Source of the DNA: a virus
Length of the DNA stretch: 35,564 nucleotides
Virus record (IMG/VR): IMGVR_UViG_3300033146_004014
Span: 1-35,564 of that record
Strand: one strand, 5' to 3'
This document shows positions 1 through 35,564 of this stretch, piece by piece (the first letter of the stretch is position 1; each line of letters begins with the position of its first letter). Below the pieces are notes generated by a model. The model had not been told where the DNA came from and did not search any database. It worked only from the letters and a program-made list of their open reading frames with translations. The position numbers and the translations under genes are program-made.

Positions 1-110
1 ATTAAAGTTGAAGATGGTTTAAATAAAATACTTTCACTTAATTTATCTACCTGTGAATAGGTAAAAATAAATCCTAAAAATAATATTGCACTAAGAATAT
101 ATTTTTTCAT
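1..110 (-). CDS. Secreted protein, N-terminus only (probable host gene)
   Basis: The reading frame starts at the ATG complementary to 108-110 and runs off the left edge, so only about 36 residues are visible. The N-terminus has a lysine pair followed by a hydrophobic stretch ending in FTYSQ, a typical Sec signal peptide of flavobacterial secreted or outer-membrane proteins. The mature part begins near VDKLSES. It reads away from the prophage and lies outside the repressor and end-repeat region, so I take it as the flanking host gene. A phage-borne accessory gene cannot be excluded. The function cannot be told from this fragment. Confidence 0.6.
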   Translation of the reverse strand, partial: MKKYILSAILFLGFIFTYSQVDKLSESILFKPSSTL

Positions 111-162
111 AATACACGGCACATTACTAAATGTTAATAAAGAATAATATATAAAAAGGTCT

Positions 163-208
163 GAAAACCTTTTAAAATTGGGCGATTGCGACATTTTAAA
201 AGGTTTTC
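163..208. repeat. Perfect 15-bp inverted repeat with 16-nt loop
   Basis: GAAAACCTTTTAAAA at 163-177 is exactly complementary to TTTTAAAAGGTTTTC at 194-208. The loop (178-193) is unusually G-rich for this region. The core AAACCTTTTAAAA also recurs at 334-346. No T-tract follows on the plus strand, so it is not a standard terminator. It could be a bidirectional terminator, or a protein-binding site at the host/phage junction. Confidence 0.6.
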
Positions 209-212
209 TAAC

Positions 213-226
213 AAATAACTAAATGT
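213..226 (+). repeat. Candidate left terminal inverted repeat
   Basis: AAATAACTAAATGT is the exact reverse complement of 35407-35420 at the other end of the phage gene block. A related copy, ACTAAATGTT, lies at 126-135. Its place outside the repressor fits a Mu-type left end. No direct repeat that would serve as a target-site duplication is visible beside the two arms, so the exact end remains unproven. Confidence 0.4.
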
Positions 227-326
227 TCTTTAAATACCTATTATATACCATTTATATACCCAGTTAAATACAATTAAAGCCTTTTTAATAGCTTTTATAT
301 CTCTAATTAAGACAAATATACCAATT

Positions 327-369
327 AATGCTTAAACCTTTTAAAAACAAAGGCTTTTAAGCATTTTTT
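327..369 (+). terminator. Terminator-like hairpin
   Basis: AATGCTTAAA (327-336) pairs with TTTAAGCATT (356-365), and CCTTT (337-341) pairs with AAAGG (349-353), with a 2-nt bulge at 354-355. A short T-run follows (364-369). This has the form of a Rho-independent terminator on the plus strand. No plus-strand gene is seen upstream of it in the window. Confidence 0.4.
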
Positions 370-444
370 ATTTGTAATATATAGGCTGTTTTTAGCCTAA
401 ATATAGCAATTTCTTGAAATAGGTACGTTTGGGTTTTTAGGGTT

Positions 445-480
445 GGGGTTACAATAGGGGTTACAATAGGGGTTACACTT
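445..480. repeat. Three tandem 12-bp repeats
   Basis: GGGGTTACAATA occurs at 445-456 and 457-468 without change, and at 469-480 with the last bases altered (GGGGTTACACTT). The G-richness is striking in AT-rich surroundings. A looser inverted version of the same motif may be present in the 15-bp repeats at 500-567. These are candidate sites for transposase or an accessory protein at the left end. Confidence 0.6.
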
Positions 481-499
481 AGGTGTTGAGATGTAGTGC

Positions 500-567
500 T
501 ATAATTACCCTTTAAGGTGCAAAAAACAGGCTTTTTTGTACTAATTTAACGTTATAATTACCCTTTA
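500..567. repeat. 15-bp direct repeat, 53 bp apart
   Basis: TATAATTACCCTTTA is present identically at 500-514 and 553-567. The 53-bp offset is close to five helical turns, so the two sites would lie on the same DNA face. The reverse complement contains GGGTAATTATA, which loosely resembles the tandem 12-mers at 445-480. They are possible transposase end-binding sites, as Mu has several spaced sites at its left end. Confidence 0.5.
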
Positions 568-691
568 GTGTTTTAAACTATTTTATTAATATTATCTTTT
601 AAGCCAATGTTTATAAGGGTTTTTAGTGGTTTTAGATGTTTTTCGAAGTGAAAAAGTTATGTATGTGCATCACTTTTGTTACAATTTGTGC

Positions 692-1360
692 TTATTCGAG
701 CCGTATCACTCCCATAACAATAGATAAAGAATACACATCATCAATAGGGATATCAAATGGTCTGTATTTTTCATTATCAGAAACAAGTAATAAAAAACCT
801 TCTTTGTCTGATTTGTGAATTCTTTTAATCATTGCTCCTTGTGATGTATCTAAAACATAAACTTTATTCCATTGAAAAAAAGTATCTAAAGGTAGTTTTT
901 TACAACCCACAATATCACCACTATTATATTTAGGATACATACTGCTACCTTTTACACGTATCATAAAATCTACATTTAATTCATCAAACTCTGGTATAAT
1001 ATAGGTTTTAGTGTCGTAATCCATTACTTGCATAGAACCTGTACCAAAACCTGCCATAGCTTCTAACGGAATTAATGGTATTCCTATATTTTTATCATTA
1101 TATTCTTGCATTTTTTTTCTACGTGCGTCCGTTCTTGTATTTAATTCATCTCTAACTGTCTCAATCATTTTACCTTTTCCAGATATAAGCCATTTTAAAC
1201 TAATTTCAGGATAAACTTTTAGAATATTATGTATTTTATCACTACCAATAGAGCCATTATTTGTCAAAAAGCCATTAGAAAGGTTAGTTTTTTCACAAAA
1301 AGATTTAGCTGTAATTCCTTTAAATTCAACAAATTTTCGTAATTTTTCTTTTGAAGTCAT
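692..1360 (-). CDS. S24/LexA-like phage repressor
   Basis: This is the likely lysogeny repressor (analogue of Mu c). The N-terminal 60 residues form an XRE-type helix-turn-helix domain, with a possible recognition region around FCEKTNLSNGFL. The C-terminal half is an S24 peptidase domain: an Ala-Gly bond at 103-104 (LEAMAGFG) fits the self-cleavage site, Ser140 in KGSSMYP is the expected nucleophile and Lys179 in AMIKR the general base. Conservation of all three suggests RecA-stimulated cleavage and therefore induction by DNA damage, unlike the Clp-controlled repressor of Mu itself. It is transcribed away from the early operon, and the gap between them contains operator-like repeats (1374-1405). 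At 222 aa it has the normal size for this family. Confidence 0.92.
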   Translation of the reverse strand: MTSKEKLRKFVEFKGITAKSFCEKTNLSNGFLTNNGSIGSDKIHNILKVYPEISLKWLISGKGKMIETVRDELNTRTDARRKKMQEYNDKNIGIPLIPLEAMAGFGTGSMQVMDYDTKTYIIPEFDELNVDFMIRVKGSSMYPKYNSGDIVGCKKLPLDTFFQWNKVYVLDTSQGAMIKRIHKSDKEGFLLLVSDNEKYRPFDIPIDDVYSLSIVMGVIRLE

Positions 1361-1373
1361 ATTTATTGTAGAT

Positions 1374-1405
1374 TATTATGTATATAATAGAATATTATGT
1401 ATATA
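1374..1405. promoter_or_regulatory. Operator-like 13-bp direct repeats
   Basis: TATTATGTATATA occurs identically at 1374-1386 and 1393-1405, a period of 19 bp. The second copy overlaps the -7 box of the early promoter. The position between the divergent repressor and Ner-like genes is that of a lysis-lysogeny operator. Either protein could bind; the sequence does not say which. Confidence 0.6.
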
Positions 1406-1409
1406 TTTG
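1402..1409 (+). promoter_or_regulatory. Early promoter, -7 box
   Basis: TATATTTG matches the Bacteroidota -7 consensus TAnnTTTG exactly. No good TTTG -33 box lies about 19 bp upstream. Transcription would begin near 1415 and read into the small HTH gene and the transposition genes. The overlap with the second operator repeat indicates direct repression. Confidence 0.6.
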
Positions 1410-1436
1410 CAGTCTAACTTATACAAAACAAATGTA

Positions 1437-1622
1437 ATGCAAAAAAAGATAGTAGTACCAAAAGGATGGACAAAAATATTAGCAGATGAATTTGAATTAT
1501 CTCCTCAATCAGTAAGAATGGCACTTGCTTATGTGTTTAATTCTGAAAGGTCTGTAGCAATTAGAGAAAAAGTAAAAGAAATGTTTCAAGAGCAAATTGA
1601 ACTTATCGAAAATCAAAAATAA
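1437..1622 (+). CDS. Small HTH regulator, Ner/Cro position
   Basis: This 61-aa basic protein is the first gene of the early operon, where Mu has ner. It has helix-turn-helix character in the central segment (WTKILADEFELSPQSVRMAL), with the second helix rich in contact-type residues. I use the ATG at 1437. The frame extends upstream to a TTG at 1407, but that overlaps the promoter -7 box and cannot be the start. The likely role is to shut down the early or repressor promoter after induction, by binding the repeats at 1374-1405. That role is inferred from position and size. The transposase gene begins seven bases after its stop. Confidence 0.75.
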   Translation: MQKKIVVPKGWTKILADEFELSPQSVRMALAYVFNSERSVAIREKVKEMFQEQIELIENQK

Positions 1623-1628
1623 ATACCT

Positions 1629-3683
1629 ATGCCACATTTTTTCAATAACATATTAGTAGTAACAAAAGAGGAGCTTGTACCTATAATGACACCTACTTAT
1701 GAAGCTTTAAAAGTTAAATATTGGCGTGATAATAAAAGAGGTTATGGTTTAAAGGTTATCCAAAATGGTGGTAAAGGTAGAAAATTAAGGATTTCATTCG
1801 ATAGTCTACCTGCACACATTCAAGATGCAATTGGAGACCCAAGAAAACTAAATCACATTTTAGAACAATTCTACAGAACCGATTCCAAAGCAATAGACTT
1901 CTATTCTGAATTTCAATATCCTGATGGTAGTTATTTATTACCTGAAACCGAAGAGCAATACATAACCAATGCAAGTATGGTAATTGCTTTGCTTAAATTA
2001 AAAACTGCAAGAATTAATGAACGTGCATCTAAAGGTAATTTAAGTTCACGTGGAATTAATACAACACTCATAGCTGATGCAATTAGTTTTAATGCCATTC
2101 TTAATATGAAATATGGTGTAAAACATAATTTACCAACTTCACGAAGATTTACACCGATGTTGAAAGCTTTTATTGAAAGTGAATATATCTCATTAATAAA
2201 AGATGCAAACGGAAAAAGAAAAACCAACGCTATAAAGAAAACCGATGAAACGGATGCTTTATTAAACGCAATGTTTGTGAGCCAAAAATTCAAACCAAAT
2301 TCAACACAAATAGCTGACCAGTACGATGCTTTTATAAGTGGCTATTTAGATATAGTAAACGAAGATACTGGTGAAATTTACAATCCAAAAGATTTTAAAG
2401 AATTAAGCACAAATACTATTACTAATTTCCTTGCATCATGGGATAGCACAATGGGAACACATCCAATAAGAAACGGAAATCGTCAACAATTAACACAAAG
2501 ATTTAAGCCTTATCACTCATTACACCAGCCGAAATTTGCAAACTCAATAATATCAATTGATGATAGACAGCCACCTTTTGAATACGAAAAAGGAAAAAGA
2601 ATGTGGTTTTATAATGCAATTGATTTAGCAAGTGGTGCATTTGTATGTTGGGTTTATGGAAAAACCAAAGAAGGTATTATCCTTGATTTTTACAGACAAT
2701 TAGTGCGTAATTATCACGACTGGAATTTAAACCTACCAGCTGAATTAGAATGTGAAAGCTCATTAAATAGCTCATTTAAAAATACATTTTTAAAAGAAGG
2801 TGTAATGTTCGAACATGTAAGAATAGAAGCAAACAAAGCTCGTTCAAAAAGAATAGAAGCATACTTCAAGCCTTTAAGATACAATTTAGAAAAGGAAAGT
2901 ATGGGATGGATTCCACGTCCATTCGCTAAAAGCGAGCCAAACCAATTAAGCAATATTAAGAAAAAGATAATTCCATATACAACCTTAACCAAAGAGCGTA
3001 TTAATGATTTGGAAACGTGGAATAATATGGAGCATGCAAAAACTAAAGGCATTTCAAGGATTGATTACTTCTTTAAAAATCAAAATCCAAACGTAAAACC
3101 AACAAATTACAAACACTTACTTCCATTACTGGGTTATCACACAGAAACAAGCTGTAATGCAGGATTAATAAAACTACAAAGTAAAGAATGGCTTTTAGGT
3201 GATAAAGGTGAAATTTATACAGGTGAAAACTTGATAAGCTTAATGCAAAAAGTAGAAAGTAATGATATAGACATCTATTGGATGGATGATAATGAAGGAA
3301 GCGTATTTAAAGCGCTTGTTTTTATCAATGGAAGATACATCTGCGAAGCATTACCAAAACCAAGATATGCACGAGCAAAAATAGAACTTACTGATGCAGG
3401 TAGGCAAGCAAGGGAAATTATGAGTAGCTACGCTACTACCATAGATGCTTATATGAAAAACCAAAAGAATGCTATTGAAAAAGTAATGGTTACCGATAAC
3501 CGAAGTAAGCGATTGAATAACAACTTTAAAATTACAGGCTTATCATCTACTTATAGTGAAGTAGAACCAACAATCAAACAAGAACCAATAATCGAATTAG
3601 AGCCTATACAAGAAGAAGCTGAATACGAATACACACAAAAAGAAAACGAAGGTGATGATTGGAAATCAGCCTTTAGAATATAA
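1629..3683 (+). CDS. DDE transposase, MuA-like
   Basis: At 684 aa this is close to the size of MuA and carries out replicative and integrative transposition. The integrase core spans about residues 300-420: the first acidic site is ISIDDRQPPF (D311/D312), and the segment ANKARSKRIEAYF (E410) matches the third acidic site. The expected second Asp is not seen: the corresponding segment, AELECESSLN (residues 371-380), has Glu373 and Glu375 instead. The N-terminal region (1-250) should contain end-binding domains. The C-terminal tail (645-684) is very acidic and fits a contact surface for the MuB-like ATPase, although MuA's own tail is not so acidic. The gene lies directly after the small HTH gene and 18 bases before the AAA partner. 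Confidence 0.93.
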   Translation: MPHFFNNILVVTKEELVPIMTPTYEALKVKYWRDNKRGYGLKVIQNGGKGRKLRISFDSLPAHIQDAIGDPRKLNHILEQFYRTDSKAIDFYSEFQYPDGSYLLPETEEQYITNASMVIALLKLKTARINERASKGNLSSRGINTTLIADAISFNAILNMKYGVKHNLPTSRRFTPMLKAFIESEYISLIKDANGKRKTNAIKKTDETDALLNAMFVSQKFKPNSTQIADQYDAFISGYLDIVNEDTGEIYNPKDFKELSTNTITNFLASWDSTMGTHPIRNGNRQQLTQRFKPYHSLHQPKFANSIISIDDRQPPFEYEKGKRMWFYNAIDLASGAFVCWVYGKTKEGIILDFYRQLVRNYHDWNLNLPAELECESSLNSSFKNTFLKEGVMFEHVRIEANKARSKRIEAYFKPLRYNLEKESMGWIPRPFAKSEPNQLSNIKKKIIPYTTLTKERINDLETWNNMEHAKTKGISRIDYFFKNQNPNVKPTNYKHLLPLLGYHTETSCNAGLIKLQSKEWLLGDKGEIYTGENLISLMQKVESNDIDIYWMDDNEGSVFKALVFINGRYICEALPKPRYARAKIELTDAGRQAREIMSSYATTIDAYMKNQKNAIEKVMVTDNRSKRLNNNFKITGLSSTYSEVEPTIKQEPIIELEPIQEEAEYEYTQKENEGDDWKSAFRI

Positions 3684-3701
3684 ATTAATCTTTATAAAAT
3701 T

Positions 3702-4583
3702 ATGCAATTAACAACCCAATTTAAACAAAAAGTAGTAAAAGCAATTTTAGAAGCTCGTAAGAATTATAGTGGAGCTGATGTTAAATTCGCACAATCATTA
3801 GGCATAAACAATTCCGTTTATAGCCGACTTAAAAAAGGTGAAACGGATAAACTTTTAGCTGAATCGGCTTGGTTGAATTTAGCACGAACATATAATGTAA
3901 CAACTAAGTCCAGCAATTGGAATATTACAAGAACCAAAGTATATGTAGAGATTGAAAGTAATATCAATTACTGCAAAAAACATAGTAAATCAATGATTTT
4001 GATTGATAGCTGTGGTATTGGTAAATCATTATGTTCTAAACACGTAATCAGTAAATTACAAGATGCTTTTTATGTCGATTGTTCTCAAGGTAAAACAAGA
4101 CAACAATTTATACGCTTGATTGCAAGAACTATCGGTATTGATAGCACAGGAAGATATGTTGATGTTAAAAACAACTTAAAATATGCTTTAAACAACATTT
4201 TAATCAAACCAATTATCGTTTTAGATGATGCTGGATATTTAGATTATCCATCCTTTTTAGAAATTCAAGAATTATGGAACGGAACAGAAGATACTACAGG
4301 TTGGTATATGATAGGTGATGAAAGTTTGCAATACAAAATAAACAAAGGTATTGAACGTAAAAAGATAGGTTACAAAGCCATTTTCAGCCGTTTTTTAGAT
4401 GATTTTATACACATTACACCTGTAGGAATAGATAATAAAAAAGCCTTTTTAAGAGATTTAATTGGATCAGTTGCAATGGCTAATTTAAAAGATAAATCAA
4501 AGGTAAATAATGCAATTAAAAAGTGTATGGGTAAGGAAACAACACTTAGATATCTTAAAAACCTAATACAAGTAAATCAGTAA
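3702..4583 (+). CDS. AAA ATPase, MuB-like transposition protein
   Basis: This 293-aa protein has an N-terminal helix-turn-helix segment (residues 5-50, including KFAQSLGINNSVYSRLKKGE), then an AAA domain. The Walker A motif is DSCGIGKS (102-109), with Asp in place of the usual first glycine, and the Walker B motif is IIVLDDAG (171-178). The HTH plus AAA arrangement and the position after the transposase match MuB, which binds target DNA in an ATP-dependent way, stimulates the transposase and gives target immunity. The following gene is a second P-loop ATPase starting three bases after its stop. Confidence 0.9.
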   Translation: MQLTTQFKQKVVKAILEARKNYSGADVKFAQSLGINNSVYSRLKKGETDKLLAESAWLNLARTYNVTTKSSNWNITRTKVYVEIESNINYCKKHSKSMILIDSCGIGKSLCSKHVISKLQDAFYVDCSQGKTRQQFIRLIARTIGIDSTGRYVDVKNNLKYALNNILIKPIIVLDDAGYLDYPSFLEIQELWNGTEDTTGWYMIGDESLQYKINKGIERKKIGYKAIFSRFLDDFIHITPVGIDNKKAFLRDLIGSVAMANLKDKSKVNNAIKKCMGKETTLRYLKNLIQVNQ

Positions 4584-4586
4584 TTA

Positions 4587-5216
4587 ATGGCAAGAAGTTT
4601 AACAATTAAGAACCTGTATGATAAGAAGTTTAAAACCTTTGAATTTGATGGAGTTTGGTTAGATACAATGGGTACACCTGAAGTAAACGGAGCTTGGTTA
4701 GTTTATGGAGCTGAAAAGAATGGCAAAACGTGGTTCTCTTTAACAATGGCTGAATATCTAAGCAAGTTTGCTAAAACACTTTATATAAGTGCTGAAGAAG
4801 GTACAGGAATGACATTTGTAGATGCGTGCAAAAGAGCAAAGATAAATTTAAAAAGTAAATCATTGCGATTTTTAGAGTACACACCAATTGATGAATTGGA
4901 TGAACGAATGAGTAAAAAACGCTCTGAAAAAATAATCATCATAGACAATATTACCATTTATGCCGATGAATTAAAAAACGGAGTGGTACGTAAATTATTA
5001 CGAAAACATAAAGATAAGCTAATCATATTTATAGCACACGAAGAGAGAAACGAACCTTATACAGCTACAGCAAAATTAGTACGAAAGCTGGCAAAGATAA
5101 TAATACGAGTGCAAGGCTTAGCCTGTTTTGTTTCAGGCAGATGTAAAGGTGGCACTTTAATGATTGATGAAAACAAAGCGATGCTCTATCATGGCACACA
5201 AATAGCAAAGAAATGA
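4587..5216 (+). CDS. RecA-fold P-loop ATPase
   Basis: The protein (209 aa) has a Walker A motif GAEKNGKT (41-48) and a Walker B strand EKIIIIDN (114-121), with a RecA/RadA-like layout (AAA_24/AAA_25 type). After Walker A comes a typical strand TLYISAEEG, in which the glutamates may activate water. Such proteins occur in phage replication regions. Here it probably helps transposition or replication, since it is wedged between the MuB-like gene and the early accessory genes. The stop codon overlaps the next start in an ATGA arrangement (5213-5216), so translation is probably coupled. The exact role is unknown. Confidence 0.75.
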   Translation: MARSLTIKNLYDKKFKTFEFDGVWLDTMGTPEVNGAWLVYGAEKNGKTWFSLTMAEYLSKFAKTLYISAEEGTGMTFVDACKRAKINLKSKSLRFLEYTPIDELDERMSKKRSEKIIIIDNITIYADELKNGVVRKLLRKHKDKLIIFIAHEERNEPYTATAKLVRKLAKIIIRVQGLACFVSGRCKGGTLMIDENKAMLYHGTQIAKK

Positions 5217-5578
5217 AAAGACAGATACACACATTATTACAATATCCTAAAGAGCAATATGACATGTTTGTATTTAGTAATTATTTTTTTTGGTGTCAAG
5301 ATTATTCATTAAACACAAAACATCATCAACTATTAATTACCAATCAAAAATTATATAGTTGGTTTATGCGTCAGTATCAAAAAAATGAAAAGCGTTTTTT
5401 AGACTACATAAAGGACTATAAAGATACAGCCAACATGACTGATGAATTAAGAGATTTATACGATAAAATAACTGTAGAAACAAACTTCTACCCAAAAGCA
5501 TTATTAAATGAAATCAGTAAACGAGCAAAAAAAGGAGTTAGAATTACAGATAAGCAATTTCAAAGCAATCTTAACTAA
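5213..5578 (+). CDS. Early hypothetical protein, 121 aa
   Basis: I do not recognise this family. The protein is basic and rich in Tyr and aromatic residues, predicted largely helical, with no signal peptide or membrane segment. It starts inside the stop of the ATPase gene (ATGA overlap) and its 3' end overlaps a 49-aa frame that starts at 5508, so three genes in a row are translationally linked. The coupling suggests it works with the transposition/replication proteins upstream, but nothing in the sequence gives a function. Confidence 0.65.
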   Translation: MKRQIHTLLQYPKEQYDMFVFSNYFFWCQDYSLNTKHHQLLITNQKLYSWFMRQYQKNEKRFLDYIKDYKDTANMTDELRDLYDKITVETNFYPKALLNEISKRAKKGVRITDKQFQSNLN

Positions 5579-5657
5579 TCCAACAATAAATTCAGAAACA
5601 AGAATTTTAGTATTAAAAGATATTAGACAACTACAAAACCAACTACAGCAATTATGA
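5508..5657 (+). CDS. Small coiled-coil-like protein, 49 aa
   Basis: This frame begins with ATG at 5508, overlaps the end of the previous gene by 71 bases in another frame, and ends with TGA at 5655-5657, which overlaps the next ATG (5654) in an ATGA arrangement. The product is rich in Leu, Gln, Glu and Lys with a heptad-like pattern (LKDIRQLQNQLQQL at the C-terminus), so a short coiled coil is likely. The gene explains the otherwise empty gap between 5578 and 5654. The function is unknown. Confidence 0.6.
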   Translation: MKSVNEQKKELELQISNFKAILTNPTINSETRILVLKDIRQLQNQLQQL

Positions 5658-5917
5658 AAATATTTATCACGAGAGAAAGTATGATTGAAAGAATAGAACT
5701 ACTAAGAAAATCAATAGCTTATAGTAGAGATACACAAAAAATAATGTCGATTGAAGAAGGTATTATGTGTCATCAAGAAATAGCATCGTGGTTTGGTGTA
5801 ATGGATTATAGAACCAAATATCCAAGATATGTGGTTACTGATGAAATTGAAACCAAAATAAAGCAAATTCAAGTAAAAATAAAAGAAACAAACTGGGTAA
5901 AACCTGAAATATTTTAA
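5654..5917 (+). CDS. Early hypothetical protein, 87 aa
   Basis: This is a small soluble protein with no recognised domain. It has a helical N-terminal half (ERIELLRKSIAYSRD) and a Lys/Glu-rich C-terminal helix (ETKIKQIQVKIKE). Its start overlaps the stop of the 49-aa gene, which supports the ATG at 5654. It is followed 18 bases later by the DUF3164 gene, a transposable-phage marker, so it belongs to the core early block. No function can be assigned. Confidence 0.6.
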   Translation: MKIFITRESMIERIELLRKSIAYSRDTQKIMSIEEGIMCHQEIASWFGVMDYRTKYPRYVVTDEIETKIKQIQVKIKETNWVKPEIF

Positions 5918-5935
5918 CATTAAAAATCAATAATT

Positions 5936-6565
5936 ATGACAATCACTCAAAAATCAAAAGACAGCATTTGGAACGATGAAACTGGAATACCAATTCCTTA
6001 CAATCGAACCACTAAATCAGAACGTCAAATGGAACGTTACAGCGCAACTATTTTACGAAAAGCAATATCAGTTAATAAATCACTTATTGATTTTAAAGAG
6101 CTAATTCGCAAACTATCTCAAGATGCATATGATACTTTTATGCTTGAAAAAGAAGTAAAAAAAGAAACAAAAGGAAATTTCACATGGTTCAATTTTAACC
6201 GAACTATAAAAATTGAAGTTAGTGTAAACGAACCAATATCTTTTGATGATTTAACAATTACAGCTGCAAAAGCTAAATTTGATGAATTTTTAGAAAAAAA
6301 CATTACTACATCTAATGAGTTTGTAAAAACAATGATTTTAGACGCATTTCAAACCTCACGAGGTCATAAGTTAGATGTAAAAAGAGTAATGGGTTTAACA
6401 CGTCATAAAGCTAAAATTAACAAGCCTTTGTTTACTGAAGCAGTTGAATTGATAGAGCAAGCAATCCGTAGACCAAAAACCAAAACTTATTTTAGAGTTT
6501 GGTTAAAAGATAGCTCTGGTGAGTATCAAAATATTGATTTAAACCTTTCAAGTATTAAATCATGA
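5936..6565 (+). CDS. DUF3164 family protein
   Basis: This 209-aa protein has the hallmarks of DUF3164, a family found in the early regions of Mu-like phages. It has an N-terminal SIWNDETGIPIPYNR segment, a long helical middle, and a C-terminal half with FVKTMILDAFQTSRGHKLDVKR followed by a region ending in LIEQAIRRPKTKTYFRVW. The family has no established biochemical role as far as I know. Its presence close to the transposition genes is another marker of a transposable phage. The next gene overlaps its last four bases (ATGA). Confidence 0.8.
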   Translation: MTITQKSKDSIWNDETGIPIPYNRTTKSERQMERYSATILRKAISVNKSLIDFKELIRKLSQDAYDTFMLEKEVKKETKGNFTWFNFNRTIKIEVSVNEPISFDDLTITAAKAKFDEFLEKNITTSNEFVKTMILDAFQTSRGHKLDVKRVMGLTRHKAKINKPLFTEAVELIEQAIRRPKTKTYFRVWLKDSSGEYQNIDLNLSSIKS

Positions 6566-6765
6566 AAGTAGTAATTAAACCACAATCAGAAACTCAAATT
6601 TTAGTAGGTAAAGATGAAAAATTAATAATTCTTGATGATACTTTCGGATGGACTTCTGTTACAAATGACTTAACAGTAAACGAAATAAGAGCCTCACAAA
6701 TGTATATTAAAGAGGTTATAGATATGAACATCCAACCATTACCAACTAAACAATACGAAATTTAA
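6562..6765 (+). CDS. Early hypothetical protein, 67 aa
   Basis: The ATG overlaps the stop of the DUF3164 gene (ATGA at 6562-6565), so the two are probably translated together. The sequence alternates short beta-like stretches (KVVIKPQSETQILV, KLIILDDTFGW) and looks like a small soluble beta-rich domain. No family is recognised. The tight coupling suggests a shared role with DUF3164. Confidence 0.6.
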   Translation: MKVVIKPQSETQILVGKDEKLIILDDTFGWTSVTNDLTVNEIRASQMYIKEVIDMNIQPLPTKQYEI

Positions 6766-6776
6766 AACCAATTATC

Positions 6777-6965
6777 ATGACAATAATAGTAATCACTTTA
6801 ATAGTATATTTTTTAATAAATGCATTCTTTGCTGGTATCTCATGGGAAAACCGAAGCCATATAAAAACAACCTTGTTTATGGCGTTTCTTGGAACACCTG
6901 TATTTGTAATTATCAGCTTGAGTAGCCTTATACAAATCTTAGATAAAAAATGGAAAAATGAGTAA
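6777..6965 (+). CDS. Small membrane protein, 62 aa
   Basis: Two hydrophobic segments are visible: residues 2-20 (IIVITLIVYFLINAFFAGI) and about 32-52 (LFMAFLGTPVFVIISLSSL). They are joined by a short charged loop and end in a lysine-rich tail. It overlaps the next membrane gene by eight bases, so the two may form a pair. Small double-membrane-segment proteins in early phage operons sometimes act in exclusion of other phages or in lysis timing, but no specific evidence is available here. Confidence 0.6.
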   Translation: MTIIVITLIVYFLINAFFAGISWENRSHIKTTLFMAFLGTPVFVIISLSSLIQILDKKWKNE

Positions 6966-7080
6966 AATACAAATATACATCGCAGTTGCAGAATTCATAA
7001 TCTATATAGGTTTACTAATTTTTGCCTTTTGGATAGGTAGAGAATATGACCAGCTTCGTAATTTTAAAAATAACACCTAA
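6958..7080 (+). CDS. Small single-span membrane protein, 40 aa
   Basis: ATG at 6958 lies inside the end of the previous gene, and the frame closes with TAA at 7078-7080. One hydrophobic segment spans residues 6-26 (YIAVAEFIIYIGLLIFAFWIG), followed by a charged tail REYDQLRNFKNN. The size and the overlap with an upstream membrane protein suggest a two-gene membrane unit. No family is recognised. Confidence 0.5.
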   Translation: MSKIQIYIAVAEFIIYIGLLIFAFWIGREYDQLRNFKNNT

Positions 7081-7091
7081 AAAACAACGTC

Positions 7092-7352
7092 ATGGCTAAC
7101 GATACACCAACAGCATTTTATAAATATGCTTTTTTTGACAATAACAATAAACAGCATAAATACATCCTTTCATTAGCTCAGCAAATAGGTTGGGAAATGG
7201 AACACCCAAAAACTGGCTATATGATAGCTGACCTTGAACTTTTAGGAAGATTTATAGCAAATAGTACTCAAGCTAAAACACCTTTAAAGCAACAAACTAA
7301 AACAGAATTACAAAAAACCATATTTGCTTTAGAGCAAGTCTTAACTAAATAG
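7092..7352 (+). CDS. Early hypothetical protein, 86 aa
   Basis: The protein is soluble and probably helical. The segment KYILSLAQQIGWEM followed by DLELLGRFI and a Lys/Thr-rich stretch ending in ELQKTIFALEQVL resembles short proteins common in Bacteroidota prophages, where I know no assigned function. Its starting tract looks loosely like the GemA family (LAQQIGW), but the match is too weak to name. The next gene starts three bases after its stop. Confidence 0.6.
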   Translation: MANDTPTAFYKYAFFDNNNKQHKYILSLAQQIGWEMEHPKTGYMIADLELLGRFIANSTQAKTPLKQQTKTELQKTIFALEQVLTK

Positions 7353-7354
7353 CG

Positions 7355-7552
7355 ATGATATATTTTGACAGTAAACAAGAATTAGACAACCTTTTTAAAA
7401 TCATTGAAAACAGTCCAAACCAAAGTCCAAGTGCTATTGTTAGTTTGTATAAAAAACTTGAAAAACAATTAACTGAAATTTATCAGCGTGGCTTTGATGA
7501 TGGGATTAAAATAGATAAAGATTTATACAATATTATAAACCCTAAAGAGTGA
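7355..7552 (+). CDS. Early hypothetical protein, 65 aa
   Basis: This is a short, acidic, helical protein with a central VSLYKKLEKQLTEIYQRG segment and a C-terminal GFDDGIKIDKD. No family is recognised. It is tightly packed between two other early genes, and its stop codon lies six bases before the ATG chosen for the next gene. Confidence 0.55.
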   Translation: MIYFDSKQELDNLFKIIENSPNQSPSAIVSLYKKLEKQLTEIYQRGFDDGIKIDKDLYNIINPKE

Positions 7553-7557
7553 AAATT

Positions 7558-7788
7558 ATGAAACAATACGAAGGAACAATGAGTATTAAATGGCATAAGA
7601 ACCATAATGCTGATGTTAGACCAATTCATATAAAAGCAATCAATCAAAATAGACTGCAAAGAGAATTAAGACAAATAAAGAAATGGTTTATGGAAAATGG
7701 TGATGACCCAAAATACCACAAAGTAAAAAAAGAGAATATTGGAACTCCTCCATATAGCATCAGTTTCGATATAAGTGAACGAAAATAA
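7558..7788 (+). CDS. Early hypothetical protein, 76 aa
   Basis: I start this at the ATG at 7558 (KQYEGTMSIKWHKN). A GTG at 7549 in the same frame overlaps the preceding stop and is less likely. The protein is basic, with a Trp/His-rich N-terminus and a central LQRELRQIKKWFMENG helix. No known domain is seen. A 23-base gap separates it from the thioredoxin-like gene. Confidence 0.55.
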   Translation: MKQYEGTMSIKWHKNHNADVRPIHIKAINQNRLQRELRQIKKWFMENGDDPKYHKVKKENIGTPPYSISFDISERK

Positions 7789-7811
7789 TTAATAATCTAA
7801 AACCAATTAAA

Positions 7812-8141
7812 ATGAAAAATTTAAGAATTTATTTAGCAACTCAAATAGGTTGCGAACCTTGTAAAATTACCAAGCAAGTATTAGGCACAAAAGTAGCAAG
7901 TGTTCCTGTTTACGAAGTCGATTTAAGTTTAAACCCTGAACGTGCAAACAAAATGGGAGTTACCAGTACACCTACCATTTTTATTGTTGATGGAACTGAT
8001 GAAAATGAAAACGGAATTTGGGAAGAAACTGAAGAAAACCATCTATACCATCAAAGTGGAATGATTGCAGATGTTACCAATCTAAAAAAGATAATTAGAC
8101 ATCTTAAAAGAGGTAATAATGTAGTAACTCCAATTGACTAA
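7812..8141 (+). CDS. Thioredoxin-fold protein with CxxC
   Basis: The protein (109 aa) has a CEPC active-site motif (Cys14 and Cys17) after the first strand, and a cis-proline segment TSTPTIFIVD (Pro54) at the expected place, so it is a thioredoxin/glutaredoxin-like oxidoreductase. There is no signal peptide, so it would act in the cytoplasm. Phage thioredoxins may serve ribonucleotide reduction or keep phage proteins reduced, but no ribonucleotide reductase gene is present in this window. The N-terminal strand is short compared with host thioredoxins. The last base overlaps the next start (taATGg). Confidence 0.8.
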   Translation: MKNLRIYLATQIGCEPCKITKQVLGTKVASVPVYEVDLSLNPERANKMGVTSTPTIFIVDGTDENENGIWEETEENHLYHQSGMIADVTNLKKIIRHLKRGNNVVTPID

Positions 8142-8380
8142 TGGACTTGTTAGAGATTAAAATAAAAGTAAAACCATTATTAAAAGAGTTAAGAGCAAAA
8201 GGTTATTCTTGGCGCAATTGCCTTGACTTTTTTAATGATTGCATAAAAGAAGTAAAGCAAGATAAATGCACACATGAAAATGCAGTTATTACAGTAGAAG
8301 AAACCATTTGTACAATTGAATACTTATGTGATTATTGTCCAGATTGTGAATTAAAGTGGAATCATAGAATAGATATATAA
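8141..8380 (+). CDS. Cys-rich, zinc-ribbon-like protein
   Basis: This is a 79-aa protein whose C-terminal half has clustered cysteines: Cys43, Cys57, Cys63, Cys66 and Cys69, with CDYCPDC at 63-69 forming a knuckle. A small zinc-binding module is likely. The N-terminal half is a helix-rich segment KPLLKELRAKGYSWRNCLDF. It overlaps the thioredoxin-like gene by one base, so the two are co-translated. It could be a substrate or partner of that oxidoreductase, but this is speculation. Confidence 0.6.
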   Translation: MDLLEIKIKVKPLLKELRAKGYSWRNCLDFFNDCIKEVKQDKCTHENAVITVEETICTIEYLCDYCPDCELKWNHRIDI

Positions 8381-8384
8381 AATT

Positions 8385-8552
8385 ATGGAAGATACAGATT
8401 TAATGCCTTTTGGCAAATTTAGAGGAAGAGAAATGCAAGATGTGCCTGCATCATACTTATTATGGTTAAGTACTAATAATAGTGTGCCTCCACAAGTAAA
8501 AAAATACATTCAAGATAATTTAGATGTTTTAGAAAAGGAAGTTAATGAATAA
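8385..8552 (+). CDS. DUF3820 family small protein
   Basis: ATG at 8385 opens a 55-aa frame closing with TAA at 8550-8552, which overlaps the next ATG. The sequence has the DUF3820 pattern: MPFGKFRGREMQDVPASYLLWL, with the phrase MPFGK...G..m.DvP..YL.WL. DUF3820 was described as a putative quorum-sensing-regulated virulence factor, and it also occurs as a tail on exonuclease-like proteins. Here it is stand-alone and its role is unknown. The family motif supports it as a real gene despite its size. Confidence 0.75.
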   Translation: MEDTDLMPFGKFRGREMQDVPASYLLWLSTNNSVPPQVKKYIQDNLDVLEKEVNE

Positions 8553-8782
8553 TGACTTGGAAACAAAAACATATCGAAAACCAACACTTTATTTCACTTT
8601 ACTTAAAAGAAGAAGCATTAACAAAAAACCTTACAGATAGGTTAAAACTAATATCTGAAATAGCAAGATTACACAAACAGAACCAGTACATAATCACACA
8701 ATCTGTACTAAAATATAATACAGATTGTGATGATTACATACTCAAACTTAACAGCCTTATAAATGGAAAAAATAAAGATTAA
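8552..8782 (+). CDS. Early hypothetical protein, 76 aa
   Basis: The start overlaps the stop of the DUF3820 gene (TAATG), and its end overlaps the next gene by 20 bases. The protein is helical and Leu/Lys/Asn-rich, with no recognised domain. The coding sequence contains a perfect 11-bp inverted repeat (8697-8729), unusual inside a gene. The function is unknown. Confidence 0.6.
   Translation: MTWKQKHIENQHFISLYLKEEALTKNLTDRLKLISEIARLHKQNQYIITQSVLKYNTDCDDYILKLNSLINGKNKD
8697..8729. repeat. Perfect 11-bp hairpin inside a gene
   Basis: CACAATCTGTA (8697-8707) is exactly complementary to TACAGATTGTG (8719-8729) around an 11-nt loop. It has no T-tract, so it is not a simple terminator. Possible roles are an mRNA processing or stability site in the long early transcript, or a protein-binding dyad. 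Confidence 0.6.
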
Positions 8783-9086
8783 AGTAAAGATTGACCAGCT
8801 GGAAATTCTTAACGGATTAGTAAATAGTTTTGACCCATCATATACCGATAAAGTAAAACAAATAAAAGCGATGATTAGTGTATTGAATTTAGTTTCTAAG
8901 CGATTGCGAAAATTAGAAATAACCAAAGAATACGTTTTAAAGCCTTTTGTAATAAAGTTTCATTATCACGAAGCTTATTTTTTACAGAATATTATTAATC
9001 ACAATTTACATTTATACAAGCAAAATCCGTACGAATTCAATGTATTACTTAGTATCAATTTAGAATTAGATAAACAATTAGTATAA
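8763..9086 (+). CDS. Early hypothetical protein, 107 aa
   Basis: The protein is soluble and mostly helical: a basic N-terminus (EKIKIKVKIDQLEIL), a central RLRKLEITKEYVLK and a His/Tyr/Phe-rich middle (KFHYHEAYFLQNII). No family is recognised. It starts within the previous gene, and the next gene begins one base after its stop, so it is part of a contiguous translated block that ends with the replication-like protein at 9088. Confidence 0.6.
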   Translation: MEKIKIKVKIDQLEILNGLVNSFDPSYTDKVKQIKAMISVLNLVSKRLRKLEITKEYVLKPFVIKFHYHEAYFLQNIINHNLHLYKQNPYEFNVLLSINLELDKQLV

Positions 9087-9087
9087 A

Positions 9088-9537
9088 ATGGAAACACCAG
9101 TAACAACATACACAATCAAAGGAGTTTTTAGACCTATTATATGGGAGTTTAAATACAATTTAAACGGTGATTTAGTTAGCTTTAAAATATTAGATACACA
9201 TCCATTAAATGATGTGCAAATAGAATGGCTACGTGAAAATTTACCATATAAGCAAAACGAAATTGAAGATTTGAGAAAGCACAAAAATTTTGAACTTATT
9301 AAAAATGAACCTGACTTATCCTTTACTTCTTTTTGGAATGCTTACAACTACAAAGTAAAAAAAGTAATGGCTGAGAGAGCTTGGAAGAAACTAAGTAAAG
9401 CAGATAGAATTAATGCCATTGCAAAAATTAAACATTACGATGGTTTTTTAAAAAGAAAATTTAATCAATCAAAAGCAAATCCTGCTTCTTATCTTAACCA
9501 AAGATATTGGGAAGATAATTATGGTAGTGAAAATTAA
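9088..9537 (+). CDS. Protein with phage replication-type C-terminus
   Basis: The C-terminal half (about residues 82-145) shows a pattern found at the C-termini of many phage replication proteins: FWNAYNYKVKKVMAERAWKK, then a spacer, then NPASYLNQRYWEDN. In known proteins this module follows a DnaD-like or winged-helix DNA-binding part. Here the N-terminal 80 residues are different and unrecognised. It may take part in loading host replication proteins after transposition, a step that Mu needs. Confidence in the module is moderate and in the role low. Confidence 0.6.
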   Translation: METPVTTYTIKGVFRPIIWEFKYNLNGDLVSFKILDTHPLNDVQIEWLRENLPYKQNEIEDLRKHKNFELIKNEPDLSFTSFWNAYNYKVKKVMAERAWKKLSKADRINAIAKIKHYDGFLKRKFNQSKANPASYLNQRYWEDNYGSEN

Positions 9538-9651
9538 CTACAACGTCGCTAATAAGACCAGTAGCAAGTAGAAAAGAAACAAACATTGAGTAATGAAATT
9601 AATTTATAAATACACACAAAACATCGGATTTAGCAATTACTTGCTATTGGT

Positions 9652-9670
9652 TTTATTTTGTGTTAACCAC
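9652..9670 (+). repeat. Left arm of a long-range inverted repeat
   Basis: TTTATTTTGTGTTAACCAC matches the reverse complement of 10108-10127 except for a single extra C in the right arm. The two arms enclose two complete small genes (9679-9843 and 9848-10105). Confidence 0.65.
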
Positions 9671-9678
9671 TTTTTTTT

Positions 9679-9843
9679 ATGGACAAAACGTGTAATTATT
9701 GTAAATATTGGTTAAACGACACAGATGAAGTATTAATATCTGTTTGCACAAAAGGAATGATAGTAGGTTCTTGTTGGTTTGATAATAGTTGTAAAAAATG
9801 GAAATTAAAAACAGAATTAAAAACTAATCTTAAAAAAACATAA
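9679..9843 (+). CDS. Cys-rich small protein, 54 aa
   Basis: ATG at 9679 opens a frame to TAA at 9841-9843. The product has five cysteines (5, 8, 23, 32 and 38), including CNYCKYW near the start, plus CTKG and CWFDNSCKKW. This pattern suggests a small zinc-binding or structural-metal fold. The remainder is a lysine-rich tail. The next gene begins four bases later. It lies just inside the left arm of the inverted repeat at 9652-9670. No family is recognised. Confidence 0.6.
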   Translation: MDKTCNYCKYWLNDTDEVLISVCTKGMIVGSCWFDNSCKKWKLKTELKTNLKKT

Positions 9844-9847
9844 AACT

Positions 9848-10105
9848 ATGATTTTTACTCCAGATAATTTAATAGAGAATATAGATAAAATTGGTGCGTG
9901 GTCTATTTTTAGTTTAGCAGAAACAGCACTACAACATTATTATCCAAATGAATTTGACGAAGATGGCGAATGTGAAACGACAAGATGTGCCGAATTAGTT
10001 AACGAAATGGGATTGAATTATTGGCAAGATGTTGTTATTAAATACCAAAATGAAGTAGGTTATAAATGTAAAGAATTTAGCACCGATTACGTTAACGCTT
10101 CTTAA
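9848..10105 (+). CDS. Hypothetical protein inside repeat-bounded segment, 85 aa
   Basis: This is an acidic soluble protein with AWSIFSLAETALQHYYPNEF near the N-terminus and several cysteines (CETTRCAEL). No family is recognised. It forms a pair with the Cys-rich 54-aa gene upstream (four-base gap), and its stop codon lies two bases before the right arm of the inverted repeat (10108). The two genes and their flanking repeats thus form a neat unit of about 476 bp. Confidence 0.6.
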   Translation: MIFTPDNLIENIDKIGAWSIFSLAETALQHYYPNEFDEDGECETTRCAELVNEMGLNYWQDVVIKYQNEVGYKCKEFSTDYVNAS

Positions 10106-10107
10106 TT

Positions 10108-10127
10108 GTGGTTAACACCAAAATAAA
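10108..10127 (-). repeat. Right arm of a long-range inverted repeat
   Basis: GTGGTTAACACCAAAATAAA is the near-perfect reverse complement of 9652-9670, with one inserted C at 10119. Its outer part overlaps a 9-bp hairpin (10122-10150). Confidence 0.65.
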
Positions 10128-10208
10128 CGGTCGTTTTAATGCCGTTTATTGACTGTTGTAGTTAGTTCAAATTAAATAGGCTTTCAAACCGATAATTCAA
10201 AATATCGG
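10122..10208. repeat. Two hairpins in a 143-bp gene-free gap
   Basis: AATAAACGG (10122-10130) pairs exactly with CCGTTTATT (10142-10150) around an 11-nt loop, and CCGATA (10189-10194) pairs with TATCGG (10203-10208) around an 8-nt loop. No gene is seen between 10105 and 10249. These structures may separate the upstream cassette from the gene at 10249; neither has a clear T-tract. Confidence 0.55.
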
Positions 10209-10248
10209 CTAATTAAACGATAATAAATATTAATACATTAAAAAAATT

Positions 10249-10548
10249 ATGGCATTAACAAAAAAGAAAATCAAAAAAGCAATGAATTATGATGCAGTTC
10301 AAGCATTAGTAACAGCATTAGAAGTAATTGCACACAATGACCCAATTGGTGTAGAATTTCACGAACATCAAGAAATAGCAACAAACGCATTAGCCTATTT
10401 TGAATTTGGACTAAACCAAGAGCAACGTAATAAATTAGTAGCAAATAAAATATTAAAGACACTATTCAAACACAAATACACTTTTGAAGAAGTTCTTAAT
10501 GTGATAAAATTAGCTGAAAAACAATTTAACGAGATAACAACAGAATGA
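10249..10548 (+). CDS. Hypothetical protein, 99 aa (paralogue of 11353 gene)
   Basis: The protein is helical and soluble with a basic N-terminus (ALTKKKIKKAMNYD). Its C-terminal part (KILKTLFKHKYTFEEVLNVI) resembles the C-terminal part of the product of the gene at 11353 (KMIKTLLEHGYKYDEMPKIF), which suggests that the two arose by duplication. No known domain is recognised. It overlaps the next gene start by four bases (ATGA). Confidence 0.6.
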   Translation: MALTKKKIKKAMNYDAVQALVTALEVIAHNDPIGVEFHEHQEIATNALAYFEFGLNQEQRNKLVANKILKTLFKHKYTFEEVLNVIKLAEKQFNEITTE

Positions 10549-10733
10549 AAAACAAGAAAAATTTATTTATAGCCTTTTCAATAGGTGTAGCAACTGCAAC
10601 ATCATTAGTAAGTAGCAAGATGTTTATTATTAACTATTTCATTATTACGCTACCATTATTAGTATTGATAATAGCCTATTTTATAATGAATGGTACAATT
10701 ATGATAAACCTAAGCAAACAGAACCAATTATAA
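10545..10733 (+). CDS. Small membrane protein, 62 aa
   Basis: Two hydrophobic segments are seen: residues 7-23 (LFIAFSIGVATATSLVS) and 27-50 (FIINYFIITLPLLVLIIAYF). A short polar tail follows. It is coupled to the upstream gene by an ATGA overlap. The function is unknown; it is one of three small membrane proteins in the early operon. Confidence 0.6.
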   Translation: MKNKKNLFIAFSIGVATATSLVSSKMFIINYFIITLPLLVLIIAYFIMNGTIMINLSKQNQL

Positions 10734-10756
10734 AAAACCAATTAAAACTATTTTAA

Positions 10757-10999
10757 ATGAAAACAATAATCAAATTTAGAGAATTAACCGATTTTCAAAA
10801 AGTACTATTCTTTGAAAAGCAAATTGAAGAGTTAGCCAAGCTGCTGAAAACTCAAAATTATAAAATCATAGGTCAGCAAAAAGAGATAAAAACATTAAAA
10901 AAATCTGTAAACAAAAAAGAAAAAAGGCTAGCGAGTAGAAGAGCTTTACAAAGAGAGGTAAAACGATTAGAGTTTATGGTAATTAAAAGTAGGTCATGA
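10757..10999 (+). CDS. Basic coiled-coil protein, 80 aa
   Basis: The protein is rich in Lys, Arg, Glu and Gln with long uninterrupted helical stretches (EKQIEELAKLLKTQNYKII, KEIKTLKKSVNKKEKRL), and is predicted to be a coiled coil. Its last four bases overlap the start of the ASCH gene. No family is recognised. The basic charge may indicate nucleic-acid binding. Confidence 0.6.
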   Translation: MKTIIKFRELTDFQKVLFFEKQIEELAKLLKTQNYKIIGQQKEIKTLKKSVNKKEKRLASRRALQREVKRLEFMVIKSRS

Positions 11000-11343
11000 A
11001 AACATTACATCTAAACTTAAAAAAGAATTGGTTTTATATGATTTACAAAAATCTAAAACCTGAAGAATATCGAGAACTTACCAAATACTGGGCAAATAGA
11101 TTAACGAAAATTCATAATTTCAAATACATTGAAGGAATGAAAGATTTCATGATGGTCAATAAAATTTGGTTTAAACAATTTGATACAATTACTTTCTCAA
11201 ATGGGTATGCAAAAAATAGAAAGCAGTTTGTTATTGAATGTATTAAAATTGAAATAGGTACAGGTAAAGAAAAATACGGAGCTGTAAAAGGTAAAAAATA
11301 CTTTAGAATTAGGTTAGGAAAAATATTAAATAGTAACTTTTAA
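10996..11343 (+). CDS. ASCH-domain protein
   Basis: The 115-aa protein fits the ASCH fold: an N-terminal strand TLHLNLKKNWFYMI, then NLKPEEYRELTKYWANRL, the K.EEYR...YW signature of this group in Bacteroidota phages. Strands with DTITFSNGYAKNRKQFVIE follow. ASCH domains are PUA-related and bind RNA or modified nucleotides; some cleave modified nucleosides. In a phage early operon it may act on RNA or protect against RNA-based defence, but no catalytic residue can be assigned here. The start overlaps the preceding stop. Confidence 0.75.
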   Translation: MKTLHLNLKKNWFYMIYKNLKPEEYRELTKYWANRLTKIHNFKYIEGMKDFMMVNKIWFKQFDTITFSNGYAKNRKQFVIECIKIEIGTGKEKYGAVKGKKYFRIRLGKILNSNF

Positions 11344-11352
11344 AACAAAATC

Positions 11353-11616
11353 ATGAAAAACTACGAAACATTACAAGAATGCATTAAACAGCTTGAAAAG
11401 TGCGATTATCAAACTGTAGACGGTTTACATTCATTAAAAATGAATACTGCTTTTATTCAATTAAAAGAGTATGTAGAGTTGAACTATATAGCATCAAAAA
11501 TGATAAAAACATTATTAGAGCATGGATATAAATATGATGAAATGCCTAAAATATTTCAATACGCAAAACAAATTCACAAAGATTTAAATATTCTAAAAAC
11601 AACACACCATGATTAA
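11353..11616 (+). CDS. Hypothetical protein, 87 aa (paralogue of 10249 gene)
   Basis: This is a soluble helical protein. Residues 51-70 (KMIKTLLEHGYKYDEMPKIF) resemble the C-terminal part of the 10249 gene product. The N-terminal halves differ. It overlaps the nucleoid-associated protein gene by eight bases, so the two are likely to be translated together. Confidence 0.6.
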   Translation: MKNYETLQECIKQLEKCDYQTVDGLHSLKMNTAFIQLKEYVELNYIASKMIKTLLEHGYKYDEMPKIFQYAKQIHKDLNILKTTHHD

Positions 11617-12664
11617 AAAAAACAGAGCAGAAATAGTAGAATTTATTATTCACAAAGTAGGTAATAAATACAATAGTACAAGAAACCTTTTATCAGACAA
11701 ACCAACATTTGATGTTTTTGATGAAAACAGTTATCAATTAGCATTTAATTTTTTATTAAAACCATTTGTAAACCTAACTGAAAGTTATCGTTTTACACAT
11801 CGTATTGATGTAGCTGAAAACAAAATGAGCCAGTATAGTAATAACTTATTCAATAATAATGAGTTTGTAAAAACATCACAAGCAATAGTAGAGCATTTGT
11901 TTGAGCAATCAAACTCAGCTAATATTAAAACAGGTGATGTAATGATTGTGAAGTTTGCAAATATTGAAATTAATAACATTCTAACAGATGCCATTGGTAT
12001 TTTTAAGATTGAAAATAAATCGGACTTTTTTCAAACTCATATAGATGAAAATGGTAGTATCGAATTAATGTTATTAGAAGGTATTAGTACCAAAAAATTA
12101 GATAAAGGTTGTTTAATAATAAATACAACCGATAATGAAGGTAGAATAGTATTAAGTGTAGATAGCAATAATTACGATGCTCAGTACTGGATTAAAAACT
12201 TCTTAAATATTAAACCTGCTGATGATAGTAACGGACAAACAAAAAACTACATGGATTTTCTTACATTATTAGGTGAAGAAGCGAAAAATAATTTTGGGAA
12301 AAAGAAACAAAGTGAATTTTTAGCAGAAACACTTGATTACTTAAAAGAGAATGAAACACTTAATGAAGATGATTTTATCATTAATGTACTTCACGATGAC
12401 GATAATCTTGAAGCTGTATTTTTAAATACTAAAGAACAATATGAACAGGAAGAAAATATCATCTTAAAAACCAATTTTATCATCTCAGACAAAGTAGTAA
12501 AAAAGGAAAAGAAAAAGTTTAAAACCGATATTAAACTGGATACAAACATTACTATAAAAATAGACGTTGATTCTCCAGATGCAGCATCTTACTATTTAGA
12601 ACGTGGTTTTGATGATGAAAAGAAAATGTTTTATTATAAAGTGTTTTTCAATGAAGAAAAATAG
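11609..12664 (+). CDS. Nucleoid-associated protein, NdpA/YejK family
   Basis: The 351-aa length and pattern agree with the NdpA/YejK family of 37-kDa nucleoid-associated proteins. There is an N-terminal block with VEFIIHKVGNK, a central block with QAIVEHLFEQ and IKTGDVMIVKF, and the characteristic stretch DAIGIFKIENKSDFF (residues 128-142). The family binds DNA and associates with the bacterial nucleoid; some phages carry copies. Here it ends the early operon just before a terminator. It might condense or protect phage DNA, alter host chromosome structure for replicative transposition, or counter nucleoid-based silencing. Those roles are inferred. Confidence 0.8.
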   Translation: MIKKNRAEIVEFIIHKVGNKYNSTRNLLSDKPTFDVFDENSYQLAFNFLLKPFVNLTESYRFTHRIDVAENKMSQYSNNLFNNNEFVKTSQAIVEHLFEQSNSANIKTGDVMIVKFANIEINNILTDAIGIFKIENKSDFFQTHIDENGSIELMLLEGISTKKLDKGCLIINTTDNEGRIVLSVDSNNYDAQYWIKNFLNIKPADDSNGQTKNYMDFLTLLGEEAKNNFGKKKQSEFLAETLDYLKENETLNEDDFIINVLHDDDNLEAVFLNTKEQYEQEENIILKTNFIISDKVVKKEKKKFKTDIKLDTNITIKIDVDSPDAASYYLERGFDDEKKMFYYKVFFNEEK

Positions 12665-12671
12665 TTAAAAG

Positions 12672-12701
12672 AAGCCTTTGCAAATCGCAAAGGCTTTTTT
12701 T
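12672..12701 (+). terminator. Rho-independent terminator of the early operon
   Basis: AAGCCTTTGC (12672-12681) pairs perfectly with GCAAAGGCTT (12687-12696) around AAATC, followed by a T-run to 12701. It lies seven bases after the NdpA-like gene and closes the operon that starts near 1409. Confidence 0.92.
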
Positions 12702-12710
12702 GTATCTTTA
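12678..12710 (+). promoter_or_regulatory. Probable promoter for the 12725 gene
   Basis: TATCTTTA (12703-12710) matches TAnnTTTG at seven of eight positions, and TTTG-like bases lie within the terminator arm about 22 bp upstream. The gene starts 14 bases after the box. It gives the 157-aa gene its own transcription, as often seen for prophage genes expressed in the lysogen. Confidence 0.45.
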
Positions 12711-12724
12711 CAAAAAATAAAACT

Positions 12725-13198
12725 ATGAAAAACAAAACCACACTACTCGAATTTTTTAAAAAACCAATTGTAATAATAGCACTTATTATATTTATATTAT
12801 ATAGTGTTATTTTTAATAAAGAAGATCCTGGTACTACTAAGCCAGAACCTGTAAAAGTAGAAATTGTAGATTTTAGTAAAATGACTTATGAAGGGAAACA
12901 GATTTATATTGAAGATTACTTAAAACATACAGATGATACAGGTTATGAAATAATGACAGATATTAGAAATGCCATTACCAATAAGTTTAACTATCCTAAA
13001 ACAGTAAAATTTGATTGGAGTTCTCAGCCTATTTTTGATAATGCAAAAGTAGTAGAAGCAGATAAAGGTTGGGTTAATATTTCAGGTAAAGGAACTGCAC
13101 AAAATGCTTTAAAGCAAAAATCTACTTTTCATTATAGTGTAAAATTGAAAATTACAGATAAAGAAGTAGGTATTTTAGATATAAAAGTCAATAAATAA
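12725..13198 (+). CDS. Membrane-anchored protein, 157 aa
   Basis: One N-terminal membrane segment (residues 15-33, IVIIALIIFILYSVIF) is preceded by positive charges, so the remainder (34-157) should face the periplasm. The linker is acidic and proline-containing (KEDPGTTKPEPVKVE); the C-terminal part is probably beta-rich (STFHYSVKLKITDKEV). It is flanked by a terminator upstream and a strong promoter downstream and has its own probable promoter. This isolation suggests a gene expressed during lysogeny (a moron), for example for superinfection exclusion. The similarity of the C-terminal part to secreted host proteins could not be tested. Confidence 0.65.
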   Translation: MKNKTTLLEFFKKPIVIIALIIFILYSVIFNKEDPGTTKPEPVKVEIVDFSKMTYEGKQIYIEDYLKHTDDTGYEIMTDIRNAITNKFNYPKTVKFDWSSQPIFDNAKVVEADKGWVNISGKGTAQNALKQKSTFHYSVKLKITDKEVGILDIKVNK

Positions 13199-13204
13199 AT
13201 TCAA

Positions 13205-13236
13205 TTTTTGTATTAGAATAAAGTTCTTTATTTTTG
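13205..13236 (+). promoter_or_regulatory. Consensus Bacteroidota promoter
   Basis: The -33 region TTTTTG (13205-13210) is separated by 18 bp from the -7 box TATTTTTG (13229-13236), both matching the TTTG / TAnnTTTG consensus. The start codon follows at 13244, only seven bases after the -7 box, so the mRNA would be leaderless or nearly so. Confidence 0.8.
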
Positions 13237-13243
13237 TAGTTCA

Positions 13244-13432
13244 ATGGCAAGGAGCAAAGAATTCATACAATTAAGAAATAAAAGTGTAAAAATACGCTTT
13301 AACAAATTAGAAGCTAAGTATCCAAAATGGAAGCACGATGCTTTGCTAGAAGAATTAACTAAAGAATTCTATATAAGTAAGCGTACCATATCTGCCATAT
13401 TAAATAATGAAGGGAATTATAGTACTATTTAA
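13244..13432 (+). CDS. Small HTH protein, candidate late-gene activator
   Basis: This 62-aa basic protein has a central helix-turn-helix segment (DALLEELTKEFYISKRTISAIL), in which SKRTISAIL should be the recognition helix. Its position between the early and late genes corresponds to the Mor/C activators of Mu, though it is much shorter (Mu C is about 140 aa). It has its own near-perfect promoter and an almost leaderless transcript. The candidate target is the late control region, with three phased sites (19674-19734). Two AATTATAGTA copies (13415-13424 and 13459-13468) beside the gene's end are possible autoregulatory sites. The activator role is inferred. Confidence 0.7.
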   Translation: MARSKEFIQLRNKSVKIRFNKLEAKYPKWKHDALLEELTKEFYISKRTISAILNNEGNYSTI

Positions 13433-13448
13433 AAAAATAGTATATTTG
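13423..13448 (+). promoter_or_regulatory. Promoter with dyad operator
   Basis: TATATTTG (13441-13448) is a perfect -7 box. Just upstream, TACTATTT (13423-13430) and AAATAGTA (13435-13442) form an 8-bp dyad that overlaps the box. No clear -33 box is seen, which fits dependence on an activator. Transcription would begin near 13453. Confidence 0.5.
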
Positions 13449-13452
13449 CATA

Positions 13453-13523
13453 ACACCTAATTATAGTATAAACTAACGGACTGTATCCGATTACTTTATT
13501 ACTATTTTTTAGGTGTTTTTTTT
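13453..13523 (+). ncRNA. Putative small structured RNA
   Basis: Downstream of the -7 box at 13441, nested pairings close the whole segment: ACACCTAA (13453-13460) with TTAGGTGT (13509-13516), ATAGTA (13463-13468) with TACTAT (13500-13505), and CGGA (13477-13480) with TCCG (13486-13489). A T-run follows. Promoter spacing, outer stem and T-run together give a transcript of about 70 nt. No reading frame lies in it. Its 3' part is antisense to the end of the MuF gene, so the outer stem may also end that leftward operon. A simple terminator with chance promoter is the alternative. Confidence 0.5.
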
Positions 13524-14659
13524 ATACCATCAACAATACTATAAATTATAGTACCTCTATTAGTATCTTTAAACTCCTTTACAATTAAAAACATATCTTC
13601 TAAATCGGTTACTTTAAAAATATGTATCTGTTTTACAATATCTATATCTTTCGTTTTTGGAGCTATTGCCTTTACATATTTTGCTTTCTTAATAACATTA
13701 GCAATATCAAAAAGTAAGTTGTTTTTAAAGTAGCTATCTTTATGAGGTTGACTAATCATTTCTTTTAAATACCTGTTTGTAATTTTAATAGTACCTATTT
13801 TAGTTTTAACCTCTCTTGTTTTTAAGTTTCCTTTTAGCCATGTAAAAATTTCTTTACGTTGAAAATTCAATAAAGCATTTTTTGCAAATGTTGCTATTTC
13901 CTTATATTGATTAGTATCAAAATACGGATGTTTCTCATTATATACCTTTCCAGTTTTACCAACGTTTTGATTAAATTGTAAAGGTAATTTTGGCATTTTA
14001 TCTACTTCAACACCTTTATCATCTACAGGTTTATCACTTCTTTTTGTGCTACATCTACAACCATGGTCATTAATAGGATAATGCGTATCCCAAAAAGGAT
14101 GGTCAACTGGTAAAATAATACCATGCCAAGCTTTGTGCATTTTACGAGTTCTATCATCATTAACACTTAAATACATAAGGTTAGGATATAAATGTTTGGT
14201 ACGTTGTATATCTTGCCATTCACGAGCTGACCTTGCACTTGATATAGCTTGATGGTATTCCGTTTTTAAATAATTTACATTATAGGTTTTGTCTAATTTA
14301 AGAGCTTCAACTTTAAACACATCCCATTTTTTTAAAGTGCCATCATCATTATGTAATAGCTGAACCATTTCAGTAATTTGCCTATGATTTTTAAAAGCAG
14401 AAAATACACCAACATTATAATGCAACTCATTAAGCATTCTAAAGTCTGGTGAATTATACTTTATATCATTAAAATCAACTTTAAAACCTTTTGAAACACC
14501 TTTAGAAAACACATTAAAGGTTTCTTTTAAAACAGCTTGTTTATCTGGAGCATTACCATTAAAAATATCTTCAATAAGTTTTTTAAAGATACTTCTATCT
14601 ATTTTCGGAATTTCATCGGCACTTAATTGTATAGTATCACAACATTGTGAACGATACAT
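13502..14659 (-). CDS. MuF head protein with toxin-like C-terminal domain
   Basis: The N-terminal 210 residues are a MuF minor head domain: after a helical section comes RKMHKAWHGIILPVDHPFW, then DHGCRCSTKR (199-206), the typical Cys-containing end of the domain. In Mu, gpF associates with the portal and is injected or structural. Residues 285-385 form a separate domain: YLKEMISQPHKDSY, FDIANVIKKAKYVK and IHIFKVTDLEDMFLIVKEF, ending in TIIYSIVDGI. This looks like the phage BECR/EndoU/colicin-RelE-like nuclease group (PBECR) often fused to MuF. His306 and His346 are possible active-site residues. Last gene of the leftward late operon. Confidence 0.85.
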   Translation of the reverse strand: MYRSQCCDTIQLSADEIPKIDRSIFKKLIEDIFNGNAPDKQAVLKETFNVFSKGVSKGFKVDFNDIKYNSPDFRMLNELHYNVGVFSAFKNHRQITEMVQLLHNDDGTLKKWDVFKVEALKLDKTYNVNYLKTEYHQAISSARSAREWQDIQRTKHLYPNLMYLSVNDDRTRKMHKAWHGIILPVDHPFWDTHYPINDHGCRCSTKRSDKPVDDKGVEVDKMPKLPLQFNQNVGKTGKVYNEKHPYFDTNQYKEIATFAKNALLNFQRKEIFTWLKGNLKTREVKTKIGTIKITNRYLKEMISQPHKDSYFKNNLLFDIANVIKKAKYVKAIAPKTKDIDIVKQIHIFKVTDLEDMFLIVKEFKDTNRGTIIYSIVDGIKKTPKK

Positions 14660-14676
14660 TAAATCAAGTGCCTGTT

Positions 14677-15894
14677 TTACTTTTTTTCGGCTTTAGGAGT
14701 TTTAGGTTCTACTGGCTCTTTTGGTTTAGGTTCTTTTGGCTCATCAGCTAATTCAACTCCGTAAAGGCGTTCAATATAATCTTTAGATAAATTATAACCA
14801 TTTTGCATAAGCACAGCATCGATTTTAATTTTTTCAACAGGATTAGTAACACGCTCTACACCTATTTTTTCATTATCACCAATTTTATAACCTATTCTAC
14901 GCATGGTAGGTAATAGTATATCATTACACCAGTACAATATGTTTTTTAAATCAGCCTCCGTAATTTCATCTTGTGTTTGTTGGTGTACATTTGCTTGAGA
15001 ATGACTTGAGCCATTTTGCACAGTCATTGTTTGTCCGTTAATCAAAATAGAGTTTTGACTATCTACTGCTTCAATCTTTTTAAAAAACACATTAAAAGCA
15101 TCTCGATTGTTTGCTTCTTTTATTTCAATTTCAGCATGATTAGGAAATACACCATAACTCATAGAACCCATATCTTCTAACCAACCTGCAACCTCTTTTT
15201 TAATTGGGTCGCTCATACTGCCAAGTTTTGCAATTCTAATAGGTATTCCGAATACTTGCTCAAATTCATCCCAACTTGCCCAAGAGTGACGTTTTAAAAT
15301 AGTCATTGGTGTTGCTTTTTCTAACAAGCCTCTACCATCATACATTTTAGCAAATAACAAATCATCAGGAAACAAAGTGAAATCCAAACCTTTATCATCC
15401 GTAACATTTTTAACTACAATATCAAGCTCTGGTATAACATGACCTCGTGGAATATTGTTACAACCAACAATCTCGTTACCATCTTTAATTAATTGAACTA
15501 AGGAGTATTCATAAAAAATACTTTCCATTAAATAGCGTACAGCTTTAGAAAACCACTTCTTATTTATGAGCTGACTTTTTTCAGGATTTGTAATTCCTTT
15601 ATCATCTATAATTACAAAACGTTTGTTTAACATTCTTAAAATTCGGTTTTCAATAACAGCAGATAAATGCGTATCTAACATAGCATCTTCATATACGCTT
15701 TGTTGCAAGTAAGTACGTGGGTTTTGCTTGCTTTGGCGCATTTGCCTTGCTCTTTGGTAATGTGTTATTTCACGTCTATAAACCGAATGACTATTACGAA
15801 CCAAGTCCAGAACCACATTTTGTGCCTTTTTACTTAACTCAATACTATCTTTTGCAGTTATCTTTTTCCCGTTTAATTCTATAAGTTCACTCAT
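14677..15894 (-). CDS. Portal protein, DUF935 (Mu gp29-like)
   Basis: The 405-aa protein belongs to the DUF935 portal family of Mu-like phages. It has an N-terminal RAREMRQ-like segment, a conserved run with YEYSLVQLIKDGNEIVG, PRGHVIPELDIVV and LFAKMYDGRGLLEKATPM, and an anti-parallel helical C-terminal part. It forms the dodecameric ring through which DNA enters the head. The C-terminal tail (390-405) is a proline/lysine repeat (EPKPKEPVEPKTPKAEKK), probably disordered. It starts one base from the end of the gpG-like gene and lies upstream of MuF, the normal Mu order. Confidence 0.9.
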   Translation of the reverse strand: MSELIELNGKKITAKDSIELSKKAQNVVLDLVRNSHSVYRREITHYQRARQMRQSKQNPRTYLQQSVYEDAMLDTHLSAVIENRILRMLNKRFVIIDDKGITNPEKSQLINKKWFSKAVRYLMESIFYEYSLVQLIKDGNEIVGCNNIPRGHVIPELDIVVKNVTDDKGLDFTLFPDDLLFAKMYDGRGLLEKATPMTILKRHSWASWDEFEQVFGIPIRIAKLGSMSDPIKKEVAGWLEDMGSMSYGVFPNHAEIEIKEANNRDAFNVFFKKIEAVDSQNSILINGQTMTVQNGSSHSQANVHQQTQDEITEADLKNILYWCNDILLPTMRRIGYKIGDNEKIGVERVTNPVEKIKIDAVLMQNGYNLSKDYIERLYGVELADEPKEPKPKEPVEPKTPKAEKK

Positions 15895-16388
15895 TATTCA
15901 AATATTTTATCTAATTGTTTATCCATTTTCTTTTTAATGGCCTTGTTTAACTTTTCACTTTCTCCTACATGCTGTCTTTTTTCCATGCCATATTTACCTT
16001 CATTGTGAGTTTCAGCATACTCTTTATCTGTATGAAATTCCACACCATTTTTCAACTTCTTTGCACGATAACTATTCCGTAATTTATCAGCTCCAGTTTT
16101 ATGACCTGTTAGAACTGGTCTACCTTCATTTTTAGAACCGAACTTATTTAACCTTCCTATTTTACCAACTCTATTGGTTTTGTATTTGGTTTTATCACGA
16201 CCTTTTTTATCTTTTGTTTTTCGCTTTTTCCACTTAACTAAAGAGGTATCTGTAAAGCCTTCGTTTTCAAAAGTTTCTTTAATCGAGTTTAAGCCTTCAA
16301 CTTCAATAATATCTAAGGCATCGTTATTAAAGAACTCTTCCAGTTCGTTAACCATTTTCATTATATCCTCTTCCATATTATCTTTCAT
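15894..16388 (-). CDS. Phage virion morphogenesis protein (Mu gpG-like)
   Basis: This is a 164-aa protein of the family linked to head-tail joining in Mu-like phages. Signs are the segment GRPVLTGHKTGADKLRNSYR, the sequence EFHTDKEYAETHNEGKYGM and the basic C-terminal helix NKAIKKKMDKQLDKIF. The middle section is strongly basic (KWKKRKTKDKKGRDKTKYK). It shares one base with the portal gene and one base with the DUF1320 gene, so these genes are coupled. In Mu, gpG is needed for tail assembly and head completion. Confidence 0.82.
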   Translation of the reverse strand: MKDNMEEDIMKMVNELEEFFNNDALDIIEVEGLNSIKETFENEGFTDTSLVKWKKRKTKDKKGRDKTKYKTNRVGKIGRLNKFGSKNEGRPVLTGHKTGADKLRNSYRAKKLKNGVEFHTDKEYAETHNEGKYGMEKRQHVGESEKLNKAIKKKMDKQLDKIFE

Positions 16389-16801
16389 TAGAATTCTGAT
16401 TTATATTTAGTATTTCCTCCAAATTTTATAAAACCATCACCAACAGGTACATCATCATCTTTGGCTGGTAAAGGAGCTGATAAAAGTCCTGTAGCAATTC
16501 GTTCTAACCAAGACATAGCTTCTTCGAAACTACTTACTGTATCTTCATCTAAAAGGTTCGATTTTCGTTTATACAATTCATATACTACAATCTTCTTTAA
16601 GTATTTTAAAACGGTTTTATTTCGGTCATTGCCTTCAGCTTGAAAGATTGCTTCAGCATTATAATTTACAGCCAAATAACCTTTCATTTCATCAATGCTT
16701 TCTAAAATTACTTCAGTTATAATTTCATCATCACCATTAGTTACTTTTGCAATAACTTCAGGTACACCTGTTGTTTTTAATTCTTCTTTAGTTAGGAACA
16801 T
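16388..16801 (-). CDS. DUF1320 protein (Mu gp36-like)
   Basis: The protein (137 aa) matches the gp36 family of Mu-like phages: an N-terminal FLTKEELKTTGVPEVI, a helix with ESIDEMKGYLAVNYNAE, a central YLKKIVVYELYKRKSN and a C-terminal SWLERIATGLLSAPL, ending in a short loop. It acts in head-to-tail joining as an adaptor at the connector. Start and stop overlap neighbouring genes, consistent with a compact operon. Confidence 0.85.
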   Translation of the reverse strand: MFLTKEELKTTGVPEVIAKVTNGDDEIITEVILESIDEMKGYLAVNYNAEAIFQAEGNDRNKTVLKYLKKIVVYELYKRKSNLLDEDTVSSFEEAMSWLERIATGLLSAPLPAKDDDVPVGDGFIKFGGNTKYKSEF

Positions 16802-17240
16802 AATTGTTTGTCATTTTTTTATAAATAGTTGCATTAAAAGTAATTTTATAAGCAGGTTGTTTATATCGTTCGGTTAAATCTTCTTCATCTGTTTGGCTCA
16901 GTTCGGTAAAAATTTCGCTTTGTGTGCATTCTATTTTGTTAATGGTATCATCAACCCAATCTAAAATATTAAGCGATGTTTCTTTATCTTCAGCTTCATA
17001 AAAAGTATCACCACCTTTATTAAAAAATAAATACACATCTAAAGTTAAATTACCTTCTTTAACTCCTAATGTCATATCTTCATACGGAATACTTCTAATG
17101 GAAATAAAAGCACACGGAAACCCAGTAGGATAACTTTCTTTACTATTAATTTGACCTTTGTATAAATCAATCCATTTGTAAATATCCAGCTCCGTTAATT
17201 TGTTTAAAACAGTATTATATATGTCTTTTCTTACATTCAT
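16788..17240 (-). CDS. Gp37-like head-tail joining protein
   Basis: This 150-aa protein follows TerL in the leftward operon, before the DUF1320 gene, the usual place of Mu gp37-type proteins. The sequence fits: FPCAFISIRSIPYEDM, then a strand region GNLTLDVYLFFNKGGD and a C-terminal QPAYKITFNATIYKKM. The family is predicted to be a tail-terminator or neck component. It overlaps DUF1320 by 14 bases. The assignment rests on position and pattern, not a clear motif. Confidence 0.65.
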   Translation of the reverse strand: MNVRKDIYNTVLNKLTELDIYKWIDLYKGQINSKESYPTGFPCAFISIRSIPYEDMTLGVKEGNLTLDVYLFFNKGGDTFYEAEDKETSLNILDWVDDTINKIECTQSEIFTELSQTDEEDLTERYKQPAYKITFNATIYKKMTNNYVPN

Positions 17241-17250
17241 TATTTAGTAT

Positions 17251-18807
17251 TTAATAACCTCCACGAGTACGTTTTTTAATTATGGCTTGTCTTCTTCCTT
17301 TTTCAGAACTGGTTGAAGTTCCAAACAACACACGGCTTTTTCTTACTGTATTTTCTAAAGCATCTAAAATATCATCAGGAGTTTTAGTTCCTTTTTCAAA
17401 GGATAAAATATGTTCTAAAGCACGATCCATATCATCGGTATCTTTTAAGCGAATATCAAAAGTTAATAAGCCATTAAAAAAGGCTTCGGTCAATGTTGCA
17501 ATTATTCTTTCGTGCTTATCACCACTTGCATGGTCAGGCAACGGAATACCAGTACCTGCGTTTCTTTCCATAGAACTGTACCAACTTGGTTCATAAACTA
17601 CTTTTTGAGATGCAGTTGCATCATAGTATGAATTTATAGACATGCCTTTAATAGCATATTTTTTGCCCCATTCATAATGCATATCCATTGCTACAGTAAT
17701 CTCACATTGTCTATTAAATATTTCTAAAACATGCGACCTTCCATTTTCAAAGCCAAGTAAAACGCCACCTTTAAAATCACCTTCAGTTTTATAAGATAAA
17801 TCCCAAAACTCGACTAAGTAATCCCAAACTTTGTTTCCGTGATGTTTTTTAAATTTTATCCATTTTTCCTTAAAGCGTTTACCTTCTTCAATAGGATTGT
17901 TAAAGTCCTCACGTTGCGAAGTGTAATAATCATCATTAGCAATAATTTCGATTACCTCTTCTTTGGTTAATCGTTCATGCCATGATGGATTATGATTTGC
18001 ATCACAAAGATTAATAGTGCTAATGGTAAAATTCTTTGATTTTTTATACTTTTCAGCATAACCATCAATAATACCATTCTTTACAATATAGTTGTTAGAC
18101 ATCACACGTCTAAACCTACCTCTTTGACCAGCTTTACCTAAATCACCTGTTAATTTTTGAACGTTCTCTTTGGTTAGTTCAATATTCTTGGCTTGCTTTC
18201 TGTCTTCTAAATCATCCATAGAAGCAAAGTCTGGTCTTCTACCTGCAAGGTTTAAACCTCTAAATGGTTGTGTTAAACCTAAAGCCTTAAAAAACACATT
18301 GTCTTTTGTTTCGAACTCACCATCAGCCCAAGAGCCGTATTGCATTTGCATGCCAAAATCTTTAATGTATCGCTCATTACTTTCTAATTGCATTTGTAAG
18401 TTAGAAAGTAGAATTTTTGCTTGACCTTCGGTTCTACCAACCAATAAACCAAACTTCATTTCTTTATTTTGTTTTAAATGTGTGGTATTACCAACATTTG
18501 TATGCATAGACTTTGCAGCTCCTCGATACCATCTTCTTTGCTGATTGATTAACGGATTTTTATAAATTTCTAAATAACTTTGTTGATGAAACCAAGAACT
18601 TGGTGCATCTGCAAAATCCATATTTGAATTAATACCGAAATAATAATCAAAGTACTCTACATAGTTTTCAGGTTTTAGCAATCTTTTAATACGAGCTTCT
18701 TGCTCTTCAGAAGTTTCTTTTACTAAACTTTCTGAAGTAGCTGATTTAATAAACTTACATCGTTCATTAAATATTTGCCATTGCTTTTTTAATTCTGATT
18801 TAGTCAT
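17251..18807 (-). CDS. Terminase large subunit (Mu gp28-like)
   Basis: This is the 518-aa packaging motor. The ATPase part has a variant Walker A motif RGAAKSM (95-101) and Walker B DFASMDDLED (193-202). The nuclease part starts near FWDLSYKTEGD, where Asp336 is the expected first metal-binding residue. The enzyme cuts and pumps DNA into the prohead. In Mu-like phages it packages from pac near the left end into flanking host DNA. It is adjacent to the small subunit and upstream of the joining proteins. The length is normal for the family. Confidence 0.88.
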   Translation of the reverse strand: MTKSELKKQWQIFNERCKFIKSATSESLVKETSEEQEARIKRLLKPENYVEYFDYYFGINSNMDFADAPSSWFHQQSYLEIYKNPLINQQRRWYRGAAKSMHTNVGNTTHLKQNKEMKFGLLVGRTEGQAKILLSNLQMQLESNERYIKDFGMQMQYGSWADGEFETKDNVFFKALGLTQPFRGLNLAGRRPDFASMDDLEDRKQAKNIELTKENVQKLTGDLGKAGQRGRFRRVMSNNYIVKNGIIDGYAEKYKKSKNFTISTINLCDANHNPSWHERLTKEEVIEIIANDDYYTSQREDFNNPIEEGKRFKEKWIKFKKHHGNKVWDYLVEFWDLSYKTEGDFKGGVLLGFENGRSHVLEIFNRQCEITVAMDMHYEWGKKYAIKGMSINSYYDATASQKVVYEPSWYSSMERNAGTGIPLPDHASGDKHERIIATLTEAFFNGLLTFDIRLKDTDDMDRALEHILSFEKGTKTPDDILDALENTVRKSRVLFGTSTSSEKGRRQAIIKKRTRGGY

Positions 18808-19301
18808 TATAAGCTGTCTTGATATAATTCATTAACTAAATCTTGCATTACAGCAGCTACATATTTAACTTCTTCTAAACGTTTATCCTTTTCTGTTTTG
18901 GTTGGAGCGTCTAAAGCCTTTGATATTAATTTATCTGTTAAAAGATTAAAATTTTCAATAGCATAAGCTGTATGTTTTTTTTTATCGTTCAAGTCTTGAA
19001 AAGCAACTACTAATTTACGTATAGCATCAGCCGTTACTTTTGGTTTTTCACCAAGTTTTAAGGAATGAAATGTATTTAAAACTTCATTTTTCATTTCACC
19101 AATAGAAACGGAATGCATTTTTTTATAATCTTCCCAGTCATCAAGCTTTGCCCAATTCTTAACAGTATCAATATAAACATTACTTATTTCAGCAATTTCA
19201 CTAAAAGATAATCCATTAATAAACATTCGCTTTCCATCACGTTTCTTTTTATCGCTTTCAGCTTTAGGCAATCTTCCTCTTCGTATTTTCTTTTTAGCCA
19301 T
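18807..19301 (-). CDS. Terminase small subunit (DUF1804-like)
   Basis: This 164-aa protein has a basic N-terminus (KKKIRRGRLPKAESDKKKRD) and a helix-turn-helix segment (SFSEIAEISNVYIDTVKNWA), typical of small terminase subunits that recognise DNA for packaging. The C-terminal half is helical (KYVAAVMQDLVNELYQ) and suits oligomerisation. Mu gp27-type proteins (DUF1804) share this design. It lies immediately before TerL, sharing one base with it. Confidence 0.8.
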   Translation of the reverse strand: MAKKKIRRGRLPKAESDKKKRDGKRMFINGLSFSEIAEISNVYIDTVKNWAKLDDWEDYKKMHSVSIGEMKNEVLNTFHSLKLGEKPKVTADAIRKLVVAFQDLNDKKKHTAYAIENFNLLTDKLISKALDAPTKTEKDKRLEEVKYVAAVMQDLVNELYQDSL

Positions 19302-19330
19302 TTTAAATTGTTTTAAATCTTGTTTAAAGA

Positions 19331-19615
19331 TTATTTATATGGAGCATCTATAATAATACTGTCTTCAGTAAAATCCAGACTATTAACTTTCATACCATCA
19401 TACTCAAAGTTTCTACGAATTTGAGTTAGTATTTTTCTTGGATTTTCATCTAAAACCATATTTTCAATACCAACACCAATTTCAGGAAACTCTTTATATT
19501 CTCCTTTTTGAGCAACAATAATATGTTCTTGATGTTGAGATGTTGCATCAGCAATAACAAAATCACCATTAACAATTGCTAAATCACCATTTTCATTAAG
19601 TCTAAAATCTTTCAT
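19331..19615 (-). CDS. gp25/W-like baseplate protein
   Basis: The 94-aa protein matches the small T4 gp25/P2 W baseplate wedge family as found in Bacteroidota phages: NENGDLAIVNGDFVIADAT, HQEHIIVAQKGEYKEFPEIG, then DENPRKILTQIRRNF. It should form the base of the sheath-baseplate junction. It is the first gene of the leftward operon, directly at the late control region, and far from the other baseplate genes (27900-32866), an unusual place. Confidence 0.8.
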   Translation of the reverse strand: MKDFRLNENGDLAIVNGDFVIADATSQHQEHIIVAQKGEYKEFPEIGVGIENMVLDENPRKILTQIRRNFEYDGMKVNSLDFTEDSIIIDAPYK

Positions 19616-19638
19616 ATTAATACGTCCTTATTATGGAG

Positions 19639-19669
19639 CAAAGTTGCTGTATTTGGCTTGTTTAATAAA
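19639..19669 (-). promoter_or_regulatory. Leftward late promoter
   Basis: On the minus strand, TTTA (-33, complementary to 19666-19669) is followed after 19 bp by CAACTTTG (-7, complementary to 19639-19646). Each has one mismatch to the TTTG / TAnnTTTG consensus. The first phased activator-like site ends nine bases upstream of the -33 box. The transcript would cover the terminase-to-MuF operon. Confidence 0.55.
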
Positions 19670-19673
19670 GTTG

Positions 19674-19734
19674 AATATCAATGCTTGCGATAATAATTAC
19701 AAGCATTGCGAAAATATCTGCAAGCATTGATATT
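19674..19734. promoter_or_regulatory. Three phased sites of a late activator
   Basis: CAATGCTTG (19679-19687) is followed by CAAGCATTG at 19700-19708 and again at 19721-19729; the centres are exactly 21 bp apart. The outer two form a perfect 15-bp inverted repeat (AATATCAATGCTTGC at 19674-19688 and its complement at 19720-19734). Spacing of two helical turns puts all sites on one DNA face. They sit between the two late promoters and point symmetrically toward each, the layout of an activator that starts both operons. Confidence 0.75.
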
Positions 19735-19737
19735 GCG

Positions 19738-19769
19738 TTTGTGTGAATTTATAGTTTGGTGCAATTTTG
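19738..19769 (+). promoter_or_regulatory. Rightward late promoter
   Basis: TTTG (19738-19741) and CAATTTTG (19762-19769) are 20 bp apart; the -7 box has one mismatch to TAnnTTTG, the same first-base change as the leftward promoter. The third phased site ends eight bases upstream of the -33 box. Transcription would begin about 13 bases before the start codon at 19789. A second, weaker box (TATAGTTTG) lies at 19750-19758. Confidence 0.6.
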
Positions 19770-19788
19770 CCACGTAAAACAGAAGAAA

Positions 19789-20790
19789 ATGGCGTATACA
19801 TTTGTAGTTAGTGATGAATCAATTAATAGTTATGGCTTTAGAGTTTTAACAGATGGAATTGATTTAAAACAATTTAAAAAGAACCCAATTATGCTATATA
19901 TGCATAAACGTAATACTTGGGAACCTACAGGTGATGAAGTAATCGGTAGATGGGAAAACATAAGAAAAGAAAAAGGCAAATTACTTGCTGATGCTGTTTT
20001 TGATGAAGAAAACAAATTTGCTAAAAAGATAGCAGATAAAGTTAAAGGAGGTTTTATAAAGATGGCTTCTATTGGTATTGTAAAAAAAGAAGTGAGTACA
20101 GAAAAGAAGCATTTGAAATCTGGACAAACCAGAGCTACAGTTACCAAGTCAAATCTAAACGAAATATCTATTGTAGATATGGGAGGAAATGATAACGCTC
20201 TTAAACTATATAAGGACAATGGTGATGATTTTAAAATTGAAGAATTAAATATAAAAACCCAAAATATGAAAGATTACAAAGTATTTGCGCTTGCTTTAGG
20301 TTTAGAAGCTAATGCAACTGAAAATGAAGTGCTATCAGAAATAGCCACTTTACAAAGTGATAAAAAGACAGCTGAAACTATTGTTGAAACTTTAGCTCAA
20401 GATGAAAAGGAAGCTAAAGAAATAGAAGCAAAAGACCTTATTGCTGGAGCATCTGCAAAATTGAAATTAGAAGGTGATGCTAAAGTTAGTTTTGAAAAAA
20501 ACCAAACTGCCTTATTTAATGCTGACCATGACAATGCAAAAACTGCATTAGCAATGTTAGTATCTGGATTAGAAAAAACAACTCCAGCAAAAGATGATAA
20601 ATCAATTTCTTTAGGAAAGTTTATGAAAGATGTAAACGGCAATGACAAAGGAGCTATTGATGCTAAATTAAGTTATGACTACTTACAAAAGCACAATGTA
20701 GCAGAATTGAAAAGAATTAAAAAAGATGAACCTGAAGCTTATGCTGAATTAGTAGCAAATTATGCTAAAGGTGAACGATACACTAAATAA
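19789..20790 (+). CDS. Prohead protease fused to scaffold
   Basis: The 333-aa protein starts at ATG 19789; the frame reaches back to 19756, but that lies within the promoter. The first 150 residues are a prohead protease: the catalytic His in MLYMHKRNTW (His39) and Ser in GFIKMASIGIV (Ser94), with the general order of the S78/U35 type. The rest is an acidic, Ala/Lys/Glu-rich helical part (for example AKDLIAGASAKLKLE), as expected for the scaffold removed during head maturation. In Mu, protease and scaffold share one gene as well. The capsid gene follows. Confidence 0.85.
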   Translation: MAYTFVVSDESINSYGFRVLTDGIDLKQFKKNPIMLYMHKRNTWEPTGDEVIGRWENIRKEKGKLLADAVFDEENKFAKKIADKVKGGFIKMASIGIVKKEVSTEKKHLKSGQTRATVTKSNLNEISIVDMGGNDNALKLYKDNGDDFKIEELNIKTQNMKDYKVFALALGLEANATENEVLSEIATLQSDKKTAETIVETLAQDEKEAKEIEAKDLIAGASAKLKLEGDAKVSFEKNQTALFNADHDNAKTALAMLVSGLEKTTPAKDDKSISLGKFMKDVNGNDKGAIDAKLSYDYLQKHNVAELKRIKKDEPEAYAELVANYAKGERYTK

Positions 20791-20814
20791 TAAAAACCAA
20801 TAAATTAGATAAAA

Positions 20815-21666
20815 ATGGCAGGATTACAAAAAGAAATTTGGATTGCTGATTTACAGGAAAATCCAATTCCAGACCACAGTTTCGTATTGGCATCAGTTGA
20901 TAAGAGTGAATACGTTGATAACAACGTTTTACATCTTGCTGAAGCAGGTATCGAACCAGGAGTTCATGAGAACTTCTTTGAAGGTAACGCAGATGGTGAA
21001 TTACCAATTGCAAATGTAGATGATGTACCTCATGAGGTAACATTAAAAATCTATTCTACTGAGACTACACGTCACAGAAAATTAGAAGAAGTTGAATTAG
21101 CATACAACAAACGTCAGTCTGTTGTAGGAAGACACAAAAGTGCCTTAGCTAAAAAAATTGGTAGAAAAGCAGCTTTTGCTTGGACACCTTCAGTTACAAA
21201 TGCGCATAATAAATTAATCAATTTAGCAGGTGATGCTTCGGTTATTGATGCAATTATTGATTTAAGAGCGTTTTATAGAGACTTAGATATGAATGAAGAT
21301 TTAAATCTTTGTTTAACAGCTGAGCATTGGGCAAGAATTAGAAAAGAAGACAAGAAATTGTATAAAGAGTTGTCAACTGAAAAAAATCCTGTTTATGCAG
21401 ATTTTAAATTACACTCTTATTCTAAAACGCCATTGTTTACAGATGCAGGTGTAAAAAAACCATTTGGAGCTGCACAAGAAGCTGGTGACCGTAAAAGTTC
21501 ATTCTCTTGGATTTCTACAGAAACATTTAGATGTTTTGGAGATACTGAAGTATTCTTAGAAGAAGGTAAAGCAAGAACTCAAGCTGATGAACTTTCTTAT
21601 GCTCAAAGAGCATTAGTAGGTAATGTAAGAGCTTCAAATCCTAAATTTTTAGGAGCAATCATTTAA
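20815..21666 (+). CDS. Major capsid protein
   Basis: This 283-aa protein follows the protease/scaffold gene, the position of the Mu major head protein. An HK97-type fold is likely: N-terminal arm (LQKEIWIADLQENPIPD), a central E-loop-like stretch with VDDVPHEVTLKIYSTETTRH, and a helical spine with KSALAKKIGRKAAFAW. It ends with a beta-rich section including EVFLEEGKARTQADE. Roughly 415 copies form the shell in Mu; copy number here is unknown. The codon use is more GC-rich than in the early genes. Confidence 0.82.
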   Translation: MAGLQKEIWIADLQENPIPDHSFVLASVDKSEYVDNNVLHLAEAGIEPGVHENFFEGNADGELPIANVDDVPHEVTLKIYSTETTRHRKLEEVELAYNKRQSVVGRHKSALAKKIGRKAAFAWTPSVTNAHNKLINLAGDASVIDAIIDLRAFYRDLDMNEDLNLCLTAEHWARIRKEDKKLYKELSTEKNPVYADFKLHSYSKTPLFTDAGVKKPFGAAQEAGDRKSSFSWISTETFRCFGDTEVFLEEGKARTQADELSYAQRALVGNVRASNPKFLGAII

Positions 21667-21686
21667 TCTTTTAAAACCATTTAATT

Positions 21687-22052
21687 ATGACACCAGAAGA
21701 AATAAAAGCAAAAAAAGTAGCTGATAAAGCTAAAGCAGATGCAAAAGCTAAAGCTGATAAAGAGAAAGCTGAAGCCAAAGCCAAATCTGAGAAAGCTGAA
21801 GCAAAGGCAAAAGCTGATGCAAAGGCAAAAGCAGATGCAAAAGCTAAAGCTGATAAAGAGAAAGCTGAAGCCAAAGCAAATAAACCTTCAGTTAAAGTTC
21901 AAAAAAGACTAGAAGTAATCTTTTCTAAGAACCCAACTTCAAAGTCGCTTTATAAAACATCAGATGACTTTATCTTTTTAGAGCAAGGAGATGCAACTTT
22001 TCACTCAAAAACATTGAAAGATAAAGTAGTATCCGTTCATCAAAGAGCTTAA
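21687..22052 (+). CDS. Lys/Ala-repeat protein after the capsid gene
   Basis: Residues 1-68 are a low-complexity, Lys/Ala/Glu/Asp-rich helical region built of repeated KADAKAKADKEKAEAKA-type units. The C-terminal 53 residues form a small folded part (KRLEVIFSKNPTSKSLYKTS and FIFLEQGDATF). The repeats are also seen in DNA: a 50-bp segment at 21732-21781 is duplicated exactly at 21828-21877 (offset 96 bp). It could be a head-decoration, linker or assembly protein, but no family is recognised. Confidence 0.7.
   Translation: MTPEEIKAKKVADKAKADAKAKADKEKAEAKAKSEKAEAKAKADAKAKADAKAKADKEKAEAKANKPSVKVQKRLEVIFSKNPTSKSLYKTSDDFIFLEQGDATFHSKTLKDKVVSVHQRA
21732..21877 (+). repeat. Duplicated 50-bp coding repeat
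   Basis: AAAGCAGATGCAAAAGC begins an exact 50-bp repeat at 21732-21781 and 21828-21877; the 96-bp offset equals 32 codons, so the frame is kept. It is prone to expansion or contraction by slippage. Confidence 0.8.
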
Positions 22053-22062
22053 AACTTAAACC

Positions 22063-22545
22063 ATGTCAAAACTTAAATATTTAGTAATTCATTCTACTGC
22101 TACTCCTGAAGGAAGAGAGGTAACGAAAGCTGATATTGTTCAATGGCATATTAAAGAACGTGGCTGGTCTAAATTAGGTTATTCTGATTTAATACAATTA
22201 GATGGTAATCTAGTCCAGCTACATAAGTTTAACCAAGATAATACTATTGAAAATTGGGAAGTTACCAATGGAGCAAAAGGTTATAATGGTATAAGTAGGC
22301 ATATTGTTTATGCAGGTGGTACTTCTAAGTACAAATCTAAATGGACAGGAAAGCGAACGGATAAGGATACAAGAACTAAAGCTCAAAGAGAAACTTTAGA
22401 AGCCTATGTGAAATATCAAATATTAAGACATCCTAAGATTAAAGTGATTGGTCACAATCAAATCTCAAGAAAAGCATGTCCAAGTTTTGATGTTACTAAA
22501 TGGTTAGAAAGTATTGGAGTGAAATCAAAGAATATAGGCTTATAG
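22063..22545 (+). CDS. Endolysin, N-acetylmuramoyl-L-alanine amidase
   Basis: This 160-aa protein resembles T7 lysozyme (Amidase_2): LVIHSTAT (His10), then IGHNQISRKACPSF (His131 and Cys139). These match the zinc ligands H, H and C of that family. It cleaves the bond between muramic acid and L-alanine in the cell wall at lysis. There is no signal peptide, so it depends on the holin (probably 29621-30157) for release. The spanin genes follow 50 bases later. Confidence 0.9.
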   Translation: MSKLKYLVIHSTATPEGREVTKADIVQWHIKERGWSKLGYSDLIQLDGNLVQLHKFNQDNTIENWEVTNGAKGYNGISRHIVYAGGTSKYKSKWTGKRTDKDTRTKAQRETLEAYVKYQILRHPKIKVIGHNQISRKACPSFDVTKWLESIGVKSKNIGL

Positions 22546-22598
22546 CCAAATCAATATTAGAGTAAGAAAATTAAGTATAATTTAAAACCCAAAACCAC

Positions 22599-23270
22599 AT
22601 GAAACGATTATTTTTTTTATTTGCCTTTGCTATAAGCATGGCATTTACTGCACAAGCAGAAAACACTATTAAAATTGAAAAAGATTTTGAAGTTTATGAA
22701 ACACTTGATGTGTTTGTAGCTTCAGTAAATTTTGAAGTAACATCAACCGATGTTATACATTTTGAAACCCAAAACAGTATAAACTATGAAAATATTGAAA
22801 CAAGCATTTACAGCAATGCTCCTGATGTTGATAATTACATCAATGATTACTTCTTGCAGAACCATCAAGCCATCTACAAGCAAATTGACCACTACAATAA
22901 AGGATTCGATTACAAAACAAATCAAGACAATAGATACCTTGGTAGTTTTACGAAAAGCCGATACGATAAAATTGAAAGCTACGATAGACAAATTAACTCA
23001 AGAAGCAATTGTAAAGAAATCCAAATTCGCAAAACTAACCATCAGAAAAGTTGGCAATACGATAGAAGCCGAATGTATAGCAGACGAGCTGAAGGAACTA
23101 TTGGAATTACAAAGAGAGATAATAAACCACTACAAAGAGATAGTTACAGAAAAGGAAGATACTATAATTATTCCAGAGAGATACATACCGAAAATAGTCA
23201 AAATCTTAGCATGGATTGGAGGTATCATATTCGTATTGATAATCATTGGAGTGATACTAAAATTTGTTAA
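22599..23270 (+). CDS. Signal-peptide protein overlapping the spanin gene
   Basis: The N-terminus is a clear Sec signal peptide (residues 1-20, ending AFTAQA). Residues 21-62 are probably periplasmic and beta-rich (IKIEKDFEVYETLDVFV). From residue 63 on, the gene overlaps the spanin gene in another frame for about 485 bases, and the sequence becomes unusual: rich in Arg, Tyr, Asn and Ser. The overlap might be true dual coding, or only the first 60 codons may be functional. The frame stays open for 160 codons in an AT-rich genome, which favours real coding. No family is recognised. Confidence 0.5.
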   Translation: MKRLFFLFAFAISMAFTAQAENTIKIEKDFEVYETLDVFVASVNFEVTSTDVIHFETQNSINYENIETSIYSNAPDVDNYINDYFLQNHQAIYKQIDHYNKGFDYKTNQDNRYLGSFTKSRYDKIESYDRQINSRSNCKEIQIRKTNHQKSWQYDRSRMYSRRAEGTIGITKRDNKPLQRDSYRKGRYYNYSREIHTENSQNLSMDWRYHIRIDNHWSDTKIC

Positions 23271-23292
23271 TCCAATAAAATTAAAACTCTAA
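22786..23292 (+). CDS. Unimolecular spanin (u-spanin)
   Basis: The 168-aa product has a lipoprotein signal at the N-terminus: a hydrophobic stretch (residues 9-20) ending in lipobox ITSC, with Cys24 as the lipidation site. It also has a C-terminal membrane segment at 138-160 (KILAWIGGIIFVLIIIGVIL). The middle (30-130) is charged and partly coiled coil (ELKELLELQREIINHYKEI). Outer-membrane lipid anchor plus inner-membrane helix in one chain is the hallmark of a u-spanin, which fuses the two membranes as the last lysis step. The gene lies in the +1 frame inside the 22599 gene and after the endolysin. Confidence 0.8.
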   Translation: MKILKQAFTAMLLMLIITSMITSCRTIKPSTSKLTTTIKDSITKQIKTIDTLVVLRKADTIKLKATIDKLTQEAIVKKSKFAKLTIRKVGNTIEAECIADELKELLELQREIINHYKEIVTEKEDTIIIPERYIPKIVKILAWIGGIIFVLIIIGVILKFVNPIKLKL

Positions 23293-23308
23293 TAAAAATA
23301 CATTAAAA

Positions 23309-23340
23309 AATCAAGGTGTATTAAACACCTTGATTTTTTT
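23309..23340 (+). terminator. Rho-independent terminator after the lysis genes
   Basis: AATCAAGGTGT (23309-23319) pairs perfectly with ACACCTTGATT (23325-23335) around ATTAA, followed by a run of T to 23340. It may separate the head/lysis block from the tail block. No strong promoter is seen between it and the sheath gene, so some readthrough or an unidentified promoter is likely. Confidence 0.9.
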
Positions 23341-23361
23341 AAACTATCTGAATGGCATACA

Positions 23362-23380
23362 CTTTAGTTCAAGTCTAAAG
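23362..23380 (+). repeat. 6-bp hairpin in the leader of the sheath gene
   Basis: CTTTAG (23362-23367) pairs with CTAAAG (23375-23380) around 7 nt. It lies in the 72 bases between the terminator and the sheath gene. A role in mRNA stability or regulation is possible but not shown. Confidence 0.35.
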
Positions 23381-23412
23381 CAGAAACAAATAAAATCTTA
23401 AAACACAAACAA

Positions 23413-24588
23413 ATGTCAGGATTACCAAAAATACAAATTAACGTTAACAATGACGGCTTAGGTCAAGTTGTATCAATTGCTGATGGAACTGCTGGTTTAG
23501 TTTTAACTGGAGCTTCAGTAAACGGAAAAATTGCTGAAGGTGAATCGGTTCAACTTTTCAACTTAGATAATGCCATTGCAAATGGTATTACAAAAACAGG
23601 TTTAAATGCTTATGCATATAAACACATCAAACAATTTTATGATGAAGCTGGTAATGGAGCTGAATTATGGTTGATGGTAGTTCCTGCTGGTATTTTAATG
23701 TCAACAATGGCAGATAAAACAGAACCTTATGCAAAGAAACTATTAGATGACGCAAAAGGAAGTATCCGTTTATTAGGACTTTCAAGAAAGTCAGTTGATG
23801 GTGTTACTATTGCAAATGGAGTTGATGAAGATGTTGATTTAGCTATTGCAAATGCACAATTATTAATTAAAGACTATGCTGTAAACTATAAAGAAGCTTC
23901 TGTTATTATTGATGCAAAAGACTTTAATGGTACAGTTGGTGATTTGAAAAATTACAGAGAGGATGATAAAGAGTTTGTAACTCCGTTGCTTGCTAATTCA
24001 GATGGAAGTAAAAATTCAGCTGTAGGTTTATTCTTAGGAAGATTAGCAAAGATACCAGTAATGCGAAATCCTGCACGAGTTAAATCAGGTTCATTACCTG
24101 TGCTAAATGCATATTTAACTAATGAAGAACCAATCGAAACTTTAGAATCAGCTTGGGATGCAATTCATGATAAAGGTTACGCTTTTATGCGTTCGTTTGT
24201 TGGTAGAGCTGGATATTTCTTTACACATGCTCCAACTTGTACTTTAGGCAGTAATGATTTAAACTCTATACCAAGAGTACGTGCAATTTATAAAGCAAGA
24301 AGAGTAGCATATATTGCATTTACTAATGAAATATTAGATGAAATACCTTTAGACGCTAGTGGTAAAATTGCACCTGCTTTTGTTAAATCATGGCAAGGAT
24401 TAATTGACAATGCAGTTACTGAGCAAATGGTTGTTAAAGGTGAAATTTCAGGAGTTAGAACAATCATTGACCCAAGTCAAAATGTATTAGCAACAAATGA
24501 AGTAATAATTACACTTAAAGTTTTACCTGTTGGATATGCTGAATATATCACAGTTAATTTAGGTTTTGTAATCAATTTAAACAAATAA
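23413..24588 (+). CDS. Tail sheath protein
   Basis: This 391-aa protein has the sheath features of contractile-tail phages: an N-terminal KIQINVNNDGLGQVVSIADG, a variable outer domain, and a C-terminal domain with ISGVRTIIDPSQNVLATNEV and a final strand. It forms the contractile outer tube. It is first in the tail operon, before the tube gene, as in Mu (L and M) and P2. The size is smaller than Mu's sheath but within the Bacteroidota range. Confidence 0.82.
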   Translation: MSGLPKIQINVNNDGLGQVVSIADGTAGLVLTGASVNGKIAEGESVQLFNLDNAIANGITKTGLNAYAYKHIKQFYDEAGNGAELWLMVVPAGILMSTMADKTEPYAKKLLDDAKGSIRLLGLSRKSVDGVTIANGVDEDVDLAIANAQLLIKDYAVNYKEASVIIDAKDFNGTVGDLKNYREDDKEFVTPLLANSDGSKNSAVGLFLGRLAKIPVMRNPARVKSGSLPVLNAYLTNEEPIETLESAWDAIHDKGYAFMRSFVGRAGYFFTHAPTCTLGSNDLNSIPRVRAIYKARRVAYIAFTNEILDEIPLDASGKIAPAFVKSWQGLIDNAVTEQMVVKGEISGVRTIIDPSQNVLATNEVIITLKVLPVGYAEYITVNLGFVINLNK

Positions 24589-24603
24589 TTAAAAGATAAA
24601 AAT

Positions 24604-25023
24604 ATGTTTGATAGTAGTTCTCCAGAATACAGTTGGCGTGATGTTCAAATTGTAATGTTAGGAAAAATTTTAACTCGTGTACGAGGTGTAAAATTTGGTA
24701 TTAAGAAAGATAAAGGTTATTTGCATGCACGTGGTGAAAACCCTCATACAATTCAGTCTGGTAATAAAACACCTGAAGGTGAATTGACTTTACTACAAAG
24801 TGAATTAGAAGCCTTACAGGTTGGTTTAGAACCTGATGAAGATATTACAGATATCGCTCCGTTTGATATAGTTGTATCCTTTGTTAAAAAAGGAAGTGTA
24901 AATATAAAAACTTACATTTTAAAAGGTTGTGAGTTTACTGAAGATATGCGTGAAATGAAACAAGGAGACAAGAATATGGAAATTACAACACCAATTTTAT
25001 TCTTAAAAAGACAAGCAGCTTAA
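24604..25023 (+). CDS. Tail tube protein
   Basis: The 139-aa protein follows the sheath gene with a 15-base gap and is of the expected size for an inner tube subunit. It contains SWRDVQIVMLGKILTRVRG near the N-terminus and EGELTLLQSELEALQ in the middle; the C-terminal part includes YILKGCEFTEDMREMKQGD. It builds the rigid tube inside the sheath, which passes DNA into the host. The assignment rests on order (sheath, tube, chaperone, tape measure). Confidence 0.78.
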   Translation: MFDSSSPEYSWRDVQIVMLGKILTRVRGVKFGIKKDKGYLHARGENPHTIQSGNKTPEGELTLLQSELEALQVGLEPDEDITDIAPFDIVVSFVKKGSVNIKTYILKGCEFTEDMREMKQGDKNMEITTPILFLKRQAA

Positions 25024-25035
25024 TAAATTAAAAAG

Positions 25036-25329
25036 ATGGCAAAAATAAATAAAGAGCAAATAGCTCAATGGAAAAAAGAACATGGAGATGTTTTTTTAAT
25101 AGAGGTAGAAGATAAAAAATGTTATCTAAAAAAACCTGACAGAAAAACATTGTCTTTTGCAATGGTTGGAGCTGAAGCTAATCCTTTTCAACCAGCTGAA
25201 GTGATTTTAGAGAATTGCTGGTTAGGAGGTGATGAAGAAATAAAAACAGATGATAGTTTGTTTTTAGCAGCTGCTGGTCAAATAGATGAATTGATTGATA
25301 TTAAAGAGGCTACCATAAAAAAGCTTTAG
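25036..25329 (+). CDS. Tail assembly chaperone, short form
   Basis: This 97-aa protein lies between the tube and tape measure genes, where nearly all long-tailed phages place the tail assembly chaperones. The zero-frame product stops at TAG (25327-25329). The N-terminal part, QWKKEHGDVFLIEVEDKKCY, then KTLSFAMVGAEANPF, is like other Bacteroidota chaperones. Just before the stop is a slippery heptamer, so ribosomes can also make a longer form (25036-25502). The short form coats the tape measure during tail assembly. Confidence 0.8.
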   Translation: MAKINKEQIAQWKKEHGDVFLIEVEDKKCYLKKPDRKTLSFAMVGAEANPFQPAEVILENCWLGGDEEIKTDDSLFLAAAGQIDELIDIKEATIKKL

Positions 25330-25502
25330 AGGATGCAAAAGGTCATCCTAAAAACAATCCAATAGGCTATGTTGATACGTTACTTGAGTATTACTTAGGA
25401 ATTAATCCTAAAAATTTAACAGATGAAGAATGGGCTGAAAAGTTCGCACAGTTAAAAGACATACGAAAACGTGAAGGCAAAGAGCTTAATATTAGTTTTT
25501 AG
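25036..25502 (+). CDS. Tail assembly chaperone, -1 frameshift fusion
   Basis: A -1 slip at A AAA AAG (25317-25323) joins the first 96 codons to 59 more, ending at TAG 25500-25502, giving about 155 aa. The extension reads ALEDAKGHPKNNPIG, then TLLEYYLGINPKNL and EEWAEKFAQLKDIRK, a compact helical domain. This is the arrangement of lambda gpG and gpGT, where the fusion recruits tape measure and tube. The downstream frame has no good start of its own, which supports expression by frameshift. Confidence 0.78.
25317..25349 (+). promoter_or_regulatory. Programmed -1 frameshift signal
   Basis: The slippery sequence A AAA AAG (25317-25323) lies in the zero frame as ..A AAA AAG. After a 6-nt spacer, AGGATG (25330-25335) pairs with CATCCT (25344-25349) around CAAAAGGT. 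Position, heptamer and spacer match known frameshift stimulators. Confidence 0.8.
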
Positions 25503-25522
25503 CACCTTATAAATTAAAACCA

Positions 25523-27346
25523 ATGGCTAAAAGTTATTCATATAAAATGTTCTTGCATGACCACATGAGTTCTAAACTCATGAAGATTGCAAAAGTATCA
25601 AGAAGTGTAGCATCTGTTTATAAGAAAGCGAATACTGAAATGAGCCTAAGCTCTAAGTCAACTGCAAGAAGTGTTGGTAAAACAAATGATGCTTTAAGTA
25701 ATTTAAAAAGAACTGCTAAAAACTATTTAGGGATTTTTGCCATGTTTCAAGGAGCTAAAGGTTTGGTTAAACTTGGATTTGATGCTGAGCAAAGCAGAAT
25801 AAAATTTGAAGTTTTATTAGGTAGTGCAAGTAAAGCAACCAAATTATTACAGAACCTGGATCAATTTGCAAACAAAACACCTTTTGAAAATTCAGATTTA
25901 AAGAAAAGTGCTGAATTACTTTTAAATTTTGGTATTGCCAACAAAAAAATATTACCAACTCTTAGAATGATTGGTGATGTTTCTGGAGGTAAAAAAGAAA
26001 GACTAAATGGTTTAACCTTAGCTTATGCTCAAATGAGTTCTACTGGTAAGCTAATGGGTCAAGATTTAATGCAAATGATTAATGCAGGTTTTAATCCGTT
26101 ACAAGTTATTTCGGAAAAAACAGGTGTTAGCTTGGTAAAACTCAAAGAGAAAATGAGTAAAGGAGGCATTTCAGCTAAAATGGTTGAAGATGCTTTTAGA
26201 ATAGCCACATCTGAAGGTGGTCGCTTTCACGGCATGATGGAAAAAATCAGTCAAACTGGTTGGGGCTTGTTATCTACAACTTTTGGTAAACTTAATAGTA
26301 AACTCGCTAAATTTAGTGAGAGTAATATTGTGCCATTTGTAACCAAATTATTGAAACTTAGTATTGAGTTCATTGACAAATTCGGAAAAATAAGTAATGC
26401 TGTAAACGATTTGATTACACCATTAAAACCATTATTATCTATGCTATTTGATACGCTTGGCGTTTTCTTTGGTATTAGTGGAGCTGGCTTAGGAGTACAA
26501 GGTGTTATTAATGGAATTGCATCAGTAATTTCAGCAATAGCAACTCCAATAGAAATATTTATAACAGGTTTGGTACAGGTTGTTAAATGGCTTTCAAAAT
26601 TAAAGATTGTATTTAAAGTATTAGCAGTAATTATCGGAGTTTCAACAATAGCTTTTAAGTTGTTCAATTTTGTAATGAATATGAACCCAATAGTTAGAAT
26701 TATCACCTTAGTTTCTTTATTGGTTGGTTCGCTTATGGTAGCCTACAAAAAAGTAGGCTGGTTTAGAGGCGCAGTTGATGCAATGTGGATATCTTTAAAA
26801 GGCTTTGGAGCGATGTTAAAAACCTATGTTATTGACCGTATTAAAGATATGATAAAAGGCATTGTGGGTATTGGTAAAACGCTTATGCGATTTTTTAAGG
26901 GTGACTGGAAAATAGCTTGGAAACTCGGTGAATTAGCTACTCGTGATTTATTAGGAGTTGATACTAAAAATAAATTATTAAATGATGCTTTACAGGTTGG
27001 TAAAAATAGCGCTTTGGCTTATGCTAAAGGAATATCATCCGTTAAGAAAAATAAAGCTTCATTGCTTGCTAAGAAATTAGAAAAACTTAGTAACAAGAAA
27101 ACTACCGATACATCCGATATTATTACTGATGATTTAGCAAGCTCACCTGATTTGAAAAGTGGTATTGATAGCATTACTGGAGGAGGAAATAGACAAACTA
27201 ATATTACTGTGAATTTTGATAAAATGATTGAAAGTTTGATTATCAAATCTGAAACAATTACTGAAGGTATTGATGAATTAGAAGATAAGGTAAAAGATGT
27301 ACTATTGAGAATATTAAATTCAGCAAATCAAATGCAAACAACATAA
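25523..27346 (+). CDS. Tape measure protein
   Basis: This 607-aa protein is the longest in the late region and follows the chaperone gene, as for tail-length rulers. The N-terminus includes MSSKLMKIAKVSRSVASV; the middle (95-260) has the family's typical small-residue pattern: FANKTPFENSDLKKSAELLL, LAYAQMSSTGKLMGQDLMQM, INAGFNPLQVISEKTG. Several hydrophobic helices lie at about 290-420. It fixes tail length and is ejected into the host envelope. The length predicts a short tail, since length scales with the protein. Confidence 0.9.
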   Translation: MAKSYSYKMFLHDHMSSKLMKIAKVSRSVASVYKKANTEMSLSSKSTARSVGKTNDALSNLKRTAKNYLGIFAMFQGAKGLVKLGFDAEQSRIKFEVLLGSASKATKLLQNLDQFANKTPFENSDLKKSAELLLNFGIANKKILPTLRMIGDVSGGKKERLNGLTLAYAQMSSTGKLMGQDLMQMINAGFNPLQVISEKTGVSLVKLKEKMSKGGISAKMVEDAFRIATSEGGRFHGMMEKISQTGWGLLSTTFGKLNSKLAKFSESNIVPFVTKLLKLSIEFIDKFGKISNAVNDLITPLKPLLSMLFDTLGVFFGISGAGLGVQGVINGIASVISAIATPIEIFITGLVQVVKWLSKLKIVFKVLAVIIGVSTIAFKLFNFVMNMNPIVRIITLVSLLVGSLMVAYKKVGWFRGAVDAMWISLKGFGAMLKTYVIDRIKDMIKGIVGIGKTLMRFFKGDWKIAWKLGELATRDLLGVDTKNKLLNDALQVGKNSALAYAKGISSVKKNKASLLAKKLEKLSNKKTTDTSDIITDDLASSPDLKSGIDSITGGGNRQTNITVNFDKMIESLIIKSETITEGIDELEDKVKDVLLRILNSANQMQTT

Positions 27347-27900
27347 TGGCAAATGAATATGACATACAGAATTTAACACGTACAGCTTTTGGCTATAGTG
27401 TTTTGCCGTTTCCATTATTGGGAATAAAATCACCATTACCAAAACTGAATAAGATAGGTAATGCTATTATTGGTAAAAATCATATTGGTACTGCATATTT
27501 TATGGATGTGATTATTGATGATTTGCGATTACCAAATGAGCCTTTAATAACATTTACTAATCAAAAAAAGATAATTCAAACTGCTATTGTAGGAAGTGAA
27601 CGTAGAGGAACTGTAAAAGAATTTATTAGTACGAGTGACTATAAAATTAAGATTGAAGGAGTTTGTATTGACCCAACAAAAAAGGAATATCCACAAAAAC
27701 AAGTTGAAGAGATAATTGAAAAATGTGAAAAGCCTAAATCATTGTCTTTTGATAATGAATTAGCCGAACTATTTGGAATTTACAATATAGTAATTACCAG
27801 TTATGGTTTTGCAAAAATGCAAGGTCAACCATATTCACAAAAGTATTACATCAACGCTGTAAGTAATGATGATTTTTACGCAACTATGAAAAATTTATAA
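27346..27900 (+). CDS. DUF6046-like tail/baseplate protein
   Basis: This 184-aa protein begins at the stop of the tape measure gene. It has SPLPKLNKIGNAIIGKNHIG and, in the middle, KIIQTAIVGSERRGTVKEFI, a pattern I associate with DUF6046 proteins of Bacteroidota prophages. It probably connects tape measure, tube and hub, the place of the Mu gpN or P2 gpU-type proteins. The hub gene begins at its last base. No enzymatic motif is seen. Confidence 0.6.
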   Translation: MANEYDIQNLTRTAFGYSVLPFPLLGIKSPLPKLNKIGNAIIGKNHIGTAYFMDVIIDDLRLPNEPLITFTNQKKIIQTAIVGSERRGTVKEFISTSDYKIKIEGVCIDPTKKEYPQKQVEEIIEKCEKPKSLSFDNELAELFGIYNIVITSYGFAKMQGQPYSQKYYINAVSNDDFYATMKNL

Positions 27901-28880
27901 TGTTTGTATTAGGCTGTAACATAAAAATAGGAAAATTTGAGTTTAATCGTGTTCACGATGTGAAGATTGTTAAGTCAGTTGATTTGTTAAGCGATACGGC
28001 TGTTATTAAAATGCCAGCAAGTGCATTATTTGGAAATGAAGAGCAAGGATTTGAAAAAAAGAAATTAGAAGCAGAAATTAAAACAGGTGATAAAGTTGAA
28101 ATTACCTTAGAGTACAAAGATGTTTTTAAAAAAGTGGAGTTTGTTGGATTTGTAAAAGCGATTAAGCCTAACACACCAATAATTGAAATACAATGTGAAG
28201 ATGCAATTTACATTGTTCGTAAAAAGAGAATTAACAAGAATTTTGGTAAAACAAATTTAAAAGAGGTTCTAACATTTATACTTGATGGTTCAGGTGTGAA
28301 AATAGGTGATAAAATACCTGAAATGCCTTTTGATAGTTTTTTGATAAAGAATTTAAACGGAGCTCAAGCATTAGAGAAAATAAAAGAAAAATATAGATTA
28401 TCCATTTTTGTAGATGATGATAATAAATTATTTGCAAGTTTAAAGGAAACCTATAATAATGGTAAAATTGTGAAGTATGATTTTTATAAAAACATTATTA
28501 AGCACAACATACAATTCAGACGTAAAGAAGATATTAGATTAAGTGTAGAAGTTACAGGATATAAAAAAGACAATACCACTATAAAGATATTTATTGGTGA
28601 TAAGGATGGAGAAAAACGTGAATTGAGATTTAGAAATATAACAGATAAGGAAACTTTAAAAAAGATAGCTGAAGAAGAATATGAAAAATTAAAAGTGGAT
28701 GGTTACAAAGGTAAAATTACTAGTTTTTTAGTTCCGTATGCAACTCGAGGAATGGGAGCTGAAATTAAAGATAAAAATTTTCCAGATAGAAAAGGATTGT
28801 ATTTTATACCAAAAGTAACCACAACCTTTGGACAAAATGGAGCAAGAAGAATTATTGAACTAGGAAGTAAATTAAATTAA
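27900..28880 (+). CDS. Baseplate hub protein (gpD/gp27-like)
   Basis: This 326-aa protein has the features of the late-control D/gp27 hub family: an N-terminal beta barrel (VDLLSDTAVIKMPA then KTGDKVEITLEYKDVF), then a long middle with FDSFLIKNLNGAQALEKIKE, and a C-terminal domain with LKVDGYKGKITSFLVPYATR. It forms the trimeric hub at the end of the tail tube. It is followed directly by the spike-like gene, as in Mu (P and 45) and P2. Confidence 0.8.
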   Translation: MFVLGCNIKIGKFEFNRVHDVKIVKSVDLLSDTAVIKMPASALFGNEEQGFEKKKLEAEIKTGDKVEITLEYKDVFKKVEFVGFVKAIKPNTPIIEIQCEDAIYIVRKKRINKNFGKTNLKEVLTFILDGSGVKIGDKIPEMPFDSFLIKNLNGAQALEKIKEKYRLSIFVDDDNKLFASLKETYNNGKIVKYDFYKNIIKHNIQFRRKEDIRLSVEVTGYKKDNTTIKIFIGDKDGEKRELRFRNITDKETLKKIAEEEYEKLKVDGYKGKITSFLVPYATRGMGAEIKDKNFPDRKGLYFIPKVTTTFGQNGARRIIELGSKLN

Positions 28881-29407
28881 TGGGTGTTGACAAAGAAATA
28901 AAAAAAGGTTTTAAGAATTTGTTTACTACACCAGAACAAACATTTTTTGCTGTTGTTAAAGAAGTAGATAAGGATAATAAGGTAATCAAAATTGAAGATG
29001 AAGATGATTTTCCTTTTGAAAATGTAAGATTAACAAGTGTTATTGATGATGCAGATAAAGTAGTAAAATATCCAAAAGTAAACTCTACTGTATTAATAAG
29101 TAGAATTGGTATTGATAACGATGATGAAGCTTTATATGTAAGTGCTTTTTCAGAGATTGAAAGTATTGAAGGAATAATTGATAATACAAATTTTATCATT
29201 AATGCAGATGGCTACGAAATTAACAGCGATGGTGAGAATTTAAAAGAAGTACTAAATGATTATATAGCTGAGTTTGGAAAGTTATGTGATGAATTAAGCA
29301 AAGTTTTAGTTTCCATAGGAACGACACCAAATGTACCTGTAATAAATCAAATAAAACAAAAAGCAACAGTTCAAATTAAACAACGTTTAAATAAGATTTT
29401 AAAATAG
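28880..29407 (+). CDS. Baseplate spike-like protein
   Basis: The 175-aa protein follows the hub gene, sharing one base. The N-terminal 100 residues show an OB-fold-like arrangement (TFFAVVKEVDKDNKVIKIED, then VNSTVLISRIG), as in gpV/gp45-type spikes. A short beta region with INADGYEINSDG may form the stalk, and the C-terminus is a helical KQKATVQIKQRLNKI. The tip pierces the outer membrane in contractile phages. No metal-binding HxH tip is seen, so part of the apex may be elsewhere. Confidence 0.65.
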   Translation: MGVDKEIKKGFKNLFTTPEQTFFAVVKEVDKDNKVIKIEDEDDFPFENVRLTSVIDDADKVVKYPKVNSTVLISRIGIDNDDEALYVSAFSEIESIEGIIDNTNFIINADGYEINSDGENLKEVLNDYIAEFGKLCDELSKVLVSIGTTPNVPVINQIKQKATVQIKQRLNKILK

Positions 29408-29412
29408 ATTAA

Positions 29413-29619
29413 ATGGCATTACAAAAGACAGCATATAAAAACGCATTAATGCAAGGATTTGTACAAGTATTAAGCAATCCAAGTACTGAAGGTAATATTG
29501 AAGCTATAGCTGAAGCATTAGCTGATGTAATTGCTGATGAAACGGACACTTTTGTAAAGACAGGAAATGCAGTAGGAAGCGATACAGGAGGAGATACACA
29601 CACATTAACAATAGAATAA
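29413..29619 (+). CDS. Small baseplate-region protein, 68 aa
   Basis: This is an acidic, Ala/Thr/Gly-rich protein, with a helical N-terminus (KTAYKNALMQGFVQVL) and a flexible end (GSDTGGDTHTLTIE). No family is recognised. It is located between the spike and holin genes with two-to-five-base gaps. Perhaps it is a virion component or an assembly factor. Confidence 0.55.
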   Translation: MALQKTAYKNALMQGFVQVLSNPSTEGNIEAIAEALADVIADETDTFVKTGNAVGSDTGGDTHTLTIE

Positions 29620-29620
29620 A

Positions 29621-30157
29621 ATGAGAACATTAGAATTTATATTAGATGGCTTTGGCTTTAAAAGTTGGCTAGACTTCAAGGTTAGCACTTTTGGTTTTAT
29701 TGCTTTAAATACAACTAAAACAGCTTCCGTATTAGCTCCTATAATGGTATTGATAGAAGATGTTTTTGGTTTCAATCACAAATTTTTAATCGCTTATGTG
29801 GTTTTGATAATTGGTGAATGGGTTACTGGTGTCTTAGCTTCTTATAAAAAAGGTGAGAAACACGAAAGTCGCAAACTTGGTAGAATGTTATTAAAAGTAG
29901 CTGTTTATTCATTACTTATTTACATTCCTAATACCTTTCAAAAAGAGGCACATTTTCCTGAAGCGTTCGGTTATGAAATAGATCCATTTATTTGGTTGTA
30001 TTGGATAGTTGTTTTTGTAATTATATGGCAATTATTCATTAGTGTTTTAGAAAATTTAAAAGCTTTAGATTTTAGCTTTGCAGGGATTCTATTAAAAGTA
30101 ATAAATAAAAAAGCACACGAAAAATTAGGTATAGATGAAGATAGTAGTACTAAATAA
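29621..30157 (+). CDS. Holin (Phage_holin_4-like)
   Basis: The 178-aa protein has at least three membrane helices: about 55-74 (FLIAYVVLIIGEWVTGVLAS), 88-104 and 123-143 (FIWLYWIVVFVIIWQLFIS). The pattern GEWVTGVLASYKKGEKHESRKLGRM is that of phage holin family 4 (toxin secretion/phage lysis). It should form the membrane holes that release the amidase. It is placed far from the endolysin/spanin cluster, within the baseplate genes. Its end overlaps the next gene by 23 bases. Confidence 0.8.
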   Translation: MRTLEFILDGFGFKSWLDFKVSTFGFIALNTTKTASVLAPIMVLIEDVFGFNHKFLIAYVVLIIGEWVTGVLASYKKGEKHESRKLGRMLLKVAVYSLLIYIPNTFQKEAHFPEAFGYEIDPFIWLYWIVVFVIIWQLFISVLENLKALDFSFAGILLKVINKKAHEKLGIDEDSSTK

Positions 30158-30464
30158 TCAAACATTATTAGACATAGCAATACAAGAATATGGAACAATA
30201 GAATCTGTATTTGAATTGGCTATTGCTAATGATTTGAGTATTACTGATGAATTAGCTACAGGTACAATTTTATTAATACCTGAATTCTCAACACTAACAA
30301 ATGAACCGATAATAACGAATAAGGAAATATTAAACTATTATAAAAAAAATAAAATAAAACCTGCTACAGCAATGCCAATGATGGTAAAACTGAATGATAT
30401 TGAGCCAATTATTATTATTGGTAGTGATAATGGTAATGCTGGAATTGGTCTAAATCTATTGTGA
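30135..30464 (+). CDS. LysM-like tail protein
   Basis: This 109-aa protein opens with a LysM/gpX-like section: NQTLLDIAIQEYGTIESVFE, then ANDLSITDELATGTILLIP, where LDIA..YG and the G.ILLIP end match LysM domains. P2 gpX-type proteins of this sort lie in the tail near the hub. The C-terminal part (65-109) has ILNYYKKNKIKPAT and ends in GNAGIGLNLL, a tract that recurs in altered form at the N-terminus of the following gene. It overlaps both neighbours. Confidence 0.75.
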   Translation: MKIVVLNNQTLLDIAIQEYGTIESVFELAIANDLSITDELATGTILLIPEFSTLTNEPIITNKEILNYYKKNKIKPATAMPMMVKLNDIEPIIIIGSDNGNAGIGLNLL

Positions 30465-31456
30465 TGTGTAAAATAATAAGAACTTTAATTAAAAAAATAA
30501 TGAGCTATTATAAAAAAACAAATAATGATGTTAAAATCAATAATCTTCATCAAGATAGTATTAATGAAGATGCAGGAATAGGAGTAAATTTAATAAGTAA
30601 AAAAATGGCGAAAATTGATAAAATAGTATATTCTCTTTGGACAAAACCAAATAAAGATAAAGGTTCTATTTTAGAACATGCAGTAAATTGGTATTCACCA
30701 GAGGCTCATTTAATGTGCTTAGCATTATCTGTAAATAAATCTGCTGAACACTTTAAAGAAGTTGAATTAATTACTGATAGTGAAGGTTGGGAAGTGATTA
30801 AAAAACTTAATTTACCATTTACATCAGTTAAAACTATTTTAGATAGTATTCCTGAAAAGTATTATGATTTTTGGTCGCTTGGAAAAATTTATGCATATCA
30901 AGCTCAAAACAAACCATTTATTCATTTAGATAATGATGCTATATTATGGGATGGACTTCCTGAGTGGGCAAAAAAAGCTGATATATTTGTTCAAAACACA
31001 GAAGATAAAAGTTGGTTTGAAGATGCTTATATGCCACAAGTAAACCATGCCAATAAAGTTTTAAATTATTTCCCTCCAAATTGGGGTATTTCAAAAGAAG
31101 CTTATTGTTTAGGAATTTTTGGAGGTACAGATATTGAAACTATTCAAGAGTACACAAAAGAAGCTTTATTGTTTATTACACATAAATACAATAAGTATGG
31201 CTGGGATGGCATCGAAAACAAAGGCTCTTACTGTATAATTTTCGAACAATATATTATGACTTGTATTGCCGAAAACAGAAAAGTAGATGTAACTTATTTT
31301 GATAAATATTTAGACAAACAGAAACTTGAAAGCTATGGATATACTCATATTTGGGGTGCAAAAAAAGAAAAAGGAATTACTTCATTATTAAAGAAGAGTT
31401 TGAAAAAGCATTATCCTGAAAGTTTGACTAAAATAAATCAATTATTTACTAAATAA
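30461..31456 (+). CDS. Glycosyltransferase-like protein (DUF6734-like)
   Basis: The core (from Met49, 30605) reads IDKIVYSLWTKPNKD, then a region with VELITDSEGWEVI, then FIHLDNDAILWDGLPEWA, in which HLDND is a DxD-like nucleotide-sugar site. This resembles DUF6734, which I recall as glycosyltransferase-like. It may modify a phage tail component or host surface sugars. The first 48 residues (SYYKKTNNDVKI and EDAGIGVNLISKK) look like a copy of the end of the upstream LysM-like protein. ATG 30605 is the alternative start. Inserted between two baseplate genes, it looks like an added cargo gene. Confidence 0.65.
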   Translation: MMCKIIRTLIKKIMSYYKKTNNDVKINNLHQDSINEDAGIGVNLISKKMAKIDKIVYSLWTKPNKDKGSILEHAVNWYSPEAHLMCLALSVNKSAEHFKEVELITDSEGWEVIKKLNLPFTSVKTILDSIPEKYYDFWSLGKIYAYQAQNKPFIHLDNDAILWDGLPEWAKKADIFVQNTEDKSWFEDAYMPQVNHANKVLNYFPPNWGISKEAYCLGIFGGTDIETIQEYTKEALLFITHKYNKYGWDGIENKGSYCIIFEQYIMTCIAENRKVDVTYFDKYLDKQKLESYGYTHIWGAKKEKGITSLLKKSLKKHYPESLTKINQLFTK

Positions 31457-32358
31457 TGAATACAATAACCGACATACAAAAAGAGATTTTAGAAACCAAA
31501 AACGGAGCAATTGAGCTCAATGCTCTTGAGATACTTACAGCTAATGAAATTAATTTAACTGAAGCTGATAGCACTTCTAAAGTTGCATTATGGAGATTAT
31601 GGGTCTTTGTGCAGTCTTTTAGTATTTGGTCATTACGAAAACAGTTTAATATCTATAAAATAGAGCAAGAACAGCGCATTGAAGAAACTAGAATTCATAC
31701 AAAAGACTGGTATCGTGAACAGGCACTAAATTACCAACATGGTCATAGTCTGAACAAAAAAACTACTTATGATAATTCTAACAGAACCGATGAAGAGGTT
31801 GCTGAAGCTAAAGTAATCACACATGCTGCAATTGTTAAAGTAGTGATTGGTGGTCGTGGCGTTTTAAGATGCAAAGTTGCTACTGAAGAAAATGGAAGTT
31901 TAGTAGAAGTATCCGATGAAGTTAAAATTGGATTTAATGCTTATATAAATAGAATTGCAGATGCAGGAACTACTGTTATTCCATCAACTGCTTCACATGA
32001 TGATTTAAAATTACAGCTTGATATTTATTATGACCCAACAATATTAAACAATCAAGGTAAACGCTTAGATGGAACAAATGATACTCCTGTAATTGATACA
32101 ATTAATAGTCACTTAATAGGTATTAATTTTAACGGAAAGTTTATCTCAACCAAACAAACTGATGCACTTCAAAAATTAGAAGGTATTGTATTGCCAGTAA
32201 TAAAAAAAGCGTGGAGTAAATATGGTTCACATAATTATACAGATACAACTATTCAAAGAGTTGGTTTGATAAATGAAATTAGAGTTGCTGATGCAGGTTA
32301 TATGCGTTTGGATGAAGCAGAAACAATAATCAATTATATAGCTTATACAGATGATTAA
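31456..32358 (+). CDS. Baseplate J-like protein (gp47-like)
   Basis: The 300-aa protein has features of Bacteroidota baseplate J homologues: the N-terminal NAIELNALEILTANEINLTE-type segment, a trunk with WSLRKQFNIYKIEQEQRIEE, and a C-terminal DTINSHLIGINFNGKFI followed by IQRVGLINEIRVADAGYMRL. It builds the baseplate wedge together with the gp25-like protein, whose gene here is in the other operon. Its start overlaps the end of the glycosyltransferase-like gene. Confidence 0.75.
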   Translation: MNTITDIQKEILETKNGAIELNALEILTANEINLTEADSTSKVALWRLWVFVQSFSIWSLRKQFNIYKIEQEQRIEETRIHTKDWYREQALNYQHGHSLNKKTTYDNSNRTDEEVAEAKVITHAAIVKVVIGGRGVLRCKVATEENGSLVEVSDEVKIGFNAYINRIADAGTTVIPSTASHDDLKLQLDIYYDPTILNNQGKRLDGTNDTPVIDTINSHLIGINFNGKFISTKQTDALQKLEGIVLPVIKKAWSKYGSHNYTDTTIQRVGLINEIRVADAGYMRLDEAETIINYIAYTDD

Positions 32359-32866
32359 TGAAAAAATATATAAAATTGATTACGATAGATTGGTAGTTTG
32401 GTTACTTCCAACTAGACAAAGAGATGTACTAAGTGTTGTTTGGTTGCGTGTTTTGTTAGCTCCATTAAAACGGATATATCAAGAGTTTTTAAAGTTTAGA
32501 ATAATATCAAACTATAAATTAACACATAACTCACAGGTAGCATCTATTGAAGAAGTGTTGAATGATTTATTTGATGATAATTTAAAACGTATTATAATAC
32601 GAAATTCCGAAGTAAAAGAGCCTGTTTGGTTCTATGAAGTTGAAGATAATAAACCTGTGTTGTTTTATGAGCCTGAAGATAACAAGCCAGTCTATTTTTA
32701 TGAAGAGTCCGATTTGTTTGGTTTTACAGCAGATTTTATTGTGATAGTACCTTTAGATTTACAACCATTAGATAATATTGAAAAAGACCAATTTGAATTA
32801 GAATTAAGAAGAGAAATTAATTACTATAAATTATATAGTAAAAATTACACCATAATTTATGAATGA
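32351..32866 (+). CDS. Tail protein between baseplate J and fibre genes
   Basis: This 171-aa protein is in the position of gpI (baseplate wedge-fibre connector). The N-terminus has DYDRLVVWLLPTRQRDV, typical of short tail proteins in Bacteroidota phages. Residues about 95-127 hold a three-fold repeat of the form PVWFYE / PVLFYE / PVYFYE, separated by acidic linkers. It overlaps both neighbours by eight bases. Naming it gpI is by position only. Confidence 0.6.
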   Translation: MINEKIYKIDYDRLVVWLLPTRQRDVLSVVWLRVLLAPLKRIYQEFLKFRIISNYKLTHNSQVASIEEVLNDLFDDNLKRIIIRNSEVKEPVWFYEVEDNKPVLFYEPEDNKPVYFYEESDLFGFTADFIVIVPLDLQPLDNIEKDQFELELRREINYYKLYSKNYTIIYE

Positions 32867-33998
32867 ATTAAGAGTAAGTAGCACAGGATTCCCTGGCACG
32901 AATAAAACTTGGCGTTTTTTACAAGATGCGTTAAGTATTCCTATTGGAGCAATAGCTCATATAATTGGTGAGAATGTTATTTTAACAGGTGTTGAAGTTA
33001 CAGGAACACAAGTTAGTGATGGCTTTATTATCTATAATGGTGAGATACTGCCATTTCAAGGAGGTACAAAAACAAATACTGTAACCATTATTGAAAACAT
33101 TACTAATGTAAATTATAATGTTGATATTAATGATGATACGCTTTTTGATAATTTACCAGCTTATATAGAACGATTTGCAAAATGTGGTACTGGAGGAGTG
33201 ACAGCTTTTAATTTTTCAAGTTTAAAAAGATTAAATAGCTTACAAGAGTTAATGGATTCAATGTTAGTTATTGCTACTCAAACAGAAACTAATGCAGGAA
33301 CTGATGATACAAAGGTTGTTACTCCTAAAAAGCTTCATAATAGAACCGCTACAACTACTCGAAGAGGTATAGCAGAAATTGCTACACAAACTGAAACAAA
33401 CGCAGGTACTGATGACACTAGAATTGTAACTCCTAAAAAATTAATACAAGCACTAACTGACTTAATAGTACAAGCAACTGAAACAAAAAAAGGAATTGCA
33501 GAAATTGCTACACAAGCAGAAACAAATACAGGTACTGATGATACCAGAATTGTAACTCCAAAAAAATTAAAAGCGCTAACAGCTACAACTGCTAGAGCTG
33601 GTATATCTGAATTAGCTACTTATCAAGAAATAAATGATGGTGTTGATGAAGTTAGAACAATTACGCCTAAAGCTCTAAAAACTTCATATTACAAGATTAC
33701 TAAAATAACGAAAGGAACTTTAACAACACTTCGCAGATCTGATAGTGGTTCATCTTATTACCATAATAATTTCTTTTGGAACTATGCACATGTATATCCT
33801 CCATCAGGTTATACAATGTCAAATTTAGTAGGTTTCATCCCAAGTATCGCAAATATTTATTTTGGAGGTGATGTTGATGGAAATGATGTTATTTGGTGTA
33901 GATGGAGAGCCGAAACCAATAGAATAACGGTAACTGCTCAAAATAGTGAGAATGACTTAAGTTCAACAATAAATTATTTAGCAATATGGCAAAAGTAG
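32859..33998 (+). CDS. Tail fibre with fourfold repeat
   Basis: The 379-aa protein has an N-terminal attachment part (1-130), a repeat zone (138-273) and a C-terminal tip (275-379). The repeats follow the phrase IATQTETNAGTDDTRIVTP: four units, at about residues 138, 174, 216 and 251, the last degenerate. This phrase occurs in side-tail fibres of many phages and forms trimeric shafts. The tip (SSYYHNNFFWNYAHVYPPS) probably binds the host receptor. No invertible-segment recombination sites or extra fibre copies are seen. Confidence 0.85.
   Translation: MNELRVSSTGFPGTNKTWRFLQDALSIPIGAIAHIIGENVILTGVEVTGTQVSDGFIIYNGEILPFQGGTKTNTVTIIENITNVNYNVDINDDTLFDNLPAYIERFAKCGTGGVTAFNFSSLKRLNSLQELMDSMLVIATQTETNAGTDDTKVVTPKKLHNRTATTTRRGIAEIATQTETNAGTDDTRIVTPKKLIQALTDLIVQATETKKGIAEIATQAETNTGTDDTRIVTPKKLKALTATTARAGISELATYQEINDGVDEVRTITPKALKTSYYKITKITKGTLTTLRRSDSGSSYYHNNFFWNYAHVYPPSGYTMSNLVGFIPSIANIYFGGDVDGNDVIWCRWRAETNRITVTAQNSENDLSSTINYLAIWQK
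33270..33677 (+). repeat. Tail-fibre shaft repeat
   Basis: Four in-frame units with the core TETNAGTDDTR.VTPKK, spaced by 35-42 codons. DNA identity between units 2 and 3 is high enough for recombination. Confidence 0.8.
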
Positions 33999-34330
33999 AA
34001 AGTGTTTATTTAGAAATAAAAGATAGTATAATTATAGCATTTCATAGCGATAATGTAGATACCTCTAACTTACCAGCTGGACATACAATTCAGTTAGAGA
34101 ATATAGAAGATCCAAATAGTATTTTAGGATTAAATGTTACATTTATAGATAAGCCTGTGGCTGATAGACCTAAGCTATATGATATTCCTGCAATTGATTT
34201 AAAAAGAAGTGAGCTCAAGAGTGTTTCTATTGAACTTGATTTAGCGACTAGACTAGGTGAAGATACCACAGCTTTAGACGCACAATGGATAACACTAAAA
34301 AATGAATATGATGCATTAAAACCAACATAA
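33986..34330 (+). CDS. Fibre-associated protein, 114 aa
   Basis: This gene overlaps the fibre gene by 13 bases, the usual position of a fibre-assembly chaperone. The N-terminal half is beta-rich (KVESVYLEIKDSIIIAFHSD), the C-terminal half is helical (LKSVSIELDLATRLGEDTTA). No known tail-fibre-assembly motif is recognised, so the chaperone role is based only on place. It is the last gene before the structured element at 34329-34472. Confidence 0.55.
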   Translation: MAKVESVYLEIKDSIIIAFHSDNVDTSNLPAGHTIQLENIEDPNSILGLNVTFIDKPVADRPKLYDIPAIDLKRSELKSVSIELDLATRLGEDTTALDAQWITLKNEYDALKPT

Positions 34331-34472
34331 GACTTAAAATTAGGAGGTGTAAGTTAAAAAGCCCTCCAACAATTAAAAACTTCTCACGGATTTTAATTTT
34401 AGCAACAAAGCCAGCGTTGGAGGACATAAGTCTTCTGATTGCTGGCTTTGCTATTAAGTGTAATCCGTGAGA
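34329..34472 (+). ncRNA. Highly structured element with crossing stems
   Basis: Five perfect inverted repeats lie in 144 bases. Set 1 (nested): 34329-34336 with 34427-34434 (AAGACTTA), 34363-34370 with 34416-34423 (CCTCCAAC), 34371-34378 with 34391-34398 (AATTAAAA). Set 2 (nested): 34382-34392 with 34462-34472 (TCTCACGGATT) and 34406-34415 with 34441-34450 (CAAAGCCAGC). The sets cross each other, so they form either a pseudoknotted fold or two alternative states. GGAGG at 34343-34347 can also pair with CCTCC at 34363-34367. There is no T-tract and no gene. It precedes the methyltransferase start by 30 bases and may control it. Confidence 0.65.
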
Positions 34473-34502
34473 GCTACAAAAATACTTAAAAAATACAATC
34501 TA

Positions 34503-35333
34503 ATGACAAAAAAAATAAAAACTCCTATAAGTTACTATGGAGGTAAACAGAACCTAGTAAATACAATATTACCATTATTTCCTAAACACATACTTTATGC
34601 AGAACCTTTTATTGGAGGAGGAGCTTTGTTTTGGGCAAAGCCTAAAAGTGAAGTAGAAGTGATTAATGACACTAATCGTGAGTTAATAAATTTTTATGAG
34701 ATAGTTCAAAATGAGTTTGTAGAGCTTGAAAAAATGATACGTATTAGTTTACATTCAAGGTCGCTACATAAAGATGCTTCAGTTATTTATAATAATCCTC
34801 ATATGTTCACTCGTATACAACGAGCTTGGGCATTATGGACATTAGCGGCTCAAAGTTTTGCAAGTATGTTAGATGCAAGTTGGGGTTATGATAAGATTAA
34901 AGGAACTACAGCTCAAAAAGTAAACCGCAAACGTGAAGCTTTTACTGAAGAATATGCTGTGAGATTACAGAATGTTCACATTGAATGTACTGATGCTATT
35001 CGTATAATTAACTCTAGAGATTTTAAAGATGCATTCTTTTACTGCGATCCACCGTATTACAATAGTGATTGTGGACACTATGATGGTTACTCAATTGAGG
35101 ATTTTGAAATGCTATTAAAAACACTATCTAAGATTAAAGGGAAGTTTTTACTAAGTAGTTACCCAAGTGACATACTTAAGAAATACACTAAAGAATTCGG
35201 TTGGAATACAAAAACAATAGAGCAATCAGTTAGTATTGCAAATAGTACAGGTAAGCCGCAAAAAAAGAAAATAGAGGTTATGACAGCTAACTTTGATTTG
35301 AGTAATCCTAAAGATGATTTAACTTTGTTTTAA
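34503..35333 (+). CDS. DNA adenine methyltransferase (D12 class)
   Basis: The protein (276 aa) is a Dam/DpnM-type N6-adenine methyltransferase. SYYGGKQNLV (10-19) and YAEPFIGGGALFW (32-44) form the AdoMet-binding motif, and DPPYYNSDCG (182-191) is the catalytic DPPY motif. I start at ATG 34503; a GTG at 34467 in the same frame lies inside the right arm of a stem. In Mu the DNA-modification gene mom lies near the right end, as here, so it may protect phage DNA from restriction. A matching restriction enzyme is not seen. Confidence 0.92.
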   Translation: MTKKIKTPISYYGGKQNLVNTILPLFPKHILYAEPFIGGGALFWAKPKSEVEVINDTNRELINFYEIVQNEFVELEKMIRISLHSRSLHKDASVIYNNPHMFTRIQRAWALWTLAAQSFASMLDASWGYDKIKGTTAQKVNRKREAFTEEYAVRLQNVHIECTDAIRIINSRDFKDAFFYCDPPYYNSDCGHYDGYSIEDFEMLLKTLSKIKGKFLLSSYPSDILKKYTKEFGWNTKTIEQSVSIANSTGKPQKKKIEVMTANFDLSNPKDDLTLF

Positions 35334-35339
35334 ACGTGG

Positions 35340-35370
35340 TTTCAAAAGTTGTTTAAATAGTATATATTTG
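35340..35370 (+). promoter_or_regulatory. Outward-reading promoter at the right end
   Basis: TTTC (35340-35343) is followed after 19 bp by the perfect -7 box TATATTTG (35363-35370). The TATATTTGC form also occurs at 1402 and 13441. Transcription would begin near 35376 and read to the right, out of the phage if the end is at 35407-35420. Confidence 0.6.
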
Positions 35371-35406
35371 CTACTAATATAAAAAGTACGCATTACAAAA
35401 AGAGGT

Positions 35407-35420
35407 ACATTTAGTTATTT
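35407..35420 (-). repeat. Candidate right terminal inverted repeat
   Basis: ACATTTAGTTATTT is the exact reverse complement of 213-226. It lies 73 bases after the methyltransferase stop and three bases before the next start codon (35424), a plausible right end for the prophage. No target-site duplication is seen beside it. Confidence 0.4.
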
Positions 35421-35423
35421 CAA

Positions 35424-35564
35424 ATGGTACATTTTGATTTTTCGATTATACTACAGTTCTTTTATTTTATAGGTGTAGTTTTCTTTATGGTAAAATTTAT
35501 GTTGGAATTATTTTCGCTTATGCGATTAATAGGCATTAGTAAAAAACGAAAAAATGGTGCATAT
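35424..35564 (+). CDS. Membrane protein, N-terminus only
   Basis: ATG at 35424 opens a frame that runs off the right edge (47 residues seen). There is a strong hydrophobic stretch at about 7-30 (SIILQFFYFIGVVFFMVKF), followed by a basic cluster (ISKKRKNG). A promoter lies 54 bases upstream. It may be the first host gene beyond the prophage, transcribed from a promoter in the phage end, or another phage gene if the right end lies further on. Confidence 0.5.
   Translation, partial: MVHFDFSIILQFFYFIGVVFFMVKFMLELFSLMRLIGISKKRKNGAY

Follow-up and report, generated by a model that had tools for sequence, protein, structure and literature searches.

How does a Mu-like (transposable) phage of Bacteroidota switch on two blocks of late genes that point away from each other? 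The question is raised by a viral record 35,564 bases long, analysed over its full length and referred to here as the window, in which a gap of 173 bp (19616-19788) separates two divergent late blocks. The window was assigned to the Mu-like phages on its transposase (phrog_310, E 4e-25) and DNA transposition protein (phrog_296, E 2e-26), and it carries further Mu-like marks, namely DUF3164 and a phrog_113 portal. MuA- and MuB-like genes lie on the left, followed by many small rightward early genes, a leftward block and a rightward block. The leftward block contains the minor head, portal, neck/adaptor, large terminase (TerL), small terminase (TerS) and 94-aa genes, and the rightward block contains protease, capsid, lysis, tail sheath and further tail genes. 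For the first rightward gene, the start codon is ATG 19789; the list of open reading frames gives an in-frame TTG (19756) that lies upstream of the predicted transcription start. Elsewhere in the window, GGGGTTACA occurs three times with an exact 12-bp spacing (445-477) beside the S24-type repressor gene and is likely a repressor operator or a set of end-type repeats. The early region also encodes, at 11609-12664, a nucleoid-associated protein of the NA37 type (PF04245, E 6e-34), to our knowledge an unusual cargo in Mu-like phages.

Table 1 Coordinates of the array, promoters and genes discussed (window positions).
Feature	Position	Strand	Remark
S24-type repressor gene	692-1360	-	
62-aa HTH protein, proposed late activator	13244..13432	+	last early-region gene
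Remaining left operon: neck/adaptor proteins, portal, minor head protein	13502..17240	-	
Terminase large subunit, left operon	17251..18807	-	phrog_38
HTH protein (164 aa), probable terminase small subunit, left operon	18807..19301	-	phrog_4151, phrog_1889
94-aa protein, first gene of left late operon	19331..19615	-	
Left -7 box CAACTTTG	19639..19646	-	predicted transcription start about 19634
Left -33-like box TTTA	19666..19669	-	TTT here in 35/39 sequences
Whole array	19674..19734	.	arms 19674-19688 / 19720-19734, perfect 15-bp inverted repeat
Outer site 1, CAATGCTTG	19679..19687	+	32 nt from left -7 box; putative activator-binding site for left late transcription
Middle site, CAAGCATTG on + strand	19700..19708	-	21 bp from each outer site
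Outer site 3, CAAGCATTG on + strand	19721..19729	-	32 nt from right -7 box; putative activator-binding site for right late transcription
Right -33 box TTTG	19738..19741	+	TTT here in 39/39 sequences
Right -7 box CAATTTTG	19762..19769	+	predicted transcription start about 19774
Protease/scaffold, first gene of right late operon	19789..20790	+	phrog_11321; ATG from sequence

The original prediction had placed three phased sites and two divergent promoters in this gap, and each element was found where it had been described. One copy of CAATGCTTG and two of CAAGCATTG lie at spacings of 21 and 21 bp, and the outer pair forms the perfect inverted repeat of 15 bp that had been noted. As the spacing corresponds to two helical turns, the three sites would lie on one face of the DNA. 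A scan of the window for 9-mers with three equally spaced copies inside 70 bp (spacing at least 18) returned a single case, with none in 100 Markov simulations. The boxes read TTTG-N20-CAATTTTG rightward and TTTA-N19-CAACTTTG on the minus strand, and the outer sites stand 8-9 bp upstream of the -33 boxes on both sides. They follow the consensus of the Bacteroidota primary sigma factor, -33 TTTG and -7 TAnnTTTG (PMC7366714, PMC9723704), with fitting spacing and a departure at the first base of the -7 box, where both promoters share the weakening change that had been pointed out, C in place of T. The -7 box of F. psychrophilum is located at -12 to -5 (PMC9723704), which would put the centre of the outer site near -49 and have the right TTTG span -36 to -33. 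For a full site with a box at 32 nt, the expected number in the window is 0.02; two were found, both at these promoters. The predicted leaders in the window are 15 nt rightward and 19 nt leftward.

Relatives were found with TerL alignment scans; 17 of the loci came from bacterial genomes and 59 from viral contigs. The bacterial loci were mostly from Flavobacteriia (Flavobacterium, Chryseobacterium, Capnocytophaga, Riemerella, and Mesonia). One locus, L061 (9441-9747), is a 307-bp stretch at the end of a Methylomonas MAG contig with 89% DNA identity to the TerL gene of the window; this contig is probably mis-binned or chimeric and has no bearing on the array. After removal of duplicates and short ends, the scored set comprised 55 distinct sequences (the window and 54 others). 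We scored arrays as three CAANNNTTG sites lying 20-23 bp apart and called an array present at a score of at least 15 out of 18, provided that it was equalled by at most 8 of 200 shuffles. Looking for the phased sites in relatives had been proposed as a check, and the search uncovered a triple CAAN3TTG array in 39 of the 55 sequences, with a spacing that was always 21 or 22 bp; for 36 of these 39, none of the 200 shuffles scored as high. The array-bearing sequences fall into 32 clusters below 75% identity, so the array is not one copied sequence. Information content was 1.7-1.9 bits per position in CAA and TTG and 0.1-0.6 in the centre, where the middle base was nearly always C or G and the remaining bases were free. 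The site centres were more alike within a phage than between phages (2.04 vs 1.54 matches, p 0.0005). An exact-pattern scan with CAATGCTTG...CAAGCATTG matched 28 viral contigs; the set obtained through TerL was the more informative one.

Between the outer site and the -7 box (NAnnTTTG) lay 32 nt in 39 of 39 cases rightward and 38 of 39 leftward, the single exception being 31 nt. The first base of the -7 box was C or G, not T, in 77 of 78 promoters, and TTT occupied the -33 place in 74 of 78 (divided by side in Table 1). This strict geometry across 39 sequences supports the prediction of two divergent, activator-dependent late promoters. The leftward transcript is predicted to be leaderless, starting at the A of the first ATG, in 15 of the 39 sequences (L047, L048, L049, L054, L064, L066, L068, L070, L071, L075, L095, L097, L100, L105, and L115), and to start one base before the first ATG in 9 more; the leader predicted in the window is 19 nt.

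The standard array can be displaced or incompletely conserved, as was seen in the Capnocytophaga relatives and L051. In Capnocytophaga L060, L062, and L106 (about 7370-7420) two additional minus-strand genes separate the array and its promoters from TerL, to which the distance is greater by about 1.8 kb, and the module travels with the divergence point in these rearranged genomes. In seven phages the sites have drifted in sequence but the geometry is kept. L031, L033, and L034 form a clade that carries other palindromes (TATGATAA type) with an 8-TTTG-20 spacing to the TTTG box; this was judged by eye and the clade was not counted among the 39. The most distant relatives, L113 and L114, have neither the array nor the gene for the 62-aa protein. 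Taken over this set of sequences, the array is real and conserved, and it is probably functional.

Which protein reads the array? The 62-aa HTH protein had been suggested as the activator. Of the 41 relatives with DNA covering its place, 39 yielded a homologue by profile. The location of the gene is constant: it is found where the early region ends, in convergent orientation to the last part of the left late operon. The relatives that gave no match were L113 and L114 and those whose contigs end before this place. In an AlphaFold2 model (mean pLDDT 86) the protein has helices at residues 5-25, 31-42, and 46-53, the last of which, carrying RT(V/I)xAI, is the probable recognition helix. Seven homologues do not have the arginine of this helix and show a PI-S-x-x-T form there. 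In the phages with these homologues the promoter-proximal TTG has become TTA or another sequence, while the geometry is kept. Of the 60 outer sites paired with an arginine-bearing regulator, 57 had G as the proximal base, vs 2 of 14 where the arginine is missing (Fisher p 1.7e-9, with kinship ignored). On a TerL tree, with the caveat that TerL is located between the regulator gene and the array, the arginine-less type needs 5 changes, at least 4 of them forced by well supported branches, so kinship is not sufficient to explain the link between the arginine and TTG. Recognition is not a one-residue code, because L098 keeps the arginine with different sites. In L081 and L099 the regulator and array types match each other and disagree with the TerL tree; these are mosaic phages in which both parts changed together.

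We compared array distance, taken from the two outer 9-mers chosen by geometry and not by motif, with protein distance in 40 phages by Mantel tests, whose p-values are a guide only because such tests can be liberal with structured data. Array sequence correlated with the regulator (r 0.22, p 0.011), also when five late genes (TerL, TerS, the 94-aa gene, protease, and portal) were controlled for (partial r 0.25, p 0.002). The spacing of the outer sites (42-44 bp) correlated more strongly (r 0.45, p 0.001; given the five late genes, r 0.39, p 0.0002). None of these five late genes retained a positive partial correlation given the regulator. Three early genes, available in 23-27 phages, served as extra controls. 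For spacing, the regulator correlation survived each early gene (p 0.0005) and no early gene survived the regulator. For sequence, it survived two of the three (p 0.02) and was marginal for the third (p 0.073), and the early genes given the regulator had p-values of 0.067-0.40. Of the evidence that the 62-aa protein may read the array, this covariation is the strongest. Together with the conserved location and the loss of the arginine along with the TTG half-site, it favours the suggested activator role.

The same tests bear on the possibility that the promoters work as proposed with a different reader: the 164-aa HTH protein, a host factor, or another early gene. The 164-aa protein does have a match to HTH-type DNA-binding proteins and its gene adjoins the sites. 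Against this, the sequence and spacing of the array do not track TerS, TerL, portal, protease or the 94-aa protein given the regulator, and follow the regulator given all five. TerS, moreover, would be produced only after the promoters had fired, and a host factor would leave unexplained why the site sequences change from phage to phage. We consider a different reader unlikely.

The reading that we prefer, at a probability of roughly 80% and in line with the original prediction, is that an activator bound to three dyads, the outer ones at about -49, opens both late operons, with the 62-aa protein as the reader. The gap would then be the single control point of both operons. The HTH protein, made from the end of the early region, would bind each CAAN3TTG site as a dimer. 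The outer dimers would contact RNA polymerase at each promoter and offset the poor -7 box, in which C or G stands for T. The middle dimer, equidistant from both promoters, may hold the array together cooperatively, as the spacing alone suggests, and both late operons would switch on together. Points that speak against this reading are the weak similarity of the regulator to known activators, the displaced or incomplete arrays of the Capnocytophaga relatives and L051, and the differing sites of L098.

Repressors also commonly use palindromic phased sites amid divergent promoters, and this phage encodes one of the S24 type. The three sites could thus be an operator at which a phage repressor keeps both late promoters off in the prophage. 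We regard this as quite unlikely. The core promoter is not covered by the outer sites, which stop 8 bp short of the -33 box on its upstream side, an arrangement that suits activation and resembles Mor/C promoters (PMC4390567, PMC4461284). A -7 box that is off consensus in 77 of 78 cases is not needed for a strong promoter under repression, and a likelier operator is the GGGGTTACA triple at about 445-477, beside the repressor gene. Small terminase subunits often bind repeats, and the array lies near the terminase genes, so it could instead be a DNA packaging (pac) or terminase-binding site with no part in transcription control. This is very improbable, given the fixed 32-nt distance to the promoter boxes on both sides and the lack of covariation with TerS; packaging of the Hankyphage, moreover, has been shown to begin from the left genome end (PMC12135933). 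Chance repeats in an AT-rich intergenic region are refuted by the simulations, the conservation in 39 sequences and the fixed promoter geometry, even though the number of single one-mismatch matches to the 9-mer is close to what composition predicts.

Named phages beyond this set show the same arrangement of genes. The Bacteroides Hankyphage p00, the transposable phages of P. gingivalis, and the Winoviridae (Peternella and fF4) share the gene order and the divergent late operons. Hankyphage p00 has three CATG-centred sites 21-22 bp apart; a distance of 32 nt separates the outer ones from CAATTTTG and TAATTTCG, and TTTG stands at the right -33 place. In Peternella 44 bp separate the outer sites, and the distance to the box is 32 nt on both sides. 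Compared with the phage of the window, the geometry in Hankyphage and Peternella is thus the same but the site sequences are different, and the similarity of the regulators is marginal. The array was less clear in the P. gingivalis phages, and it was absent from fF4 both by eye and by geometry; a passage of PMC7761591 shows that the authors termed ORF14 of fF4 mor-like. The Hankyphage protein in the place of the regulator (L124 8118-8387) belongs to phrog_17154 (E 4e-46), a family of unassigned function that was also matched by a P. gingivalis phage protein (E 1e-11) and by three aligned homologues of the 62-aa protein (best 2e-5). An hhalign comparison of the alignment of 62-aa homologues with the Hankyphage protein gave a probability of 8% only. 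An iterated HMM of the regulator family did not recruit the Hankyphage and Porphyromonas proteins at E 0.005; with the same HMM they were the best non-core matches among 8,783 ORFs, and in the right place. The phrog_17154 protein is likely the late activator of Hankyphage, judging from these matches and its position.

A wider reading, to which we would give even odds, is that very small late activators (the 62-aa family and phrog_17154) form a distinct family that runs the late genes of Bacteroidota Mu-like phages, Hankyphages included, through one three-site switch of fixed geometry, the site sequences diverging with the activator. If so, every virion gene would hang on one cooperative complex. 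These phages include the widespread gut Hankyphages as well as phages of oral and fish-associated bacteria. In the literature covered, with subscription journals mostly outside its scope, we found no description of their late gene control, and the passages of PMC12135933, PMC10367356, PMC7761591, and PMC8776804 contain no late control site. The proposal names an activator and its sites and predicts two starts, which makes it directly testable. It would assign a function to phrog_17154, might help to explain the incomplete virions obtained on laboratory induction of Hankyphage, and would supply activator-site pairs matched in nature.

We compared the 62-aa protein with the activators of Mu itself. 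At the family cut-off, the window protein gave no match to Mor/C (PF08765). Among 38 homologues the best Mor match had an E-value of 0.0084 and the best match to phrog_836, 'late transcriptional activator', 0.0014; the L072 regulator matched Mor at E 0.00135 and 13.9 bits, under the cut-off of 24.9. Among fold matches, Mor (1rr7, Z 4.7, 49 residues) and Mu C (9l0x, Z 4.6, 44 residues) ranked 4-5 of 70, at Z values that are common among helical HTH proteins and no better than those of other HTH proteins. VIA-align returned common HTH folds at Z < 6, Foldseek with the 62-aa protein returned no match at E 0.001 or better, and a sequence search for solved structures found no relative of it. Since the similarity to Mor/C is weak, the protein is best described, from these comparisons, as Mor/C-like and not as a member of the family.

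In Mu, late control is exerted by the C protein at four separate promoters, Plys, PI, PP, and Pmom, where its sites lie upstream of the -35 and the promoter elements are non-consensus (PMC4461284). A single divergent switch had been contrasted with these several promoters, and the contrast holds, because the strict module occurs nowhere else than at the two promoters in these phages (the window and 4-22 kb of each relative). At Pm, Mor binds as a dimer to an inverted repeat beside the core promoter, with the dyad centred at -43.5 (PMC4390567). The predicted site position in our phages fits Mor/C-type activation from a dyad upstream of the -35 place. As with Mu C, all late genes would depend on a phage HTH activator, here a proposed one, encoded just before late expression. 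The sites lie just upstream of the -35/-33 place of non-consensus core promoters, and a T run is found near the spacer of some promoters. The Mu cascade, unlike the proposed one, has three steps (Mor, then C), and a second, Mor-like step was not found in these phages. The likeness to Mor at Pm is a dyad beside the core promoter, predicted at about -49 here. However, Mor has 129 aa, takes the place of the -35 element and recognizes 5-bp half sites separated by 6 bp, whereas here the half sites are 3 bp, the centre is 3 bp and a -33-like box is retained. Unlike Mu, these phages would thus use one control point with three phased sites, a 62-aa protein, and Bacteroidota -33/-7 promoters.
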